From positions 1 to 64,000 of the forward strand of contig CALUWN010000008.1 in the NCBI GenBank assembly GCA_944324495.1: a stretch of 64,000 nt of DNA, read 5' to 3'. Numbering within the stretch: the first letter of the stretch is position 1; every line of letters starts with the position of its first letter. This document shows positions 1 through 64,000 of this stretch, one piece after another. This stretch comes from an uncultured Mucispirillum sp. (lineage in GTDB: Bacteria > Chrysiogenota > Deferribacteres > Deferribacterales > Mucispirillaceae). The notes beneath the pieces were generated by a model, which saw only the letters and a program-made list of their open reading frames with translations, made no database searches and was not told the DNA's origin. The position numbers and the translations under genes were made by a program.

Positions 1-40
1 ATATATCTGAAACTGTTATATTTTTTAAGTTTACAATTTC
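1..40 (-). repeat. Dispersed repeat, inverted end copy
   Basis: This stretch is the near-exact reverse complement of 3899-3938 (one mismatch seen). At the other locus the same sequence is the 3' part of a longer repeat, so here that part is inverted and lies upstream of the rest of the element (77-136). This suggests a rearranged or partly inverted copy of a dispersed non-coding repeat. Confidence 0.75.
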
Positions 41-76
41 ATTTTCTTACGCTCAATATTACACAGTAGTAATATC

Positions 77-136
77 AGAATCTTATTAAACAATAATAAA
101 AATTAAGGTGTTGCAAAAAAAATGGGGGTGAAGCAG
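77..136 (+). repeat. Dispersed repeat, direct copy 1
   Basis: The segment matches 3841-3898 almost base for base, and its last part (aaggtgttgc, A-run, GGGGGTGA) also recurs at 4304-4335. The repeat supplies the ATG at 122 and the G-rich stretch just before the ATG at 137, so apparent start signals for the downstream thiF gene come from the repeat itself. Confidence 0.8.
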
Positions 137-184
137 ATGAAATCATTATTGACATTATTTTTCTTCAAATATATACTCCTTTCC

Positions 185-988
185 ATGAAACTTTTTGTAA
201 ACGGTGTGGAAACATCTATTGATAAACCATTAAATTTGCTCCAATTATCAAAGCTTCTTAATATGGAAGCAGATATTTTTATAGTGAACTCTTTTCCCAA
301 TGATACATCATATATAGTAAAAGAAAATGATAATATTTCCTTTATAAAAAAAGGTACTCTACCTAAAAAAGAGCATTTAGAATACCTGCTTAACTGCAGG
401 CAGGGCATAACTATTACTGATGTTTTAAAAAATTCAAAAGTAGTAATATGTGGCTGTGGCGGCCTTGGAAGTAATGTGGCTGTAAGCCTTGCAAGAAGCG
501 GTATTGGTTATATTAAATTAATTGATTTTGATGTGGTAGAGCCATCTAATATTAACAGGCAGTGCTATTTTATTAATCAAATCGGCGAATATAAAACTAA
601 TGCACTTAAAAATATTATTACTGAAATTAATCCGTATATAAATGTTGATGTTAGTAATGTATTATTAGATGAAAGTAATATTATAGATGAAGTAAGTGGC
701 TTTCAAGTTATACTTGAATGTTTTGATAATGTTAAATCTAAACTTATGTTAATAGAAAAATGTACTGCCATGCTTCCTAGTTCTTTTATAATAGGTGCAT
801 CAGGGGTGGCAGGTTATTTTGATACTGATATTATAAAAATTAAAAAACTTGGGGCAAATGCTTTAATAGTTGGTGATTTTGAAAATGAAGCAGGTGAAAA
901 TACACCATTAATGGCGCCACGTGTGGCAGCAGCCGCTGCTATTCAAGCAAATGAAACATTGAAATATTTATTGAAGGATATAAAATGA
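185..988 (+). CDS. thiF: ThiF-family adenylyltransferase with N-terminal ThiS-like domain
   Basis: This is a ThiF/E1-like enzyme that would adenylate the C-terminus of the sulfur carrier ThiS in thiazole (thiamine) synthesis, in the cytoplasm. From the start at 185 (MKLFVNG) residues 1 to about 65 look like a ubiquitin/ThiS-type beta-grasp domain without a terminal Gly-Gly. The nucleotide-binding GCGGLGSN motif follows near residue 90, then DFDVVEPSNINRQ, typical of the family. The CxxC zinc pairs of E. coli ThiF are not seen, which fits the shorter 'family 2' ThiF. The start is uncertain: 185 has no clear ribosome site, whereas an ATG at 137 has GGGGGTG upstream but adds a hydrophobic leader and lies at the edge of a repeat. 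The stop overlaps the thiS start by 4 bases. Confidence 0.85.
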   Translation: MKLFVNGVETSIDKPLNLLQLSKLLNMEADIFIVNSFPNDTSYIVKENDNISFIKKGTLPKKEHLEYLLNCRQGITITDVLKNSKVVICGCGGLGSNVAVSLARSGIGYIKLIDFDVVEPSNINRQCYFINQIGEYKTNALKNIITEINPYINVDVSNVLLDESNIIDEVSGFQVILECFDNVKSKLMLIEKCTAMLPSSFIIGASGVAGYFDTDIIKIKKLGANALIVGDFENEAGENTPLMAPRVAAAAAIQANETLKYLLKDIK

Positions 989-1185
989 ATATTATATTAA
1001 ATGGTAAACCTTATGTAATTGAAAACAGTAATAACCTTTTAAATATACTAAAAACTTTAGATATTAACCTACAAAATTTAATTGCAGAAGTTAATGGGGA
1101 AATTGTTACAGCTAAAGAATTTGAAAATAAAATTATAAATGAAAATGATGTTATAGAACTTGTAAAATTTGTTGGCGGTGGTTAG
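985..1185 (+). CDS. thiS: Sulfur carrier protein ThiS
   Basis: A 66-residue beta-grasp protein starting MNIILNGK and ending in FVGGG, the C-terminal glycine tail that is adenylated by ThiF and thiocarboxylated to donate sulfur to the thiazole ring. Length and tail are standard for ThiS. The ATGA overlap with thiF implies translational coupling. No other thiamine genes (thiG, thiH) are in the window, so the rest of the pathway must lie elsewhere. Confidence 0.92.
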   Translation: MNIILNGKPYVIENSNNLLNILKTLDINLQNLIAEVNGEIVTAKEFENKIINENDVIELVKFVGGG

Positions 1186-1186
1186 C

Positions 1187-2779
1187 ATGAAGAAAATATT
1201 TAGTGCTTTATTACTTACTATCTTCTTATTTCCTGCTATAATATATGCAGAAGATACTTTTGAAGGCTTTGCTTCAAGGGTGGAAAGCTGGGCAGAAGGG
1301 CTTAATGGCTATGTTGTAAGCAATACTGGTGCTACTATTGACTTGGGGAAAAATGCAAATGTTGTTAAAGGTATGCAGTTTTCCACTAATAGAGATGGTG
1401 AAAAATTAATTCACCCTGTTACTGGAGAGCCCCTTGGGGTTAAAAAAGTAATCACTGGTAAAATTGTAGTTAGCTCCACAGAGCAGAAGTATTCCACCAC
1501 TAAAATACTTGAAAATAAAGGTATAAAAAAAGGCGATAAAGTTGAGCATATATTCCCTGTGCCTATTAATTTTAAAACTAACCTTTTACAAGAAAGCGAA
1601 ACAGCACAAATTAAATATGCACTTTTCAAAAGCAGTGCTGTAAAAGAAGATTCATCATCAGATTATAGTATAATATGTGAGAGGCAAAACAGCGGAGCAA
1701 ATACTGCTAAATGCTCACTTAACTTTAAAGGCAGTGTTATTTTCTCTGATAATATACCTGTAAAAGGTGTTAAAATAATAAGTACTAAAAAAACAAGCCA
1801 TAATAACCTATATAAAATAGACAATCAGGTAGCAAGTTTATCAGTTGGTTTTTTTTTAGGTAAAGAAAAAGAATATTTAGTTGCTACAACAGATAAAAGC
1901 TCTGTAACTTTATACACAGTAGCAGCAGATAAATTAGTTGAAAAATATTCACTTTCATCATTTCGTGGTGAAATCTCAAATATAGAATCATATGATATTA
2001 ATAATAATGGAAAAGACGAGCTTATAGTATCTATTATTGATAAAAAAAACAACGCTATATCACAGGTTTATGAATTTGATGGTAAAAAATTTCAATTAAT
2101 AGAAGATAAAATCCCATACCTTTTCCGCTCATATTTTGCAAAGGGTAAAAAACACCTTATTTGCCAGTCATATTCAGAAGGAACTATGGTTGGTTTAATA
2201 TATAATGTGGTATATGATAAAGAAAATGAAGAAATAAAATATGAGCCGGAAGATTTGAGCTTCGGTGCTTCCATATACGGTTATGGCATGCTTGATGATA
2301 ACTTCATCTATTTTAACAGACACGGGCTTTTAAGCAAAAGCTATAAAAGTAACAATATATCATACCATAATATTAATTTTGGAAATACTGTAAACTATAT
2401 TATATTTTCACAAAAATTAAGTACTGGTGTAAACGTTGGTGAAACAGGGGAAAGTGCAGGTTTTTTCGTTTATGATGAACAAAATATTGTAGTGCCAGTT
2501 TATCAGCGTATTATACAAACTAAAGACGGCTCACTTTTTATGTCATCTAATGAGCTTGCAAAAAACAATATTATGGGTAGCTTTAAAAATTCTTTTATTG
2601 GCACATATTTTCTTACTAATGACAACGTAGTTACATCATATCAAACTCAAATAGATGGCACCGCTGTAACAGATATAGATATTACACCAGATGGCTCCAC
2701 CATAATATACATATATTCAAAAAATAAAAATGGGCTTGATGATGTTTATTTAGATGTGATTACAAATGATTCTTTTTAA
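1187..2779 (+). CDS. Secreted protein, FlgT-like N-terminal part and FG-GAP/VCBS-like repeats
   Basis: A 530-residue exported protein of unknown function. The start at 1187 directly follows the thiS stop and gives a clean signal peptide (MKKIFSALLLTIFLF, cleavage after IIYA). Residues of about 25-130 (SNTGATIDLG, VVKGMQF, GIKKGDKVE) resemble the C-terminal domain of FlgT-type flagellar proteins, judged by eye. The middle contains YDINNNGKDELIVSI, the Asp/Asn-rich loop of FG-GAP/VCBS beta-propeller repeats. It is probably periplasmic or outer-membrane associated. Its 3' end overlaps the convergent torD-like gene by 20 bases. Function unassigned. Confidence 0.75.
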   Translation: MKKIFSALLLTIFLFPAIIYAEDTFEGFASRVESWAEGLNGYVVSNTGATIDLGKNANVVKGMQFSTNRDGEKLIHPVTGEPLGVKKVITGKIVVSSTEQKYSTTKILENKGIKKGDKVEHIFPVPINFKTNLLQESETAQIKYALFKSSAVKEDSSSDYSIICERQNSGANTAKCSLNFKGSVIFSDNIPVKGVKIISTKKTSHNNLYKIDNQVASLSVGFFLGKEKEYLVATTDKSSVTLYTVAADKLVEKYSLSSFRGEISNIESYDINNNGKDELIVSIIDKKNNAISQVYEFDGKKFQLIEDKIPYLFRSYFAKGKKHLICQSYSEGTMVGLIYNVVYDKENEEIKYEPEDLSFGASIYGYGMLDDNFIYFNRHGLLSKSYKSNNISYHNINFGNTVNYIIFSQKLSTGVNVGETGESAGFFVYDEQNIVVPVYQRIIQTKDGSLFMSSNELAKNNIMGSFKNSFIGTYFLTNDNVVTSYQTQIDGTAVTDIDITPDGSTIIYIYSKNKNGLDDVYLDVITNDSF

Positions 2780-3431
2780 GGAAAAACCTATCATATTCTA
2801 AAAAACCATATACTATACTGCATACTGGTGAATAAAAAAGTGCTCCCTCTGGCATATTAGCCATAGCATACATTAAATGCTCTATCCAGCTAAGCATATA
2901 GTTATCAAGCACATCTACCTGTACATCTAGTAAATGGGAAGCCATTTCAAGATTTTCTTTTTGGATATTATAAGCTGTAATACCTGCTAAATAACCTAAA
3001 AATGAAAGCTCATATGATATATGGTCTGCTAAATCAATATTTTCTTCACCTATTTCAAAACCATACTGTTTTTGAATATTATATAGACTTTCCTTAATAT
3101 TTTCACCATATGGTGCAATATACATAGACTGATAAAGTGATAAACTATCAGGCTTACAAAAAAGAGCTGAATAATCATTTAATAAGCCATTATCAAATAT
3201 TTTACGCTCTTCTGCATGAGTGGATAAGCGTTTTTTTACAAAAGAGGCAAGCTCCATAAAACCAGTTTCTAATGGTTTATTATGTTTAGATAATATTTCA
3301 AATGCGGGGAGTATTTCTTCTGTATATAAATATAAATCTTCATCCGGCACATCTAAAAATACTCTTGCCAAATAATAATACAACTGTTTTCTACCAATAT
3401 GCACTTGTACCAATGAAAGATTATCTGCCAT
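2760..3431 (-). CDS. TorD/DmsD-family molybdoenzyme chaperone
   Basis: A 223-residue, all-helical cytoplasmic protein of the TorD family, which binds apo-molybdoenzymes and their Tat signal peptides before cofactor insertion. The supporting region is DYSALFCKP (the usual Y..LF.gP segment), then SMY...GE, and DHISYELSFLGYLAG, the conserved D/E-H-x(2)-E-L-x-F-x-x-x-L core. Length matches the family (about 200-230). No partner oxidoreductase is adjacent, so its client cannot be named. The start has GGGG in the upstream leader (ggggtagttt before ATG). The 3' end overlaps the convergent secreted protein gene. Confidence 0.8.
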   Translation of the reverse strand: MADNLSLVQVHIGRKQLYYYLARVFLDVPDEDLYLYTEEILPAFEILSKHNKPLETGFMELASFVKKRLSTHAEERKIFDNGLLNDYSALFCKPDSLSLYQSMYIAPYGENIKESLYNIQKQYGFEIGEENIDLADHISYELSFLGYLAGITAYNIQKENLEMASHLLDVQVDVLDNYMLSWIEHLMYAMANMPEGALFYSPVCSIVYGFLEYDRFFLKKNHL

Positions 3432-3680
3432 AAACTACCCCGTGAAAGTAGTATAATATATATTTTCCTATTTTAAAAGTGTTTTATGAAACAAATAATA
3501 TTGCTTAATGAATAAATACTTGATAGGTTTGATTAAAAACATAATCAAGATACCTTTTTAATGATTTTTTTCATACTTTAGCTTACCCCAATATAAACTG
3601 GTGGTACCCCATTTTTTATTAAAAAATGCTATAACTACTTGATAATATATGTAAAAATAGAAATAATTGTAATAACTGTT

Positions 3681-3720
3681 ATTCTGAGCCTACGATAGTA
3701 GGCGAAAAATCTTATTAAAC
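3681..3720 (+). repeat. REP-like hairpin repeat copy A
   Basis: The sequence attctgaGCCTACgataGTAGGCgaaaaatcttattaaac carries a perfect six-base stem. It shares its flanks (attctgagcct, agg cga, aatcttattaaac) with 3822-3855, while the loop differs in length. The layout resembles short palindromic intergenic repeats of the REP type. Confidence 0.65.
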
Positions 3721-3725
3721 TTTTA

Positions 3726-3753
3726 TTAAAAAATACATCCATGTATTTTTTAA
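3726..3753. repeat. Perfect 13-bp inverted repeat
   Basis: Arms TTAAAAAATACAT and ATGTATTTTTTAA are separated by CC. The hairpin ends in a T-run on both strands and could act as a bidirectional terminator, but no gene ends close by. It may be part of the surrounding repeat cluster. Confidence 0.6.
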
Positions 3754-3821
3754 ATCTCCGTTTGGTCGGAATAAATCCTCCCGCACTTGCTAAAGACGGG
3801 GCGTCCTGCCCCTACCATGTC

Positions 3822-3855
3822 ATTCTGAGCCTTTAGGCGAAGAATCTTATTAAAC
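3822..3855 (+). repeat. REP-like hairpin repeat copy B
   Basis: The sequence attctgaGCCTttAGGCgaagaatcttattaaac shares both flanks with copy A at 3681. Its tail is also the beginning of the dispersed repeat at 3841, so the two repeat types are joined here. Confidence 0.65.
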
Positions 3856-3938
3856 AATAATAAAAATTAAGGTGTTTTAAAAAAATGGGGGTGAAGCAAA
3901 AATTGTAAACTTAAAAAATATAACAGTTTTAGATATAT
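3841..3938 (+). repeat. Dispersed repeat, most complete copy
   Basis: About 98 bases combine the sequence found at 77-136 (direct) with the sequence found at 1-40 (reverse complement). Because both parts are contiguous here, this is probably the intact arrangement. It is non-coding and lies between TorD and the META lipoprotein gene. Confidence 0.75.
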
Positions 3939-4303
3939 TAAAAGTATATATAATCTATTAATATCTTACTGCCATATTTTTACCTTTCCATATCTTTACG
4001 CCGAAAATCTCAAAAACGGGTGTTTTGTTATTTTACCTATAAAGCTCCAAAGGTATAATCACTCATTATTGTTTTTCCATTGCCACTACAACTCGCTTCG
4101 CTCTCAAGTAGCTGGCAAAACATTCCAAAAAAATAATTTCGCATACCATTTGAAGAGCGTTTATATGTAAAATAACACTAGTACATAAAATAAGGATAAA
4201 TATTTATAAATATTATTTTGCTAAAGTTATTTAAAATATTATGAGTGTTTGTATTTATTATATTTAAGATTTTTTGCCTAATAGCTCCGCATCAAGGTGA
4301 CAT

Positions 4304-4335
4304 AAGGTGTTGCAAAAAAAATGGGGGTGATGCAG
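4304..4335 (+). repeat. Dispersed repeat, partial copy
   Basis: This copy keeps only the core aaggtgttgc plus A-run plus ATGGGGGTGATGCAG, matching 105-136 with one substitution. It lies just beyond the 3' end of the META lipoprotein gene. Confidence 0.7.
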
Positions 4336-4368
4336 AATATAAACTATTGCCATATTAAAGCATATATG

Positions 4369-4737
4369 CTATTTCACTAATATAAACTTATTATCACCTA
4401 TGGTTAATATATTATTTTCGTAACTAATGCTTAAATTATCTGATAATGATTTTAAATAGGCTGTTTCATTATCCATATCTTCAGGCAGCCCCATCATCAT
4501 AGTAGTTCCCATTTGACTAAAGCTGATTTTATTATCTTTTATAGTATAGCTCCCCATATATCTATTAACACCAGCAGAGCCAAAAACACTGCTGTTATCA
4601 AAACCTATTGTAATTTTATGGTTGCTTACAAGCTTAAATTCATGGTGGTTTATATCTTTTACAATATGATTTTCTGACATTTTATTACAGCCTGCTAATA
4701 TTATAAATGGTGATAGTATTAAAATCAATTTTTTCAT
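4369..4737 (-). CDS. META/HslJ-like lipoprotein
   Basis: A 122-residue lipoprotein. The start at 4737 gives a signal peptide with lipobox LAGC at residues of about 14-17. The mature part has the META (HslJ-like) pattern: GSAGVNRYMGSYTI corresponds to the family's G.N.y.G.y segment, followed by I.FSQMGTTMMM and a final strand NKFILVK. META proteins are small beta-barrel-like domains in the cell envelope, linked in E. coli HslJ to novobiocin resistance and heat induction; the function here is unknown. The few upstream in-frame residues are unlikely to be translated. Confidence 0.7.
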   Translation of the reverse strand: MKKLILILSPFIILAGCNKMSENHIVKDINHHEFKLVSNHKITIGFDNSSVFGSAGVNRYMGSYTIKDNKISFSQMGTTMMMGLPEDMDNETAYLKSLSDNLSISYENNILTIGDNKFILVK

Positions 4738-4756
4738 ACTTTCATATTCCATAAAT

Positions 4757-4784
4757 ATACCTGTGCCTTAAAAAGCACAGGTAT
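4757..4784 (-). terminator. Hairpin terminator downstream of the universal stress gene
   Basis: The 10-bp perfect arms ATACCTGTGC and GCACAGGTAT enclose an eight-base A-rich loop. It lies just past the 3' end of the minus-strand universal stress gene and before the META gene start. There is only a weak T-run on the minus strand. Confidence 0.65.
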
Positions 4785-4800
4785 TAATATGTTATTAAGA

Positions 4801-5262
4801 TTACTGATTACCTTTTGGGCGTACTGTTAAAACAGGACATGGTGCTTTACGTACCACAAGTTCTGCCGTAGAACCAAATAATACATGCTCTAAACCTGTT
4901 CTGCCATGAGTACCGATGATTATCATATCAAAGTTGCCAGTTTCTGCTTCTTTAATAATCTCACTGTATGGGTTACCCCTTAATATTTTTGTAGTAAATT
5001 CTACACCTTGAAGTTCTGGAGCGTTTGCTACAAACTCATCAAATTGTTTTCTTGCACCGTCTTCAAAATCAGGTGAAAGGTTTTGCATAGGCATACCCAT
5101 TTGTGGTATATAAAAAGCAACTATATTGCCTTCATCAAAAAGTATATGCACTATCTCAAGCTCTGCTCCCAGTATTTTTTTCATCTCTACTGCATAAGCT
5201 AAAGCATAGTGAGAAGCTTCAGAAAAATCTGTTGGAAAAAGTATTTTTTTTACAGGACCCAT
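4801..5262 (-). CDS. Universal stress protein (UspA family)
   Basis: A 153-residue single-domain Usp. It starts KKILFPTDFSEAS, has the central GNPYSEIIKEA segment, and ends with GTHGRTGLEHVLFGSTAELVV, the G-2x-G-9x-G-S/T signature of ATP-binding Usp proteins. It is cytoplasmic, usually dimeric, and associated with survival under stress. A strong GGAGG site precedes the ATG. It lies 11 bases after the receiver-domain gene and is probably cotranscribed with it, with a hairpin terminator behind. Confidence 0.92.
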   Translation of the reverse strand: MGPVKKILFPTDFSEASHYALAYAVEMKKILGAELEIVHILFDEGNIVAFYIPQMGMPMQNLSPDFEDGARKQFDEFVANAPELQGVEFTTKILRGNPYSEIIKEAETGNFDMIIIGTHGRTGLEHVLFGSTAELVVRKAPCPVLTVRPKGNQ

Positions 5263-5273
5263 AAATTACCTCC

Positions 5274-5645
5274 TTAGCTATTTACTTTTTCTGACATTAC
5301 AAGCAGCTCTTTTATTTCACCTATTTTATAATCCTTAGGTAAAATCTCTAAAAAACCAAACTCATACGTCAAAAGTATATCATCAGCAGTAACATTAGAT
5401 GATAAAAGTATTACAGGCATAGATGTGCGGATAAAGCCTACATTATTAAGCATATCCACCATATAAATTTCCTTCATACTTAAATCAGCTATAACTGCAT
5501 AATAATCATTACTGTTTAAAACTTCAATAGATAATAATGGGTTTGTAAGACGCTGCAGGGAATAATTATTAGCATCAAATTCATAATGAAGCCTTGCAAA
5601 AACATCATCATCATTTGTAATAACAAGTATTTTTTTTACTTCCAT
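5274..5645 (-). CDS. Stand-alone response-regulator receiver domain
   Basis: A 123-residue CheY-like protein with no output domain. The acidic N-terminal cluster TNDDDVF, the likely phosphoacceptor Asp in AVIADLS (about residue 54), the Ser of PVILLSS and the Lys of ILPKDY occupy the usual receiver positions. It overlaps the tatD start by 10 bases. It could relay phosphate or act by protein-protein contact; no histidine kinase is nearby, so the partner is unknown. Confidence 0.7.
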   Translation of the reverse strand: MEVKKILVITNDDDVFARLHYEFDANNYSLQRLTNPLLSIEVLNSNDYYAVIADLSMKEIYMVDMLNNVGFIRTSMPVILLSSNVTADDILLTYEFGFLEILPKDYKIGEIKELLVMSEKVNS

Positions 5646-6439
5646 AATGACTGCTCCCCCATTAATCTTTTAAAATTTTCTTCTAACTGATATGAAAGTT
5701 TTGACATATCAATTTTTAAATAATCTGCTATAAAGCATGCAGTATAAAACACATTAGCAGGCATATTCTTTTTCCCTCGCACTGGCACAGGCGATAAATA
5801 CGGGCTGTCTGTTTCTATTAAAAGCTTATCTATTTTTGTATTTTCTAGTGCAATACGCAGATTTTCAGCATTTTTAAAGGTAACATTACCAGCATAACTA
5901 ATATAAAAATTACGATTTTTTACCCAGTCAAGCACCTGCAAACTGCCATCAAAACAGTGAAATATCCCTTTTAAATTATGATACTTTTTTTCTGCTTTTT
6001 CAAGTACTTCTATTGTATCATCAGCCGCATTTCTACTGTGTATAACTATAGGCTTATCTATCTTACAAGCAATATCTACCATATCTTCAAATACATGTAC
6101 CTGCTTTTCTTTCTCAGGGTTGTTTTCATAATAAAAATCAAGCCCTGTTTCGCCTACTGCTAAAACTTTTTCATGCTTTGCTATATTATAAAACTTTTCA
6201 TAATCACTTTCTTTATTATAAATATCTGCATATTCTGGGTGTAAGCCAACTGCAGCATAAAGCCCAGTATGTTTTTTTGCCGCTTCTAATGCCATTAGGC
6301 TGTTTTCATAATCTATGCCTATTGTAATACAACGTAAAACATTGTTTTCACTACCTAGTGCAATAAAATCTTCCACCGTTCTGCCATACTCATCATCATG
6401 AATATGAGCATGGGTATCTGTAAAAAATATGCTATCCAT
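5636..6439 (-). CDS. tatD: TatD-family metal-dependent hydrolase
   Basis: A 267-residue TIM-barrel metallohydrolase. Metal-binding motifs are in order: DTHAHIHD near the N-terminus, GETGLDFYY, HSRNAADDT, FHCFDGS and the C-terminal ETDSPYLSPVP. TatD enzymes are 3'-5' DNA/RNA exonucleases and D-aminoacyl-tRNA-like hydrolases; the precise substrate is not settled from sequence. It lies 2 bases after metG in the order holB-ricT-metG-tatD, an arrangement also known from Bacillus-type genomes, which supports the identity. Confidence 0.92.
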   Translation of the reverse strand: MDSIFFTDTHAHIHDDEYGRTVEDFIALGSENNVLRCITIGIDYENSLMALEAAKKHTGLYAAVGLHPEYADIYNKESDYEKFYNIAKHEKVLAVGETGLDFYYENNPEKEKQVHVFEDMVDIACKIDKPIVIHSRNAADDTIEVLEKAEKKYHNLKGIFHCFDGSLQVLDWVKNRNFYISYAGNVTFKNAENLRIALENTKIDKLLIETDSPYLSPVPVRGKKNMPANVFYTACFIADYLKIDMSKLSYQLEENFKRLMGEQSLWK

Positions 6440-6441
6440 TA

Positions 6442-8370
6442 CTATTTTATTTTTGTACCTGCTGTAATACTTTCAGGCAGTTCTAAAACAAAATGTCTTT
6501 CACCGTTGCTGGCTGCTAGTATCATACCGCAGGACTCTATACCCATAAGTTTTGCTGGTTTTAAGTTTGTAACTACTGCTATCACTTTTCCTTTTAAATC
6601 ATCAGGATGATAGCTTTTAGCAATACCTGAAACAATAGTTCTGCCACCATCACCTACATCTACAAGCAGTTTTAAAAGCTTTTCACTTTTTTTCACCTGC
6701 TCTACTTCCAAAACTTTACCAGCTTTTATTTCCACCTGCTCAAATGTAGAAAAATCTATTAAATTATCTTCTTGCATTAATTCTTCTTTCTTTTCTTCTT
6801 TTTTGCCATATATTTTTTCAAGCATTTCTTTCTCATCAAGTCGTGGAAAAATACTTGTGCTTTCAGGTAATTTTTCGCCGCTTTTTAATAAGCATACTTT
6901 AGATAAATCTTCTTGGCAGGTAAGGTTTATTTTATCATCTGAGCCTATCTGCCTTCTAATTTCTAAGGCAGTTTCTGGCATAAATGGGTATACTAAATGA
7001 CTTACCGCCCTTAAACCGTCAAGCACTGTATAAAGTACAGAACCAAGCCTGCCCCTTTTACTTTCATCTTTTGCTAAAACCCATGGTTTTGCTTCATCAA
7101 TATATCTATTCATTACACTTATACTTTCCCATATAGAAAGCAGTGCTTTATTATACGCCAATTTACTTAAATGGTTATCTACATCATTAGCTGATTTTGC
7201 TATTGCATTATGCACATTTTCATCTATGGATTCTTTATCAGTATAGGCTGGTACTATGCCATCAAAATATTTTTTCACCATACCAATGCTGCGAGATACT
7301 AGGTTGCCTAAATCGTTTGCTAAATCACCATTTATTCTGTGTATTAATGCCTTAAAGGAAAAATCACCGTCCAAACCAAAAGGCACTTCTCTCATTAAAA
7401 AATACCTAAAAGCATCTCTTCCAAATATTTCCACAAGCCAAAATGGGTCAATAGCATTACCCATAGATTTTGACATTTTTTGCCCGTCTACCGTCCACCA
7501 GCCATGAGCAAAAACAGATTTAGGAAGCGGTATGCCAGCACTAAAAAGCATGGCAGGCCAGTAAACTGTATGAAATCTTAAAATATCTTTGCCTACTAAA
7601 TGAAAATCAGCTGGCCAGTATTTTTTCCTATGGCTTTCTTCATTAAAATAGCCTAAAGCAGATAAGTAGTTTGTAAGAGCATCCACCCAAACATATATAA
7701 CGTGTTTTTCGTTTTCTTCCATAGGTATGCCCCATGAAAAATTAATTCGGCTTATAGATAAATCCCTTAAACCTTCCTTAATAAATGATATTATTTCATT
7801 ACGCCTAGATTCTGGGCGGATAAAATCTGGGTTATTATTAATATGCTCTAATATTGCATCTTCATATTTACTCATTTTGAAAAAATAAGATGATTCTTTT
7901 AATTTAGCAGTTTCCCTGCCACAGTCTGGGCATAAGTTGCCTTCTAAAAGCTGAGTTTCTGTCCAGTATGCTTCACAAGGGGTGCAGTACCAGCCCTCAT
8001 ATTCACCAAGGTAAATATCACCATTTGATTGCATCTTCCTAATCATTTCCCAAACTGCTTCTTTATGACGGCTTTGAGTAGTGCGGATAAAATCATCGTT
8101 GGAAATATTAAGCTCTTTCCACAACGCCCTAAACCTTTCATTATTTTTATCTGCCAGCTCTATAGGTTTTAAACCCTGTTTCTGTGCTGAAAGCTCCATT
8201 TTCTGACCATGCTCATCTGTTCCTGTTAAAAAGAAAACATCATAACCGCACATTCTTTTATATCTGCTTATAACATCTGCTGCCACAGTTGTATAAGCAT
8301 GACCTATATGGGGTTTGTCGTTTACATAATATATAGGAGTTGTTACATAAAAAGTCTTATTATCACTCAT
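6442..8370 (-). CDS. metG: Methionyl-tRNA synthetase with C-terminal tRNA-binding domain
   Basis: A 642-residue class I synthetase that charges tRNA-Met. The HIGH motif is in NDKPHIGHAYT (about residue 22), the zinc knuckle is CTPC...CPDC near 128-148, and the KMSKS motif is in GQKMSKSMGN near 300. An anticodon-binding helical domain follows. From about residue 540 a FEQVEIKAGKVLEVE segment starts an EMAP/Trbp111-type OB-fold that improves tRNA binding and dimerisation. Length and architecture are standard for the long bacterial form. Confidence 0.97.
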   Translation of the reverse strand: MSDNKTFYVTTPIYYVNDKPHIGHAYTTVAADVISRYKRMCGYDVFFLTGTDEHGQKMELSAQKQGLKPIELADKNNERFRALWKELNISNDDFIRTTQSRHKEAVWEMIRKMQSNGDIYLGEYEGWYCTPCEAYWTETQLLEGNLCPDCGRETAKLKESSYFFKMSKYEDAILEHINNNPDFIRPESRRNEIISFIKEGLRDLSISRINFSWGIPMEENEKHVIYVWVDALTNYLSALGYFNEESHRKKYWPADFHLVGKDILRFHTVYWPAMLFSAGIPLPKSVFAHGWWTVDGQKMSKSMGNAIDPFWLVEIFGRDAFRYFLMREVPFGLDGDFSFKALIHRINGDLANDLGNLVSRSIGMVKKYFDGIVPAYTDKESIDENVHNAIAKSANDVDNHLSKLAYNKALLSIWESISVMNRYIDEAKPWVLAKDESKRGRLGSVLYTVLDGLRAVSHLVYPFMPETALEIRRQIGSDDKINLTCQEDLSKVCLLKSGEKLPESTSIFPRLDEKEMLEKIYGKKEEKKEELMQEDNLIDFSTFEQVEIKAGKVLEVEQVKKSEKLLKLLVDVGDGGRTIVSGIAKSYHPDDLKGKVIAVVTNLKPAKLMGIESCGMILAASNGERHFVLELPESITAGTKIK

Positions 8371-8385
8371 TTTATCCTCAATACA

Positions 8386-9192
8386 TTATTTATTATTCTT
8401 ACTGTATTTATTGCCTTTATAGTTATTTTTCTTACCCTTATCATCTACTATATTAATAACATTTTCTTCAGGTATAATCAAACCGTCTAAAGTGTCATTT
8501 AATTCAATATATTCAATATCATCGCCTTCCATACACTGACAGCCTTCGCAGTCATACTGTTCTTTTTCAAACATAAGGCAGCACATAAGCCTGCCACATA
8601 CACCAGAGATTTTATTAGGGTTCATAATTAAGTTTTGGTCTTTTGCCATTTTTATGGATATGTTATCAAAACGGCGTAAAAAGTTTGTGCAACACAGCTC
8701 CCTGCCACAAAGCCCAAAACCACCTACCATTTTAGTAGCGTCCCTAACACCAATTTGCCTCATCTCTATACGTGTTCTAAAAACTCTTGCTAAATCACGC
8801 ACCAACTGGCGAAAATCTACCCTGCCTTCTGATGTAAAATAAAATGTTATCTTGCTTCTATCAAGGCAGTATTCAGCAGATAATAACTTCATATCAAGCC
8901 CAGCATCTGATGATAATTTTTTACATACTTCAAAGGCTTTCGGCTCATCTTTTAAGTTCTGCTCTTTTGCACGTAAATCTTCTTCTGTGGCAATACGCAG
9001 TATGCTTTTCATAACCTGCTCTTCAGGTACTGATATATTACGCGGAGCAATACACACTCGTGCCATATCCTCACCCTTATCAGATTCTACAACTACATTA
9101 TCGCCTACTTTTATCTCAAAACCGTCACACAAAAAGTCATAAACTTTTCCTGCACGCTTAAATAAAACACCACAAGCATTATACTCTTTCAC
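8386..9192 (-). CDS. ricT: PSP1-domain protein RicT (YaaT-like)
   Basis: A 268-residue protein of the PSP1 C-terminal domain family, known as RicT/YaaT in Bacillus, where it forms the Fe-S-containing Ric complex that affects RNase Y and RNA turnover. Conserved blocks are VRDLARVFRTRIEMRQIGVRDATKM and a cysteine-rich region (GLCGRELCCTNF, SGVCGRLMCCL, CEGCQC), likely to bind metal or Fe-S. The C-terminal tail is Lys/Asn-rich and disordered. The N-terminus overlaps holB by 14 bases, as in the conserved holB-ricT pair. Whether the RNA-turnover role holds outside Firmicutes is an inference. Confidence 0.88.
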   Translation of the reverse strand: MKEYNACGVLFKRAGKVYDFLCDGFEIKVGDNVVVESDKGEDMARVCIAPRNISVPEEQVMKSILRIATEEDLRAKEQNLKDEPKAFEVCKKLSSDAGLDMKLLSAEYCLDRSKITFYFTSEGRVDFRQLVRDLARVFRTRIEMRQIGVRDATKMVGGFGLCGRELCCTNFLRRFDNISIKMAKDQNLIMNPNKISGVCGRLMCCLMFEKEQYDCEGCQCMEGDDIEYIELNDTLDGLIIPEENVINIVDDKGKKNNYKGNKYSKNNK

Positions 9193-10069
9193 TAAAAACC
9201 TCTATCGTCTTGCTTACAAAATCATGTTTTGCAAGCTCTATATTTATATTATAATTTAATCTGTTTAAAATTTCCAGTATATACTCCCCATACTGCATGT
9301 ATATGTAACTGCCACTTGATTTATACATTTCAAGTGCATAAGGGTATAAAAATTCCATAACAGATTTTATAACTGATAAATCATCTACACCTAATATATA
9401 TGTGGTAAAAGACTTATAATCTTTAGATTTAATATATTCTAAAATACTAAAAAGTTTTAAATCATTAATCAAAAACCCACGCTCTATTGAGCCGCCAGAA
9501 AGTTTTATAATATCATCACTAATATTATAATTATTTTCTACCATTACCTGCCTTACTTCATCAAAAGTTAATGGTGAAAAATTAACTAAAGCACACCTTG
9601 AGCGTATTGTAGGCAGTATCATATCATATTTAGATGTTATCAGTAAAAATAATGTATTTTCTCCCGGCTCTTCTAAAGTTTTTAAAAAGGCGTTGCCTGC
9701 AACAATATTTGCACCAGTAGAAAGTTTTTCAACACCATCTAAAATATATATTTTCCACTTGCCTAAAAACCCTGTCATACCTGAAGATTCAGATATGTTC
9801 CTAATGGTTTCCACATTTAATTCTTTATTTTCATATATATATAAATCAGCGTAATTATTAGCTTTTACCTGAGAGCAGTTTTGGCAGTCACAGTCTTCAA
9901 AAAAAGAGCCATTACTGCATAAAATACTACGGGCAAGCTCACAGGCAAAAAGCTTTTTACCTATACCGCTTATACCTGAAAAAATATAGCTGTGGTTTAT
10001 TCTGCCACTTGCTAAGATTTTTTTAAAAAAATCTTTCTGCCTGTTATGGCCTGCTACCTTGCTGCACAA
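9179..10069 (-). CDS. holB: DNA polymerase III subunit delta'
   Basis: A 296-residue clamp-loader subunit of the AAA+ fold. A Walker-A-like GISGIGKK is at about residue 34. A zinc module CDCQNC plus an upstream cysteine follows near 60. LDGVEKLS and the GNAFLKTLEEP segment (delta' hallmark) are next, then TIRSRC as the sensor/SRC motif. It loads the beta clamp together with delta and DnaX. The start overlaps the MOSC-MogA gene by 16 bases. The C-terminal domain is divergent but of the right length. Confidence 0.92.
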   Translation of the reverse strand: MCSKVAGHNRQKDFFKKILASGRINHSYIFSGISGIGKKLFACELARSILCSNGSFFEDCDCQNCSQVKANNYADLYIYENKELNVETIRNISESSGMTGFLGKWKIYILDGVEKLSTGANIVAGNAFLKTLEEPGENTLFLLITSKYDMILPTIRSRCALVNFSPLTFDEVRQVMVENNYNISDDIIKLSGGSIERGFLINDLKLFSILEYIKSKDYKSFTTYILGVDDLSVIKSVMEFLYPYALEMYKSSGSYIYMQYGEYILEILNRLNYNINIELAKHDFVSKTIEVFSERV

Positions 10070-10983
10070 TCAGACTTATCCCCTTGTAGTTTCTTAATAG
10101 TATGCTCTATAGCAGGCATAATAACTGATAAATTTTCAACTGCACCTTTTGGGCTTCCCGGAAGATTAATAATTAATGAACTTCCCCTTGTACCACATAC
10201 CGCGCGAGATACTATGGCACTTTTTGTAATTTTAAAGCTTTCTGCTCGCATTACTTCTTCAAAACCCGGCAGTCGTTTTTCAATTACTTCTAAAGTAACA
10301 TCTGGTGCTATATCCCTTGGAGAGATACCTGTTGAACCGTTTGTTATTATTAAATCTAATTTTTGAGTATCTGCAAAATCTTTTAAATTAAGCTCCAGCT
10401 TCTTTTTATCATCTGCTATTATTTCTTTGCGGATAAATGATGTGGATAAGTTTTCTGATATATATTTTTCTAAAGCAGGGCCTGTTAAATCTTCGTATTC
10501 GCCTTTGCTTGCCCTATCAGATAATGTAATAATACCAACAGAAAAACCGTTTTTGCCAAGGTTTTCTATTTCATCACCAACTTTTATTTCACCACTGCCA
10601 CGCACAACTGCAAATATACCCTCTTTAGGCATAACACATTCACCAGCATGGTAATATACAGCACACTTATGGTGGCATATTTTACCAATTTGAGAAATAA
10701 TAAGCTCAATATTATTAATTTTTATTTTGTTTCCAACAGGATATGAAAGTAAATCTATACCTTCTGTGGTAATATTTTCTGCAAAATCACCACTTTTTAC
10801 ATCAAGACCTTTTTCCTGCATTTTATGTATACTTTCAAGTGCTAATAAACTTACCTGCCTGTGCCACTTGCCAGCATGAGCATCACCTTTTATACCAAAA
10901 TCATCTTCTAAATATGCTGACGGCACATTTTCTTTAATAACACCTTTTCTATCACTAATAGATATTGCCTGTATTTTTCCCAT
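10054..10983 (-). CDS. MOSC domain - MogA (molybdopterin adenylyltransferase) fusion
   Basis: A 309-residue two-domain protein. Residues 1-145 form a MOSC domain (GIKGDAHAG, GDFAENITTEG, GKICHHKCAVY with the conserved cysteine), a fold that handles sulfur transfer on molybdenum cofactor. Residues of about 155-309 are MogA/MoaB-like: GIITLSDRASKGEYEDLTGP, TNGSTGISPRDIAPD, and NLPGSPKGAVE, which activate molybdopterin by adenylation. The start at 10983 has a GGAG site eight bases upstream; an in-frame upstream ATG lacks one. The TorD-like chaperone gene also points to molybdoenzymes in this organism. Confidence 0.88.
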   Translation of the reverse strand: MGKIQAISISDRKGVIKENVPSAYLEDDFGIKGDAHAGKWHRQVSLLALESIHKMQEKGLDVKSGDFAENITTEGIDLLSYPVGNKIKINNIELIISQIGKICHHKCAVYYHAGECVMPKEGIFAVVRGSGEIKVGDEIENLGKNGFSVGIITLSDRASKGEYEDLTGPALEKYISENLSTSFIRKEIIADDKKKLELNLKDFADTQKLDLIITNGSTGISPRDIAPDVTLEVIEKRLPGFEEVMRAESFKITKSAIVSRAVCGTRGSSLIINLPGSPKGAVENLSVIMPAIEHTIKKLQGDKSDCAAR

Positions 10984-11045
10984 ATTTAACTCCAAAATAA
11001 AATATGACAATTATATATACTATCAATAAATATTATTTTATGCAA

Positions 11046-11070
11046 CAAGATAAATTTGCGAACTAAATTT
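11046..11070 (+). repeat. Direct repeat left of the Panacea module
   Basis: The sequence aagataaatttgcgaacta plus aattt recurs at 12008-12033 with a single one-base indel. The pair brackets the two-gene Panacea operon and its presumed promoter almost exactly, 938 bases apart. Each copy contains AAATTT on both sides of gcgaact and so is itself weakly palindromic. Confidence 0.7.
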
Positions 11071-11086
11071 GCTTCCTGTATTTATT

Positions 11087-11119
11087 AAAAAAACAAAAAG
11101 GCAGGAATTAATCCTGCCT
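11087..11119 (-). terminator. Rho-independent terminator of the Panacea operon
   Basis: On the minus strand the stem AGGCAGGA / TCCTGCCT with a five-base loop is followed by a T-rich run (T4, G, T7). It overlaps the 3' end of the 101-residue gene, whose stop codon is at 11108. Confidence 0.85.
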
Positions 11120-11413
11120 ATATATTTGTTTAAAGTAAGTAGATATTATCTCTAATTTCTTATTTTCCAATTCATTATATTTTATTCCACAGTGGAAAAT
11201 ATTATTACTTTCATCTTCTATTTCTATTACACAAGAATATTGTTTATCACTTATATACTTAATATGTTCCTGCATACTGCTTAGATGATGCATTGTAACA
11301 AATTTCAAAAAATTATTCACCACACTACGTATTTTTATAGAAGTTTTGTAATGTGTAGTTGTTTTTGTTTGACTGAAAAACTTTTCTTCATTTATAAAAC
11401 TATGGTTAGCCAC
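11108..11413 (-). CDS. Small protein, candidate toxin partner of the Panacea protein
   Basis: A 101-residue protein of no recognised family, starting at a GTG one base after the stop of the Panacea gene (TAA-A-GTG), so almost certainly translationally coupled. It is mixed alpha/beta in appearance, basic in the N-terminal half (TTTHYKTSIKIRS) and lacks membrane segments or clear catalytic motifs. Panacea-domain proteins are known antitoxins paired with many unrelated small toxins (PanAT systems), so the position suggests a toxin. That role is inferred from context only. Confidence 0.55.
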   Translation of the reverse strand: MANHSFINEEKFFSQTKTTTHYKTSIKIRSVVNNFLKFVTMHHLSSMQEHIKYISDKQYSCVIEIEDESNNIFHCGIKYNELENKKLEIISTYFKQIYRQD

Positions 11414-11414
11414 T

Positions 11415-11915
11415 TTATTTCCAGTCTACATCAATATTATTATTCACCAACCTTTCCATAGCCACAAGTGCCACAGACATTTCTTCGCCATTTTCCAATG
11501 CTTTCCATGTTGATGTATGAGTTTCTTCGCTAATCTCACGTGCTGTTAACGTTCTTATTCGTTCTATTTGCCTGTCTAATATATCTATATCATCTTTGCT
11601 TAAAAATGATATATCTGCTTTGTTTATCGGTTTAAATATCCACTGACTCTCTTCATCTTCTCTGTATTGAGTGATATCACCACGATTAACAAGAGCTTCA
11701 AGTGCTTTATCAAGATTACGCGACATAGGGCCTCGTTCCTGTCTAGCATACCTGCAATTTGTAATTGTATAGCCTGAATTTATATATTTTTCTAAATCAG
11801 AAAACCACAATATTTTGTGTAACTTTACCTTACCCAAATCTTTTCCATTAATTCTATTTATTATATATAGAACTATTTCTATAAAATGTTCTGTATTAAA
11901 TTTTGCCATAATCAT
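11415..11915 (-). CDS. Panacea-domain (DUF4065/SocA-like) protein, candidate antitoxin
   Basis: A 166-residue protein with the Panacea pattern: KVKLHKILWFSDLEKY near residue 30, YARQERGPMSRNLDKAL near 55, a middle stretch FLSKDDIDILDRQIERI, and a C-terminal TSTWKALENGEEM. This domain (once DUF4065, also in SocA and phage GepA) neutralises diverse toxins in PanAT systems. The ATG preceded by 'aggatatgatt' starts about six bases upstream of an alternative ATG (MAKFNTE). It is the first gene of a two-gene operon set between 25-bp direct repeats. Confidence 0.85.
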   Translation of the reverse strand: MIMAKFNTEHFIEIVLYIINRINGKDLGKVKLHKILWFSDLEKYINSGYTITNCRYARQERGPMSRNLDKALEALVNRGDITQYREDEESQWIFKPINKADISFLSKDDIDILDRQIERIRTLTAREISEETHTSTWKALENGEEMSVALVAMERLVNNNIDVDWK

Positions 11916-12007
11916 ATCCTATTATAATTTTTATAATTAGTTAGGTTACATTTTCATTGTATTACAAAACCATTATTGTGTCAATAAAAATAAGATTTGT
12001 TCAATAC

Positions 12008-12033
12008 AAGATAAATTTTGCGAACTAAATTTA
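12008..12033 (+). repeat. Direct repeat right of the Panacea module
   Basis: This is the second copy of the repeat at 11046-11070, with one extra T. It lies between the Panacea gene's upstream region and a small secreted protein gene on the plus strand. Confidence 0.7.
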
Positions 12034-12069
12034 ATATTCTATGTCTTTACGTTTATAAGGGTTATATAT

Positions 12070-12333
12070 ATGAAATATTTTTTATTAGTACCACTATTAT
12101 TTTTATTTTTGACAGTATGTATTTGCTATGCTCAAACAAATGTTATTAAAAGCACAAATATTCCAAGAAGTAATAATTCAGCTTCAACTATCATTAATAA
12201 TAGAGTACAAAAAGATGCTGAGATTAATAAAATAAATAACGAACTTAATATGTATAAGGGAAAGCCAGATGGCTACTCTACACAAAAAGCTATGGAACTT
12301 GAAAAACAAAAAATTGATGTTAGAAATAAATAA
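12070..12333 (+). CDS. Small secreted protein of unknown function
   Basis: An 87-residue protein with a clear signal peptide (MKYFLLVPLLFLFLTVCICYA, cleavage before QTN). The mature 66 residues are polar, Asn/Lys-rich and partly helical, with no cysteine or recognised domain. 'aagggttatatat' just upstream of the ATG gives a weak ribosome site. It stands alone between the Panacea module and the chemotaxis receptor gene on the other strand. Confidence 0.55.
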   Translation: MKYFLLVPLLFLFLTVCICYAQTNVIKSTNIPRSNNSASTIINNRVQKDAEINKINNELNMYKGKPDGYSTQKAMELEKQKIDVRNK

Positions 12334-12447
12334 TACCAATTATTATATTTTAATATTTAAAACAAAGTATATTTTATAAGAAATAACAATCTTTATTATA
12401 TTATTTAGTTTTAAATATTCCTTAATCCTCATAAATAAGTGTTGGCC

Positions 12448-12474
12448 TACTCTTACTTTTAAAAAGCAAGAGTA
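12448..12474. terminator. Hairpin between the small secreted gene and the receptor gene
   Basis: Arms TACTCTTaCTTTT and AAAAGcAAGAGTA pair with a single mismatch and almost no loop. It sits about 30 bases past the stop of the minus-strand receptor gene and could terminate it. There is no long T-run, so the call is moderate. Confidence 0.5.
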
Positions 12475-12502
12475 TGGTTACCAACATTTATAATTTGCCT
12501 TT

Positions 12503-14485
12503 TTATACCCCTACTTTAAACCTGCTTACAAGCATTTTTAATCTTTCTGCCCGCTCTTGAAGGTGGCTGACAGTTGATGTTACCTGCTCTACTGCTGCAT
12601 TACTTTCTTCAATGCCTGCTGCTACAGTCTGTGCTTTATCTGATACATCTTGAATAGAATTATACTGCGTATTTACTTTTGATGATGCACTTTCTGTATC
12701 CTGAACTGCTTTATTTACACCCATAACCACATTATTAAATGACTTGGTAGTTTCACCTATCATATCCACCCCTGAAGCTACAACCTCACCAGATAATGCC
12801 ATCTCTTTTGATGCTTTCTCACTTTCGTTTTGGAAAGAACGTACAATCACTTCTATTTCACCTGTTGCATGCTGTGTGCGTTCTGCTAATTTTCTAACCT
12901 CATCTGCAACTACTGCAAAACCTCTGCCTGCTTCCCCAGCTCTAGCTGCTTCAATAGCTGCATTTAATGCAAGCAGGTTTGTCTGGTCTGCAATATCATT
13001 AATAACAGTTAAAATATTTCCTATCTCTGTAGAGCTTGATGATAACTCACTAATTGTACTAGATAATGATGATGTTTTCTCGCTTATCTCTAAAACATTA
13101 TTTTTAATATAACCAAGCTGAGAAGCACCTGCATTTGTCATATCTTTTGATTTATTCATTACATCTAAACATTCATTTAACTCCCTTGAAGACTCCATAG
13201 ATAAACTGCGAATATTATCAATATCTGTTACCATATTAGATATCTGCTCAGTTTGTGCTTCAAAAGTAGTTGATAACTGCTCCATAGTAGCTGCAAGCTG
13301 ATTATTACCACTTGCCACATCTTCTGAAGCCTCTTTTACTTCTGCAACTATTTCTTCCACATTAGCTATAAAAGCATTAAAGCTTTCTGCTAATTCATTA
13401 AGCTCATCTTTATTTTTGCTCATCAGCCTTAATGTTAAATCACCCTCTCCTTGAGTTAAATCCACCACACTTTTAATAAAATTTTTCAACTGCTTGATTA
13501 CACTAAAATATAAATAAACTACACCAGTCATACCTACTGCAATTGTAATTATAAAAAGCAACACCGCTATTGCCATTCCACGCTGCAAAGCCTTTGTGGA
13601 TTCTGCTGTAGATTTAATCACTAAATCATGAACTATATTGCCTAGCCTGCCGTTTAATTCCCTAATTTGAGCAGCATATGTAAACCGCTCTTTTTCTAAA
13701 GCAGACATTTTTTCACTAATTTCTAAAAGCCTGCTAAATGATGTTTTAGCTGCTGCCATATTTGTGCGTATTTTTTTTAAATCATTTATTAATTCCTGAT
13801 TGCCAATATTTGCTAAATCAGATTCTAAACGAACCATTACCCGCTCTGCCCTTGTAAATATTACAGGCACATTTTTAAGCATGGCCTCCTGCCTTGTTTT
13901 CATAGCCATAAAAGATGATGTTTTAATTAATGTAGAAAGTGAATTTAAGTTTGTAAACCTGTTATTAATATCAGCATTTATGCCTAATTTTTCACCTTTA
14001 TTAAATGATAAGGCTGCCTGATTTGCAACCGTATCTAAAGATTTATTCATATTTGAAGTACATTCTATATTATCTCTTAAAAATTCAAGATTATTTAAAA
14101 TGGTAGTTGTAAAATTTTGAACTAATGTATAATGCTCATCAATTAATTTATTTGTTTCCTCATACCACTTCTTGTTTTCTTCTGATGTTACAAAAGCCTT
14201 ATATTCTTCTGTATTTTTTAATAGCGATTTAATTAGATTTTGAGCATTATTATAAAAATCTTCGTTTAAGCTTGCCCCATATGATAATACATTAACCTGT
14301 AATGTTAGTGTATTTAATGATATCTGCTCCATTTTACTGTATGCTTTTAGATAATTACTGCCTATAAGCTCTGAAGTTTTAGCGGCACTGTATTCTGAAT
14401 AAATAGCAAATGCACTGTTGAAAAATGCTATGGCTAATACACCGCTGATAGATATAAAAATTTTGTGTGCAATAGTAAACTTCAT
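12503..14485 (-). CDS. Methyl-accepting chemotaxis protein
   Basis: A 660-residue receptor. The start at 14485 follows a strong GGAGGGGGAG site. TM1 is at about residues 8-28. A long helical periplasmic sensor (about 280 residues) follows, TM2 ([20 protein letters not shown]) is near 305-325, then a HAMP region ([12 protein letters not shown]). The cytoplasmic hairpin has the invariant tip sequence [16 protein letters not shown], followed by [16 protein letters not shown]. No C-terminal NWETF-type pentapeptide is present. The ligand is unknown. Flagellar genes are divergently transcribed next to it, consistent with a motility region. Confidence 0.95.
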
Positions 14486-14668
14486 CTCCCCCTCCAAAAA
14501 ATTAAAAAATGTTACATCTGTTTCTCCTTATTATTCATACTAAAAATATATTATTTATCCTTTTATTTATTATACATTATACATTATATATCGCATAGTT
14601 CAAGAAATATTTATTTTTTTGAATATTTATAATATAAATGTACTTTTAAAAACTCTAAAATGAGTTTT

Positions 14669-14684
14669 TGGCACGCACCTTGCT
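14669..14684 (+). promoter_or_regulatory. Sigma-54 promoter of the flgF-flgG-flgA operon
   Basis: TGGCACGCACCTTGCT is a perfect match to the sigma-54 -24/-12 consensus TGGCAC-N5-TTGCW, with correct spacing. It ends 23 bases before the lipoprotein start at 14708. Sigma-54 control of hook-basal-body genes is established in many Gram-negative flagellar cascades. Translation from an upstream ATG at 14660 would read through this promoter and is therefore unlikely. Confidence 0.93.
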
Positions 14685-14707
14685 ATAGAAAAAGCGGAGG
14701 CGATATT

Positions 14708-15328
14708 ATGAAACGATTAATTACTTTATTATGTTTATTATTGGTTATCTCAGGGTGTTCAACAGTTGGCGGAGCTGTTGCAGTTGTAAATCCATTAAAC
14801 TTTACTAACACTGCTTTTTATCCATTACTTATTATTGGCGAATTAGAAACTAACTTTTCTTCTTTAGTAATTGATAAAACTAAAGCTCATGTTGAAGATT
14901 TTAGTGTAAACCCTTTTGAAGTTTTACCTGAAAAATCATTGATTTATGTTATGCCTGCTATTATGACTAGAAGCTACCAAAAATCATATGACACTTTCTA
15001 TTCTAATCTTGTTAAAAGGTATATTCAGATTAACAACTTTGCTGTTGTTACAGAAGATATAGAAAAAGCTGATTTTGTATTAATGACTACAGTTGCTGAA
15101 TCTCCAGAAAGAAGAAGAGGCACTAACTCATCTGTTGTATCTATCAGCATTATGGAAAAAAATGAAAGAGCTGTTTTTTACTCTAATATTAGAATAAACA
15201 GCAAATCAGATGAAAATTTTTACTACTACCCTTCAAAATCTGCAAGACCAGTTCATGAACTTACACTTTTAGGTTTTGAAGAAATTTTCCAATCAGGACT
15301 TCCACAAGCTTTTGGTATAGTGAGGTAA
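14708..15328 (+). CDS. Lipoprotein preceding flgF, unknown function
   Basis: A 206-residue lipoprotein. The ATG at 14708 follows GGAGG and gives a signal peptide with lipobox ISGC. The mature part is mixed alpha/beta (SLIYVMPAIMTRSY, ADFVLMTTVAESPE, VVSISIMEKNERAVFYSN). The 'property known, then ADFVL' layout recalls FlgO- and penicillin-binding-activator-like lipoproteins, but I cannot assign it. It is first in the sigma-54 operon and is followed 6 bases later by flgF, so a role at the flagellar base or outer membrane is a reasonable inference. Confidence 0.75.
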   Translation: MKRLITLLCLLLVISGCSTVGGAVAVVNPLNFTNTAFYPLLIIGELETNFSSLVIDKTKAHVEDFSVNPFEVLPEKSLIYVMPAIMTRSYQKSYDTFYSNLVKRYIQINNFAVVTEDIEKADFVLMTTVAESPERRRGTNSSVVSISIMEKNERAVFYSNIRINSKSDENFYYYPSKSARPVHELTLLGFEEIFQSGLPQAFGIVR

Positions 15329-15334
15329 TGTGTT

Positions 15335-16099
15335 ATGCAAAACGGATTATATACAGCTACAAGCGGACTTTTAATGCAACAAAATAGAGTGGATTCTATA
15401 TCCAACAACTTAGCAAATATGAATACTAATGGTTATAAAAGAGACAGGGCGGTGTTTTCAGTTTATAGACCAGAAGATAATAGATACCCACAAAATTTTA
15501 TTAGGCAGTCTCATTATAATAAAACTATTAATACAGTTACTTTATTACATGAAAACTCTGCTAATTTTGAAATGGGTCCTATTAAAGAAACTGGAAACAA
15601 ATTTGATTTTGCTCTGCAGCAGGAAAATGCTTTCTTTGCTGTGGATACTCCATGGGGTATAAGATACACTAGAGATGGAGCTTTTACTATTAACGATAAT
15701 GGCGAATTAGTTACTGCCGATGGTTTTAAAGTATTAAGCAGAAACGACCAAGGTGCAGGAAATATAGTGGTTGACCAAAACGCAAGGTTTGAAGTGGACA
15801 AAACTGGCACGATTTATGCTAATGGTATAGCAGGAGACCAACTTATGATTGTAGAGTTTGATGATGTGCGTCAACTCCAAAAAGTTGGTAGAAACCAGTT
15901 TGCTGCTGTGGATATTGAACCAACTGATGCAGAAAATGCAGGCGTTAGGCAGGGTTATGTTGAGGGAGCCAACGTAGACCCAATTGCTGAAATGGTTCAT
16001 ATGATTGAAGCATCAAGAGGATATGAAATGTACGCTAAAGTTGTACAAACTCATGATGAAATCAGTCAGAAAGCAGCATCACAAATTTTAACACAATAA
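15335..16099 (+). CDS. flgF: Flagellar basal-body rod protein FlgF
   Basis: A 254-residue axial protein of the proximal rod. The N-terminus (MQNGLYTATSGLLMQQ, then SNNLANMNTNGYKRD) and the C-terminus (GYVEGANVDPIAEMVHMIEASRGYEMYAKVVQ) are the conserved coiled-coil halves of rod/hook proteins. Divergence from the adjacent FlgG and the gene order flgF-flgG identify it. It is exported by the flagellar type III apparatus, so no Sec signal is present. Confidence 0.93.
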   Translation: MQNGLYTATSGLLMQQNRVDSISNNLANMNTNGYKRDRAVFSVYRPEDNRYPQNFIRQSHYNKTINTVTLLHENSANFEMGPIKETGNKFDFALQQENAFFAVDTPWGIRYTRDGAFTINDNGELVTADGFKVLSRNDQGAGNIVVDQNARFEVDKTGTIYANGIAGDQLMIVEFDDVRQLQKVGRNQFAAVDIEPTDAENAGVRQGYVEGANVDPIAEMVHMIEASRGYEMYAKVVQTHDEISQKAASQILTQ

Positions 16100-16123
16100 T
16101 AGTATTGTAAGGAGGAAAATACT

Positions 16124-16912
16124 ATGGTACGTTCACTTTGGACAGCAGCTACAGGTATGCAGGCACAACAAATGAATATTGATAATATGTCTAACAACCT
16201 GTCAAACGTAAACACACATGGGTTTAAAAAAGGTAGAATTTTATTCCAAGACCTTTTATACCAAGATATTAAAGCAGCAGGTGCTGTAACATCAGCAGGT
16301 ATTTACCACCCATCTGGTATTCAAATGGGTATGGGTGTTGCAACTGTTGCAATACAAAAAATTCACTCTCAAGGTAACTATGAAAATACCTATAATCAGC
16401 TTGATTTAACTATTGAAGGTGACGGTTATTTCCAAGTTACTTTACCTGATGGTAACATCGGCTATATTAGAAGTGGTGCATTTTCTATTGATGCCAATGG
16501 TGATGTAGTTACTCCAGAAGGCTATCTTTTAGAGCCGGGCATTAATATTCCTGATAATGCATTAAGTATTTCTGTATCAAGTGATGGTATATTCTCTGTT
16601 AAACTTCCGGGTGAAGATGAGGAAACTGAACTTGGTCAAATAGAAATCGCTCGTTTTATTAACCCTACAGGCTTAAGCTCAATAGGTGAAAATATTTACC
16701 TTGCAACTGGTGCTTCAGGGGCTGCTCAAGTTGGTATCCCTTCTGAAGATGGGTATGGGAAAGTAAGACAAGGGTTTTTAGAAACAAGTAACGTTGTTAT
16801 GGTTAATGAAATGGTTAATATGATTACAGGTCAGCGTGCTTATGAAATGAACTCTAAAGCAATTCAAACAAGTGATGAAATGCTTCAGACTGTTGCAGGG
16901 CTTAAACGCTAA
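16124..16912 (+). CDS. flgG: Flagellar basal-body rod protein FlgG
   Basis: A 262-residue distal rod protein, standard length for FlgG. It starts MVRSLWTAATGMQAQQ, has SNNLSNVNTHGFKKGR and the FlgG-type LFQDLLYQ segment, and ends QGFLETSNVVMVNEMVNMITGQRAYEMNSKAIQTSDEM. An AGGAGG site precedes the start. It follows flgF by 24 bases in the sigma-54 operon. Confidence 0.97.
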   Translation: MVRSLWTAATGMQAQQMNIDNMSNNLSNVNTHGFKKGRILFQDLLYQDIKAAGAVTSAGIYHPSGIQMGMGVATVAIQKIHSQGNYENTYNQLDLTIEGDGYFQVTLPDGNIGYIRSGAFSIDANGDVVTPEGYLLEPGINIPDNALSISVSSDGIFSVKLPGEDEETELGQIEIARFINPTGLSSIGENIYLATGASGAAQVGIPSEDGYGKVRQGFLETSNVVMVNEMVNMITGQRAYEMNSKAIQTSDEMLQTVAGLKR

Positions 16913-16923
16913 GGCGGTGTAAT

Positions 16924-17778
16924 ATGAAAAAATTTCTTATTATAACTACACTTGTGCTTTTTTCATGCTCTTATGCTTTTGCACAAATGGAAATAACTAT
17001 TGATAATGAATGTGTTTATCTTGATGAATTAACTGCAAGCCATGTACCACATAATAAAGTAGAGTGCGGTATTAGTGCTGGCAGTAAAGTTACTATCTCT
17101 AAAGATGTAATACAAAAACATATAGATGAAGCAGGTATTAATGGAACTGTACGCTCTGATGTAATAGTTTCTAGGCAGTGGGAAAAACTTTCCTATGATA
17201 AAGTTGCTAAACTTATTAAAGATGAATATGAAAAAGCACACCCTGAAACTGAAATATCCATAGAGCAAATCAGAATACCTGATAACCTTTATGATATTGA
17301 TAATAGCAATTTAAAAATCAGTGTGGATACTTCAAAACTAGGCTCAGCTTATGCAGAAGTTAGCCGTGAAAACAGTAAATACCAAATTTACTACTATGTT
17401 AAAGGCTTTAAAACTGCATATGTTACAAAAGAAAGAGTTAAAACCGGAGAAAGCCTTGCTGGTAAAATTACACAAGAAAAAGTAGATGTTACAAATATTA
17501 AAAATCAACTTGTAACAGATATTGAAAGTGTAGCAGCTGCTAAAAATATGCCTGCTGGGAAAATTTTGACTACTGACTTAGTGTCAGAAAAACCAGCCCT
17601 TAAAAAAGGCGAAGCTGTTAAAATAATTGTTTCAAATGGCACACTCTATATTGAAACTCAAGGGGTAGTGGAAGAAAATGCTCTCCCTGGGAAAAAAGTT
17701 CTTGTTAGAAATACTGCTTCCCAAAAAGTGATAACTGCAAGCTATGTTGGCAACGGTGTAGTAAAAGCAGATTTTTAA
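16924..17778 (+). CDS. flgA: Flagellar P-ring assembly chaperone FlgA
   Basis: A 284-residue periplasmic protein with a Sec signal (MKKFLIITTLVLFSCSYAFA). The C-terminal half is a SAF-type domain: VKTGESLAGKITQEKV, the AAKNMPAGKILTTDLV and PALKKGEAVKIIVSNG segments, and the closing GKKVLVRNTASQKVI. FlgA assists polymerisation of FlgI into the P ring. It is longer than E. coli FlgA (about 219), owing to an extra N-terminal region, a common variant. flgI itself is not in the window. Confidence 0.92.
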   Translation: MKKFLIITTLVLFSCSYAFAQMEITIDNECVYLDELTASHVPHNKVECGISAGSKVTISKDVIQKHIDEAGINGTVRSDVIVSRQWEKLSYDKVAKLIKDEYEKAHPETEISIEQIRIPDNLYDIDNSNLKISVDTSKLGSAYAEVSRENSKYQIYYYVKGFKTAYVTKERVKTGESLAGKITQEKVDVTNIKNQLVTDIESVAAAKNMPAGKILTTDLVSEKPALKKGEAVKIIVSNGTLYIETQGVVEENALPGKKVLVRNTASQKVITASYVGNGVVKADF

Positions 17779-17844
17779 AAAACATAATTAGATTAATCGT
17801 TATAAAAGAGTGAACCTCTGATACACATTTTTACCTCCTTACTT

Positions 17845-17902
17845 TTGTCTGGTTATAGTAGTTTTTCGCTTCCAAATTTTAAACGCTTCTATAACCAGAC
17901 AA
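17845..17902. promoter_or_regulatory. 14-bp inverted repeat upstream of the flgH promoter
   Basis: Perfect arms TTGTCTGGTTATAG (17845-17858) and CTATAACCAGACAA (17889-17902) are separated by 30 bases. They lie 39 bases upstream of the sigma-54 promoter of flgH, in the zone where sigma-54 activators bind. The same arms could form an RNA hairpin ending the flgFGA transcript, though no T-run follows. Confidence 0.55.
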
Positions 17903-17940
17903 GTATCTTACATATGCTTATTTTTAGCATTTGCTTATTT

Positions 17941-17956
17941 TGGCATATTGTTTGCT
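17941..17956 (+). promoter_or_regulatory. Sigma-54 promoter of flgH
   Basis: TGGCATATTGTTTGCT matches TGGCAC-N5-TTGCW with one substitution (T for C in the -24 box) and correct spacing. It lies 38 bases upstream of the flgH start, giving flgH its own promoter after the flgF-flgG-flgA run. Confidence 0.85.
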
Positions 17957-17994
17957 TACCTTATTATATACAAATATATTTAGGCGGTGAATAT

Positions 17995-18720
17995 ATGAAA
18001 AGGATATTTTTATTGACTACATCTCTTGCAGTGCTGTTTTCAGGCTGTGCAAGCAAAGATTATGCAGATATTATTACTACAGTACCTACTTCTGGGTATA
18101 AATCAGAAATTGAAGCATATAAACTTCAAGAAGCTGAAATGAATAAACCAAACCCTTCTCTTTGGTCTGATGTAGGCTCTAGTGGTACTATTTTCTTAGA
18201 CTATAAAGCAAGAAGAATTGGCGATGTTGTTATTGTTAGAATTGAAGAAGATTCTTCAGCATCTAATTCTACAAATAATGCAGCTTCTAAAGCTACTACA
18301 TATAATGCAAATATTACAGCTATGCTTGGGCTTCCTAATAATATGGGTGTAAATAACTTCTTAGGTTCAGGAGCAGCATTCCAGCCTACAATTGCTGCAA
18401 CTACTGGCAATACTCATCAAGGTCAAGGCTCAAATAATAAATCTGATACTTTCACTGCTACAATTGCAGCAAGGATTGTAGATATTATGCCTTCTGGTAA
18501 CTTAGTAATTGAAGGTAACAGGGAAATTATTATTGACCAGGAAAAACAAACTATCACATTAAAAGGTATAGTTCGTCAAAAAGATATAGATGCTACAAAT
18601 ACTGTATCATCAAGTGCCATAGCTGATGCTCAGATAACTTATACTGGCAACGGTGCTACTTCTCAAGCTACTAAAAAAGGCTGGCTTGGAAAAGTTATAG
18701 ATGTAGTATGGCCATTTTAA
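17995..18720 (+). CDS. flgH: Flagellar L-ring lipoprotein FlgH
   Basis: A 241-residue outer-membrane lipoprotein that forms the L ring. The ATG at 17995 has GGCGGTG upstream and yields a lipobox FSGC. Conserved FlgH blocks are SLWSDVGSSGTIFLDYKARRIGD, VVIVRIEEDSSASN and, near the C-terminus, GNLVIEGNREIIIDQEKQTITLKGIVRQKDID. The long upstream in-frame extension from 17845 would run across the sigma-54 promoter and is rejected. It shows that the cell has an outer membrane. Confidence 0.95.
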   Translation: MKRIFLLTTSLAVLFSGCASKDYADIITTVPTSGYKSEIEAYKLQEAEMNKPNPSLWSDVGSSGTIFLDYKARRIGDVVIVRIEEDSSASNSTNNAASKATTYNANITAMLGLPNNMGVNNFLGSGAAFQPTIAATTGNTHQGQGSNNKSDTFTATIAARIVDIMPSGNLVIEGNREIIIDQEKQTITLKGIVRQKDIDATNTVSSSAIADAQITYTGNGATSQATKKGWLGKVIDVVWPF

Positions 18721-18762
18721 TATAAATAAGCTTACTTTTACATAAACTCATTTCTCACTTCT

Positions 18763-18793
18763 AAACCTGCCTTTATTTATTAAAGGCAGGTTT
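18763..18793 (+). terminator. Terminator of flgH
   Basis: A perfect 13-bp stem AAACCTGCCTTTA / TAAAGGCAGGTTT with a five-base loop lies 43 bases after the flgH stop. Its own T-tract is short, but the stability and location support termination. Confidence 0.7.
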
Positions 18794-18803
18794 AACTTAA
18801 TGA

Positions 18804-18838
18804 GAACTAAACTTAGATACACGCTCTAAGTTTAGTTC
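18804..18838. repeat. 14-bp perfect inverted repeat
   Basis: GAACTAAACTTAGA and TCTAAGTTTAGTTC flank seven bases, right after the flgH terminator. No T-run follows on either strand. It may be a second terminator between convergent genes or a binding site. Confidence 0.55.
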
Positions 18839-18915
18839 AACAAATTAATTTCCAAATTTATAAATAAACACTGTTTATGTTTAAAATAATTTGTGACCTG
18901 TTAATATAATAAATA

Positions 18916-19494
18916 TTACTTTATTTCCCTGATTACTTTGCATGGGTTTCCTGCTGCTATTACATTTGCAGGTATATCTTTTGTTACTACGCTTCCTGCT
19001 CCGATTGTTGTATTTTCCCCAATTGTTACTCCGGGGCATATAACAGCACCACCACCAATCCATACATTATTGCCTATTGTTACTTTTTTGGCACTTGTTT
19101 TCCAAAATTTTTTGCCGTTTTCATCAATATAATAACGTTCATCACTTGTTACAGGGTGGGTTGCTGTGTATATTTTTACATCAGGAGCTATCATTACATA
19201 TTCCCCAATTTCAATATACCCAGTATCTAAAAACGAGCAGTTGTAATTTACAAAAGAACCTTTACCTAATGATATATGTATTCCATAATCACAGTTAAAA
19301 GGTGCTAAAATATCAGCATCTTCTCCTAGAAAGCCAAGCATTTCTTTTAATATTTTAAAATGTTCCTCACTGTTATTGTAATCAAGGTTGTTAAATTTAA
19401 CTGCTAGATTTTTTGCTTTTGACTGTTTTGCCCAGCAGCCTTTATCTCTGCCGTCATAATGCTGCCCTGAAATTAGTTTTTCATATTCTGTCAT
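18916..19494 (-). CDS. maa: Maltose O-acetyltransferase-type hexapeptide acetyltransferase
   Basis: A 192-residue left-handed beta-helix acetyltransferase using acetyl-CoA. The N-terminal MTEYEKLISGQHYDGRDKG is the Maa/LacA helical cap, and TATHPVTSDER carries the catalytic His. The hexapeptide repeats (VTIGNNVWIGGGAVICPGV, then TIGENTTIGAGSVVTKDI) follow, ending in NPCKVIREI. Its sugar substrate cannot be fixed from sequence; family members acetylate maltose, galactosides or related sugars. It is a single gene convergent with flgH. Confidence 0.9.
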   Translation of the reverse strand: MTEYEKLISGQHYDGRDKGCWAKQSKAKNLAVKFNNLDYNNSEEHFKILKEMLGFLGEDADILAPFNCDYGIHISLGKGSFVNYNCSFLDTGYIEIGEYVMIAPDVKIYTATHPVTSDERYYIDENGKKFWKTSAKKVTIGNNVWIGGGAVICPGVTIGENTTIGAGSVVTKDIPANVIAAGNPCKVIREIK

Positions 19495-19584
19495 ATATTT
19501 TCCTTCCCTATATTTTTTTACAAATTTATATAATTAGAATCTTTATTACAATATACAATACAGCTTATTTTTTGCCTAAAACTC

Positions 19585-20274
19585 TTAATTTTCCCTTTTT
19601 AATGTTTTTATAAGCTCTTTATCCTGTTTTGTTACACGTAATGATTGCCTTATTTTTTGCAATGCTTTATTGTATGTAAAATCATCTAACTTATTGTTAT
19701 ATAAATAATTTAATGTATAATCTCTATACTTTACAAACATAACAGATATAAGCCATGCGGCAGCCATTTGAGTATAATATTTATCAAAAGTTTCTGTTTC
19801 TAATATTTCTTTTATATTATCTAAATATTCTTCCCTTATAAACCCACCTAAAAGCATAACAATCATAAACCGTGTTTCATATTCATGGCAAGAATTTCTA
19901 TATTTCATTATAAAATCATATACTCTGCCTAGTTCATGCTCTTTAAACTTAAATGATGAAATTACTATATCACACCCAGACCAGTCATATATTTTTGGGA
20001 TATATTTTTCCAAATAGGCAAATTTTTCTTCCAGTGGTGCTTTAATATATGCTATAACTATTCCATAAAGCAAAAATTCTTCATGGCTATAAACTACATA
20101 ATTTTCAAGGAAATCTTTTCCATTATCTTTTACAATCTCTTTTGCAAGTTTTCTAATAAATGGCACTCTAACCCCTGTTACATTTTTAGCAGTAGGTGAG
20201 ATTTTTTGAAAAAATATGGCGTTTTTTTCATCCTTTGCACTTTCAAGCCTTGCTTTTATTTCACTATTTTCCAT
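19585..20274 (-). CDS. AlkD-like DNA alkylation repair protein
   Basis: A 229-residue all-helical HEAT-repeat protein. The family pattern is seen in GVRVPFIRKLAKEI, EEFLLYGIVIAYIK, IYDWSGCDIVISS and YYTQMAAAWLISVMFVKY. AlkD proteins are DNA glycosylases that remove alkylated bases without base flipping; the catalytic region W-S-x-C-D is present in the DWSGCD segment. Some relatives lack glycosylase activity, so substrate remains open. It lies upstream of nothing on its strand and ends 90 bases from the acetyltransferase gene. Confidence 0.85.
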   Translation of the reverse strand: MENSEIKARLESAKDEKNAIFFQKISPTAKNVTGVRVPFIRKLAKEIVKDNGKDFLENYVVYSHEEFLLYGIVIAYIKAPLEEKFAYLEKYIPKIYDWSGCDIVISSFKFKEHELGRVYDFIMKYRNSCHEYETRFMIVMLLGGFIREEYLDNIKEILETETFDKYYTQMAAAWLISVMFVKYRDYTLNYLYNNKLDDFTYNKALQKIRQSLRVTKQDKELIKTLKREN

Positions 20275-20287
20275 TAACCACCTAAAA

Positions 20288-20315
20288 AAACGGTATGGGT
20301 TGCACCATACCGTTT
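20288..20315 (-). terminator. Terminator of the fumarase operon
   Basis: Perfect 11-bp arms AAACGGTATGG and CCATACCGTTT with a six-base loop lie 32 bases past the fumarase beta stop. The minus strand continues with T7, a good rho-independent terminator. Confidence 0.9.
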
Positions 20316-20346
20316 CATATAAAATATTTTAAAGTTATATTTTAAA

Positions 20347-20925
20347 TTATTTTATTAAATCTTTATAAACTTTTTCACTTTGTTCTAATATATTTGCATG
20401 AAGTGAGTTGCCGTGAGCATCCATTGTAACAATTACAGGGAAATCTTCCACATCTATAACCCAAAATGCTTCAGGTGTGCCAAATTCTTCCATCATAAAA
20501 ACTTTTTCCACCTTTTTAACTCTTGAAGCAGTAACAGAGCCAGAACCACCTATTGCATGAAGATATACTGCACCATGTTCTTTAAGCCCTGCTAAAGTTT
20601 TAGGACCCATGCCACCTTTACCAATAACTGCTCTTACTCCATATTCACCAATTACTGTGCTTTGGTATGGCTCTTCCCTTGATGAAGTTGTAGGCCCTGC
20701 TGATACAAATGACCATTCGCCCTTGCTGTCCTGTTTTACAACTGGGCCACAGTGATAAATTACTGCATCTTTTAAATATTCACGAATAAAATCTGGTTTT
20801 TCTTCCACCATTAATTTGTGAGCTGCATCCCTTGCTGTTACAATTCTACCAGAAAGAAGGACAGAATCCCCAACTTTTAATGATTTTATAGTTTCTTCTG
20901 ATAATGGTGTTGTTATTTTAAGCAT
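20347..20925 (-). CDS. Fumarate hydratase class I, beta subunit
   Basis: A 192-residue swivelling domain of the two-subunit, oxygen-sensitive [4Fe-4S] fumarase. Diagnostic segments are LSGRIVTARDAAHK, YHCGPV, SAGPTTSSREEPY, VIGKGGMG and LHAIGGSGSV. It works with the alpha subunit, whose gene overlaps it by 8 bases, to interconvert fumarate and malate. L(+)-tartrate dehydratase subunits look alike, but adjacent malate dehydrogenase favours fumarase. Confidence 0.9.
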   Translation of the reverse strand: MLKITTPLSEETIKSLKVGDSVLLSGRIVTARDAAHKLMVEEKPDFIREYLKDAVIYHCGPVVKQDSKGEWSFVSAGPTTSSREEPYQSTVIGEYGVRAVIGKGGMGPKTLAGLKEHGAVYLHAIGGSGSVTASRVKKVEKVFMMEEFGTPEAFWVIDVEDFPVIVTMDAHGNSLHANILEQSEKVYKDLIK

Positions 20926-21784
20926 AAGTCACCTCACCATTTTTAATAGTCATAGATTTTCTTCTGTTTGCCCAGCACATATACGCAATAGATACATAGA
21001 ATGTAGCAGGGTGACGGTGCTGATAACCTATAAACACTTCTAAAGCTGTTGTTTTACCGCCAAAACCCATAGGCCCTATGCCTAATTTATTTATATCTTT
21101 TAATACATTTTCTTCCAGTGCAGCTATTTCTGGGTCCATATGCCTTTCTCCCATTTTTCTAAAAAGCTGTTCTTTTGCTAAAATGTGAGATAATGCCCTA
21201 TCCCCACCTATACCAACACCTATAATACCCGGTGCACAGCCTTGACCTTGAGCGTTGTATATTGCATCTATAATACATTTTCTAACGCCTTTTAAATCCC
21301 TGCCAGCACCAAGAGTAATATCTGGCAGCCTGTATTGAGTGCCACAGTTTTCGCATCCGCCGCCTTTTTGCATAAAGCGTATGCGAGTATAGTCTTTATC
21401 CCATTGATGAAAATGGATATATGGTGCATTTGTTCCTGTATTGTTACCACTGTTTTTACCTGTTATTGGGTCTACAGCATTAGGACGCAGGTACTGCTTA
21501 GCTGTTGCTTCTTTCACAGCCTCCCCTATAGCATCAATATACACTTTTTCATGCTCGCCTGCTTTATAATCTACATAAAATATTAAAGCACCAGTATCTT
21601 GGCATATTGGTGTAGACTGGCTTCTTGCAAGTGCAATATTTTCAATAATTGTATTAAGTGCATTTTTTGCAGGGCTGCCCTCTTCTTCATTTGATGCTGC
21701 TGCTTTTATGGCTTCTTCCACATCAGTAGATAAGTTGGTAGATGATAAACGTATCATTTCTAAAATCTGACTTTTTAAATCCAT
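20918..21784 (-). CDS. Fumarate hydratase class I, alpha subunit
   Basis: A 288-residue Fe-S catalytic subunit. It has PICQDTGAL, KGGGCENCG and GQGCAPGIIGVGIGGDR, which provide the cysteines and active-site loops of the [4Fe-4S] cluster. GFGGKTTALEVFI follows near residue 245. It dehydrates malate or hydrates fumarate in the cytoplasm; class I enzymes are typical of anaerobes. Divergent from mdh across a 244-base intergenic region that probably holds both promoters. Confidence 0.93.
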   Translation of the reverse strand: MDLKSQILEMIRLSSTNLSTDVEEAIKAAASNEEEGSPAKNALNTIIENIALARSQSTPICQDTGALIFYVDYKAGEHEKVYIDAIGEAVKEATAKQYLRPNAVDPITGKNSGNNTGTNAPYIHFHQWDKDYTRIRFMQKGGGCENCGTQYRLPDITLGAGRDLKGVRKCIIDAIYNAQGQGCAPGIIGVGIGGDRALSHILAKEQLFRKMGERHMDPEIAALEENVLKDINKLGIGPMGFGGKTTALEVFIGYQHRHPATFYVSIAYMCWANRRKSMTIKNGEVTYA

Positions 21785-21983
21785 ATATCCCTCACCATAT
21801 TAATTGCATTATTTTGTGTTAGTATAACACCTATCTATTATTAATACAAAATACTATGATAAGCAATAAAAATATTTACAAGAAAATTTAGAAATAATAT
21901 TTTTTTCATATTTTTTTAATTTTTTATTAGACTATTTTCGCAAGTTGGATTAAGATAGTATTTGCAATAAGAAAAATATGTAA

Positions 21984-23003
<1,020 letters not shown>

Positions 23004-23010
23004 AATATAT

Positions 23011-23042
23011 GGGCTGCCTTTTTTTGAGGCAGCCCTTTTTTT
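23011..23042 (+). terminator. Terminator of mdh
   Basis: A perfect stem GGGCTGCCT / AGGCAGCCC with loop T6G is followed by a run of seven Ts, eight bases past the mdh stop. This is a textbook rho-independent terminator. Confidence 0.95.
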
Positions 23043-23079
23043 ATTGCTTACTAACCATACCCTAAATTAAATCTATTTC

Positions 23080-24444
23080 CTACGCTTCTGTTTCATCTTC
23101 TGTTATATGGTGGTCATGTTTATATATTTTATCAATAATAATGGCTACAGCACCATCACCTGTAACGTTTGTAGCTGTACCAAAGCTATCCATTACAATA
23201 TATAAAGCAAACATTAATCCATAAAGCTCTGGACTAAAACCAAGCACACTTGTAAGAACAGCCTGTGCTGTAACTATTGCACCACCCGGAACTCCCGGAG
23301 CTGCAACCATTGCAACTGCTAAAGTAAAAATAAATGCTACAATTACTCCAAAAGTAATTTCTGTTCTTTTTACAACTTCTCTTTTTTCTACCACATTTAC
23401 TTTACTTTTTTCACCTGCATCATTAATGCTGGCACTTGCTGTTATTTCTGTGGCTGGCTTAACTTCTTCTACTACTTTATATTCTATAACCATACCGTGT
23501 GTGTATATTATAGCAAAAGCACAGGCTACAATTTTTAACATAGAGCCTGATAAGTTAATTGTAGCACAAAGTGGTATAACAAAACTTGCTATTGAATTGC
23601 GTACTCCATTTGATAATGTAGCTTCCAAAGTTACTGGAATTGTTGCTGCTGAAGATGATGTGCCCAATGCTGTTATATATGCCGGCATCATCTTTCTTAA
23701 AAGCGTAATAGGGTTCTTTTTGGCAACAATACCTGCTATTGAAAAGAATATTAAAAGCAGAACTACTGTTAATATGAAAATTAATATAATAATTTTTATA
23801 AATACCACTAGAACTTTTCCAATTTCACCAATGTAAGTTATATTCATAAATATTGTTAAAATATAAAATGGTAAAAGTGGAATAATAACTGAAACAATAA
23901 TTTTATTGATTATTACCCTTAAATCATCAATTACATTCATTAATCTATCTGTTTTTGTAACAGCTAAGCCAAAACCAATGACAAATGCAAAAATCAATGC
24001 TGATGTAACTGAAAACAATGGTGGCATGTCTAATGTAAAAAATGGTTCAAGAGTTTTCTCTACATCAGCATCAGTTTGTAACTTATCTTTATTAAGCATA
24101 AGTGGATATAATAAACTTGTTACAAAATATGTACCAAAACCAGAAAATAGTGTGAATATATAAGCTATTGCAACTGTAATAAGTAATAGTTTTCCAGCAT
24201 CTTTTCCTAAATGACCAATACCCGGAGCAACAAGCCCTACAACTAATAAAGGTACTATAAATGACAAAAAGTTACTAAATAATTTACCTAATGTTATTAA
24301 AAGCCTGCCAAACTCTTCTCCAAAAGGGATAATTTTAAATAAGAAACCTAATATTATACCCAATATGATTGCTATTATAATCTTAATAAGCAATGCATTT
24401 TGAAACTTTTTTTTCTCATTATTCTGCAAATCTGTATTATTCAT
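23080..24444 (-). CDS. Dicarboxylate/amino acid:cation symporter (DAACS family)
   Basis: A 454-residue inner-membrane transporter of the GltP/DctA superfamily. Hydrophobic segments fill the N-terminal half. The re-entrant loop HP1 has GTSSSAATIPVTLE near residue 260, and the substrate/sodium site MDSFGTATNVTGDGAV is near 425. About 45 hydrophilic residues (KVVEEVKPATEIT to VVKRTEI) are inserted between two membrane segments, longer than usual. The substrate cannot be settled; beside fumarase and mdh, a C4-dicarboxylate is plausible. Confidence 0.88.
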   Translation of the reverse strand: MNNTDLQNNEKKKFQNALLIKIIIAIILGIILGFLFKIIPFGEEFGRLLITLGKLFSNFLSFIVPLLVVGLVAPGIGHLGKDAGKLLLITVAIAYIFTLFSGFGTYFVTSLLYPLMLNKDKLQTDADVEKTLEPFFTLDMPPLFSVTSALIFAFVIGFGLAVTKTDRLMNVIDDLRVIINKIIVSVIIPLLPFYILTIFMNITYIGEIGKVLVVFIKIIILIFILTVVLLLIFFSIAGIVAKKNPITLLRKMMPAYITALGTSSSAATIPVTLEATLSNGVRNSIASFVIPLCATINLSGSMLKIVACAFAIIYTHGMVIEYKVVEEVKPATEITASASINDAGEKSKVNVVEKREVVKRTEITFGVIVAFIFTLAVAMVAAPGVPGGAIVTAQAVLTSVLGFSPELYGLMFALYIVMDSFGTATNVTGDGAVAIIIDKIYKHDHHITEDETEA

Positions 24445-24616
24445 AAAATCCCCATATATAATATTTAAATAAACGCATTTCGTATATTAGACTAATATAA
24501 TAATTTTGTAAATAATTTAATAGAAAAATGTAATAATTTTATAGAAATTTATATTTATGGTATTGCAAATAATTTTTTACCATTATAAACTATCTAAAAC
24601 TATATTTAGGTGATTA

Positions 24617-25519
24617 ATGAAATCTACTTTTAAAAATTTTTTTCAAAATATTGTATTATTTATATTAACTGTATTTTTTATATTTGTATTTGCTTCAGTT
24701 TTTTTAGTATTTTACACTCGTCATCATCTTGATTTTGACCCTGCGGATAAAGATATAGAGAAAGCTGTCATATATGGTGATGTTCGCTCTGGTTATGTTA
24801 CCCATATGCAAATAGCTAATATGATAGAAAGCGAAAAACCAAATATGGTGCTTTTTACTGGTGATATTGCTTCAAACAGCAGAAACTATATTCACTACCT
24901 GCAGTTTGCCTTATTTGAAAAAAAATTATGGGATAATGCAGAATATTTCCCTGTTAGAGGAAACCACGAATCTACATACTGGCTTTATGATTTATTTTTT
25001 GAACTGCCAAATAATTCATCGTACTATTCATTTGATAGAATGGGTATGCATTTTATTGTGCTTGACTGCTGGGATGTTTTTAACCCACTGGATGAAAAAC
25101 AGCTTGCATGGTTAAAAGAAGATTTAGCAAAAAATGACGGCAAACCAATATCTGTTGCCATGCACGTACCACTTTTCACATCAGGCAAGTATGAACCATA
25201 TGATGCACCATATCTTTTAGAGCTTTTTGATAAATATAATGTACTGTTTGTATTTTCAGCACACGTTCATTCTTATGAACGCTCTCTTTATAAAGGCACA
25301 AACTATATTGTTACAGCAGGTGGCGGGGCTCCACTTTACCCTGAAACAAGAGAAAACCCATATAAAATATTTAGAAAAAATACTCATCATTATACGGTGT
25401 TAACTAGAGAAGATGATGTTTATACATTAAAAGCTATAGATATTAATGGAAAAGTAATAGATACCGTTACAACATCACTTAAAAGTGTTTTAGGTAACAA
25501 AAAAGGATTAGTACAATGA
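24617..25519 (+). CDS. Membrane-anchored metallophosphoesterase, copy 1
   Basis: A 300-residue calcineurin-like phosphoesterase with one N-terminal membrane helix (about 12-33). Metal-binding motifs are YGDVRSG (D-x-R variant of GDxH), FTGDIASN (GDxx), RGNHES (GNHE), AMHVPLF and FSAHVHSYE (GHxH-like). The catalytic domain likely faces the periplasm. It is the first gene of a four-gene run with tight overlaps. It shares 101 identical bases (25247-25347) with the next gene. Substrate unknown. Confidence 0.87.
   Translation: MKSTFKNFFQNIVLFILTVFFIFVFASVFLVFYTRHHLDFDPADKDIEKAVIYGDVRSGYVTHMQIANMIESEKPNMVLFTGDIASNSRNYIHYLQFALFEKKLWDNAEYFPVRGNHESTYWLYDLFFELPNNSSYYSFDRMGMHFIVLDCWDVFNPLDEKQLAWLKEDLAKNDGKPISVAMHVPLFTSGKYEPYDAPYLLELFDKYNVLFVFSAHVHSYERSLYKGTNYIVTAGGGAPLYPETRENPYKIFRKNTHHYTVLTREDDVYTLKAIDINGKVIDTVTTSLKSVLGNKKGLVQ
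25247..25347 (+). repeat. 101-bp identical segment, copy 1 (gene conversion tract)
   Basis: Every base is identical to 26119-26219 in the neighbouring paralogous gene, while flanking coding sequence is clearly diverged. The segment encodes the FSAHVHSYERSLYKG region with the catalytic histidines and the loop behind it. Confidence 0.9.
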
Positions 25520-26379
25520 TTTTAGATATTTTATATATTTTCTTATACATTGTATGTGCTCTGCTTGCACTTATATTAATAGTATATTTTTTAGTACGCC
25601 ATAGATTAAAATTTGATAAAACAAATAAACCTATGGATAAGATTGTTATATATGGCGATGTGCGTTCAAGCTATAAAAACCACAACCGTATTATTAACTT
25701 AATTAAAAAAGAAAAACCAAATATGATATTATTTACTGGGGATATTGCTTCAAACAGCCACAACTTTCTTCATTTCCTAATATACAGCATTATTGAAAAT
25801 AAAGTATGGCGAAACTGTGAATATTACCCTATAAGGGGTAACCATGAATCAGAAATCTACCATTATCAAACATTTTTAGACCTGCCAAATAATAAAACAT
25901 ACTACTCTTTTGATAGAATGGATATGCACTTTATTGTGCTTGATGTTATTGATGAAAGCTTGCATAATGAAGTAATATCATGGCTTAAAAAAGATTTAGA
26001 AGAAAATAAAGATAAAAATATAAGTGTCGGTATGCATTATCCGCTTTTTACTTCAGGTAAATATTACCCATACCATGCACCTTATCTTTTAGAGCTGTTT
26101 GATGAATACAATGTAATATTTGTATTTTCAGCACACGTTCATTCTTATGAACGCTCTCTTTATAAAGGCACAAACTATATTGTTACAGCAGGTGGCGGGG
26201 CTCCACTTTACCCTGAAACTATTACAAATGAATATAAAGTTTGCCGTGTAAATAAGCACCATTACTGCGTTATGACTAAACATAATGATGAATATACCAT
26301 AAAAGTTATAGACATTGACGGGAAACAAATTGATGAGTTCTCATCTTCTAAAGCTAAAGTAATTGCAGGAAAATTATGA
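25516..26379 (+). CDS. Membrane-anchored metallophosphoesterase, copy 2
   Basis: A 287-residue paralogue of the preceding protein, with the same topology (membrane helix about 5-27) and motifs: YGDVRSS, FTGDIASN, RGNHES, GMHYPLF, FSAHVHSYE. The start overlaps the previous stop by 4 bases and its stop overlaps the next start by 4. The two copies arose by tandem duplication and are partly homogenised. Known relatives act on phosphomonoesters or cyclic nucleotides; the location beside an LtaS-like enzyme suggests an envelope substrate. Confidence 0.87.
   Translation: MILDILYIFLYIVCALLALILIVYFLVRHRLKFDKTNKPMDKIVIYGDVRSSYKNHNRIINLIKKEKPNMILFTGDIASNSHNFLHFLIYSIIENKVWRNCEYYPIRGNHESEIYHYQTFLDLPNNKTYYSFDRMDMHFIVLDVIDESLHNEVISWLKKDLEENKDKNISVGMHYPLFTSGKYYPYHAPYLLELFDEYNVIFVFSAHVHSYERSLYKGTNYIVTAGGGAPLYPETITNEYKVCRVNKHHYCVMTKHNDEYTIKVIDIDGKQIDEFSSSKAKVIAGKL
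26119..26219 (+). repeat. 101-bp identical segment, copy 2
   Basis: This is the partner of 25247-25347, offset 872 bases. Confidence 0.9.
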
Positions 26380-28256
26380 GCAGATATTTAAAATTAACAT
26401 ATGCCATATTGGTAGGATTAATTATTTTTTCACTTTTTAGAATAGGTATATTAATCGCATACTATGACCAGTTTAAAGATAATTCATTTTGGATGATATT
26501 TTTATCTCTGCTTCATGGCATAAGGTTTGATGCATCAATATTTTTAACTATTATATCACCTTTTATTGTTTTATTATTACTGCCTGTAAATAATAAAATA
26601 TATGAACGAATAATATACTGGGCTTTATTTTTAATATATGTTGTCTTAACTATTTATTTAATGATAGATGCAGTTTATTTTGGCTATGTAAACAGACATT
26701 TAGCAAATGAACTTACTATGTTAAAAAATGATACTGGGTTTATATTATCTGTTACAAAATCTTATTTCTATGTTTTACTGCTTATTTTTATTGCAGCAGC
26801 AATTGCAGGCTATTTTTGGAATAAATTTGTTAAAATTAGTATAAAACCTACTGTATATAATAAAAAATCATTAATAAAATCATTTGCTATGTTTATATTA
26901 ATAGCTGGTGTTATATTTGTATTTATTAGAGGCAGTGTAGGGCTAAAGCCTATAAGCACAATAAATGCTTTTGTTATAGGCAACCATAATTTAGGTAATC
27001 TTTCATTAAACGGACTTTTTACATCACTTAGATATATGACGGAAAAACATACTTTTTCAAAAGATATGTATAGTTTTTACGATGATAACAAAACTCACTT
27101 ATTAATTAGCTCATTAAAAAATGATAACTGCTCACTGCCATTTCAGTTACAAGAAAGGCCTAATATAGTTTTTTTACTTCTTGAAAGCTGGAGTGCCTAT
27201 TATGTTGATTCTTTTTCCAATAATCCAAATGGTGTAAAACAGAGTATTACCCCTAATTTAGACAGGCTTGCCTCAGAAGGTATTAAATTTATGTACCACT
27301 ATTCACCAGAAAGAAGGAGTATTTCTGCAATACAGGCTATGCTATTAGGTATTCCACCAATGGATGGTATGCCAAGAATAGGTTTTGGACTTGAAGTTAT
27401 AGGCGGTAGTGGCAATATTGGCCATATTCTTACTAAAGAAGGCTACGATAGTGTATTTGTTAAAGCATCAAAACGAAATTCTCACTATATGGATGTTATT
27501 GCAAAATCAGTTGGATTTCAAAAATATTTTGGACAAGAAGATATAAAGCAGCTTATTGATTATCCTGATTATTCTGCTGCTAAATTTGGCTGGGATTATG
27601 AAGCATATATGAAACTGGCAGATGAACTTAAGAAAATGGATAAAAATAAACCATTTTTTGCATTTTTATTTACTGGTGTTACCCATGTGCCTTATGCCGA
27701 ACCTAATAGTATAAATGTAAAATTTCCACATGATGTTAATAATGAAAATGGGTTTAAAAATACTTTAGTATATGCTGACTGGAGCTTAGGAGAATTTTTT
27801 AAAAAAATAGAAAATGAAGAATATTTTAAAAATACTATTTTTATAATCACTGCTGACCATATTTTAGGCAGGTTTGAAAAAATAGATTTTCCTGAAACAT
27901 ATCGTGTGCCTCTTGTTATATGGTCACCTATGATTAAAGAGCATAAGGAGTTTAAATACCCAACATCCCATGTGGATATTCCACCTACAGTATTAAGCCT
28001 TTTAAATATTAAGTATGATAAAGACAGCTATATTGGTGAAAATATATTTTGTAAAAATGATAACAGCTATAGCGTAATACACAGCTATGGCAGTGCTGCT
28101 ATTGTTACAAAAGATAAATGGCTAAACCATTCTTTTCAAAATATATTAGAAAAAAAACCAGATAATATGTCAAAGGATGTAGAAAATATGCTTACAAAAT
28201 TACTGCTTTCATACTATCAAGAAAGCTATAACATTATGGTAGGTAATAAAAAATGA
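26376..28256 (+). CDS. LTA synthase/phosphoglycerol transferase-family sulfatase-fold protein
   Basis: A 626-residue integral membrane enzyme with about five helices in the first 190 residues and an extracytoplasmic alkaline-phosphatase/sulfatase domain. RPNIVFLLLESWSAYY starts the domain (metal-binding Glu). SPERRSISAIQAM carries the presumed nucleophilic Ser or Thr. FTGVTHVPY and the ITADH motif complete the metal site. Family members transfer glycerophosphate or phosphoethanolamine to glycans or lipids. The acceptor here is unknown. It overlaps both neighbours by 4 bases and so is translationally coupled. Confidence 0.87.
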   Translation: MSRYLKLTYAILVGLIIFSLFRIGILIAYYDQFKDNSFWMIFLSLLHGIRFDASIFLTIISPFIVLLLLPVNNKIYERIIYWALFLIYVVLTIYLMIDAVYFGYVNRHLANELTMLKNDTGFILSVTKSYFYVLLLIFIAAAIAGYFWNKFVKISIKPTVYNKKSLIKSFAMFILIAGVIFVFIRGSVGLKPISTINAFVIGNHNLGNLSLNGLFTSLRYMTEKHTFSKDMYSFYDDNKTHLLISSLKNDNCSLPFQLQERPNIVFLLLESWSAYYVDSFSNNPNGVKQSITPNLDRLASEGIKFMYHYSPERRSISAIQAMLLGIPPMDGMPRIGFGLEVIGGSGNIGHILTKEGYDSVFVKASKRNSHYMDVIAKSVGFQKYFGQEDIKQLIDYPDYSAAKFGWDYEAYMKLADELKKMDKNKPFFAFLFTGVTHVPYAEPNSINVKFPHDVNNENGFKNTLVYADWSLGEFFKKIENEEYFKNTIFIITADHILGRFEKIDFPETYRVPLVIWSPMIKEHKEFKYPTSHVDIPPTVLSLLNIKYDKDSYIGENIFCKNDNSYSVIHSYGSAAIVTKDKWLNHSFQNILEKKPDNMSKDVENMLTKLLLSYYQESYNIMVGNKK

Positions 28257-28813
28257 GAGCATTTTTAGCTGTTAAAATACCAGTAGATATACAAGAAAAA
28301 TATGCATCTCTTTGTAAACCGTTACGAAAGGGCAGCATACTTAGTTTTATAAAACAGGAGAAAATGCATATAACATTATCATTTTTTCCAGACCTGCCTG
28401 AATCAAAAATAAATGATGTAATAAATATATGTTCAACTATTAATATCCAACCTTTTACCATAAACTGTGATAATATTGGGCTTTTTAAAAGAAAAGGCAT
28501 ACCTTCTACTGTGTTTATTAAAATTGTTTCAGAAAAACTGCAATTATATACTACAAAAATACATGAAGAACTTTTAACTCTAAATATTCCTTTTGATAAT
28601 AGAAAACCTTTTACGCCCCATATTACTATTGCCAGAATAAGAGAAATGCTTGATGAAGATTTATTTATGCAGGATTATAAGTTTATTACAAAAAAATTTC
28701 AAAAAAGCAGTTTTACAGCAGAAAGTATTAATCTTTATTCAAGCGATATGATTAATTATAAAATAATAGCATCACATAATTTCAGTATTAATCATGATGA
28801 TATTATTATATAA
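28253..28813 (+). CDS. thpR: RNA 2',3'-cyclic phosphodiesterase (2H family)
   Basis: A 186-residue 2H phosphoesterase. The two catalytic H-x-T motifs are in KMHITLSFFPDL (about residue 38) and TPHITIARI (about residue 125), and MRAFLAVKIP is the usual N-terminus. ThpR opens 2',3'-cyclic ends of RNA. It is the last gene of the metallophosphoesterase-LtaS run, an unusual neighbourhood for this housekeeping-like enzyme. Confidence 0.9.
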   Translation: MRAFLAVKIPVDIQEKYASLCKPLRKGSILSFIKQEKMHITLSFFPDLPESKINDVINICSTINIQPFTINCDNIGLFKRKGIPSTVFIKIVSEKLQLYTTKIHEELLTLNIPFDNRKPFTPHITIARIREMLDEDLFMQDYKFITKKFQKSSFTAESINLYSSDMINYKIIASHNFSINHDDIII

Positions 28814-28844
28814 AAAAATCTGGTAAATATAACTTTACCAGATT
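28813..28844. terminator. Bidirectional terminator between thpR and the maf-type gene
   Basis: Perfect 11-bp arms AATCTGGTAAA and TTTACCAGATT with a six-base loop. On the minus strand it is followed by a T-run, so it best serves the glycosyltransferase gene ending at 28852; it also lies just after the thpR stop. Confidence 0.85.
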
Positions 28845-28851
28845 ATAACTA

Positions 28852-30756
28852 TTATACTTTTTTTCCACCTGTCTGTAAAAATTCTTCCTGATATTTTTCC
28901 ACAATATCTATTGATATATTAAATTCTTCAATTAATTTTTTCAAAAGTCCTATTAAAACAGAGAATAGTTCCCTGTATTTCAAGAAAAGCATAGTATCCC
29001 TTTCAATACCATTATCCTTGCTGAATTTTATATTATTTATATCCTGTAGTATTTTAATATAAATAGATTGGACATAGTGCATTGTAATTAAATAGAAATC
29101 TTTTCCTGAAAATTGATATGGTATTTTTTCAATTTCTGTTAAATTAGATTTATATACTTCTACATCTTTTCCTTCTGGTTTGCAGTTTGTTCTAGAAAGG
29201 ATTTCTTCAATAACAGCACATCTGCGTAAACCATCATTACATATATCTATTACTTCATTGCAAAATTTATTACCATGGTGCAGTTTCTTTAAAGTTTCTT
29301 TTATTTGTTTTTCTTTTTCTTTATATTTTGGATATTTTAATGCCCTTTTTATAGTATTAGTTGAATCTATATTTGTTTTTATATACTTATCAATTGCTTC
29401 TTGAAATGTCATAAGTTGAGTACCATGGATTTTTGCTCCACCTTCTGTGGCATTAATTACTGTACCTTTATATGCTGCAACATCACGCTCATAATGAAGT
29501 AAAAATTGTTTGTATACTCTTCTAGTAATAACTTCTTTTTGATAGTTACCTTCTACTTTTAGCATGTTTGGAAGATTTGGTTTTGGTTCATTACCAGAAT
29601 GGAATCCTTTAGCGTGCGTCCTAAAATCATCAGTCATAGCCAAATCCTGCCCTACTAATATAATAGGGTCGCAGCCTAAATATTCTAACACTTTAAATGC
29701 CATGTTCCCTGATGATGGTCCTATATCTAATATACCTTTTTTAATATCAAGCCAGTCAAATGTGGCAAAATTACGGTAAACTATTACTTTTTCACCTGGG
29801 AAATTTGCATACGTTTCTGGCACAATTACAGGGCAGGCTGCTAAATATGAATCTTTAGTATCTTCTTCAGTTAAACCTTCAAATAAATACGATGTTTCAA
29901 TTACCCGCTCTAAACTTGTAACTAAATGAGCTGGTGGTAGATTATTATGTTTTAAAATTTTCACACTACCATCTGCTGCACATATTACGGCTTTTTCTTT
30001 TAAATCTTTTAAAAGGTGTATATTTTTATTAAGTGATGGACCAGAAGCCACAACAATACCCGGTTTGCCCTTAAAAATACCTTCTAAATCTGAAATACCC
30101 GGTGAATTTATGATAGTTGGAATATTTCTTAATGTATATTTTATACCTAAAAGGCTGTCGTATGGGTCATTACCATATAATAAAAGAACTTGGTGTATTG
30201 CCTCTTTTAACAACTGTAAGGATGAAAGATAATACTCTTTATTTCCTAAATAGCATACAGGCTGCTCCAGCACATTAACAGATTTAAGAAAGTAAATATT
30301 TGAGCTAATATTTAAAAATTTAAAAATCATAGGATAAAATGCCCTTAAATTAGGGCCTCCTACAAAATACACATTAGCACTGTTTAATAAATCTAGATAC
30401 TTAATAGTACTAAAAGCAGTTTTTAAAAGCTCCATATCATGCTCTATAATAAGCACTCTTGCATGAGGGTATTTATTTAAGTATTCAAATACTTCATAAC
30501 CTAATCCAAAACCTAGAAATACAGCTAAATCAGGAAGGCGTAAGTTCCTGCTTTTAATATCCTGCTCTGCAACTCTATATGGGTCAATATTGTTATAAAA
30601 ATTTTTATTAAATTTTATATCCACCATAGATGGCAGTTTATCTTTTCTTTGAGATGGAGCGATAACATACCTGCCTGTAAGGACTGCACTATCAATAAGT
30701 TGTGCAAGCTGTGGATTTTTTTTGGCTAATGCTTCAATATTCTTTTTATAAGGCAT
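28852..30756 (-). CDS. Motility-associated (Maf/DUF115) glycosyltransferase
   Basis: A 634-residue protein of the 6-hydroxymethylpterin pyrophosphokinase MptE-like/Maf family. LGFGLGYEVFEYL starts the nucleotide-binding region. GIVVASGPSLNKNIHLLKDL and AADGSVKILKHNNLPP are the Maf hallmark sequences, with GQDLAMTDDFRTHA following. Maf proteins transfer pseudaminic or related nonulosonic acids to flagellin in Campylobacter, Helicobacter and Aeromonas. It is the last gene in the locus that makes the sugar, 3 bases after pseI, which supports that role. It is cytoplasmic. Confidence 0.88.
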   Translation of the reverse strand: MPYKKNIEALAKKNPQLAQLIDSAVLTGRYVIAPSQRKDKLPSMVDIKFNKNFYNNIDPYRVAEQDIKSRNLRLPDLAVFLGFGLGYEVFEYLNKYPHARVLIIEHDMELLKTAFSTIKYLDLLNSANVYFVGGPNLRAFYPMIFKFLNISSNIYFLKSVNVLEQPVCYLGNKEYYLSSLQLLKEAIHQVLLLYGNDPYDSLLGIKYTLRNIPTIINSPGISDLEGIFKGKPGIVVASGPSLNKNIHLLKDLKEKAVICAADGSVKILKHNNLPPAHLVTSLERVIETSYLFEGLTEEDTKDSYLAACPVIVPETYANFPGEKVIVYRNFATFDWLDIKKGILDIGPSSGNMAFKVLEYLGCDPIILVGQDLAMTDDFRTHAKGFHSGNEPKPNLPNMLKVEGNYQKEVITRRVYKQFLLHYERDVAAYKGTVINATEGGAKIHGTQLMTFQEAIDKYIKTNIDSTNTIKRALKYPKYKEKEKQIKETLKKLHHGNKFCNEVIDICNDGLRRCAVIEEILSRTNCKPEGKDVEVYKSNLTEIEKIPYQFSGKDFYLITMHYVQSIYIKILQDINNIKFSKDNGIERDTMLFLKYRELFSVLIGLLKKLIEEFNISIDIVEKYQEEFLQTGGKKV

Positions 30757-30759
30757 ATA

Positions 30760-31806
30760 TTATTCTCCCCTTTCTATTAAATCTTCATTTATTGGTGTAT
30801 ATTTTTTTATATTATTTTTTGCTTTTTTACCTATTACATCATAAGTATATTTTGGGCTTAATCCTAGTTTTGGCCTATATGAGCCAATATTACTATAAGA
30901 AAAAATTTCACCTTTTTCAATATCTTTTATAGCATAAAGGCTTCGCATAAAGCTTCTGCCCTTTATAGATGCTTCACTTATTTCATAATCTTCATTGCCT
31001 ATGGCACTTTCTACTGTTCTTATATCTTCTACAAATTTTTTAAACTCTTTTTCATCAAGGGAAAAAGCCTTATCTGGAGAGTTAATTGATTTATCTAAAA
31101 TAAAATGTTTTTCCACCATGCAAGCACCAAGCGCAACAGCTGCTATAGCAACAGTATTATTTAGTGTATGGTCTGAAAGCCCTGTTAAGCAGTTAAAATC
31201 AACTGACATTCTTTTTATCATTTTAAGATTTGCTTCATCAATAGGGGCAGGGTAGCTGGAAGTGCATTTTAGTAAAATAATATTATTATTTCCAACTTTT
31301 CTACAGGCTGCAACAGCATCTTCTATTTCTTCTTTATAAGCTGCCCCAGTAGATAGTATAACAGGCTTTCCAAAAGATGCTGCATATTCAATTAATGGTA
31401 TATCATTTATTTCAAAAGAAGCAATTTTATAAGCAGGCACATTTAATTTTTCTAAATAGTCTACGGCTGTTTTATCAAAAGGTGATGAAAAAAACACAAG
31501 CCCATTTTCATAAGCCACCTGTTGCAATTTTTCATGCCACTGCCATGGGGTGTGGGCCTTTTCATAAAGCTCATAATATGTTATATTATCCCACAATGTG
31601 CCGCCTTTTATTTTAAAATCATCACTATTGCTGTTTAATGTAATAGTATCTGCCCTGTATGTTTGTATTTTAACAGCATCTGCCCCTGCTTTTGCTACTG
31701 AAGCTATGGTTTTGCAGGCCAAATCCAAATCACCATTATGGTTTGCTGAAAGCTCTGCCACAATAAAAGTTTTACCACTACCTAGTTCAAAATCTGCTAT
31801 TTTCAT
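30760..31806 (-). CDS. pseI: Pseudaminic acid synthase
   Basis: A 348-residue NeuB-type TIM-barrel enzyme with a C-terminal SAF antifreeze-like domain (RSLYAIKDIEKGEIF, about residue 290 on). FIVAELSANHNGDLD and AVKIQTYRADTITL mark the PEP-condensing active site, and TGLSDHTLNN follows. It condenses a 2,4-diamino-2,4,6-trideoxy-altrose-type hexose with PEP to the nine-carbon sugar acid. 'PseI' rather than 'NeuB/LegI' is chosen because pseB and pseC lie upstream. Confidence 0.92.
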   Translation of the reverse strand: MKIADFELGSGKTFIVAELSANHNGDLDLACKTIASVAKAGADAVKIQTYRADTITLNSNSDDFKIKGGTLWDNITYYELYEKAHTPWQWHEKLQQVAYENGLVFFSSPFDKTAVDYLEKLNVPAYKIASFEINDIPLIEYAASFGKPVILSTGAAYKEEIEDAVAACRKVGNNNIILLKCTSSYPAPIDEANLKMIKRMSVDFNCLTGLSDHTLNNTVAIAAVALGACMVEKHFILDKSINSPDKAFSLDEKEFKKFVEDIRTVESAIGNEDYEISEASIKGRSFMRSLYAIKDIEKGEIFSYSNIGSYRPKLGLSPKYTYDVIGKKAKNNIKKYTPINEDLIERGE

Positions 31807-32373
31807 CTATATTTTACCTATTAAATCTTTCACTAATGTATCATACCCATTTTTCTCTAATAAATATGCATACTTTTTTTTATCTTTTAAATAGTGAAAA
31901 CTTCCCTGCCCTTTTTGCTTCTCCCTTTTAACATTACCTTTTAATATATCTTCTATATTTTCATTAAAAAGCACCACTATTTCATTTATAAGCCTATCAA
32001 AGCTTGTTTTCAAAGTATCTGTTTCTATATTATCCTGCACTAATTTCTGCACTAATATATCACCAGTATCTAAGCCTTTATCAATGTAATGAATAGTTAC
32101 TCCTTTTGGTGTATTTTCTAAATAGCTCCATAAGTTTGGGTCTGCCCCTTTATTGTATGGAAGATATGAAATATGCAAATTTATTATTTTATTTATAAAT
32201 TTATCAATAATATCTTCCTTTATAATATGGCGGTAGCCAAAACTAATAATAAAATCATATTGTTCTGCTATATCTATTGTTATTTTATCACATATGATAT
32301 AAGCATTATGCTCTAGGGAAATTATTTTATCATAAATAAGATTACTTTTTTCACCCAGCAGTAAAACATTCAT
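31807..32373 (-). CDS. Formyltransferase-family enzyme of the pseudaminic-acid locus
   Basis: A 188-residue protein with the formyltransferase (FMT) core: INLHISYLPYNKGADPN has the catalytic Asn and His, GVTIHYIDKGLDTGDILVQ has the catalytic Asp. These residues normally use 10-formyltetrahydrofolate to formylate an amine. It lies between the cytidylyltransferase and pseI genes, where PseG and PseH usually occur, and overlaps pseF by 4 bases. The likely reaction is N-formylation of the amino-hexose made by PseC, giving 7-formamido pseudaminic acid. The substrate is an inference; the fold is not in doubt. Confidence 0.8.
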   Translation of the reverse strand: MNVLLLGEKSNLIYDKIISLEHNAYIICDKITIDIAEQYDFIISFGYRHIIKEDIIDKFINKIINLHISYLPYNKGADPNLWSYLENTPKGVTIHYIDKGLDTGDILVQKLVQDNIETDTLKTSFDRLINEIVVLFNENIEDILKGNVKREKQKGQGSFHYLKDKKKYAYLLEKNGYDTLVKDLIGKI

Positions 32374-33185
32374 CTTGCACGCTCTAATATTTTATATGCC
32401 TTTTCCATACCATTGAGTTTTAAAAGTTTTAGTGCCTCATCTATTTCTTCTTTTTCATTTTTATATACATATTTTTGATATACATTATTATTTAATGCTT
32501 CAAGCCAGTTATTTTTACTAAATAGTTCTACTATATCTTTATAATTAAAATTATCTCCCAGCATGTAATATATAAGGTTAATTAAAGCATAATCTTCATT
32601 AGTATCAACAGTTATCCTAATCTTTGAATAATCATTTCCGCTTTCTTCTAATAAATCTAGTTTTGAAAAATTATCACTTTTTCTTATATGCCATGTAACG
32701 TGTTCTCTTACCTTTATATCTTTTACTTCCTTATCTGTTTTTTTTAAAGCATCTAAAGTTACAACTTCAGTATCCAGCCCATGAGGATACGTTCTTTTTT
32801 CCACATTTGAAACGTAATCTACACCACTTGTTTCATGTAAATCTATGGCTTTTTTTATAACTTCAGCATCAAGGCAGGGGCAGTCTGCTGTAATACGCAC
32901 TATTCTTTGAATATTATATTTTTCTGCTGATTTAATATAACGCATAAGTACATCATCAAGGCTTCCCCTGTATACTTTTGCGCCATGCTTTATGGCTTCT
33001 TCTGCTGTTAAATCATCTTCGGCTAAATCACTTGTAGCAAGTATCACATTATCGCAGGCCATTTTTGAACGCATAATCACTCGCCCAAGCATAGATATAT
33101 TGCTGGTAGTAGGAAGCTTCATAATAATTTTATCTTTTAATCTAGTAGATGAACGCCTTGCCTGAATAATTATACCTGTATTCAT
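32370..33185 (-). CDS. pseF: SpsF-like cytidylyltransferase (PseF role)
   Basis: A 271-residue nucleotidyltransferase of the SpsF/NeuA-like family. GIIIQARRSSTRLKDKI is the nucleotide-binding start, LATSDLAEDD and YRGSLDDVLMRY follow, and RITADCPCLDAEVIKKAI carries the Mg-binding Asp. It would activate the nonulosonic acid to its CMP form for the Maf glycosyltransferase. It is the SpsF type (Spore-coat-like) rather than the classic Campylobacter PseF, so substrate is assigned from the locus. Confidence 0.82.
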   Translation of the reverse strand: MNTGIIIQARRSSTRLKDKIIMKLPTTSNISMLGRVIMRSKMACDNVILATSDLAEDDLTAEEAIKHGAKVYRGSLDDVLMRYIKSAEKYNIQRIVRITADCPCLDAEVIKKAIDLHETSGVDYVSNVEKRTYPHGLDTEVVTLDALKKTDKEVKDIKVREHVTWHIRKSDNFSKLDLLEESGNDYSKIRITVDTNEDYALINLIYYMLGDNFNYKDIVELFSKNNWLEALNNNVYQKYVYKNEKEEIDEALKLLKLNGMEKAYKILERAR

Positions 33186-33187
33186 AA

Positions 33188-34321
33188 CTAACTCTTTAAT
33201 GCTTTTTTGATATTATCTATTACATATTCTAATTCAATATCACTAAGAGAATAATACATTGGAAGCGATAATTCACGCTCATAAAATTCATAGGCTTTTG
33301 GAGTATCCATACTACTATATCCCAGCTTTTCATAATATGGGTGAGCAGTAACTGGCATATAATGGATTTGGGTGAAAATATTATTTTCTTTTAAATAATA
33401 ATATACTTTATCTCTTATATCTTTATTTTCAAAAAGCACAGGAAATAAATGCTGAGAGTTTATCCTATCATCATATCTTTTTTGCTGTATTATATTTATA
33501 TCTTTAAAAGTATCATTATAAAGTGAAGCTATTTCCTGCCTTCTTTTAATAAACATATCAAGTTTTTTTAACTGGGATAACCCAAGGGCTGCCTGCAAAT
33601 CTGTCATCCTGTAATTATAACCCAGCATTTGCATTTCATGGTATGTTGGGCTTATAGGAGTATTTATAAAATTATCACGAACAATACCATGGCTTCTTAA
33701 AGCAATACATTTTTTATAAAGTGCTTCATCGTTAAGCAGTATTGCTCCACCTTCTGCTGTTGTAATATGCTTAACAGGGTGAAAGCTAAAAATTACAGCA
33801 TTAGAATATTTTAAACTGCCAGTTTTATGCCCTTTATAAAAACTGCCTATACTATGGCAGGCATCTTCTACCACATATAAATTATGCTTATCTGCTATAT
33901 TTTTTATTTCCTGCATACTGCATGGTAAACCTGCATAGTGTACTGGTGCTATTATTTTTGTATTTTCATTAACTTGCTTTTCAATATTATTTTCATCAAT
34001 TAAAAAGTCATCCATATTTATATCTGCAAATCTAGGGTTTCCACCAAGATATAAACATGCGTTGCTTGTAGCAGCAAATGTATTTGGAGTGGTAATGATT
34101 TCTTGATTTTTTTCCAATCCTAAAGCTGAGTATATAATATGAAGAGCAGCAGTACCAGATGACACACAAACTGCATAGCTTGCACCAGTATATTCTGATA
34201 ATGCTTTTTCAAAAAGTGGCACATACTCCCCTTGAGTAATGCTTTCTGATTTTAATGCTTTTACAACCTGCTCTATATCTTCATCATCAATATATTGTCT
34301 GCCATATGATATTTTATCCAT
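33188..34321 (-). CDS. pseC: UDP-4-amino-4,6-dideoxy-altrose-type aminotransferase PseC
   Basis: A 377-residue DegT/DnrJ/EryC1 PLP enzyme. VSSGTAALHIIYSALGL binds the phosphate of PLP, VEDACHSIGSFY has the Asp that pairs with the pyridine N, and SFHPVKHITTAEGG carries the Schiff-base Lys. It aminates C4 of the UDP-4-keto sugar made by PseB, 1 base downstream of pseB. Length and neighbours fit PseC. Confidence 0.92.
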   Translation of the reverse strand: MDKISYGRQYIDDEDIEQVVKALKSESITQGEYVPLFEKALSEYTGASYAVCVSSGTAALHIIYSALGLEKNQEIITTPNTFAATSNACLYLGGNPRFADINMDDFLIDENNIEKQVNENTKIIAPVHYAGLPCSMQEIKNIADKHNLYVVEDACHSIGSFYKGHKTGSLKYSNAVIFSFHPVKHITTAEGGAILLNDEALYKKCIALRSHGIVRDNFINTPISPTYHEMQMLGYNYRMTDLQAALGLSQLKKLDMFIKRRQEIASLYNDTFKDINIIQQKRYDDRINSQHLFPVLFENKDIRDKVYYYLKENNIFTQIHYMPVTAHPYYEKLGYSSMDTPKAYEFYERELSLPMYYSLSDIELEYVIDNIKKALKS

Positions 34322-34322
34322 A

Positions 34323-35324
34323 TTATTTTGCCATTTCTTTTAATTTTTGTTCTACTTCTGCTGCTATTTTTCTTAAATAATCAGCATCCATTTTTTCTGA
34401 ATTATTATCACTGGAATAACAAAAACCTTCAGGCAATTTTTTCCCAGTAGCATTTTTCTTATTTGTTAACCAGTTCATAAATTCTGGCATAATCCTATAA
34501 TGGTCATCATATTCTAATGTATGCCTTGCATCATCACTTGGTATCATAACTTCATGCATTTTTTCGCCGGGTCTTATACCTATATCTTCTATTTTACAAT
34601 CTGGAGCAATAATTTTTGCAAATTCTTCCATGGAAATAGAAGGTATTTTTGGCACAAATATTTCGCCGCCTTCCATTTCTTCAAATGCTTTTATAACAAG
34701 CTCTATGGCTTTTTCAATAGTTATCCAAAACCTTGTCATCTGCCTGTTAGTAATAGTAATTTTACCTGCTGCTTTCTGCTCTAAAAATAATGGAAGCACA
34801 GAACCGCGACTGCCAAGCACATTACCATACCTTACAACACTAAACCTTGTAACCCTGCCGCCAGCATAAGCATTGCCTGCTACAAAAAGTTTATCACTTG
34901 CAAGTTTTGTAGCACCATATAAGTTAATAGGGTTTGCTGCCTTATCAGTTGAAAGTGCTACAACTTTTTTTACTCCTGCATCAATGGCAGCTTCAATTAC
35001 ATTTTCAGCACCTAATATATTTGTTTTAATAGCTTCAAAAGGGTTATATTCTGCTGCAACAACTTGTTTTGAAGCTGCCGCATGTACCACATAATCCACC
35101 CCATAAAAAGCCCTGTTTAGTCTTTCTCTGTCTCTTACATCGCCAATAAAAAACCTAAGATGTGGTATATCTTTAAAAGCACGCGCCATTTCATACTGTT
35201 TAAATTCATCTCTGGAAAAAATAATAATTTTATTAGCTTTATAATTTGCAGATATATATTTTACAAACTGTTTTCCAAAAGTACCTGTACCGCCTGTAAT
35301 TAAAATATTTTTTCCATTAAACAT
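34323..35324 (-). CDS. pseB: UDP-N-acetylglucosamine 4,6-dehydratase (inverting) PseB
   Basis: A 333-residue short-chain dehydrogenase/reductase. LITGGTGTFGKQ is the NADP-binding loop, and STDKAANPINLYGATKL has the catalytic D-x6-K and Tyr of PseB-type dehydratases/5-epimerases. It starts nonulosonic acid synthesis from UDP-GlcNAc. It is the first gene of the pse operon and lies 15 bases after relA, apparently sharing its direction. Confidence 0.94.
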   Translation of the reverse strand: MFNGKNILITGGTGTFGKQFVKYISANYKANKIIIFSRDEFKQYEMARAFKDIPHLRFFIGDVRDRERLNRAFYGVDYVVHAAASKQVVAAEYNPFEAIKTNILGAENVIEAAIDAGVKKVVALSTDKAANPINLYGATKLASDKLFVAGNAYAGGRVTRFSVVRYGNVLGSRGSVLPLFLEQKAAGKITITNRQMTRFWITIEKAIELVIKAFEEMEGGEIFVPKIPSISMEEFAKIIAPDCKIEDIGIRPGEKMHEVMIPSDDARHTLEYDDHYRIMPEFMNWLTNKKNATGKKLPEGFCYSSDNNSEKMDADYLRKIAAEVEQKLKEMAK

Positions 35325-35339
35325 AACATATGCTCCAAT

Positions 35340-37481
35340 CTAGTTTTGTGAAATAGAGATAACGTGTTTGTTACTGCTTATTTTTTCAGATAAAACATGA
35401 GCCTGCTGTTTGCTTGTAACCATAACAACAAAATCCATTTTTGCAGTACCATCACCATAGTTTTTAATATTCATCTCATAAATATTTAGCCCCATGTCTT
35501 TAATAATGGTAGAAATTTCCACAAAAACACCCGGCTCATCTTCTAAAATAGTTCTAAATTTCAAAGGCATACTAAGTTTTTGAGAGTTATCCCACTCTAC
35601 ATCTACTAGGCGGTCTTTATTATTTTCAAGCCTTGTAATATTTGGGCAGTCTGCCTTATGGACTATTATGCCCCTGCCTGTAGAAACATAGCCTTTTACA
35701 GCATCCCCCGGTAGTGGCGAACAGCATTTAGCTGTTTTAATCATCATATTATCTACGCCAGTGATTTTAAAAGGCTCTATTTTTTTAGAAGAAGTCTGCT
35801 GTTTTACCTCTATTTCTTCATCTTTTACATCTGGTATAAAAATATGTAGCAATTTTCTTGCCGATATTTGCCCAAAGCCTACATAGGTAATAAGTTCATC
35901 AAGAGTATGAAGAGAAAATTTATCCAGTGCTTTTTTTACATTCTGCTCATCTTCAAAAATTTCTTCAAAATTAAGCCCTGCTGATTTAAACTCTTTACTT
36001 AAAAGCTCCCTGCCTGTAAGCATTGCTCGTTCTGCTTCTTTTTTACGCAGGAACGCACTAATTCTTGAGTGAGCTCTGTTTGTTTTAACAATATTAAGCC
36101 AGTCTTTTCTAGGCTCTTGAGTTTGCGATGTTAAGATTTCCACCTTATCACCGCTTATTAATTTAGCTTTTAAAGGTGCAATTCTGCCATTGATTTTTGC
36201 GCCTACACAAGTATGGCCAACTTGAGAGTGTATTGCATATGCAAAATCAATAGGGGTAGAATCAACAGGCAGTTCCACCACATGGCCATGTGGTGTAAAC
36301 ACAAATATCTGCTCTCTAAAAACATCCTCTTTAATGGCGTTTACAAATTCGGTTGGTGGTTTTTCTTTATTATCTTCATCTAATGCACGTCTAAGCCATA
36401 CAAACTGTTTATCTTCTTTAGGGTTGAATATTCTACCCTCTTTATAAGCCCAGTGAGCTGCCACCCCTTCTTCTGCTATTTGGTGCATTTGTTTTGTGCG
36501 GATTTGAAATTCCACCATCATACCACCGGGGCCCATAACTGTTGTATGTATGGACTGGTACATATTAGCTTTTGGGTTTGCTATGTAGTCTTTAATTCTA
36601 TGAGGTATTGGCGTCCATAGGGAATGGATAATACCAAGGGCAGAATAGCAGTCTGATTTTGTTTCAACTATAACACGCAGTGCTAAAAGGTCAAAAATAT
36701 CTTCAAAAGCTGTGCCTTTTTTAATAATTTTTTGATATATGCTGTAAAAATGTTTTGGTCTGCCAGATATTTCACCGTGGATATTTGCCTTTTCTAAAGC
36801 AAGGGATATAATATCTTTTACTTCACCTAGATATTCTTCACGCTCGCCCCGTTTCATTTTTACTTTTTGGTGTATTTCATAATACATTTCTGGGTTTAGC
36901 ACGCGAAATGCTCTATCTTCAAGCTCCCATTTAATCCATGCAATACCTAATCTATCTGCAAGGGGAGCGTATATATCCATAGTTTCTTGAGCTATACGCC
37001 TTTGTTTATCTTCACGCAGGCTTTCAATAGTTCGCATATTATGAAGCCTGTCTGCAAGTTTTATAATAATAACCCTAATATCATCACTCATAGATACGAG
37101 CATTTTTCTAAAAGATTCTGCCTGCTTTTCTTCTTTTGACTGGAATGGGATTTTGCTGATTTTTGAAACTGCATCAACTAAAAAAGCAACAGGTTTGCCA
37201 AAAAGCTCTTCTATTACTTCGTAAGTTGTATCAGTATCTTCAATGGTATCATGGAGCAGCCCTGCAATAATACAGTCCACATCCATTTTCATTTCTGCTA
37301 AAATATAGGCAACATTTAAGGGGTGAGAAAGGTATGCTTCACCACTTTGGCGAAGCTGCCCCCTGTGCTGCTGAGCAGCATATACATATGCAATATTTAA
37401 TTTATCTATCTGGGCTTCAGGATTATTGCTTAGTACCTTATCCTGAATATCCATAAGTCGTATAGTTTTTTTGATACTCAT
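35340..37481 (-). CDS. relA: Bifunctional (p)ppGpp synthetase/hydrolase
   Basis: A 713-residue Rsh protein. The HD hydrolase domain is intact (LSHPLNVAYILAEM, LLHDTIEDTDTTY, KLADRLHNMRT). The synthetase has RIKDYIANPKANMYQSIHTTV. A TGS domain (FVFTPHGHVVELP) and a C-terminal ACT domain follow. The intact HD motif implies both synthesis and degradation of the alarmone. The ATG at 37481 is preferred over an upstream TTG. Downstream of recJ, a recurrent arrangement. Confidence 0.95.
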   Translation of the reverse strand: MSIKKTIRLMDIQDKVLSNNPEAQIDKLNIAYVYAAQQHRGQLRQSGEAYLSHPLNVAYILAEMKMDVDCIIAGLLHDTIEDTDTTYEVIEELFGKPVAFLVDAVSKISKIPFQSKEEKQAESFRKMLVSMSDDIRVIIIKLADRLHNMRTIESLREDKQRRIAQETMDIYAPLADRLGIAWIKWELEDRAFRVLNPEMYYEIHQKVKMKRGEREEYLGEVKDIISLALEKANIHGEISGRPKHFYSIYQKIIKKGTAFEDIFDLLALRVIVETKSDCYSALGIIHSLWTPIPHRIKDYIANPKANMYQSIHTTVMGPGGMMVEFQIRTKQMHQIAEEGVAAHWAYKEGRIFNPKEDKQFVWLRRALDEDNKEKPPTEFVNAIKEDVFREQIFVFTPHGHVVELPVDSTPIDFAYAIHSQVGHTCVGAKINGRIAPLKAKLISGDKVEILTSQTQEPRKDWLNIVKTNRAHSRISAFLRKKEAERAMLTGRELLSKEFKSAGLNFEEIFEDEQNVKKALDKFSLHTLDELITYVGFGQISARKLLHIFIPDVKDEEIEVKQQTSSKKIEPFKITGVDNMMIKTAKCCSPLPGDAVKGYVSTGRGIIVHKADCPNITRLENNKDRLVDVEWDNSQKLSMPLKFRTILEDEPGVFVEISTIIKDMGLNIYEMNIKNYGDGTAKMDFVVMVTSKQQAHVLSEKISSNKHVISISQN

Positions 37482-37550
37482 AATTTTAACCAATATAATA
37501 ATTGTTATTATAAAATGTAATTATGGATGTGGCAAGAATTTTTAATAAAA

Positions 37551-39308
37551 TTATTCTGATTTTTTTATATCTTTTAAATTTAATTGTATGGTTTTAGTAT
37601 TCTTCCAAGTATTATGTACTAAAGAAAAAAGTATATCAAACTCATCATTTTCTGCTATTATATCTTTATAATCTTTCATATTAAAACCTATGGCATCAAA
37701 AAGCATACCTTTCTTTTCAAATATACATTTTAAATGGTTTTGCTCTTTACCAACATATGTTTCATACTGGTATTTTGATACATTACGCATAAAAAATACT
37801 GGCTCTTTATTGCCCTGACCGTATGGTTCAAGTTTTTCAAGGTACTGCATTATTTCGCTTGTTATATCTTTTGATTCTATTTCTGCATCAATATTTATTT
37901 CTGGTATAAAATCTTCCTTTTTCACATTTGCTTTTACAAGCTCGTTAAATTTTTTGCGAAATTCATCAAGATTTTCTTTTGCTATTTTCACCCCTGCTGC
38001 ATACTTATGGCCGCCAAAGGAAATAAGCATATCTGAAAGGCTGCTTAAACCATCATATAAATGAAAACTAGGGATACTTCTTGCTGAGCCTTTATATACT
38101 CCATTATCATCGGTTAATATAATAGTTGGTCTAAAATATTTATCTACAACGCGGGAAGCAACTATACCTATAACTCCCGGGTGCCAGTCTTCTGAAGCTA
38201 CAACGATACCGCCCTCATCTTCTGCATATCTGTTTTTTTCTATTATATCAAAAGTCTGCTGCAGAATATCACGCTCTATCATCTGCCTGTATTTATTTTC
38301 ATTATCAAGCTCCACAGCAAGCTGACGTGCTTCATGCCTGTTTTGAGTAACAAGCAGTTTAAGGCTTTTATCAGAACTTGCCATTCTACCCATTGCATTA
38401 ATCCGTGGTGCTATCTGATAACCAATATTAGATGTTTTCATTTTCTTTACAGTGCTTAGGCTGTCTATTACTTTTTTAAGCTCATCAATACCTATACGCA
38501 CACTATCACCATTCATAAGTTCTAAACCATGGCGTACAAATATTCTGTTTTCATCTATTAAGGGCATAACATCTGCTATTGTGCCAAGGGTAACAATATC
38601 TAAAAGGTTGCGTATATTTGGTGCATCCTGCTGAAAAAAGTTGTATTTTCTTAATGTAAAGCGTAAAGCCATTACTACTTTAAAAGCAACCCCCACCCCT
38701 GCTAAAGTTTTATTTGGGTATAAATCATTTTCTCTCATTGGGTTAATAATGGCATCTGCTGCAACTGGTAACTCTTTTGAAGGCTGGTGGTGGTCTGTAA
38801 TAATAATATCCATACCTAATTCTTTTGATAAAAGTACTTCATCTATGGCACTTATTCCACAGTCTACTGTAATAATTAAATTTGTGCCACGCTGGTGTAT
38901 TTCAGTAATGGCATCTTTATTAAGCCCATAGCCCTCTTCTAATCTGTTTGGTATATAGTATGATACATTTGCTCCACACTGCATTAAAAATATATACATT
39001 AAAGCAGTAGCGGTTACCCCATCCACATCGTAATCACCATATATACATATGCTTTCATGGTTCATAACAGCTTGTGCTATACGCTCAGCTGCTTTTTCCA
39101 TATCTAAAATATCAAAAGGGTTACGCAGTGATTTTAATGAGCCGTTGAAAAATAAATCTATATCCTCTTTTGTTTCAAGCCCTTTTTTAATCATAAGCTC
39201 AGCTACAGGCACAGGAATATTATTTTCACTTGCTACCCTTGCTAAAATGTCACCGTCAACTTTATCATATTTCCATTTATATTTTATGCTTCTATAATTC
39301 TTATCCAT
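37551..39308 (-). CDS. recJ: Single-stranded-DNA-specific exonuclease RecJ
   Basis: A 585-residue 5'-3' exonuclease for recombination and repair. DHH-superfamily motifs are YGDYDVDGVTATAL (I), ITVDCGIS (II) and IITDHHQP (III). GLAGVGVAFK-like and RINAMGRM lie in between, and GGHKYAAGV is the DHHA1 motif. The C-terminal OB-fold ends the protein. Length is normal. Confidence 0.95.
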   Translation of the reverse strand: MDKNYRSIKYKWKYDKVDGDILARVASENNIPVPVAELMIKKGLETKEDIDLFFNGSLKSLRNPFDILDMEKAAERIAQAVMNHESICIYGDYDVDGVTATALMYIFLMQCGANVSYYIPNRLEEGYGLNKDAITEIHQRGTNLIITVDCGISAIDEVLLSKELGMDIIITDHHQPSKELPVAADAIINPMRENDLYPNKTLAGVGVAFKVVMALRFTLRKYNFFQQDAPNIRNLLDIVTLGTIADVMPLIDENRIFVRHGLELMNGDSVRIGIDELKKVIDSLSTVKKMKTSNIGYQIAPRINAMGRMASSDKSLKLLVTQNRHEARQLAVELDNENKYRQMIERDILQQTFDIIEKNRYAEDEGGIVVASEDWHPGVIGIVASRVVDKYFRPTIILTDDNGVYKGSARSIPSFHLYDGLSSLSDMLISFGGHKYAAGVKIAKENLDEFRKKFNELVKANVKKEDFIPEINIDAEIESKDITSEIMQYLEKLEPYGQGNKEPVFFMRNVSKYQYETYVGKEQNHLKCIFEKKGMLFDAIGFNMKDYKDIIAENDEFDILFSLVHNTWKNTKTIQLNLKDIKKSE

Positions 39309-39429
39309 TCTTATAAATATATATAGATTTTAAAAAAATAATACTCTCTATTATCTATTTATCAATATTTTTTACAAAATTATTTTTCAAGTATTTATTT
39401 TTTGCTTTATTTTCATAATATATGTTCTA

Positions 39430-39461
39430 TTGTCACCCTTACAACTTTCTTTGGTTGACAA
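39430..39461 (+). promoter_or_regulatory. BirA operator of the biotin operon
   Basis: TTGTCACCC (39430-39438) and GGTTGACAA (39453-39461) form the known BirA-site layout TTGTnnACC-N14/15-GGTnnACAA, here with a 14-base spacer and one mismatch in the left arm. The right arm overlaps the -35 box of the birA promoter, so bound BirA-biotinyl-AMP would block transcription. It predicts that the operon is repressed by biotin. Confidence 0.85.
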
Positions 39462-39481
39462 TATATTTTCAGAAATATAAT
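39455..39481 (+). promoter_or_regulatory. Promoter of the birA-bio operon
   Basis: TTGACA (39455-39460) and TATAAT (39476-39481) are both perfect sigma-70 boxes. The spacing of 15 is short; a shifted -10 (taatat at 39478) would give 17. The -35 is inside the BirA operator. Confidence 0.7.
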
Positions 39482-39501
39482 ATCACAAATCGGGAGGCAT
39501 T

Positions 39502-40467
39502 ATGGCTTTAAAAGATGAGATACTTGAACTTTTAAGCAGTAACAGGGGCAGTTTTATCTCTGGAGAAAGTATTGCTGAAAAATATAATGTAAGCCGTAAT
39601 GCTGTATGGAAAGCTGTTAATGCTTTACGTAAAAAAGGCTACCTTATAAATGCTTTGCAGAATAAGGGCTATATTTTAGAATATAATGAAGTTTTTGCCT
39701 GTGAAGAAATAAAAAAATATCTTTCATCGCCTTTATCCATTCGGTTTTTACCAGTTGTTACTTCCACAAACGATGTAGTTATGGAGCTTGGTAAAAATAA
39801 TGAAGAAGAAGGTATTGTTATAGTTTCAAACCAGCAGACAGCAGGCAGGGGCAGAAAAGGCAGGCAGTTTTATTCACCAAAAGATACAGGAATTTATTTT
39901 TCTATTCTATTACGCCCTAATATTCATTTTTCTAAAGCTTTATTTATTACAACAGCAGCGGCTGTATCTGTAAGCCTTGCTTTTGAAGAACTTTTCAATA
40001 TTAAAGCAGATATTAAATGGGTTAATGATATATATATTAATAATAAAAAAATATGCGGCATATTAACAGAAGCACATATTGATATGGAAAGCATGATAAT
40101 AGACTATGCTGCTTTAGGTATAGGGGTTAATGTTTTTACACCTAATGATAATTTCCCTGAAGGATTATCCAATATTGCAGGGGCTGCTTTTAACAATGAA
40201 ATCCTAAACGATACTATTAGAAATAAATTAACTGCTAAAATACTGGATATTTTTTGGGAGCATTATAAGGAATTAGAAAGTGTGCTTTTCTTAAAAGATT
40301 ATATAGATAGAAATTTAGTAGTTGGCAAAAACGTTTTAATAGAACGGGGCGGTATAAAAGAAAAAGCCTATGTTAAAGCTATTAATAATGATTTTAAACT
40401 TCTCGTTCAGCTTGAAAACGGCACTGATGAAATACTAGATTCTGGGGAGGTAAGCCTTATATTATGA
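39502..40467 (+). CDS. birA: Bifunctional biotin-protein ligase/biotin operon repressor BirA
   Basis: A 321-residue protein. The N-terminal winged helix (SGESIAEKYNVSRNAVWKAV, about residues 19-40) binds DNA. The ligase core has SNQQTAGRGRKGRQFYSP for biotinyl-AMP and IKWVNDIYINNKKICGILTE. A C-terminal SH3-like domain follows. It attaches biotin to carboxyl-carrier proteins and represses its own operon. A GGGAGG site precedes the ATG. Stop overlaps bioY start (ATGA). Confidence 0.95.
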   Translation: MALKDEILELLSSNRGSFISGESIAEKYNVSRNAVWKAVNALRKKGYLINALQNKGYILEYNEVFACEEIKKYLSSPLSIRFLPVVTSTNDVVMELGKNNEEEGIVIVSNQQTAGRGRKGRQFYSPKDTGIYFSILLRPNIHFSKALFITTAAAVSVSLAFEELFNIKADIKWVNDIYINNKKICGILTEAHIDMESMIIDYAALGIGVNVFTPNDNFPEGLSNIAGAAFNNEILNDTIRNKLTAKILDIFWEHYKELESVLFLKDYIDRNLVVGKNVLIERGGIKEKAYVKAINNDFKLLVQLENGTDEILDSGEVSLIL

Positions 40468-41003
40468 GTAATAATAACACAAAAAAAGCAGCTTATGTGG
40501 GGCTTTTTGCTACACTTGTTATGGTTGGTGCTTTTATTAAAATACCTACACCTATTATACCTTTTACTCTGCAGTTTTTATTTGTATGCTTATCTGGGCT
40601 TTTGCTTGGCTCTAAAATGGGGTTTTTAAGTGTGTTTATATATATGGCTCTAGGTCTTGCAGGGCTTCCTATTTTTACAGGGGGCGGCGGTATTACTTAT
40701 GTACTGCAGCCTACATTTGGTTATATTGTTGGCTTTGTAATATGTGCTTTTGTTGCTGGCTTTATTTCTGAAAGGTTAAAGCCTAATATGTTAAACTATA
40801 CTATTTCAGCAGTATCAGGGCTTTTAATACTGCATATTATTGGTATACCTTATTATTACTTTATATCCCACAATGTAATAAATAATAACCTTTCTTTTAA
40901 TCAGATATTTCTTTTCTGCTTTATATACACTTTTCCTTTTGATTTTATATTAAGTGTAATAAGTGCCCGCCTTGCTTTAAGGCTAAAACCATTTATAAAT
41001 TGA
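40464..41003 (+). CDS. bioY: Biotin transporter BioY
   Basis: A 179-residue S-component of an ECF transporter, with about five to six membrane helices. TPIIPFTLQFLFVCLSGLLLG is the BioY hallmark region, and GLPIFTGGGG is the extracytoplasmic loop that binds biotin. Its energising A/T units are not in the window. Linked to birA and bio genes, so both uptake and synthesis are controlled together. Confidence 0.93.
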   Translation: MSNNNTKKAAYVGLFATLVMVGAFIKIPTPIIPFTLQFLFVCLSGLLLGSKMGFLSVFIYMALGLAGLPIFTGGGGITYVLQPTFGYIVGFVICAFVAGFISERLKPNMLNYTISAVSGLLILHIIGIPYYYFISHNVINNNLSFNQIFLFCFIYTFPFDFILSVISARLALRLKPFIN

Positions 41004-41012
41004 GGTTAGAAT

Positions 41013-41978
41013 ATGTTAAATGTGTTATATGAAAAAGTAATGAATAATAACTTGATTGATTATAATGAAGCACTGCAACTTATAGATGCTCCCCTTGATA
41101 AATTAACAGTTTATGCTGATAACATAAGGCAGAAATACTGCCAGAATATTTTTGATGTATGCTCTATTATTAATGCAAAAAGTGGCAAATGCAGTGAAGA
41201 CTGTAAATTTTGTGCCCAATCTGCCCATTATAATACAAATATTGCAGAATATCCCCTTGTTTCAAAGGATGAAATAGTAAAAAATGCCTTATATATGGCA
41301 GAAAAAGGCGTACTTCGTTTTTCAATTGTGACATCAGGTAAAGCTTTAAGCAATAAAGAAGTAGATATATTATGCGATGCTTTAAAAGAAATAAAATCAA
41401 AATGTAATATTTCCATATGTGCTTCCTTAGGGCTACTAAGTGATGAAAATTTTGAAAAACTAAAAGAAGCAGGGCTTGAAAGAGTACATAATAACCTAGA
41501 AGCATCTAAAAACTTTTTTAAAAACGTTTGCTCTACCCACACATTTGATGATAAAGTAAAGGCTTTAAAACTGGCAAAAAAACATAACCTATCCATATGC
41601 AGTGGTATGATTATTGGGCTTGGTGAAAAAATGGAAGATAGAATAGATTTGGCGTTTTCATTAAGAGAATTAAACGTTAAATCTGTACCTGTAAATATAT
41701 TATCAAATATAAAAGGCACGCCTTATGAATATAACCCTAAATTAAGTTATGATGAAATATTAAGAACTGTAGCTATTTTAAGGTTTATTTTGCCTGAAGC
41801 TTTCCTGCGTCTTGCAGGTGGCAGAAATCAGCTTGTGGATAAGGGAAATAAAGCATTTTCATCAGGCATTAACGCTGTGATTACTGGTGATATGCTTACA
41901 ACTGCTGGAATATCAGTTGATGATGATATGGTGATGATTAAAAATAACGGATACACTGTGGAGCTTATGGATGACTAA
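41013..41978 (+). CDS. bioB: Biotin synthase BioB
   Basis: A 321-residue radical-SAM enzyme that inserts sulfur into dethiobiotin. The C-x3-C-x2-C motif is in GKCSEDCKFCAQS (about residue 50-60). VPVNILSNIKGTPYE and LRLAGGRNQ mark the second cluster region (Arg ligand). The end overlaps bioD by 8 bases. Standard length. Confidence 0.95.
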   Translation: MLNVLYEKVMNNNLIDYNEALQLIDAPLDKLTVYADNIRQKYCQNIFDVCSIINAKSGKCSEDCKFCAQSAHYNTNIAEYPLVSKDEIVKNALYMAEKGVLRFSIVTSGKALSNKEVDILCDALKEIKSKCNISICASLGLLSDENFEKLKEAGLERVHNNLEASKNFFKNVCSTHTFDDKVKALKLAKKHNLSICSGMIIGLGEKMEDRIDLAFSLRELNVKSVPVNILSNIKGTPYEYNPKLSYDEILRTVAILRFILPEAFLRLAGGRNQLVDKGNKAFSSGINAVITGDMLTTAGISVDDDMVMIKNNGYTVELMDD

Positions 41979-42642
41979 ATCAGTTTTTATTACAGGCACA
42001 GGCACAGATATTGGCAAAACTTATACATCTGCTTTAATTATGAAAAAATTGTTACAGGAAAAATATAACGCCTGCTATTTTAAGCCAGTATTAAGTGGCG
42101 CTGAAAATATAGATGGTAAATTATATGCAGGCGATATTGAATACGTTAAAAAAATAAGCGGACATAATGCAGATACTTCCCTTTTAGGCTCATATATTTT
42201 TGAAGATGCCTGCTCGCCTCATCTTGCTTCTCAAAAGGCTAATACTCCCATATTACTTGATAAAATCATTAATGATTACAATAAACTAAAGGAAAAATAC
42301 AGCTATATTTTATCAGAAGGTGCAGGCGGTATTATATGCCCTTTTAGTAATGATGATAACCCCATATATACAAAAGATATTATAAGAGCACTAAATACCA
42401 ATGCTGTACTTGTTTCTACAACAAATCTTGGCAGTATTAATAATGCAATGCTTTCTATTTACTATATGCAAAACCATAATATTAATATTCAAGGTATTAT
42501 TTTTAATGGTTATACAAAAAGTATGATAGATGATGATAATATTGATTTCATATTAAAACATACTAATATTCCCCTTTTATCTGTCATTAGTCATGGTGAA
42601 AGTAATATAGATATAGATATTAATAAACTTTTTGGAGAATAA
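41971..42642 (+). CDS. bioD: Dethiobiotin synthetase BioD
   Basis: A 223-residue ATP-dependent enzyme that closes the ureido ring. The Walker A-like FITGTGTDIGKTYT is at residues 6-19, YFKPVLSG follows, and SEGAGGI near residue 113 is the BioD signature. Cytoplasmic. Overlap with bioB and 1-base gap to bioA show a tight operon. Confidence 0.94.
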   Translation: MTKSVFITGTGTDIGKTYTSALIMKKLLQEKYNACYFKPVLSGAENIDGKLYAGDIEYVKKISGHNADTSLLGSYIFEDACSPHLASQKANTPILLDKIINDYNKLKEKYSYILSEGAGGIICPFSNDDNPIYTKDIIRALNTNAVLVSTTNLGSINNAMLSIYYMQNHNINIQGIIFNGYTKSMIDDDNIDFILKHTNIPLLSVISHGESNIDIDINKLFGE

Positions 42643-42643
42643 T

Positions 42644-43996
42644 ATGGATAATATAAGCTTGGAAGAAAAAGATTTAAAATATATATGGCACCCATGCTCT
42701 CAAATGAAAGATTATGAAAACCTGCCACCTATTATTATAGAAAAAGGAAAAGGTATATATTTATATGATATCTACGGGAAAGAGTATATTGATATTATCA
42801 GCTCTTGGTGGTCAAACCTTTTAGGCCATTCCAATGAAAAAATAAATAATGCCATTAAAAACCAGCTAGATAAGTTAGAACACGTAATATTTGCTAACTT
42901 TTCCCATACTCCTGCCATTTCATTAAGTGAAAAACTTGTAAGTATTGCTCCAAGTGGTTTAAACAAATGTAATTTTTCTGATAACGGCTCTGCTGCTGTG
43001 GAAAGTGCATTAAAAATGGCTTTTCAATACCAGTTTCAAAAAGGTAATACTAAAAAAACAAAATTTATGTGCTTAAGCGAAGGCTACCATGGTGAAACAA
43101 TCGGTGCATTATCTGTTGGAGCGCTTGATTTATATGCAAAAATTTATGAGCCAATACTTATTAATTCTATTAGGATAAAAGCTCCTGACTGCTATAGATG
43201 CCCTTTTAATAAAACTAGAGATAACTGCAATATTGAATGTTTTACTTATGCAGAATACGAGTTTGAAAAACACGGAGAAGAAACTTGTGCCATAATACTT
43301 GAGCCACTTTTGCAGGGCAGTGCAGGTATGCGAATATATCCAAAAGAATATTTAGTAAAACTAAGAGAAATTTGCAACAGATATAATGTAGTATTAATAG
43401 CTGATGAAATAGCAACAGGGTTTTTTAGGACTGGTAAAATGTTTGCTTTTAACCATGCAGGAGTATCCCCTGATATTATGTGTATTTCAAAAGGGCTGAC
43501 AGGAGGCTATATGCCTATGTCTGTTACTATGACTACAGATGAAATATACTACGCCTTTTATGATGATTATAATAAGGGCAAAGCATTTATGCACTCTCAC
43601 ACATACAGCGGTAACCCACTTGGCTGTGCTGCTGCTAATACTGTAATAGATATGCTCACAAAAGAAGATATTACTACAAATGCAATCAATACAGCCCAAT
43701 ATTTAACTAAAAAAATGAACGAACGATTTTTAAACCATAAAAATATAGGTGAAATCCGCCATATTGGCTTAATACATGCAATGGAGCTTGTAGCAGATAA
43801 AAATACAAAAGAGCCATTTAAGGCAGAAAAACGCATAGGTTATGAAATATATAAAAAAGCATTGAAAAAAGGGCTTATTTTAAGACCACTTGGAAATGTG
43901 CTTTATTTCAATCCTGCTTTAATTATTACAAAAGAACAGCTTGATGTGGCTATTGATATTGCCTATAATGCTATTGTAGAAGTGTTAGGTGAATAA
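42644..43996 (+). CDS. bioA: Adenosylmethionine-8-amino-7-oxononanoate aminotransferase BioA
   Basis: A 450-residue class III PLP aminotransferase that makes DAPA. The N-terminal WHPCSQMKDY and SSWWSNLLGH are specific for BioA. SDNGSAAVESALKMA binds PLP, ADEIATGFFRTGKM precedes the Lys-containing SKGLTGGYMP. The start at 42644 uses GGAG overlapping the bioD stop; an upstream TTG is less likely. No bioF, bioC or bioH lies in the operon. Confidence 0.95.
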   Translation: MDNISLEEKDLKYIWHPCSQMKDYENLPPIIIEKGKGIYLYDIYGKEYIDIISSWWSNLLGHSNEKINNAIKNQLDKLEHVIFANFSHTPAISLSEKLVSIAPSGLNKCNFSDNGSAAVESALKMAFQYQFQKGNTKKTKFMCLSEGYHGETIGALSVGALDLYAKIYEPILINSIRIKAPDCYRCPFNKTRDNCNIECFTYAEYEFEKHGEETCAIILEPLLQGSAGMRIYPKEYLVKLREICNRYNVVLIADEIATGFFRTGKMFAFNHAGVSPDIMCISKGLTGGYMPMSVTMTTDEIYYAFYDDYNKGKAFMHSHTYSGNPLGCAAANTVIDMLTKEDITTNAINTAQYLTKKMNERFLNHKNIGEIRHIGLIHAMELVADKNTKEPFKAEKRIGYEIYKKALKKGLILRPLGNVLYFNPALIITKEQLDVAIDIAYNAIVEVLGE

Positions 43997-43997
43997 T

Positions 43998-44177
43998 ATG
44001 GATAGTAAAAATTATAATAAAAAAGATAATGAAAATAAAAATGATGTAAATATCAAAAATATAGATAACCCATTATGTAAAGACGGCGTATGCAAAATAC
44101 CTGAAAACAACTTTAAAAAGGAAAACATAGCAAATAAAAATATTATGCTTGATATTAACAAACAAACTGATAAATAA
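43998..44177 (+). CDS. Small Cys-motif protein of the biotin operon
   Basis: A 59-residue, very polar (Asn/Lys) protein. The ATG is 1 base after the bioA stop, which favours translation. The only structured-looking part is NPLCKDGVCKIPE near the middle, a C-x4-C pair like small metal- or thiol-active motifs. No family is recognised. The terminator overlaps its 3' end. It may be a genuine small protein or a remnant. Confidence 0.5.
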   Translation: MDSKNYNKKDNENKNDVNIKNIDNPLCKDGVCKIPENNFKKENIANKNIMLDINKQTDK

Positions 44178-44194
44178 TTTACCAGTTTGTTTGT
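44158..44194 (+). terminator. Terminator of the biotin operon
   Basis: A perfect 12-bp stem ACAAACAAACTG / CAGTTTGTTTGT with a 13-base loop overlaps the stop of the small gene. The following bases are G/T-rich, not a pure T-run. Confidence 0.7.
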
Positions 44195-44250
44195 GTGTTG
44201 TGTTGTATAAGTGTGGATGTGTAATTTATACAACAATTGCTATTTTATTT

Positions 44251-44883
44251 TTATTTTGCTACCGCAGAACTATCTAAATTTTTTGCTGCTTCATCAAGTT
44301 GAGCATTAATATTTTTAACTGTTTCTTCATTATTTTTTAATGGTATTAAAGCATCAGTACTAAATTCTGGTATTGTTTTTAACTCGCCTTTTGCAGGGGC
44401 TGCTTGTATATCTTTTTTACCAATAATACTGTTATTTTTCGCTGTTATATAGTAATCTTTATATGTATATTCATTTGTTTCCATATTTAATGCAACAACT
44501 CTGTATTTGCCGTTGTACATAAATGCACCACGAATATCTTTTGCTGTAAAGGTAAATTTATGCTCTTCATATGGGTTAAGCCCAACTACATAAGCTTCAT
44601 TTTGACCGTTTACAAAAAATGCTTCACGATCACCACCTATTGTATAATCAAAAAATTCTACACTTACACCAGTTTGCGAATTACAGTTCATTCCGTAAAT
44701 TGCCATATGAGTAGAACCACCTGATATATCTGGATTAATATTAAGGTTAGTATCTGCAAATGTAGCAGAGCAACCCATTGCTTCAAATGAAGGAACATAT
44801 ACTTCTTTCTCCTCTTCTGCACAACCGAAAGTTAATAAGCCAGTAAGTGCAACTGTTAAAAATAAAACAAGTTTTCTTTTCAT
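44251..44883 (-). CDS. Lipoprotein of the duplicated surface unit, copy 1
   Basis: A 210-residue lipoprotein with lipobox TFGC. A start at 44883 with GGAG upstream is better than the TTG four codons earlier. The mature protein shares layout with the lipoprotein at 45632-46234: a start EEK.VYVPS.EAMGCS, a central MNCNSQTGVSVEFFDYT, then GKYRVVALNMETNEYTYKDYYITA. This part may form a beta-sandwich. Its function is not known. It is probably cotranscribed with the proline-rich gene upstream. Confidence 0.72.
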   Translation of the reverse strand: MKRKLVLFLTVALTGLLTFGCAEEEKEVYVPSFEAMGCSATFADTNLNINPDISGGSTHMAIYGMNCNSQTGVSVEFFDYTIGGDREAFFVNGQNEAYVVGLNPYEEHKFTFTAKDIRGAFMYNGKYRVVALNMETNEYTYKDYYITAKNNSIIGKKDIQAAPAKGELKTIPEFSTDALIPLKNNEETVKNINAQLDEAAKNLDSSAVAK

Positions 44884-44972
44884 TTTTTTCTCCAAAATTT
44901 ATTTGTGTTAATCTTTCATTTAATTTTAACTAGTCTTTAGGCAGATGCCTAAAAACATTCTATCTTTCACCA

Positions 44973-45314
44973 CTACCTTTTTGGTGGTGGTGGCGGTGCT
45001 GGCCTTACTTCAATATTATAGCTTGGTTTAGGTGCAGGCTTTACAACCACATGGTGTTTAGGCGGTGGTGGTGGAGCAGGTCTTACCTCCACATTATAGC
45101 TAGGTGCAGGTCTTGGCGGTGGCACAGGCCTGCCATATTTATCATAATATACAGGTGGCTGTGGCACTGGACGGCCATACTCATCATAATACCTAACCTT
45201 TTCCGCTGAATATGTTAAATTTGAAGCATATTGAACATAGTCACGCTTAACATCAGCAAAACTAACTGATGTAAACAATAAAAACATTGATAAGGTAAAA
45301 AAGATATATCTCAT
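44973..45314 (-). CDS. Proline-rich secreted protein, copy 1
   Basis: A 113-residue exported protein. The ATG at 45314 follows TGGAGGAAAC, with a signal peptide (MRYIFFTLSMFLLFTSVSFA). The mature part has YYDEYGRPVPQPPVYYDKYGRPVPPPRPAP repeats and a C-terminal series of SYN(V/I)EVRPAPPPPPK units, low complexity and basic. It may be a periplasmic or cell-surface spacer. Its promoter holds a G9 tract, so expression may switch. Confidence 0.72.
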   Translation of the reverse strand: MRYIFFTLSMFLLFTSVSFADVKRDYVQYASNLTYSAEKVRYYDEYGRPVPQPPVYYDKYGRPVPPPRPAPSYNVEVRPAPPPPPKHHVVVKPAPKPSYNIEVRPAPPPPPKR

Positions 45315-45339
45315 CTGTTTCCTCCATTTTATAATTGAC

Positions 45340-45370
45340 ATCATACCCCCCCCCGAGCCTTAAATGTCAA
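45340..45370 (-). promoter_or_regulatory. Promoter with G9 spacer tract (putative phase-variable)
   Basis: Reading the minus strand, TTGACA (45370-45365), ten bases, G9 (45354-45346) and TATGAT (45345-45340) form a sigma-70 promoter. Its 19-base spacer ends in the homopolymer. The optimum spacing is about 17, so loss of one or two Gs should strengthen it. This is the known design of phase-variable promoters such as Neisseria porA and opc. Confidence 0.75.
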
Positions 45371-45557
45371 GCAAAATTTTAACTTTTTTTATCTTTATTT
45401 ATTAATAAGTTATAAGAGTGAATATTTAAGGTGGAAAATTAGCCTAGAAATTCATAATTAGAAATCTTTGAGTTTACATTTATTTATAAAATAATATTGG
45501 CTTGTAATATGAAGTAATTTGAATTTAAAAAATGGTTGAATAAATGATTTTTATATA

Positions 45558-45590
45558 AAAAAACTGGTAAAATATATTTACCAGTTTTTT
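45558..45590. terminator. Bidirectional terminator
   Basis: A perfect 14-bp stem AAAAAACTGGTAAA / TTTACCAGTTTTTT with a five-base loop. It is T-tailed on both strands. It lies 42 bases past the stop of the lipoprotein gene copy 2 and separates the two duplicated units. Confidence 0.9.
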
Positions 45591-45631
45591 AGTTTTATAT
45601 AATCTTTGTTAGTATTATAAAATGTATAAAA

Positions 45632-46234
45632 TTAATTTAATGTAGCATTATCCACATTAACTGATGTTATATTATCAGCAGATTCTGCATTTTTATCTAA
45701 CACTGGAGCAGGTTTTGCTTTAAATGTACTTACTGCTGGCACTTCTTTGCTGTATGGACCATTTTCATATGCTGTTATTAAATATTGCTGCACTGTATAT
45801 CTTCTTGTTTCTAAATTTAATGCCATAATTTCATATTTACCATAATATATTCCATAGGTCTGTATGCTTCTATCTGTAGAAAAAGTAAACATTCCAGAAC
45901 TTTCATACCCATTAGAATACAGTGTAGTATTATATGTTACTGGTGTATTATTTACTGTAAAATATCTGTAATGACCAGGACAAGTATAATCATAAAAATT
46001 AACAGTTACATAAACATCTGAATTACATCTTAATTCTATGGCTTTTTCATTCGGAAATGTACCTGATACACTGTTATTTTTACCTAACTCTATATTACTA
46101 AAAAAACCACTGCAGCCCATATCATATAATGAAGGTACATATTCATCTTCTATAACGACTTTTTTATCTTTCTCAAACCAGTCAGCACAACCTGCTGTTA
46201 ATAAAAAAATAGATATTATAAATAATTTACTCAT
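45632..46234 (-). CDS. Lipoprotein of the duplicated surface unit, copy 2
   Basis: A 200-residue lipoprotein with lipobox TAGC. It is a diverged paralogue of the one at 44251: EYVPSLYDMGCSGFF, LRCNSDVYVTVNFYDYT, and GKYEIMALNLETRRYTVQQYLITA match in position and spacing. Both share a conserved Cys after the N-terminal linker (DMGCS) and another in the middle. Function unknown. It follows the proline-rich gene copy 2 by 26 bases. Confidence 0.72.
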   Translation of the reverse strand: MSKLFIISIFLLTAGCADWFEKDKKVVIEDEYVPSLYDMGCSGFFSNIELGKNNSVSGTFPNEKAIELRCNSDVYVTVNFYDYTCPGHYRYFTVNNTPVTYNTTLYSNGYESSGMFTFSTDRSIQTYGIYYGKYEIMALNLETRRYTVQQYLITAYENGPYSKEVPAVSTFKAKPAPVLDKNAESADNITSVNVDNATLN

Positions 46235-46260
46235 CAACTCTCCAAATATTATTAAAAAAA

Positions 46261-46605
46261 CTATCTTCTTGGCGGTGGTGGAGCTGGCCTTATCTGAATA
46301 TTATAACTTGGTGGTGGCGGAGCAGGATATCTATTCACATCATACCTGTTTGGCGGTGGTGGAGCTGGTCTTCTATCCATATGATGAGAATGGGGTGGGG
46401 CAGGACGCCTATCCACATACGGTCTTGGCGGTGGCGGCGGTGTCGGACGCCTGTCCACATGATGAGCAGGTGGCGGCGGTACAGGGTGGCCATGGTCATC
46501 ATAATATCTTGCTTGATTTACTGCATCAGTTAAATTTGCCGCATTAGCATTAACAGCAACTGCAAAAAATAAACAGGATATTGAAGCAAATAAAATATAT
46601 CGCAT
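46261..46605 (-). CDS. Proline-rich secreted protein, copy 2
   Basis: A 114-residue paralogue of the protein at 44973. The ATG at 46605 is preceded by GGGAGAAAG, with a signal peptide ending ANA. The mature region has RYYDDHGHPVPPPPAHHVDRRP, then repeated DRRPAPPP units and a final SYNIQIRPAPPPPRR. It is His- and Arg-rich, which could bind metal. It shares the gene order proline-rich, then lipoprotein. Confidence 0.72.
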   Translation of the reverse strand: MRYILFASISCLFFAVAVNANAANLTDAVNQARYYDDHGHPVPPPPAHHVDRRPTPPPPPRPYVDRRPAPPHSHHMDRRPAPPPPNRYDVNRYPAPPPPSYNIQIRPAPPPPRR

Positions 46606-46630
46606 ATTGCTTTCTCCCTTATAATTTATT

Positions 46631-46659
46631 ATTGTATTTTCATAATCTAAAACAGACAA
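46631..46659 (-). promoter_or_regulatory. Promoter of the proline-rich/lipoprotein unit copy 2
   Basis: On the minus strand TTGTCT (46659-46654) and TACAAT (46636-46631) are 17 bases apart, the standard spacing, with no homopolymer. This copy therefore lacks the slippage element seen in the other unit. Confidence 0.5.
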
Positions 46660-46806
46660 AACTATTATCTAATGAAATACAAACTATTAATATCTCTATG
46701 ACACTCAAGCAGGTAAATAAGTTCTAAATGATTAGAAAAAATTTACAGTATTAATAAATTATATATACTAAAGTCTATCTTTTTCTGTTTTATTATGTAT
46801 ATTTAT

Positions 46807-47103
46807 CTATACTATTGCTTCACCTTTTTCACGCAGTTCTATTGCATATTTTTCTATTTCCTGACACAGCTCATAATCATACTGCGATTTCAACTGCTCT
46901 GCTGTTTTTGAACCCATTATTAAGTCAAACATATCATTATCATACATTTTAGTAAGCATTTCGTTTAACCGTTCAAGCTTTTCATCACTATATGTATCTT
47001 TTACAACTTCTACAATAAATTTCTTCATAAATACTTCATTTTCAAGTATGGCACGCCTTGCACACTGAAAATATGCTTTTTTATAAAGCGGGTTTTCACT
47101 CAT
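46807..47103 (-). CDS. SdhE-like FAD assembly factor
   Basis: A 98-residue helical protein. The segment FQCARRAILENEVFMKKF matches the SdhE/Sdh5 R-G-x2-E motif region, here with Ala instead of Gly (RAILE). Further on YDNDMFDLIMG lines up with the conserved D-x-D-L-F-x-W-x-M segment of the family. SdhE helps covalent flavinylation of succinate dehydrogenase/fumarate reductase. The assignment is by eye. It lies 6 bases after korC, so a TCA-related role is consistent. Confidence 0.6.
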   Translation of the reverse strand: MSENPLYKKAYFQCARRAILENEVFMKKFIVEVVKDTYSDEKLERLNEMLTKMYDNDMFDLIMGSKTAEQLKSQYDYELCQEIEKYAIELREKGEAIV

Positions 47104-47109
47104 CTAGTT

Positions 47110-47652
47110 TTACTCCATTACTTTTTTTGCCAAATCTATTCCTAAATTATAAGCTTTTGTGTTATTTTCCGCAGCACGCTCTGGAAAGTTGCTGATTACC
47201 ACATCTAAAAGCCACTGATGCTCCATTATTTTGCATATTTCATTAACTACACCTAATGTGGCAATATTTGCAGAAACTGCACTTCCTAAAAGCTCTTTCA
47301 CACTGGCAGTTATTGGTACAGCATATACCTTATGACCGTCCTGCTTGTATTCATGAACTAATGTATTATCAACTATTATTACTGCCTCATCTTTCAAATC
47401 AACTGCATATTTATTATAAGCTTCCTGAGTTAAAGAAATCACTATATCAGGGCTTATAATTTTTGGGTAGTTTATTTCATCATCACTGATGATAACTTCT
47501 GCCTTGCTGGCTCCACCCCTTGCCTCAGGTCCGTAAGACTGGCTTTGTACTGCGTTTTTACCTGCCTTTATAGCAGCAGCCTGAGCAAGTAATATACCTG
47601 CTGTAATTATTCCCTGCCCCCCTGAGCCTGAAAACCTTATATCATACCTCAT
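47110..47652 (-). CDS. korC: 2-oxoglutarate:ferredoxin oxidoreductase, gamma subunit
   Basis: A 180-residue gamma domain. GSGGQGIITAGILLAQAA opens it and SYGPEARGGASKAEVIIS is the hallmark loop. It completes the KorABCD complex that converts 2-oxoglutarate and CoA to succinyl-CoA and CO2, with reduced ferredoxin; it can run reductively in the reverse TCA cycle. Ten bases after korB. Confidence 0.93.
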   Translation of the reverse strand: MRYDIRFSGSGGQGIITAGILLAQAAAIKAGKNAVQSQSYGPEARGGASKAEVIISDDEINYPKIISPDIVISLTQEAYNKYAVDLKDEAVIIVDNTLVHEYKQDGHKVYAVPITASVKELLGSAVSANIATLGVVNEICKIMEHQWLLDVVISNFPERAAENNTKAYNLGIDLAKKVME

Positions 47653-47661
47653 AATCTGCTC

Positions 47662-48477
47662 CTATTTCTCACTAAAGCCAGTAACAGCATCATAATTTTC
47701 CACATACTCTTTCTTGCTTGTATCATGATAAAGTACACCTGTTATAAACTTGCCCTCTAATTCCTCTGCACTCATTTTCTCAGCCATCTGCTTAGTTACC
47801 GCATGGTCTTTCTGCCACAAAAGCATACTAGTTGGTGTTTTTTGATTATTTTTTCTACCAAAACCTGTTGGACAGCCTGCAATAATCTCTACCACAGATA
47901 AACCCTTGTGAGAAAACGCTTCCTTAAACAGTTTTTCCATAGGCAGTGCATGGTAAGATGTGCTTCTTCCTACAAATGTGGCTCCTGCTGCAACAGCAAG
48001 TTTACATATATCAAAATCAGGCTCAAGCATACCATATGGTGCTGTGGTTGCTTTTGCTCCAAGTGGAGTTGTTGGCGAATACTGACCGCCTGTCATACCG
48101 TATATGTTATTGTTAAATACTATAACTGTCATATCTATATTTCTTCTACAAGCATGTATAAAATGGTTGCCACCTATGGCACTCATATCACCATCACCAC
48201 CAAGAGCAACTATTTTTAACTCAGGATTTGCAAGCTTAATACCTGTTGCAAATGCTAAACTTCTACCATGGGTTGTATGAAGCGTATTAAAATCAAGATA
48301 CCCAGGCAGACGGCTTGCACAGCCTATGCCTGAAGCTATAACTGTTTCATCTTTGCTCCAGCCCATAGCATCAATAGCACGTATCATTGATTTCATTATA
48401 ATACCATAGCCACATCCCGGGCACCAAATGTGCGGCAGCCTGCCTTTTCTTATATATTTTTCATAATTATAAGCCAT
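47662..48477 (-). CDS. korB: 2-oxoglutarate:ferredoxin oxidoreductase, beta subunit
   Basis: A 271-residue thiamine-diphosphate-binding subunit. WCPGCGYGIIMK supplies Fe-S cysteines, GDGDMSAIGGNHFIHA binds Mg-TPP, and NNNIYGMTGGQYSPTT and the ATFVGRSTSYH segment are typical for KorB. It starts 1 base after the korA stop. Confidence 0.94.
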   Translation of the reverse strand: MAYNYEKYIRKGRLPHIWCPGCGYGIIMKSMIRAIDAMGWSKDETVIASGIGCASRLPGYLDFNTLHTTHGRSLAFATGIKLANPELKIVALGGDGDMSAIGGNHFIHACRRNIDMTVIVFNNNIYGMTGGQYSPTTPLGAKATTAPYGMLEPDFDICKLAVAAGATFVGRSTSYHALPMEKLFKEAFSHKGLSVVEIIAGCPTGFGRKNNQKTPTSMLLWQKDHAVTKQMAEKMSAEELEGKFITGVLYHDTSKKEYVENYDAVTGFSEK

Positions 48478-48478
48478 A

Positions 48479-49609
48479 TTAACCCTCCACCGCTTTTTCT
48501 ATATCCACTGGAGATATAGGCTTACTATCAACTTTATATATATGCTTAATATTACACCTGCCACCTGCTGCTCGACTTACTTCCCGCACACTTTGACCTA
48601 CACTTAATTCCACAACTGTAATATCTTTCACTTTTGATGCATACTCTGATATCTCTCTATCAGGAAACGGCCAAATGGTAAGTGGTTTCAAAAGCCCTGC
48701 TTTTACGCCTTTCTTCCTTAAATTTAATACAGCATCTTTAGAAGCACGGGCAGAACTGCCAAAAGCAAATATGATATGCTCCGCATCCTCACACATAAAA
48801 TGTTCCACTTGCACTATATCATCATAGTTTTCTTCCACCTTTTTAATAAGGCGTTCTTCCTGCAAACCTATTAATTTTGCACTGTTTGTTGGAAAACCAT
48901 ATTCATCATGATTAAGCCCTGTTACATGATACCTGTACCCCTGCCCAAAACTTGCCATTTTCGGCACTAATACACTGTTATCATATGGCTTATATTCATC
49001 AATCGCACATGCTGGCTTTTCCCTTTCTATAACTTCTAATTCACCCTCAAGTGGAACTTCTATTGCTTCACGCATATGACCTATTATCTCATCTGATAAA
49101 ATAATAACAGGCATACGGTATTTTTCCGCTAAATTAAATGCACGTACCGTCTGGCTAAACTGCTCGTAAACTGTGGAAGGTGTTAATGCAATACATGGGT
49201 GGTCGCCATGAGTGCCCCAGCGTGCCTGCATAATATCTGCCTGCCCCGGACCTGTTGGCGTACCAGTGGAAGGCCCACCACGCATAACATTTAATACAAC
49301 ACATGGAACTTCTGCCATATAGCCATAGCCTAAATTCTCAAGCTTTAATGACATACCCGGGCCACTTGTGGCAGTAAGTGATTTCTTCCCAGCTAAAGAT
49401 GCACCAATAACCGCTGCCATAGCACTTATTTCATCTTCCATTTGAATAAACCTGCCCCCGTTTTTCGGAAGCCACGCCGCAAGCCGTTCTGCAACTTCTG
49501 TTGAAGGCGTAATAGGATAACCTGCATAAAATTTACACCCTGCATATAATGCACCTAGGGCTACAGCATCATTTCCCTGTAAAAATTTACGTTCTCTTTT
49601 CTTTTCCAT
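48479..49609 (-). CDS. korA: 2-oxoglutarate:ferredoxin oxidoreductase, alpha subunit
   Basis: A 376-residue alpha subunit. GNDAVALGALYAGCKFYAGYPITPSTEV is the start; AMAAVIGASLAGKKSLTATSGPGMSL is the pyruvate:ferredoxin oxidoreductase-type I/VI domain; RGGPSTGTPT follows. KorA rather than VorB is supported by KorD/B/C gene order and 2-oxoacid residues in this superfamily being difficult to distinguish, so 2-oxoglutarate is the likelier but not the only possibility. Confidence 0.88.
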   Translation of the reverse strand: MEKKRERKFLQGNDAVALGALYAGCKFYAGYPITPSTEVAERLAAWLPKNGGRFIQMEDEISAMAAVIGASLAGKKSLTATSGPGMSLKLENLGYGYMAEVPCVVLNVMRGGPSTGTPTGPGQADIMQARWGTHGDHPCIALTPSTVYEQFSQTVRAFNLAEKYRMPVIILSDEIIGHMREAIEVPLEGELEVIEREKPACAIDEYKPYDNSVLVPKMASFGQGYRYHVTGLNHDEYGFPTNSAKLIGLQEERLIKKVEENYDDIVQVEHFMCEDAEHIIFAFGSSARASKDAVLNLRKKGVKAGLLKPLTIWPFPDREISEYASKVKDITVVELSVGQSVREVSRAAGGRCNIKHIYKVDSKPISPVDIEKAVEG

Positions 49610-49611
49610 AA

Positions 49612-49803
49612 TTATAACCTTGTAACTTCTATTGCAAAATCAGGACAACGCAACTCGCACTGCATACAAGCAGTACATTTTTCTATATCTGCCACATTAA
49701 CTTTAAAATCTTGAATATCTAAGACTTGGGCGGGGCATAATAAAACACATATTTCACAACCCTTGCACCGCTCTTTATGAATGACTATTTCACTTTTTGC
49801 CAT
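49612..49803 (-). CDS. korD: 2-oxoglutarate:ferredoxin oxidoreductase, ferredoxin-like delta subunit
   Basis: A 63-residue 2x[4Fe-4S] ferredoxin. CKGCEICVLLCP and CTACMQCELRCP carry the two sets of four cysteines. The ATG at 49803 has GAGGG upstream; the upstream in-frame codons are unlikely. It is first in the korDABC-sdhE-like run. Confidence 0.92.
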   Translation of the reverse strand: MAKSEIVIHKERCKGCEICVLLCPAQVLDIQDFKVNVADIEKCTACMQCELRCPDFAIEVTRL

Positions 49804-49997
49804 GCTGATACCCTCACATAACAATGCACTATTATACTATTATATAAGTTTTTATGATTTTGTAAAGCAGTATAAATTACTAATATCAAAATATGAATGC
49901 AATTTTTAACCAAATGTATAAAATTAGATATTCTACTTGATTTAAGTAATTTATTTATGTTATTATCCATATGAATATTGATTAATTAACGGTATAT

Positions 49998-51854
49998 ATG
50001 GCAAATAGAATTATAGAGCTTGCTAATAAATTTTTTTCTTCCATTTACCAAAGTGGTGTATCTGCCACTTTTAAAAAAGTATCACTATTTTTTCGCAATA
50101 AAATAGTACAAAATATGCTCCATAAATATTCCTTTGATGGTTTTTATCAAGCAAAATACCTTCCTTCAAACACTACCAATTCAGATGTTTTGCCAATATG
50201 CTTTTATAATATATCACACATTAATATAGTAGAGCTTGCAACACATAAACCACTTTTTATTAACCATTATCTGCCAAGAATACCACTGCTTTTTACTGAA
50301 AACTTTGTAGAACGCATAAACTACCATATTAGACTTGCTAAAGAATACCAAATATATGGCTTTTGCTATGAAGTAAATAATATTAATAAATTTACTAACT
50401 TTTTCTCAAACCTGCACTTAGCTGGTGCAGATATGCCCTTCTGCATTTCTCTGCACCATAAACTAACCTTTGAAAATATTAAAACTATATTTAAAACAAT
50501 TAAATATGACAACTATATAAAACATAACGATAACTATATAATAGTGCTTGACTGTTCAGAAAATACGGACATTATTAATGAATTTATTCAAAAAGTAGAT
50601 AATGCTCTTACTAATTTTGGTATAAATTATGAACTTTGGTTAAAAGTGCCAAACAATACTACAATTGATAACGAAAAAATTACTGGAGTATTAAATACTT
50701 ATAATACACAGGAACTTCCACCTGTTAGTGCAAATGCACTCTCTTATTTAAGCATAAGTTTTCAAAATAAATTATACTACTATAATCAAGTTGCTGAAAG
50801 CCTAAAAAAACACGCAAAATCTGGCAGGCTTGAATATAATGTTATATCCAATGCTCAAGATACTCTGCGGCAAAATGGCGTTACTTTCTATAAATACAGC
50901 CTGCTGCATTTTTATAACTGGGTAAAAAACGAATGCGTATACCTTAGAAAAACATATGAAAAAAATAAACGATTTCTTTTTATTGATTCTTTTAATAACT
51001 GGGAAAAACTAAACCATATAGCACCTGAAAAACGTACAGGTTATGCATTTTTAAATACAATGTATAGAGCTATGTTTAATAAAAAAATTTATGGAAAAAA
51101 ATTATCAGTTTATAACCAAGATATGCCACTTGCAGCATATAATACTTCCCAAATATGTATCCATGCTCATATTTATTATATTGATTTACTTGATGAAATA
51201 GTTATGGAACTGAAAAAAATCCCATATAAATTTGATGTGTATATTTCCACAGACAGCTATAAAAAAGCAGACATAATTATGGATGCTTTTCAACGTAACC
51301 ATAAAGAATTTAATGTTTTTATTGATGTTTTTGAAAATATTGGCAGAGATGTTGCACCATTTATAGAGCAAATGCGTTCCATAATTACAAAATATAAATT
51401 TATATGCCATATCCACTCTAAAAAATCTATTACAGACAGCTTTGGCAATAACTGGAGAGATTATCTTTTTCAGTCACTTTTTGGCTCAAGTGAAAATATT
51501 GCTCATATTATTAAAAACCTTGAATATAATAAAGGGCTTGGAATTGTTTTTCCAAAATCATTTCAACGATTAGAAGAAGCTACACACTGGAGCTTAAATA
51601 AAAATATTGCGGAAAAACTAATGAAAAAAATGAATATGGATATAATGCTTCCTGTAAATAATATAGTCTTTCCAGTTGGTAATATGTTTTGGGCTAGAGT
51701 TGATGCAATACTGCCATTTTTTACAAATATCCAAATGAATGATTTCCCACAAGAAAAAGGACAAATTGATGGCACAATCGCACACGCTATTGAAAGACTG
51801 TGGGTATATGTGGCTGAATATAATGGATATACATACAGTTTTTGTGGAAAATAA
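49998..51854 (+). CDS. RgpF-like rhamnan-synthesis protein with degenerate WbsX-like N-terminal half
   Basis: A 618-residue protein. Residues of about 60-340 follow the WbsX glycosyltransferase layout (PLFINHYLPRIPLLF, EYQIYGFCYEV, MPFCISLHHKLTF) but lack the conserved Trp-Glu/Asn motifs. Residues of about 390-618 are RgpF/rhamnan-synthesis-like: ICIHAHIYYIDLLDEI, FDVYISTD, VFENIGRDVAPFIEQM, CHIHSKKS, FPVGNMFWARVDAI, and GQIDGTIAHAIERLW. Such proteins polymerise or modify cell-surface polysaccharide. The last 207 bases recur at 53256. Confidence 0.82.
   Translation: MANRIIELANKFFSSIYQSGVSATFKKVSLFFRNKIVQNMLHKYSFDGFYQAKYLPSNTTNSDVLPICFYNISHINIVELATHKPLFINHYLPRIPLLFTENFVERINYHIRLAKEYQIYGFCYEVNNINKFTNFFSNLHLAGADMPFCISLHHKLTFENIKTIFKTIKYDNYIKHNDNYIIVLDCSENTDIINEFIQKVDNALTNFGINYELWLKVPNNTTIDNEKITGVLNTYNTQELPPVSANALSYLSISFQNKLYYYNQVAESLKKHAKSGRLEYNVISNAQDTLRQNGVTFYKYSLLHFYNWVKNECVYLRKTYEKNKRFLFIDSFNNWEKLNHIAPEKRTGYAFLNTMYRAMFNKKIYGKKLSVYNQDMPLAAYNTSQICIHAHIYYIDLLDEIVMELKKIPYKFDVYISTDSYKKADIIMDAFQRNHKEFNVFIDVFENIGRDVAPFIEQMRSIITKYKFICHIHSKKSITDSFGNNWRDYLFQSLFGSSENIAHIIKNLEYNKGLGIVFPKSFQRLEEATHWSLNKNIAEKLMKKMNMDIMLPVNNIVFPVGNMFWARVDAILPFFTNIQMNDFPQEKGQIDGTIAHAIERLWVYVAEYNGYTYSFCGK
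51641..51847 (+). repeat. 207-bp segment duplicated at 53256-53462
   Basis: The 3' end of the RgpF-like gene is matched at an offset of 1615 bases without gaps. Over the conserved 170 bases most differences are synonymous codon changes, so both copies once coded for protein. Confidence 0.9.
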
Positions 51855-51879
51855 ACAGTTTTATTACATAAATTATCCC

Positions 51880-51942
51880 TATTTTACTTTTCAACACACT
51901 TTTATTTTACTTTTCAACATAATTCTATTTTACTTTTCAACA
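51880..51942 (+). repeat. Three direct 17-bp repeats, 23-bp period
   Basis: TATTTTACTTTTCAACA occurs at 51880-51896, 51903-51919 and 51926-51942, with 6-base unrelated spacers. The exact copies and constant period of about two helical turns suggest repeated protein-binding sites. They lie 59 bases upstream of the ATPase start. Confidence 0.85.
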
Positions 51943-52000
51943 GATTTATATTATCTTATTTCTATAATACATTAAATATTTCTTATATATGGGGTATAAA

Positions 52001-53233
52001 ATGGCACTTAAAAGATGGCAGGAAAAAAACATTAAAGATTTAAGAAATAAGAGAAGAATTATACAAATTACAGGTGCAAGACAGTGCGGTAAAACAACCA
52101 CTGCAAAAGCTATCACCTCCCATTATGAAAACCTTTACTATACACTAGATAATAAAACTATTCTTGATGCCTGCATTTCCGACCCTATAAATTTTCTTAC
52201 TCATAATAAAGATATTATGGTTATAGATGAAGTGCAAAAAGCTCCTATTATCATTACTACATTAAAACAAATTGTTGATGAAGATATTAGAAAAGGCAGG
52301 TATATTATAACTGGCAGTGTGGATATACAGTCCTTACCACAGGTAAATGAATCACTAGCTGGCAGAATAGGCCGAATATTACTAAGAACACTTACTCAAG
52401 GTGAAATATTAGAAAAAAAACCTGTGTTTATTGAAAACTTAAAAAACAATAATTTTCAAAGTAAGTATGAATATGATGGTAAAGAAGAAATATTATATAC
52501 TGCATTAAATGGTGGTTATCCTGAAACTTTAGGTTATACATTAAGGGATATTAAAAACTGGTGCCATGATTATATTACTGCCATACTGGAAAAAGATTTA
52601 AAAGATATAGAAAATATTAGAAACCACCAGAATATGAAAAAGCTTGTAGAAACAACTGCGGCTTGGAGTTCTAAATATATGGAACAAAATGCCATTAGAA
52701 GTGCCTTATCTATTGAAAAACCAACATTTAATAAATACCTTAGTTTGCTTGAAATGATGTATATAATAGAAACACTCCCAGCTTACACAAAAACAGACTA
52801 TGAACGAGTTACAAAAAAACCAAAAATATTTATGACAGATACAGCTTTAATTTCATCTATTTTAAACTATACTATGGATAATGTTCGCCTTAATCAAGAT
52901 ATATCTGGCAAACTTATAGAAACATTTATACACCATGAACTTGCTTCTTTTATAGATTATTATAATGGAGAATACAGCCTTTACCATTTTAGAGATAATG
53001 CAAAACATGAAATAGACTTTATACTGCATGATAATAATGCAAATAATATTTATGCAATAGAGATTAAAGCAGGCTCTAATATAAGCAGAGCCGATTTTAA
53101 ACATATTAAATGGTTTAATGATAACATTGCAAAAGATAATAATTTTCTGGGTATAATATTATATACTGGCAAAGAAACTCTTTCTTTTGGTGATAATCTA
53201 AAAGCAGTTCCAATATGTGCATTGTGGGAGTAA
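52001..53233 (+). CDS. AAA ATPase with DUF4143 C-terminal domain
   Basis: A 410-residue protein. The Walker A GARQCGKTT is at about 25-33, and Walker B is in IMVIDEVQKAP near 73. ITGSVDIQSLP and ESLAGRIGRILL follow as sensor and the family's AGR motif. The DUF4143 domain has a restriction-endonuclease-like end (EIDFIL, IYAIEIKAGSNISR). Role unknown; often accessory and laterally transferred. The ATG at 52001 has GGGGT 8 bases upstream. Confidence 0.88.
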   Translation: MALKRWQEKNIKDLRNKRRIIQITGARQCGKTTTAKAITSHYENLYYTLDNKTILDACISDPINFLTHNKDIMVIDEVQKAPIIITTLKQIVDEDIRKGRYIITGSVDIQSLPQVNESLAGRIGRILLRTLTQGEILEKKPVFIENLKNNNFQSKYEYDGKEEILYTALNGGYPETLGYTLRDIKNWCHDYITAILEKDLKDIENIRNHQNMKKLVETTAAWSSKYMEQNAIRSALSIEKPTFNKYLSLLEMMYIIETLPAYTKTDYERVTKKPKIFMTDTALISSILNYTMDNVRLNQDISGKLIETFIHHELASFIDYYNGEYSLYHFRDNAKHEIDFILHDNNANNIYAIEIKAGSNISRADFKHIKWFNDNIAKDNNFLGIILYTGKETLSFGDNLKAVPICALWE

Positions 53234-53523
53234 AATATATAAAACATGGTATTGGTATAATACTTCCTATAAGCCATATAGTCTTTCCTGTTGGTAATAT
53301 GTTTTGGGCAAGAGTTGATGCAATACTGCCATTTTTTACAAATATCCAAATGAATGATTTCCCAGCAGAAAAAGGTCAGGTTGATGGCACAATCGCACAC
53401 GCTATTGAAAGGCTTTGGGTATATGTGGCTGAATATAACGGATATACATACAGCTTTTGTGGCATATTCAATATTTATATTATCATCAAAATTAATGTCA
53501 TAATATTCCACCTGCTTATTTAA
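53215..53523 (+). pseudogene. Remnant of a second RgpF-like gene
   Basis: Bases 53256-53462 encode the last 69 residues of an RgpF-like protein (FPVGNMFWARVDAI to YSFCG), but there is no upstream portion. The frame then runs on into unrelated sequence. It starts inside the ATPase 3' end. Two protein-changing and about eight silent differences separate it from the gene at 49998, so it is the tail of a former paralogue rather than a fresh duplication. Confidence 0.8.
53256..53462 (+). repeat. 207-bp segment, second copy
   Basis: This is the partner of 51641-51847. Together they bracket the ATPase gene. Confidence 0.9.
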
Positions 53524-53843
53524 TCGCAATATACCACCATAGTAATCAAAACCAGTTTGTTCAATTAATCTATTTTTAATATGGGAGTTTCTACTGTATA
53601 AACATTCAATTATAGATGGCACATTAAATTTTTCTTTAATCTGGTTAATAATTGAAATTAGACTACTATATAATAATGTCCAGTAAAATATTAAATTATA
53701 TTTATTATTATGAACCACAAGAATTAATGTATTTTCATACTGTAAAAAATATGTTTCTGGAAATATATTGTAATAAGTTTCATCATAAGTATAATTACTA
53801 TAAATATTACCACTAATTTTGCTTAATTTATTAACTTCATACT
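53463..53843 (-). pseudogene. Orphan coding fragment abutting the RgpF remnant
   Basis: On the minus strand a frame of about 125 residues is open from 53843 (just after an in-frame TAG) to the junction with the RgpF remnant. It reads KISGNIYSNYTYDET, LILVVHNNKYNLIFYW, FNVPSIIECLYSRNSHIK, TGFDYYGGILRLNKQVEYYD: amino-acid-like composition, no known family and no start codon with a ribosome site except a GTG at 53718. It looks like the 3' truncated remains of an unrelated gene joined here by recombination. Confidence 0.45.
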
Positions 53844-54048
53844 ATAATTGATTATATGATATATTTTTTTTAACATCTAACATTAAATATTAACACCTAA
53901 AATATAAATTAATTAAATGTATTCTATATATTTATTAACCAAAAAGCAATAAAACATTATCATTTTCTTAAAATTAATCTTATATTATTATTTATATTAA
54001 GATAATTTACTAATATTATTTACTTTTATATTCTTTGATATGGTATAA

Positions 54049-54711
54049 TTATAAATTCCCACGTGTTATTAAAAGTGGAAGATTTAGTGTATAAAGAGTA
54101 TCATTTATATAATCTAATAATTTTACACCTTTTAAGTTTGAATTTTTAATAATATAGCTCACTATAACATCGTATGCTATGGAATTTGAAAATGTATAGC
54201 CTGCCTTCATAAGTAATTCGTTTAGTTCTAAATAATTTGTATTTAGAATAATGCCGAGTGAAATTAATGTGTATTTAGTTATATGTTTGCCTGCACATAT
54301 GTAATGATACATTCGTTCACTAATTAAAGCTTGTTCATATAATTTTTTTCCTTTAATCTTTTTAATCTCCATAAATGTTTTAAAATATTTATTGAAATTA
54401 TCAATTTTATACATACTTATCCCTGCTCTATTAGCAAGTTTTTCTTTTTCTATATCATTTAATATAAATAATTTGGCAGTTTTATCAATAAACTCATAAT
54501 GGCTTTCTTTAAACCGCAGACTATTTGCATGCTGCTCCCAGTATGATAAATATTGTTTCCATATACCTAAAAGTTTATATACTTTTTCTACATTGGAAAT
54601 ATTATGCTTAAGTTTATATGTTTGAGCCATATGCTTAAATGTCTGAATAAAGCTTTTTTCCAAATAAAGTGAGTTTTTTCGCAGCCATTCCATCTCTAAT
54701 TTATTCTTCAT
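54049..54711 (-). CDS. Helical HTH-like regulator of unknown function
   Basis: A 220-residue basic, helical protein. The segment RMYHYICAGKHITKYTLISLGIILNTNYLELNELLMKAGYTFSNS resembles the helix-turn-helix plus 'LL..AGY.LS' region found in some small regulators, followed by AYDVIVSYIIKN. The rest is Lys/Tyr-rich coiled helix. The ATG at 54711 follows GGAGAATGCC; eight upstream in-frame residues are less likely. It is downstream of the DUF2589 operon on the same strand but separated by a terminator and 250 bases, so it is likely transcribed alone. Confidence 0.6.
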   Translation of the reverse strand: MKNKLEMEWLRKNSLYLEKSFIQTFKHMAQTYKLKHNISNVEKVYKLLGIWKQYLSYWEQHANSLRFKESHYEFIDKTAKLFILNDIEKEKLANRAGISMYKIDNFNKYFKTFMEIKKIKGKKLYEQALISERMYHYICAGKHITKYTLISLGIILNTNYLELNELLMKAGYTFSNSIAYDVIVSYIIKNSNLKGVKLLDYINDTLYTLNLPLLITRGNL

Positions 54712-54890
54712 ATGGCATTCTCCAATGAATAACATATTTGGGTATAATAATACTTACTATATATTCATAAGATTTTAATATATTAAATATACATTATGTT
54801 ATTTATATATTTAATATTTATTTTAAAGATTATATGAAATAAATTATGACTTTTATTTAATTTACATATATTATATTTTAAAAATATAAA

Positions 54891-54910
54891 GGGCAGGAAA
54901 TTTCCTGCCC
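54891..54910 (-). terminator. Terminator of the DUF2589 operon
   Basis: GGGCAGGAAATTTCCTGCCC is a perfect 20-base palindrome, followed on the minus strand by a T/A-rich tail. It lies 52 bases past the stop of the last operon gene. Confidence 0.8.
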
Positions 54911-54962
54911 AATTTGTAAGTGAGGATGATGAAATTACAGTACTAAAATGGCTGTAATTATT

Positions 54963-55538
54963 TTAGTTGTCATTTGGTAAAATATTTTCTCTGTAATAAA
55001 GTTTACCAGTATTACCATCAATTATAAATACAGCTTTTTTGTTTTTATATGGTTCTGTTTTTATCCAGTATTCTGTATCTGATTTCTTAATGTAACAAGT
55101 AAATCCAGCATTTTCTTGTTTAACGCTTTCTGTTTGTTTTACAATATCTTCAGCACTCTTTTCAGGTAGTGTTTTACGTAAACTATATGTTTTTTTCTGT
55201 CTATTATTAACTATTTGAAGAACTTTTTCATATATTTCATCAACATTTTTTGTATCTAGTTCATAAATTCTAACTTTTTGTAAGTTTCCATTATTATCTT
55301 TTACTGTATTTGGATCTAAATATTTAAATCCTTCTTTGTTTTGAAAATTATGTTTTTTTTCATCAAACTCAGTATATTTTTCTGTTATTGAGTTTTTATA
55401 AACCTTTTTTGCATATTTATTGCAGTTATCTGTCATCGCTTGTAATTCTACTAATGCTGCTTCTGCATAAGCATTATTTACAGTGAAATAAGTAGATAGA
55501 ATAAAAGCTATAAATAGTGTAAATACTTTAAACTTCAT
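54963..55538 (-). CDS. Secreted protein of the DUF2589 operon
   Basis: A 191-residue protein with a signal peptide (MKFKVFTLFIAFILSTYFTVNNAYA). The mature part is Lys-rich and ends in an apparent small beta domain (FTCYIKKSDTEYWIKT, KKAVFIIDGNTGKLYY). One Cys pair (NCNK early, FTCYI late) could bridge. No family is recognised. GGAG precedes the ATG, and it is the last gene of a six-gene run, 18 bases after the previous one. Confidence 0.65.
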   Translation of the reverse strand: MKFKVFTLFIAFILSTYFTVNNAYAEAALVELQAMTDNCNKYAKKVYKNSITEKYTEFDEKKHNFQNKEGFKYLDPNTVKDNNGNLQKVRIYELDTKNVDEIYEKVLQIVNNRQKKTYSLRKTLPEKSAEDIVKQTESVKQENAGFTCYIKKSDTEYWIKTEPYKNKKAVFIIDGNTGKLYYRENILPNDN

Positions 55539-55556
55539 TATTTTCTCCTTATTATA

Positions 55557-55928
55557 TCAACCATAGATAAATATTTCTTTTGCATCTTCAAAATTTATTT
55601 GTTTATTGTCTAAAAAAATATTATCTTCTGATATTTTTATTTTTATATTTTCATATTTTCTAAATATTCTTTTCCATAAAGATGGTTTTTTTAAATAATA
55701 TATTCCTTTATGTTTGTATAGTAACATCTCTATCTCTAAATTTGCCTTGTATTGTATAAAATAAAGCATTTCTAGAGCCTGTTTTATAGGTAAATTATAT
55801 TTATTTTGCAGAAAAACAGCAGTTTTTATTTTATTGTTATTTAATATATTTTCTGCTGTTTTTTCTGCTTTTTTTCTGTAGTTTTCAATACCAATGTAAA
55901 AATGATATAAACTAAAGTTTTTACTCAT
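55557..55928 (-). CDS. Hypothetical protein of the DUF2589 operon
   Basis: A 123-residue basic protein with no signal peptide. The N-terminal two thirds are helical (NYRKKAEKTAENIL, LPIKQALEMLYFIQYKANLEIEMLLYKH), and the C-terminal third is strand-like with KKPSLWKRIFRKYENIKIKI. No family is recognised. The start at 55928 overlaps the preceding stop by 8 bases (or a start two codons earlier), so it is translationally coupled. Confidence 0.6.
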   Translation of the reverse strand: MSKNFSLYHFYIGIENYRKKAEKTAENILNNNKIKTAVFLQNKYNLPIKQALEMLYFIQYKANLEIEMLLYKHKGIYYLKKPSLWKRIFRKYENIKIKISEDNIFLDNKQINFEDAKEIFIYG

Positions 55929-56196
55929 AAGCATCTTTAAGCCACACAGGCTTTTTTATAAAGCCTATGTGGTATGTAACCCATTGTTGAACTACTTGAT
56001 GCTCTCCAATATTTAGTATTGTAAAGTTTTTTTCATGGGCAATTATCCGCCCTTTTGGGTAATCATTTAAGCATCTGTTTAGTAATGCCATATCTTTAGA
56101 TGCTTCTTCTTCGGTATATATTACCTGTGGGTCTTTCTGCCCTATAGTTATTCTTTTTACATATCGTATTGAAGATAAATCAAATGTTTGTTCCAT
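55921..56196 (-). CDS. Small protein of the DUF2589 operon
   Basis: A 91-residue protein, probably alpha/beta (SIRYVKRITIGQKDPQVIYT, then DMALLNRCLNDYPKGRIIAHEKNFTILNIGEHQVVQQWVTYHIGF). The GRIIAHEKNFTI...Q..QWVTYHIGF part resembles small cytoplasmic domains. No family is recognised. It lies 5 bases after the DUF2589 gene at 56202. Confidence 0.6.
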   Translation of the reverse strand: MEQTFDLSSIRYVKRITIGQKDPQVIYTEEEASKDMALLNRCLNDYPKGRIIAHEKNFTILNIGEHQVVQQWVTYHIGFIKKPVWLKDAYE

Positions 56197-56201
56197 AATT
56201 A

Positions 56202-56840
56202 TTATGCTGCTTCTTCACTGCTTTTACTTTCAACAGCATCAGGTGAGCCACCTTCTATGCCATTTGAATTTTTAGGCTGGATAGCTGCATACATCATATC
56301 AAGTATCCTTGATAACCCTTCGCTTATACCATTATCCCTTGCCTGCAGTTCCACATGATATTTTGCTGTTGTATCTGTTTTTCTAGTATTTTCTTGATGT
56401 GAGCTGATTGAGCCTTTAATATTCACACTACCTTTAAAAAACAAACCACCAAAGCGTGCATTTGCATCAATAGAGGCAGATTTATCAGAGCTGTCCTTAT
56501 GCTCATCTGCAGTTTTTACTTCCATATCAAAAGTAATATCCATACTTGTAATAGAAAGATTAGGAACTTTCACAATAGCTAAAAGTGGAGCTTCAATAAC
56601 CATATCATCAAAACCAGAGCCATCTTCTTTTGCTTTTTTATACTTAAATTCTACTGTTCTTGCTATCAGCTCAGAGTTTTCATCCTGCGGATCTCTTGGA
56701 GTTAAACCAACTGTTTTAATAAAGTTTGATGTTGCATTTGCAAGCTGCACTTGTGCATTACAGGCCGCCTGTAACGGTCCACCTATTAATGAATCCATTG
56801 GTAATGCACCAAACTGTTTTGCTATTTCTGTTGCTGCCAT
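56202..56840 (-). CDS. DUF2589-family protein
   Basis: A 212-residue protein of the DUF2589 type. It opens with IAKQFGALPMDSLIGGPLQAACNAQVQLANAT, the family's conserved N-terminal helix. APLLAIVKVPNLSITSMDITFDMEV is the central strand pair. The last third carries HVELQARDNGISEGLSRILDMM. No catalytic motif is visible. Family function is undescribed to my knowledge. A GGAGG site precedes the ATG. Its relation to the next gene upstream suggests a duplicated pair. Confidence 0.85.
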   Translation of the reverse strand: MAATEIAKQFGALPMDSLIGGPLQAACNAQVQLANATSNFIKTVGLTPRDPQDENSELIARTVEFKYKKAKEDGSGFDDMVIEAPLLAIVKVPNLSITSMDITFDMEVKTADEHKDSSDKSASIDANARFGGLFFKGSVNIKGSISSHQENTRKTDTTAKYHVELQARDNGISEGLSRILDMMYAAIQPKNSNGIEGGSPDAVESKSSEEAA

Positions 56841-56864
56841 AATAGTTTCCTCCTATTTTTATGG

Positions 56865-57422
56865 TCATTTATCGGCTTTTTTTAGGGTTTGCTCTTTTTC
56901 ATATTTTTGGCATCGGTTTATTAACTCATTAATCATTCTGGCTGTGCCCTCTGGAAGCTCATGCTTACACATTGTTAAGCTCACATGGGCAGAAAGCCCT
57001 TTTTCTTTTAAACCACCACCTAAAACATCAATCTGCAGGGAAGGCAGGTTATCAAAGCCTGTCATACTATCGCCTTTTTCACTACCTTCTTCTGCAAGCC
57101 CTACTAAGCCTATATCAAACTCAGTTTTTAAAGTATCTATATGTATTGGTGTGATAGGCAACATAGCAAGATATGGCACATTATAGTATTTTGTCCTATA
57201 ATATTCATCATCTGAATCTGGTATGCCTATTGTAAAATTTTTGGGAAAATTTCCTTTTAAAAGTTCATCTGTATATTCCCCATTTTCATCTTTTTCAAAC
57301 TTTCTTTCAAAAAAAGTAAATATATGGGAAAGTTGGGATTCTTCCACATCGCTTTGTGCTTGAGCTACTGCTTTTGCAATAGAAACTATAATATCCCCTA
57401 ATGATGATATACCCTTTGCCAT
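56865..57422 (-). CDS. DUF2589-related protein
   Basis: A 185-residue protein. It shares the same architecture as the one at 56202: an N-terminal helix (ISSLGDIIVSIAKAVAQAQ), a central YLAMLPITPIHIDTLKTEFDIGLVG strand pair (compare APLLAIVKVPNLSIT...FDMEV) and a C-terminal helix with ELPEGTARMINELINRCQ. It probably forms a hetero-complex with the next gene. 24 bases from it. Confidence 0.7.
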   Translation of the reverse strand: MAKGISSLGDIIVSIAKAVAQAQSDVEESQLSHIFTFFERKFEKDENGEYTDELLKGNFPKNFTIGIPDSDDEYYRTKYYNVPYLAMLPITPIHIDTLKTEFDIGLVGLAEEGSEKGDSMTGFDNLPSLQIDVLGGGLKEKGLSAHVSLTMCKHELPEGTARMINELINRCQKYEKEQTLKKADK

Positions 57423-57443
57423 AACCGCTACCTGCCTTTTTTA

Positions 57444-58523
57444 TTATATCACTCTATTAATTTTTTCTATAAACTTGCCCTCAAACATAAGGCTGTGTAA
57501 AAATATTTCTGGCATCTTATCAGTGTTAACATTACATATTGCATTTATTGCATTTTGAATATTTATATTATGTTTATCTTTCATGGTATTTACTATCTCT
57601 ATACCTGTTTTAAAACATTCTATAACATATGTTTCCCATTCACCTCTTTTCATACCTAAAGCATTATAACCCTCACTTTTCTGTGGCAGATTCCAATAAT
57701 CACCTCTGCCAAAATGAGTATAGTTTGCTGGAGTTTTATTTGATGAAGCAAATATAGAACATGGCACACATGAACCTACTTTTGTAGTATCATCACTGCA
57801 GGCAAGTTCGCATGCAATAGAATCTTTATCCGTTGAATTATATATATTATAATGTATTATTGCATTTATAAGCCCATGCACACTTCCAAAGATATCTTTG
57901 TCTGTTATCTTTGCTTCATTATCCACTATCTTTATCTCATCTAATTTTAATGTGATATCTTTCTCTTTTACACTTTTTAATGTGATATCTTTCTCTTTTA
58001 CACTGTTTAATGCAGATATAATATCATTTATTGTTTTTATATTTTCATCATATTTTGTTTGTAATTGGTTATATGTTATCCCATCTAATTCATAATTTTT
58101 TGGTTTAATAATTAGCTGAGAAGGGCACAGCAGTTGCAACACGTTAGCTACAACATTATATTTTCCACCGATATATGCTCCATATAGAATAGCACTACCT
58201 TTTTCTTTATTTATCATTTGGTTGTATTTTTGTAATATTCTATTAATATCTTCAGTATATATTTTCAAGCTTTCACTTGTATATGTTCTATCCTTTGCTG
58301 TTATTAATAATTCTTTTCTTTCTTTTGGCATAATTTTGCAAACATCAATATTACACCCATATGTTGATAATGTATCTTTAAGTGTATTATGTGCTTTTTC
58401 ATCATCTTCCGATTCACATACAATCTGTATATTTTTGTTATTTGTATGTTTAAATTGTACAATATGCCCTAATGTAATTGCTGTACAAACTACATCAGAA
58501 ATTTCTTTTGTAATAGTATCCAT
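57444..58523 (-). CDS. Unknown protein leading the DUF2589 operon
   Basis: A 359-residue protein with no recognised family. Residues of about 1-110 are mixed alpha/beta. A perfect 10-residue repeat (SVKEKDITLK twice, near 172-192) comes from a 30-bp tandem duplication. The C-terminal half has CELACSDDTTKVGSCVPCSIF and ANYTHFGRGDYW, with two Cys-x2/x3-Cys pairs and a His that could bind zinc. It does not match the cytidine-deaminase pattern. It is first of six, 21 bases from the DUF2589 pair. Confidence 0.65.
   Translation of the reverse strand: MDTITKEISDVVCTAITLGHIVQFKHTNNKNIQIVCESEDDEKAHNTLKDTLSTYGCNIDVCKIMPKERKELLITAKDRTYTSESLKIYTEDINRILQKYNQMINKEKGSAILYGAYIGGKYNVVANVLQLLCPSQLIIKPKNYELDGITYNQLQTKYDENIKTINDIISALNSVKEKDITLKSVKEKDITLKLDEIKIVDNEAKITDKDIFGSVHGLINAIIHYNIYNSTDKDSIACELACSDDTTKVGSCVPCSIFASSNKTPANYTHFGRGDYWNLPQKSEGYNALGMKRGEWETYVIECFKTGIEIVNTMKDKHNINIQNAINAICNVNTDKMPEIFLHSLMFEGKFIEKINRVI
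57951..58010 (-). repeat. 30-bp tandem duplication inside the 359-residue gene
   Basis: The units 57951-57980 and 57981-58010 differ at one base. They keep the frame and encode the repeated SVKEKDITLK. The near-identity shows a recent event. Confidence 0.85.
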
Positions 58524-58725
58524 AATATACCTCCTGTTTTCTTTATAGGGCTATATTACAGATTTATAGAATTAATATTTGAAATAGAATATGACTTATA
58601 TATTTTTGATTTATACAATTGGTGCAACAAAATGTCTATATTTTGTATAAACTTATAAAATATAATATCAATATATTTTTGATATTTTTTTAATAAACTG
58701 TAAAATAGGTTTAATATTTTTAATG

Positions 58726-59682
58726 CTATTTAGTCTTATTTTCTTCAATAATAAATGCTGGTCTATTTCTAACCTCTTTATAAATTTTTCCTATGTATGC
58801 TCCAATTATTCCTAATGATAATGTGATAATTGCTCCAACCATATTAATTATACTTAATATCAGTAAATTCCAGTGTACTGCTTTATTTAATATTGAAATA
58901 ACTAAAAATCCAATAAAAAATAATACAAAAATAGCAGAAAGAAATATTCCAGACCATAGAATATAAGTCAATAATTTGGTGGTTGTTGTTGTCATACCAT
59001 CTATTGCAGTATCAAATAACTTTATAAAAGACCATTTACTAGAACCACCTATTCTTGCTTTTCTATCATAAAATACTTTAGTGCTTTTATAACCAACAGA
59101 AGGTATCATACCTCTTAAATAAAGATTTTTTTCGTTTGTTTCTTTTAATACTTCTACAATCCTTTTACTAATTAATCTCACTTCACTTTGATTTTTAATT
59201 GTTTCACTGCCTAATATATCCATGATTTTATAGAATAAATTACCAGCTAAAGTTCTAAACCAGCCATCGCCTGTTCTTGATTTTCTAACTGCATATACAG
59301 TATCATTGCCATTTTTATATTCATTAATAAGTTGGTATATTACTTCTGGATCTTCCTGTAAATCACAATCAATAGTTATATAGGCATCTGCTTCACAAGT
59401 ATATAAACCTGCTGTTAATGCTCCTTGTAAACCAAAATTTCTTGCCAAAGAAATACCTTTTACACCATCATCTTTACTTATAAAAGATTTTATAATTTCC
59501 CATGAAGAATCTTTTGAGCCATCATTTACATAGCAGAGATAACTTTTGTTTGATATGATTTTTTTATCTTTCATATCATTTAAAATATTATAAAAAACTT
59601 TATGTGATTCATGTAATATATTTTCCTCATTATAGCATGGAACAATAATAGCTAATACAGGGTTTTCCCTATTCATTTTCAT
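58726..59682 (-). CDS. Polyprenyl-phosphate-type glycosyltransferase (GT2, GtrB/DPM-like)
   Basis: A 318-residue GT2 enzyme with two C-terminal membrane helices (about 232-256 and 268-290). VPCYNEENIL is the start; CYVNDGSKDSSW holds the DxS nucleotide-binding site; TIDCDLQEDPEVI is the DxD-like motif; LAGNLFYKIM and EVRLISKRI follow. It likely transfers a sugar from a nucleotide to undecaprenyl phosphate. Overlaps the epimerase gene by 14 bases. Confidence 0.9.
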   Translation of the reverse strand: MKMNRENPVLAIIVPCYNEENILHESHKVFYNILNDMKDKKIISNKSYLCYVNDGSKDSSWEIIKSFISKDDGVKGISLARNFGLQGALTAGLYTCEADAYITIDCDLQEDPEVIYQLINEYKNGNDTVYAVRKSRTGDGWFRTLAGNLFYKIMDILGSETIKNQSEVRLISKRIVEVLKETNEKNLYLRGMIPSVGYKSTKVFYDRKARIGGSSKWSFIKLFDTAIDGMTTTTTKLLTYILWSGIFLSAIFVLFFIGFLVISILNKAVHWNLLILSIINMVGAIITLSLGIIGAYIGKIYKEVRNRPAFIIEENKTK

Positions 59683-60607
59683 TTACCTCATATTTACGTT
59701 TAATATTCTCATTTATATACATCAATAAATCATTCATTGTATTTGCTTTGTTATATAAATAACCAGTTTTATCTTTTGAATAAATTGTTTTTAAATCGTA
59801 TATGGTTGGTTTATCTTGTATTATATTATTAAAATCTTTTTTAAATACATTATAATACAATTCACTTGCCTGTATTGGTTCAGATACAATATTTATTACT
59901 TTTATATCTTTATCAATAACCATACATATATCTTGCCATAATTTGTGAAGATTATAAAATTGATATAAATTTCTAGAATCAGTAAAATTTAGGGCATTAA
60001 AACTATTTTGAAAAAATAATTCCCTAGCCTTTATTAATAAGTTTCTATCTTGTGTATTTAATTTATAAAAGTTATTATCGTATGTGTATATAGAACGAAT
60101 AAAATCATCATTAATTGATTTATTAAACTGTTCTTCCTTAATCATTGGTGGAATAATATTAATTATATCATATATAAAATTTTTTTTAAGATTATCACCA
60201 TATAATGCAGGTATTCTGATAATAGCATAATCATTAATATTTTCCTTTACCCAATTTTCAAGATAAAACCTGTTTTTTCCATATGTGTGGTTATCACTTG
60301 GATTAATATTATATAATTCATCAAACCCTACAGGTGAAGGATATACATCAACTGTTGAAATAAGTATCAATTTTTTTGTTTTAATCTTCTGAAGATTACA
60401 TATTGTATCATCTATATGCTGCTTATCTTTATCAGCATATAAATTAGCTAAATATTTTGTCCCAGTTACGCCTGCATAAACTACAATATCATAAGTATTA
60501 TCTGAAATATAATTAATATTTTTACTATTAAATAAATCTGTAAAACTATATGATTTATCTAAATTAGAGCCTACAAAACCTGTGTAACCTACTAATGCTG
60601 TTTTCAT
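59669..60607 (-). CDS. NAD(P)-dependent sugar epimerase/reductase (SDR-like)
   Basis: A 312-residue extended SDR. GYTGFVGSN is the cofactor loop. STVDVYPSPVGFDEL and HTYGKNRFYLENWV form the active-site region. The usual YxxxK reads YGKNR, so Lys is replaced or shifted. The C-terminal half is poorly conserved. It may act on a nucleotide sugar for the neighbouring glycosyltransferases. Confidence 0.78.
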   Translation of the reverse strand: MKTALVGYTGFVGSNLDKSYSFTDLFNSKNINYISDNTYDIVVYAGVTGTKYLANLYADKDKQHIDDTICNLQKIKTKKLILISTVDVYPSPVGFDELYNINPSDNHTYGKNRFYLENWVKENINDYAIIRIPALYGDNLKKNFIYDIINIIPPMIKEEQFNKSINDDFIRSIYTYDNNFYKLNTQDRNLLIKARELFFQNSFNALNFTDSRNLYQFYNLHKLWQDICMVIDKDIKVINIVSEPIQASELYYNVFKKDFNNIIQDKPTIYDLKTIYSKDKTGYLYNKANTMNDLLMYINENIKRKYEVNENE

Positions 60608-60615
60608 ATATCCTC

Positions 60616-61551
60616 TTAATTTTTATTAATTTTATTTATTGAATCATAAGAATATGAACTTCTATTATTAACCAGCCCTAATATCATAGAAAGATACCTT
60701 ATAATAATAGAAGCTAAACCAAATAATACAAAAAACGATATGGATACTATCCACATTAAAGTCATCCAGCCACCAGATACATCTAAACCTAATATTTTTA
60801 CAAAAAGGCTGTATATCATTGTTGCAATCATTAAACACATCATTATAAATGTTGCTGCCATAGATATTTTATATCCTATATTAGTAAAAGCAATAATAGA
60901 ATCAATTGCCAAATTTTGATTATACAAAAACCCCTTATTTATATTATTTTTGCTTAATGGTTTATAAGTAATATGAGCATATTTTAATCCACAGCTGTAA
61001 TATACTACTTTCCTGTATACTATATTTGATGTGTTTTGGTTAATTCTATTTATACCACGCCTTGAAAGTATTCTAAAGCGTTCACTTTTTAATTTATCCT
61101 GCCCGCCTATTTTATTTAATAATGTATAAAAAATACTTGAAAACAGGCTGTTATTCTTATTAGGTGAGGCAGCTACTATATCATACCCTTCAAGGGATTT
61201 GTGGTAAATATCCATAATTAATGATAAATCATAGTCTATAATACATGAGTCAAACTCAAACACGAAATCACCAATTGCAAAATCTACACCTGCAAGCATT
61301 GATTTTTCAAGCCCTTGTTTATAACTCATATTAATAATATTCACTGTGGTATTTTGAAATTCTTTTGAAATATTATTGATTATTTTTACTGTATCATCTG
61401 TTGAATAATCATTTACGCATATTATTTCATATTTTTCAAAGTTAGAAGCAAGTGTTTCATTTATTGATTTTAAAAAATATTCTATTTCATCTTCATTATT
61501 ATGTACATAAACTACTGCAGAAATAAAATTTTTTTCTTTATCTGAAATCAT
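60616..61551 (-). CDS. Glycosyltransferase family 2, membrane-anchored
   Basis: A 311-residue GT2 protein. SAVVYVHNNEDEIEYFL starts it, and ICVNDYSTDDTVKII has the nucleotide-binding motif. FEFDSCIIDYDLS takes the place of DxD, with Ser between the Asp residues. Two hydrophobic segments near 225-250 and 265-290 make a membrane anchor. Divergent from the other GT2; acceptor unknown. Overlaps the preceding gene by 4 bases. Confidence 0.82.
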   Translation of the reverse strand: MISDKEKNFISAVVYVHNNEDEIEYFLKSINETLASNFEKYEIICVNDYSTDDTVKIINNISKEFQNTTVNIINMSYKQGLEKSMLAGVDFAIGDFVFEFDSCIIDYDLSLIMDIYHKSLEGYDIVAASPNKNNSLFSSIFYTLLNKIGGQDKLKSERFRILSRRGINRINQNTSNIVYRKVVYYSCGLKYAHITYKPLSKNNINKGFLYNQNLAIDSIIAFTNIGYKISMAATFIMMCLMIATMIYSLFVKILGLDVSGGWMTLMWIVSISFFVLFGLASIIIRYLSMILGLVNNRSSYSYDSINKINKN

Positions 61552-62688
61552 AATATCACCTCATCTAAATCATAGACTGTATTTATTTTACCAGAAAGCA
61601 CACTAATAAATTTTGGTTTTTCAGAAAAAATTTTAATAATAGTTGGTCTTGAATCATCTATTTCTGAAGCCTGTAATATTGGCTTCATAGAAAACAAACT
61701 GTTGCTGTATGTGAAATTAGAATATTTCTCATTTAAATATTTTTTTGCAAGACGGGACATATATGGATAAGCTGATTCTGGTTTAAATTGACATTCATTA
61801 CAATTTCCCAAAAACTCACTTGAACAAAAATTATTATCACATTGTTTTTGGCACTGAAATGTTGGCAGGTCATTATAACTTGTTATATGTGGCGTAAATG
61901 TTACCGATGTAAGAGAGTGAAGCCCTGTTTTACCAAATGGCATAATAGAAAAAAATGGCCCATCCATTACAGTTATACCCACATCTTTTAATGCACCATT
62001 AGTATTGCAAAGTATTATTTCGCATAATTCATATTTTATCTTTAAGGGCTGAAAACCAAGCTTATTTATAATTTGGTTTACTGAAGCATATGTAGTATTT
62101 AGTATAAACTCTGTTTCAAATTTACTTCCATCTTTTAATGATATAATATATTTATCATTTTCTTGGATAATAGTATCAATATACGCATTGTATTTAATTT
62201 CCACATTTTTATATGTACTTATTTTACTATATAGATATTCTAATAGTAGTTTTGCATCATAAGTATATTCTTGTGTTTCAAATACACCATCACACATACC
62301 AGCATTAAAGTATTCAAGGGGATTTGTTTCCATACACTTTATGTTTGTATCTATGCAAAATTTTCTAAACTCTTTAGCATTGGTCCATGAAAAATTTGTA
62401 CTTGTTGCGTATATTTTTTTAAAGTTTTTTTCTATACAAAACCCATAATCTTCTACAAATCTTTCAAAATAATTGCGTGATTTTATAGCGGTAGAATAAG
62501 AACGAGGGTAATGATAACCCATGTGAACGCGTGCTTGATTTATATAAGTTGCACGCATAAAAGGCGCAGCATCTCGCTCAAGCACTAATATGCGCTTGCC
62601 AAATTCCCCCCCCCCTAATTCTTCCAATTAATTCGGCAGAATATAAGCCGTATAATCCTGCCCCAATAATTATTACATCGTAATTCAT
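61548..62688 (-). pseudogene. FAD-dependent oxidoreductase, split by a G10 tract (putative phase-variable, OFF)
   Basis: ATG at 62688 opens MNYDVIIIGAGLYGLYSAEL, a typical FAD-binding N-terminus with GxGxxG. It reads into a G10 tract at 62615-62606 and stops 12 codons later. The rest of the protein (GKRILVLERDAAPFMRATYINQARVHMGYHYPRS onwards, to 61548) is in another frame. With 9 or 12 Gs the two parts join as a 379-residue DAO-type oxidoreductase. A TTG at 62627 would otherwise start a truncated, cofactor-less protein. It is probably involved in sugar modification in the glycan cluster. Confidence 0.82.
62606..62615 (-). repeat. Homopolymeric G10 tract
   Basis: Ten consecutive Gs on the minus strand lie in coding sequence 74 bases after the ATG. 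In DNA this AT-rich a G10 run is exceptional. The only comparable tract seen here is the G9 at 45346-45354. Confidence 0.9.
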
Positions 62689-62712
62689 TATAAAACCTTG
62701 CCTAGTAGTTAT

Positions 62713-64000
62713 TTATTTCAAATTTTTTAATATCTCGCCTTTTTCAAGTATATATACAGTATAGTTTTTATCTTTATACTGATGATTATGCTCTTTTAAG
62801 AGTGTATTTTTATCCTTGCAATAATCATTAACTTTATTTGTTAATATAAAATATACCTGCTGATGTAAATCTGTATTATCAAAATATTTAACTAAAGTAT
62901 CCCATTTCATTTTATAAAACTGGCATTTCATTACTTTTACAGAGCCTCCCTCTATTGCTCCGTTTGTTAATTCATCCAGCAAATGAGCTTCAGTATGATA
63001 GCCGTATCCAAATTTAATATTATTTTCTTTTAAATATTTTATAACTGGCTCAAAAGTAGCCTTTGGTGTAGGAGTATATATTGCATACTTCTGTTTTGCT
63101 TTATAGTCTGCACTAAATGTGTTATATAATACAGCACTTCCATGAAATAATAGCAAAATCACAAAAATAAGTAAAAGTATTTTTTGTTTTCTACTTTCCT
63201 TGGAAATACAAGCATATATAGCGATTATTACTGGTATAAAAATAGTTACCGTATATAAGTAACGTGGTTTATAGTCTCTAAAAAATATTTCCATGCAAAT
63301 TTGTTCTATTAGTAAAACTACAAAAAATATTACTATAAAATTAATTTTTATATCCTTATTATTTCTAACAATATAATACATCATATAAAAAAATAATATT
63401 ATTAATATATATATACTTAAATTTGAAATTATAGATATTAAATCATTCCAATAGTATATTGAGAAAGTCTGCTTAAAATGATGTATAAATTTATCTATAT
63501 TTTTTGCCGTTATTACAAAAGAATATAATTTCCCTTGAGTATAATCATAGAAATTAACCATATTTCTTAAAAATATGTCATTTATTAAGTATCCAATTAA
63601 TGATACCATTAGACCAACAAAACTATAGATTATATAACTTAAACTTGCTTTTATATCTTTTTTATAAATTATTTTATAAACTAAAAATAATAAAATACTT
63701 GCACATAGTAATGGAACAAATATATAAATAAGTATTCTAATACCATTTAAACTGGCAATAAATATAAGTAGGCTGTATATAGCAATATAAAGCCATTTTT
63801 TTGATGATGTATCAACTATTTTAAGTAAAAGAGCAAAATACATAATATAAAGTATGTAATATACAGGATAAAATGATGATATTATACTTATATATAAATA
63901 ATGGTTTGATATAGGTATAAAAAATATTATCATAGATAAAAAGGCATATTTACTTTCAATATTATATTGTTTTAAAATATAAATGAAAGAAAGTAATAAT
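62713..64000 (-). CDS. Polytopic membrane protein, putative GT-C-type glycosyltransferase (partial)
   Basis: At least 429 residues; the frame remains open to the window edge, so the 5' end lies outside. About nine or more hydrophobic helices are followed by a C-terminal soluble domain (about the last 140 residues: PVIKYLKENNIKFGYGYHTEAHLLDELTNG). This layout is common in GT-C glycosyltransferases and O-antigen-type enzymes. No catalytic motif is visible in the part present. 24 bases separate it from the downstream oxidoreductase gene. Confidence 0.7.
   Translation of the reverse strand, partial: LLLSFIYILKQYNIESKYAFLSMIIFFIPISNHYLYISIISSFYPVYYILYIMYFALLLKIVDTSSKKWLYIAIYSLLIFIASLNGIRILIYIFVPLLCASILLFLVYKIIYKKDIKASLSYIIYSFVGLMVSLIGYLINDIFLRNMVNFYDYTQGKLYSFVITAKNIDKFIHHFKQTFSIYYWNDLISIISNLSIYILIILFFYMMYYIVRNNKDIKINFIVIFFVVLLIEQICMEIFFRDYKPRYLYTVTIFIPVIIAIYACISKESRKQKILLLIFVILLLFHGSAVLYNTFSADYKAKQKYAIYTPTPKATFEPVIKYLKENNIKFGYGYHTEAHLLDELTNGAIEGGSVKVMKCQFYKMKWDTLVKYFDNTDLHQQVYFILTNKVNDYCKDKNTLLKEHNHQYKDKNYTVYILEKGEILKNLK

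Follow-up and report, generated by a model that had tools for sequence, protein, structure and literature searches.

Does the homopolymeric G tract in a promoter of an uncultured Mucispirillum sp. only fill the space between two promoter boxes, or does it act as a length-dependent switch for the genes behind it? The locus raising this question lies on the minus strand of the analysed stretch of DNA (the first 64,000 nucleotides of contig CALUWN010000008.1, in the following called the window), where a first-pass annotation had described a phase-variable promoter. Judging from the sequence, the site is likely to be a sigma-70-type promoter in which a hypermutable G tract determines the distance between the -35 and -10 boxes, and to belong to a reused module; very probably, the tract switches a secreted protein and a lipoprotein on and off at random. 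Mucispirillum reuses this module in two versions, in the following referred to as C-type (C9 within a 15-base spacer) and G-type (G9 within a 19-base spacer), mostly before lipoprotein genes.

Organization of the promoter and of the genes behind it

Read directly, the minus strand from 45370 to 45340 is TTGACA-N10-G9-TATGAT with a spacer of 19 bases, in exact agreement with the first-pass annotation, which had given the same boxes, the same 10 bases and the same tract (Table 1). The homopolymer is situated between recognisable -35 and -10 boxes, as in promoters of the porA type, and, equally to these, the promoter is positioned to drive a gene for a secreted protein, followed here by one for a lipoprotein. 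A distance of 25 nt separates the -10 box from the ATG at 45314, which is preceded by a GGAGG ribosome site. A perfect inverted repeat of 7 bases (TTGACAT, 45370-45364; ATGTCAA, 45341-45335) spans the promoter. A plus-strand promoter (TTGACA-19-TTAAAT at 45335) was considered and rejected, its -10 box being weak and no fitting plus-strand gene being situated nearby.

Table 1. Positions of the promoter elements and genes in the window
Feature	Position	Strand	Remarks
-35 box TTGACA	45365..45370	(-)	perfect consensus; kept in five G-type promoters
19-base spacer, TTTAAGGCTC + G9	45346..45364	(-)	N10 + G9 constant across all five G-type genomes
TTTAAGGCTC (within spacer)	45364-45355	(-)	
G9 tract (within spacer)	45354-45346	(-)	
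-10 box TATGAT	45340..45345	(-)	adjoins tract; TATGATG invariant in five G-type promoters
Proline-rich secreted protein, 113 aa	44973..45314	(-)	signal-like N-terminus; GGAGG upstream
Lipoprotein, 210 aa, lipobox LLTFGC	44251..44883	(-)	downstream of proline-rich gene
Paralogous proline-rich/lipoprotein unit	45632..46605	(-)	without any G/C tract upstream

Concerning the two genes, the proline-rich secreted protein matched no Pfam family; its orthologue in the sister genome G001 stands behind the same promoter. The lipoprotein gene follows in the same direction after a gap of 89 bp, in which no minus-strand terminator-like site was found; because of this gap without terminator, both genes are presumably co-transcribed, the lipoprotein gene probably being the second gene of an operon. 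The lipoprotein has orthologues (63% identical) in G001 and G006, shows no Pfam family above its cut-off, and yielded a structure model too poor for a fold search (mean pLDDT 48.6).

The lipoprotein of the paralogous unit exhibits 42% identity, over the aligned part, to that of the focal operon. The first-pass annotation had assigned to this unit a promoter with a 17-base spacer and no tract, and had regarded only one of the two copies as switchable. The absence of a tract is confirmed; the proposed promoter (TTGTCT-17-TACAAT, 46659-46631), however, agrees with the consensus at only 9 of 12 positions, a score that the region yields at chance rate (19 found, 19.7 expected from shuffled sequence), such that the supposed difference between the copies holds for the tract but leans on a weak promoter guess at the paralogue.

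Tract promoters in the genus

A search of the whole genome with the G-tract promoter pattern returned exactly one match, the focal site, and the reversed control none. In G001, the same operon possesses cTTGACATTTAATGGTCG9TATGATG at the same place; both species in which the focal tract is readable thus have G9 (one genome per species). In G006, a promoter of this type is absent from the locus, though its lipoprotein hardly differs from the one in G001. Elsewhere, the G-type module precedes a gene for a small hydrophilic protein in G003 and G008 and a lipoprotein gene in G004. The stretches strictly common to the core block of all five G-type promoters are CTTGACA and CG9TATGATG. By this comparison among genomes of the genus, the G-type module is a reused unit and not a chance run, and the earlier view that the tract forms part of the promoter is upheld.

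C-type promoters, searched with the pattern TTGACA-N-C7+-N-TANNNT, exist in nine of the ten genomes of the genus (3 to 13 sites each), and several are present in one sister genus, whereas the reversed pattern used as control gave almost none. The typical form is TTGACA-TT-C9-RTGA-TATAAT with a spacer of 15; the tract ranges from C7 to C11 and is C9 in 52 of the 69 sites. The remaining bases of the spacer total 6 in 51/69, whether split 2+4, 3+3 or 4+2, and this constant total at differing splits suggests selection on the total spacing, although many of the sites are related by descent. Phage carriage of the C-type promoter was considered as well, and was dismissed as the viral contigs contained no match.

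The genes behind these promoters were called automatically as the nearest start with a ribosome site. A lipobox is found in 46 of 66 of them versus 5 of 44 window genes (Fisher p ~7e-10), with lipoboxes called by a simple pattern and a control set that is small. Among the genes behind C-type promoters are those for an RCC1-repeat lipoprotein and for a weakly matching beta-barrel protein. In stretch L037 of the present genome, an RCC1-repeat lipoprotein of 577 residues stands behind a C9 promoter at 2993, and relatives are situated behind tract promoters in four other genomes of the genus.

Excess of G/C tracts

G/C runs of at least 9 bases number 2 in the window (~0.03 expected, first-order Markov) and 34 in the whole genome of 2.43 Mb (~1.2 expected). 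The other near-complete members of the genus contain 29-43 each (13 in one of them); elsewhere in the order, most genomes have 0-8. The sister-genus genome G011 possesses 64, the maximum of the family, and C-type promoters too. When tracts of at least 8 bases are counted, the present genome has 37, of which seven lie in the spacers of promoters whose -35 box is perfect; its tract promoters amount to at least seven, six of the C-type and one of the G-type. The tracts in these promoters would belong to a wider collection of G/C contingency tracts.

Roughly ten of the tracts in coding sequences of this genome stand one base out of frame. In the window, a G10 tract (62606-62615, minus strand) lies 24 codons into a reading frame whose N-terminus, judged by eye, is dinucleotide-binding-like (GAGLYG). 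This frame is one base off in the assembly (36 aa vs 379 aa), probably representing a translational phase-OFF state. Other stretches of the same genome (L031-L058) contain further coding G/C tracts, situated in genes for glycosyltransferases, two MBOAT acyltransferases, a formyltransferase, a type I specificity gene, a type ISP restriction enzyme and several lipoproteins.

The genome thereby exhibits the traits of a phasome, namely an excess of G/C tracts in surface and modification genes, some of them out of frame. Loss of MutS1, a trait of phasomes in some species only and not a strictly defining one, is not found here: the protein is full-length and scores over its NCBIfam cut-off. Lost mismatch repair was therefore rejected as the cause of tract instability, which would have to depend on tract length alone.

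Variation in tract length and alternative explanations

We infer slippage at the focal tract and an effect on transcription: slipped-strand errors at G9 would change the 19-base spacer by one base at a time, an altered spacer would alter the binding of RNA polymerase, and transcription of the genes for the proline-rich protein and the lipoprotein would change with it. Among the genomes compared (one per species, mostly draft assemblies), a lipoprotein promoter of G003 and G004 is identical over ~100 bases except for C9 in the one and C7 in the other, and of a second orthologous promoter, two genomes have the C8 form and another has C9. In other gut bacteria, copies with identical non-tract spacers carry 8, 9, 10 or 11 Gs within single genomes. 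The designation of the promoter as phase-variable thus agrees with its sibling promoters (C9 vs C7) and with promoters of this design in other bacteria (G8-G11), but the focal tract itself is G9 in both species. Bacilli and Clostridia of the rabbit gut, as well as Streptobacillus, frequently possess promoters with Gs in the spacer directly next to TATAAT, up to ~20 per genome.

Alternatively, the G/C run might be a fixed structural element, either as stiff, A-like spacer DNA or as the contact of a regulator, with a length that hardly varies. Such a fixed length is still conceivable given how common C9 is in the C-type family; G9 in five of five G-type promoters of the genus and the strongly conserved total spacing would fit equally well. 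We nevertheless consider it rather unlikely, as tract length is all that distinguishes certain orthologous promoters (C9/C7; C8/C9) and same-genome copies vary in other bacteria. Furthermore, the coding tracts standing one base out of frame in the same genome are what slippage would give, and tract numbers far above chance are restricted to the genus and a few relatives.

Two further explanations have very little probability. A repressor might bind the inverted repeat TTGACAT/ATGTCAA, with the tract setting only the distance of the half-sites; both arms are perfect and also present in the G001 orthologue, but the first is simply the -35 box, and the second is missing from the G-type promoters of G003, G004 and G008 as well as from the C-type family. 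A conserved operator palindrome was accordingly discarded, being confined to the orthologous pair of this genome and G001. Marginally less credible still is translational switching, in which the tract would lie inside a longer reading frame and shift it, as other tracts of this genome do. An ATG at 45344 does follow the tract directly and in frame with the gene; however, at the lengths tested no ATG-started frame crosses the tract, and the ribosome site and the start of the signal peptide are situated downstream of it, with the same layout in the orthologue.

Spacer length and direction of switching

Perfect promoters of the genus without tract have spacers that peak at 15-17 (62 of 99 distinct ones). 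On this scale, the C-type with its spacer of 15 stands at the lower edge and the G-type with 19 lies past the upper one; more Cs would thus be expected to strengthen the former, and fewer Gs the latter. It had been proposed at first that one or two Gs fewer would bring the focal promoter to a near-optimal spacing of 17-18 and to higher expression; the spacers of the genus favour fewer Gs, but perhaps two or three. Our leading expectation, to which we hold only loosely, is that loss of two to three Gs (spacer 16-17) would raise expression and that G9 represents a low or intermediate state.

In unrelated gut bacteria, G-type promoters centre at 18-19, and a spacer of 17 is found in 3/85 and 8/110 of them (overlapping samples). 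With 18-19 at the centre there, the 19-base spacer may already be a working state. The shortage of 17 may indicate a switch held off its optimum, such that a single slip matters; alternatively, the G run may shift the optimum of spacing. A broader scheme is possible, though we would sooner doubt than assert it: the genus would possess interchangeable slippage promoters, C9/15 being activated by gain and G9/19 by loss, two classes of lipoproteins would be pushed in opposite directions, modal lengths would lie off the optimum, and the design would recur in unrelated gut bacteria.

Comparison with known systems

Mucispirillum inhabits the mucus of the gut, and in mice it has been linked to intestinal inflammation (PMC5285517). 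If its lipoproteins switch randomly, the cells within a population would not all display the same proteins to host and phages, and strain comparisons, vaccines or antibodies based on single isolates, and colonisation studies would be affected. The reused module supplies nearly identical sites, few enough to be counted, at which the dependence of expression on spacer length may be studied; gut Bacilli and Clostridia commonly possess promoters of a similar kind. The literature searched, which excluded most subscription papers, contained no report of phase variation in Mucispirillum or its phylum, the Deferribacterota.

The organization of the focal promoter is most similar to that of porA and fetA in Neisseria meningitidis, in which a homopolymer lies between -35 and -10 and a change of its length is thought to alter sigma-factor binding (PMC2791445; PMC7864442). 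The likeness in sequence consists in the spacer homopolymer and the surface-protein genes downstream. Unlike in Neisseria, the module of Mucispirillum, which belongs to another phylum, is reused before many unrelated lipoprotein genes, as poly-C with a spacer of 15 and as poly-G with one of 19. Transcription of the meningococcal surface protein gene opc is controlled by the length of a poly-C in its promoter. Of the two precedents originally cited, porA is apt; the opc tract is placed over the -35 region by one review (PMC7864442), whereas the focal site has a separate, perfect TTGACA. In Treponema pallidum, a poly-G at the promoter of the outer-membrane-protein gene tprL confers length-dependent expression; according to the authors, this tract covers a portion of the -10 region and does not act through spacing (PMC7864442); the focal tract, in contrast, lies within the spacer.

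Concerning phasomes, 29 tracts are given for Campylobacter jejuni NCTC11168 (PMC4965091). Mucispirillum resembles Campylobacter and Helicobacter in being an AT-rich gut or mucosal bacterium with a few dozen G/C tracts of ~9 in genes for surface glycans, restriction-modification and surface proteins, but differs from them in the unusual share of tracts (7/37) that lie in the spacers of promoters with a perfect -35 box, and in the presence of MutS1. The mechanism proposed here is a known one, that of Neisseria porA; the novelty lies in the taxon, in how many of the tracts are borne by promoters, and in their reuse before lipoprotein genes.
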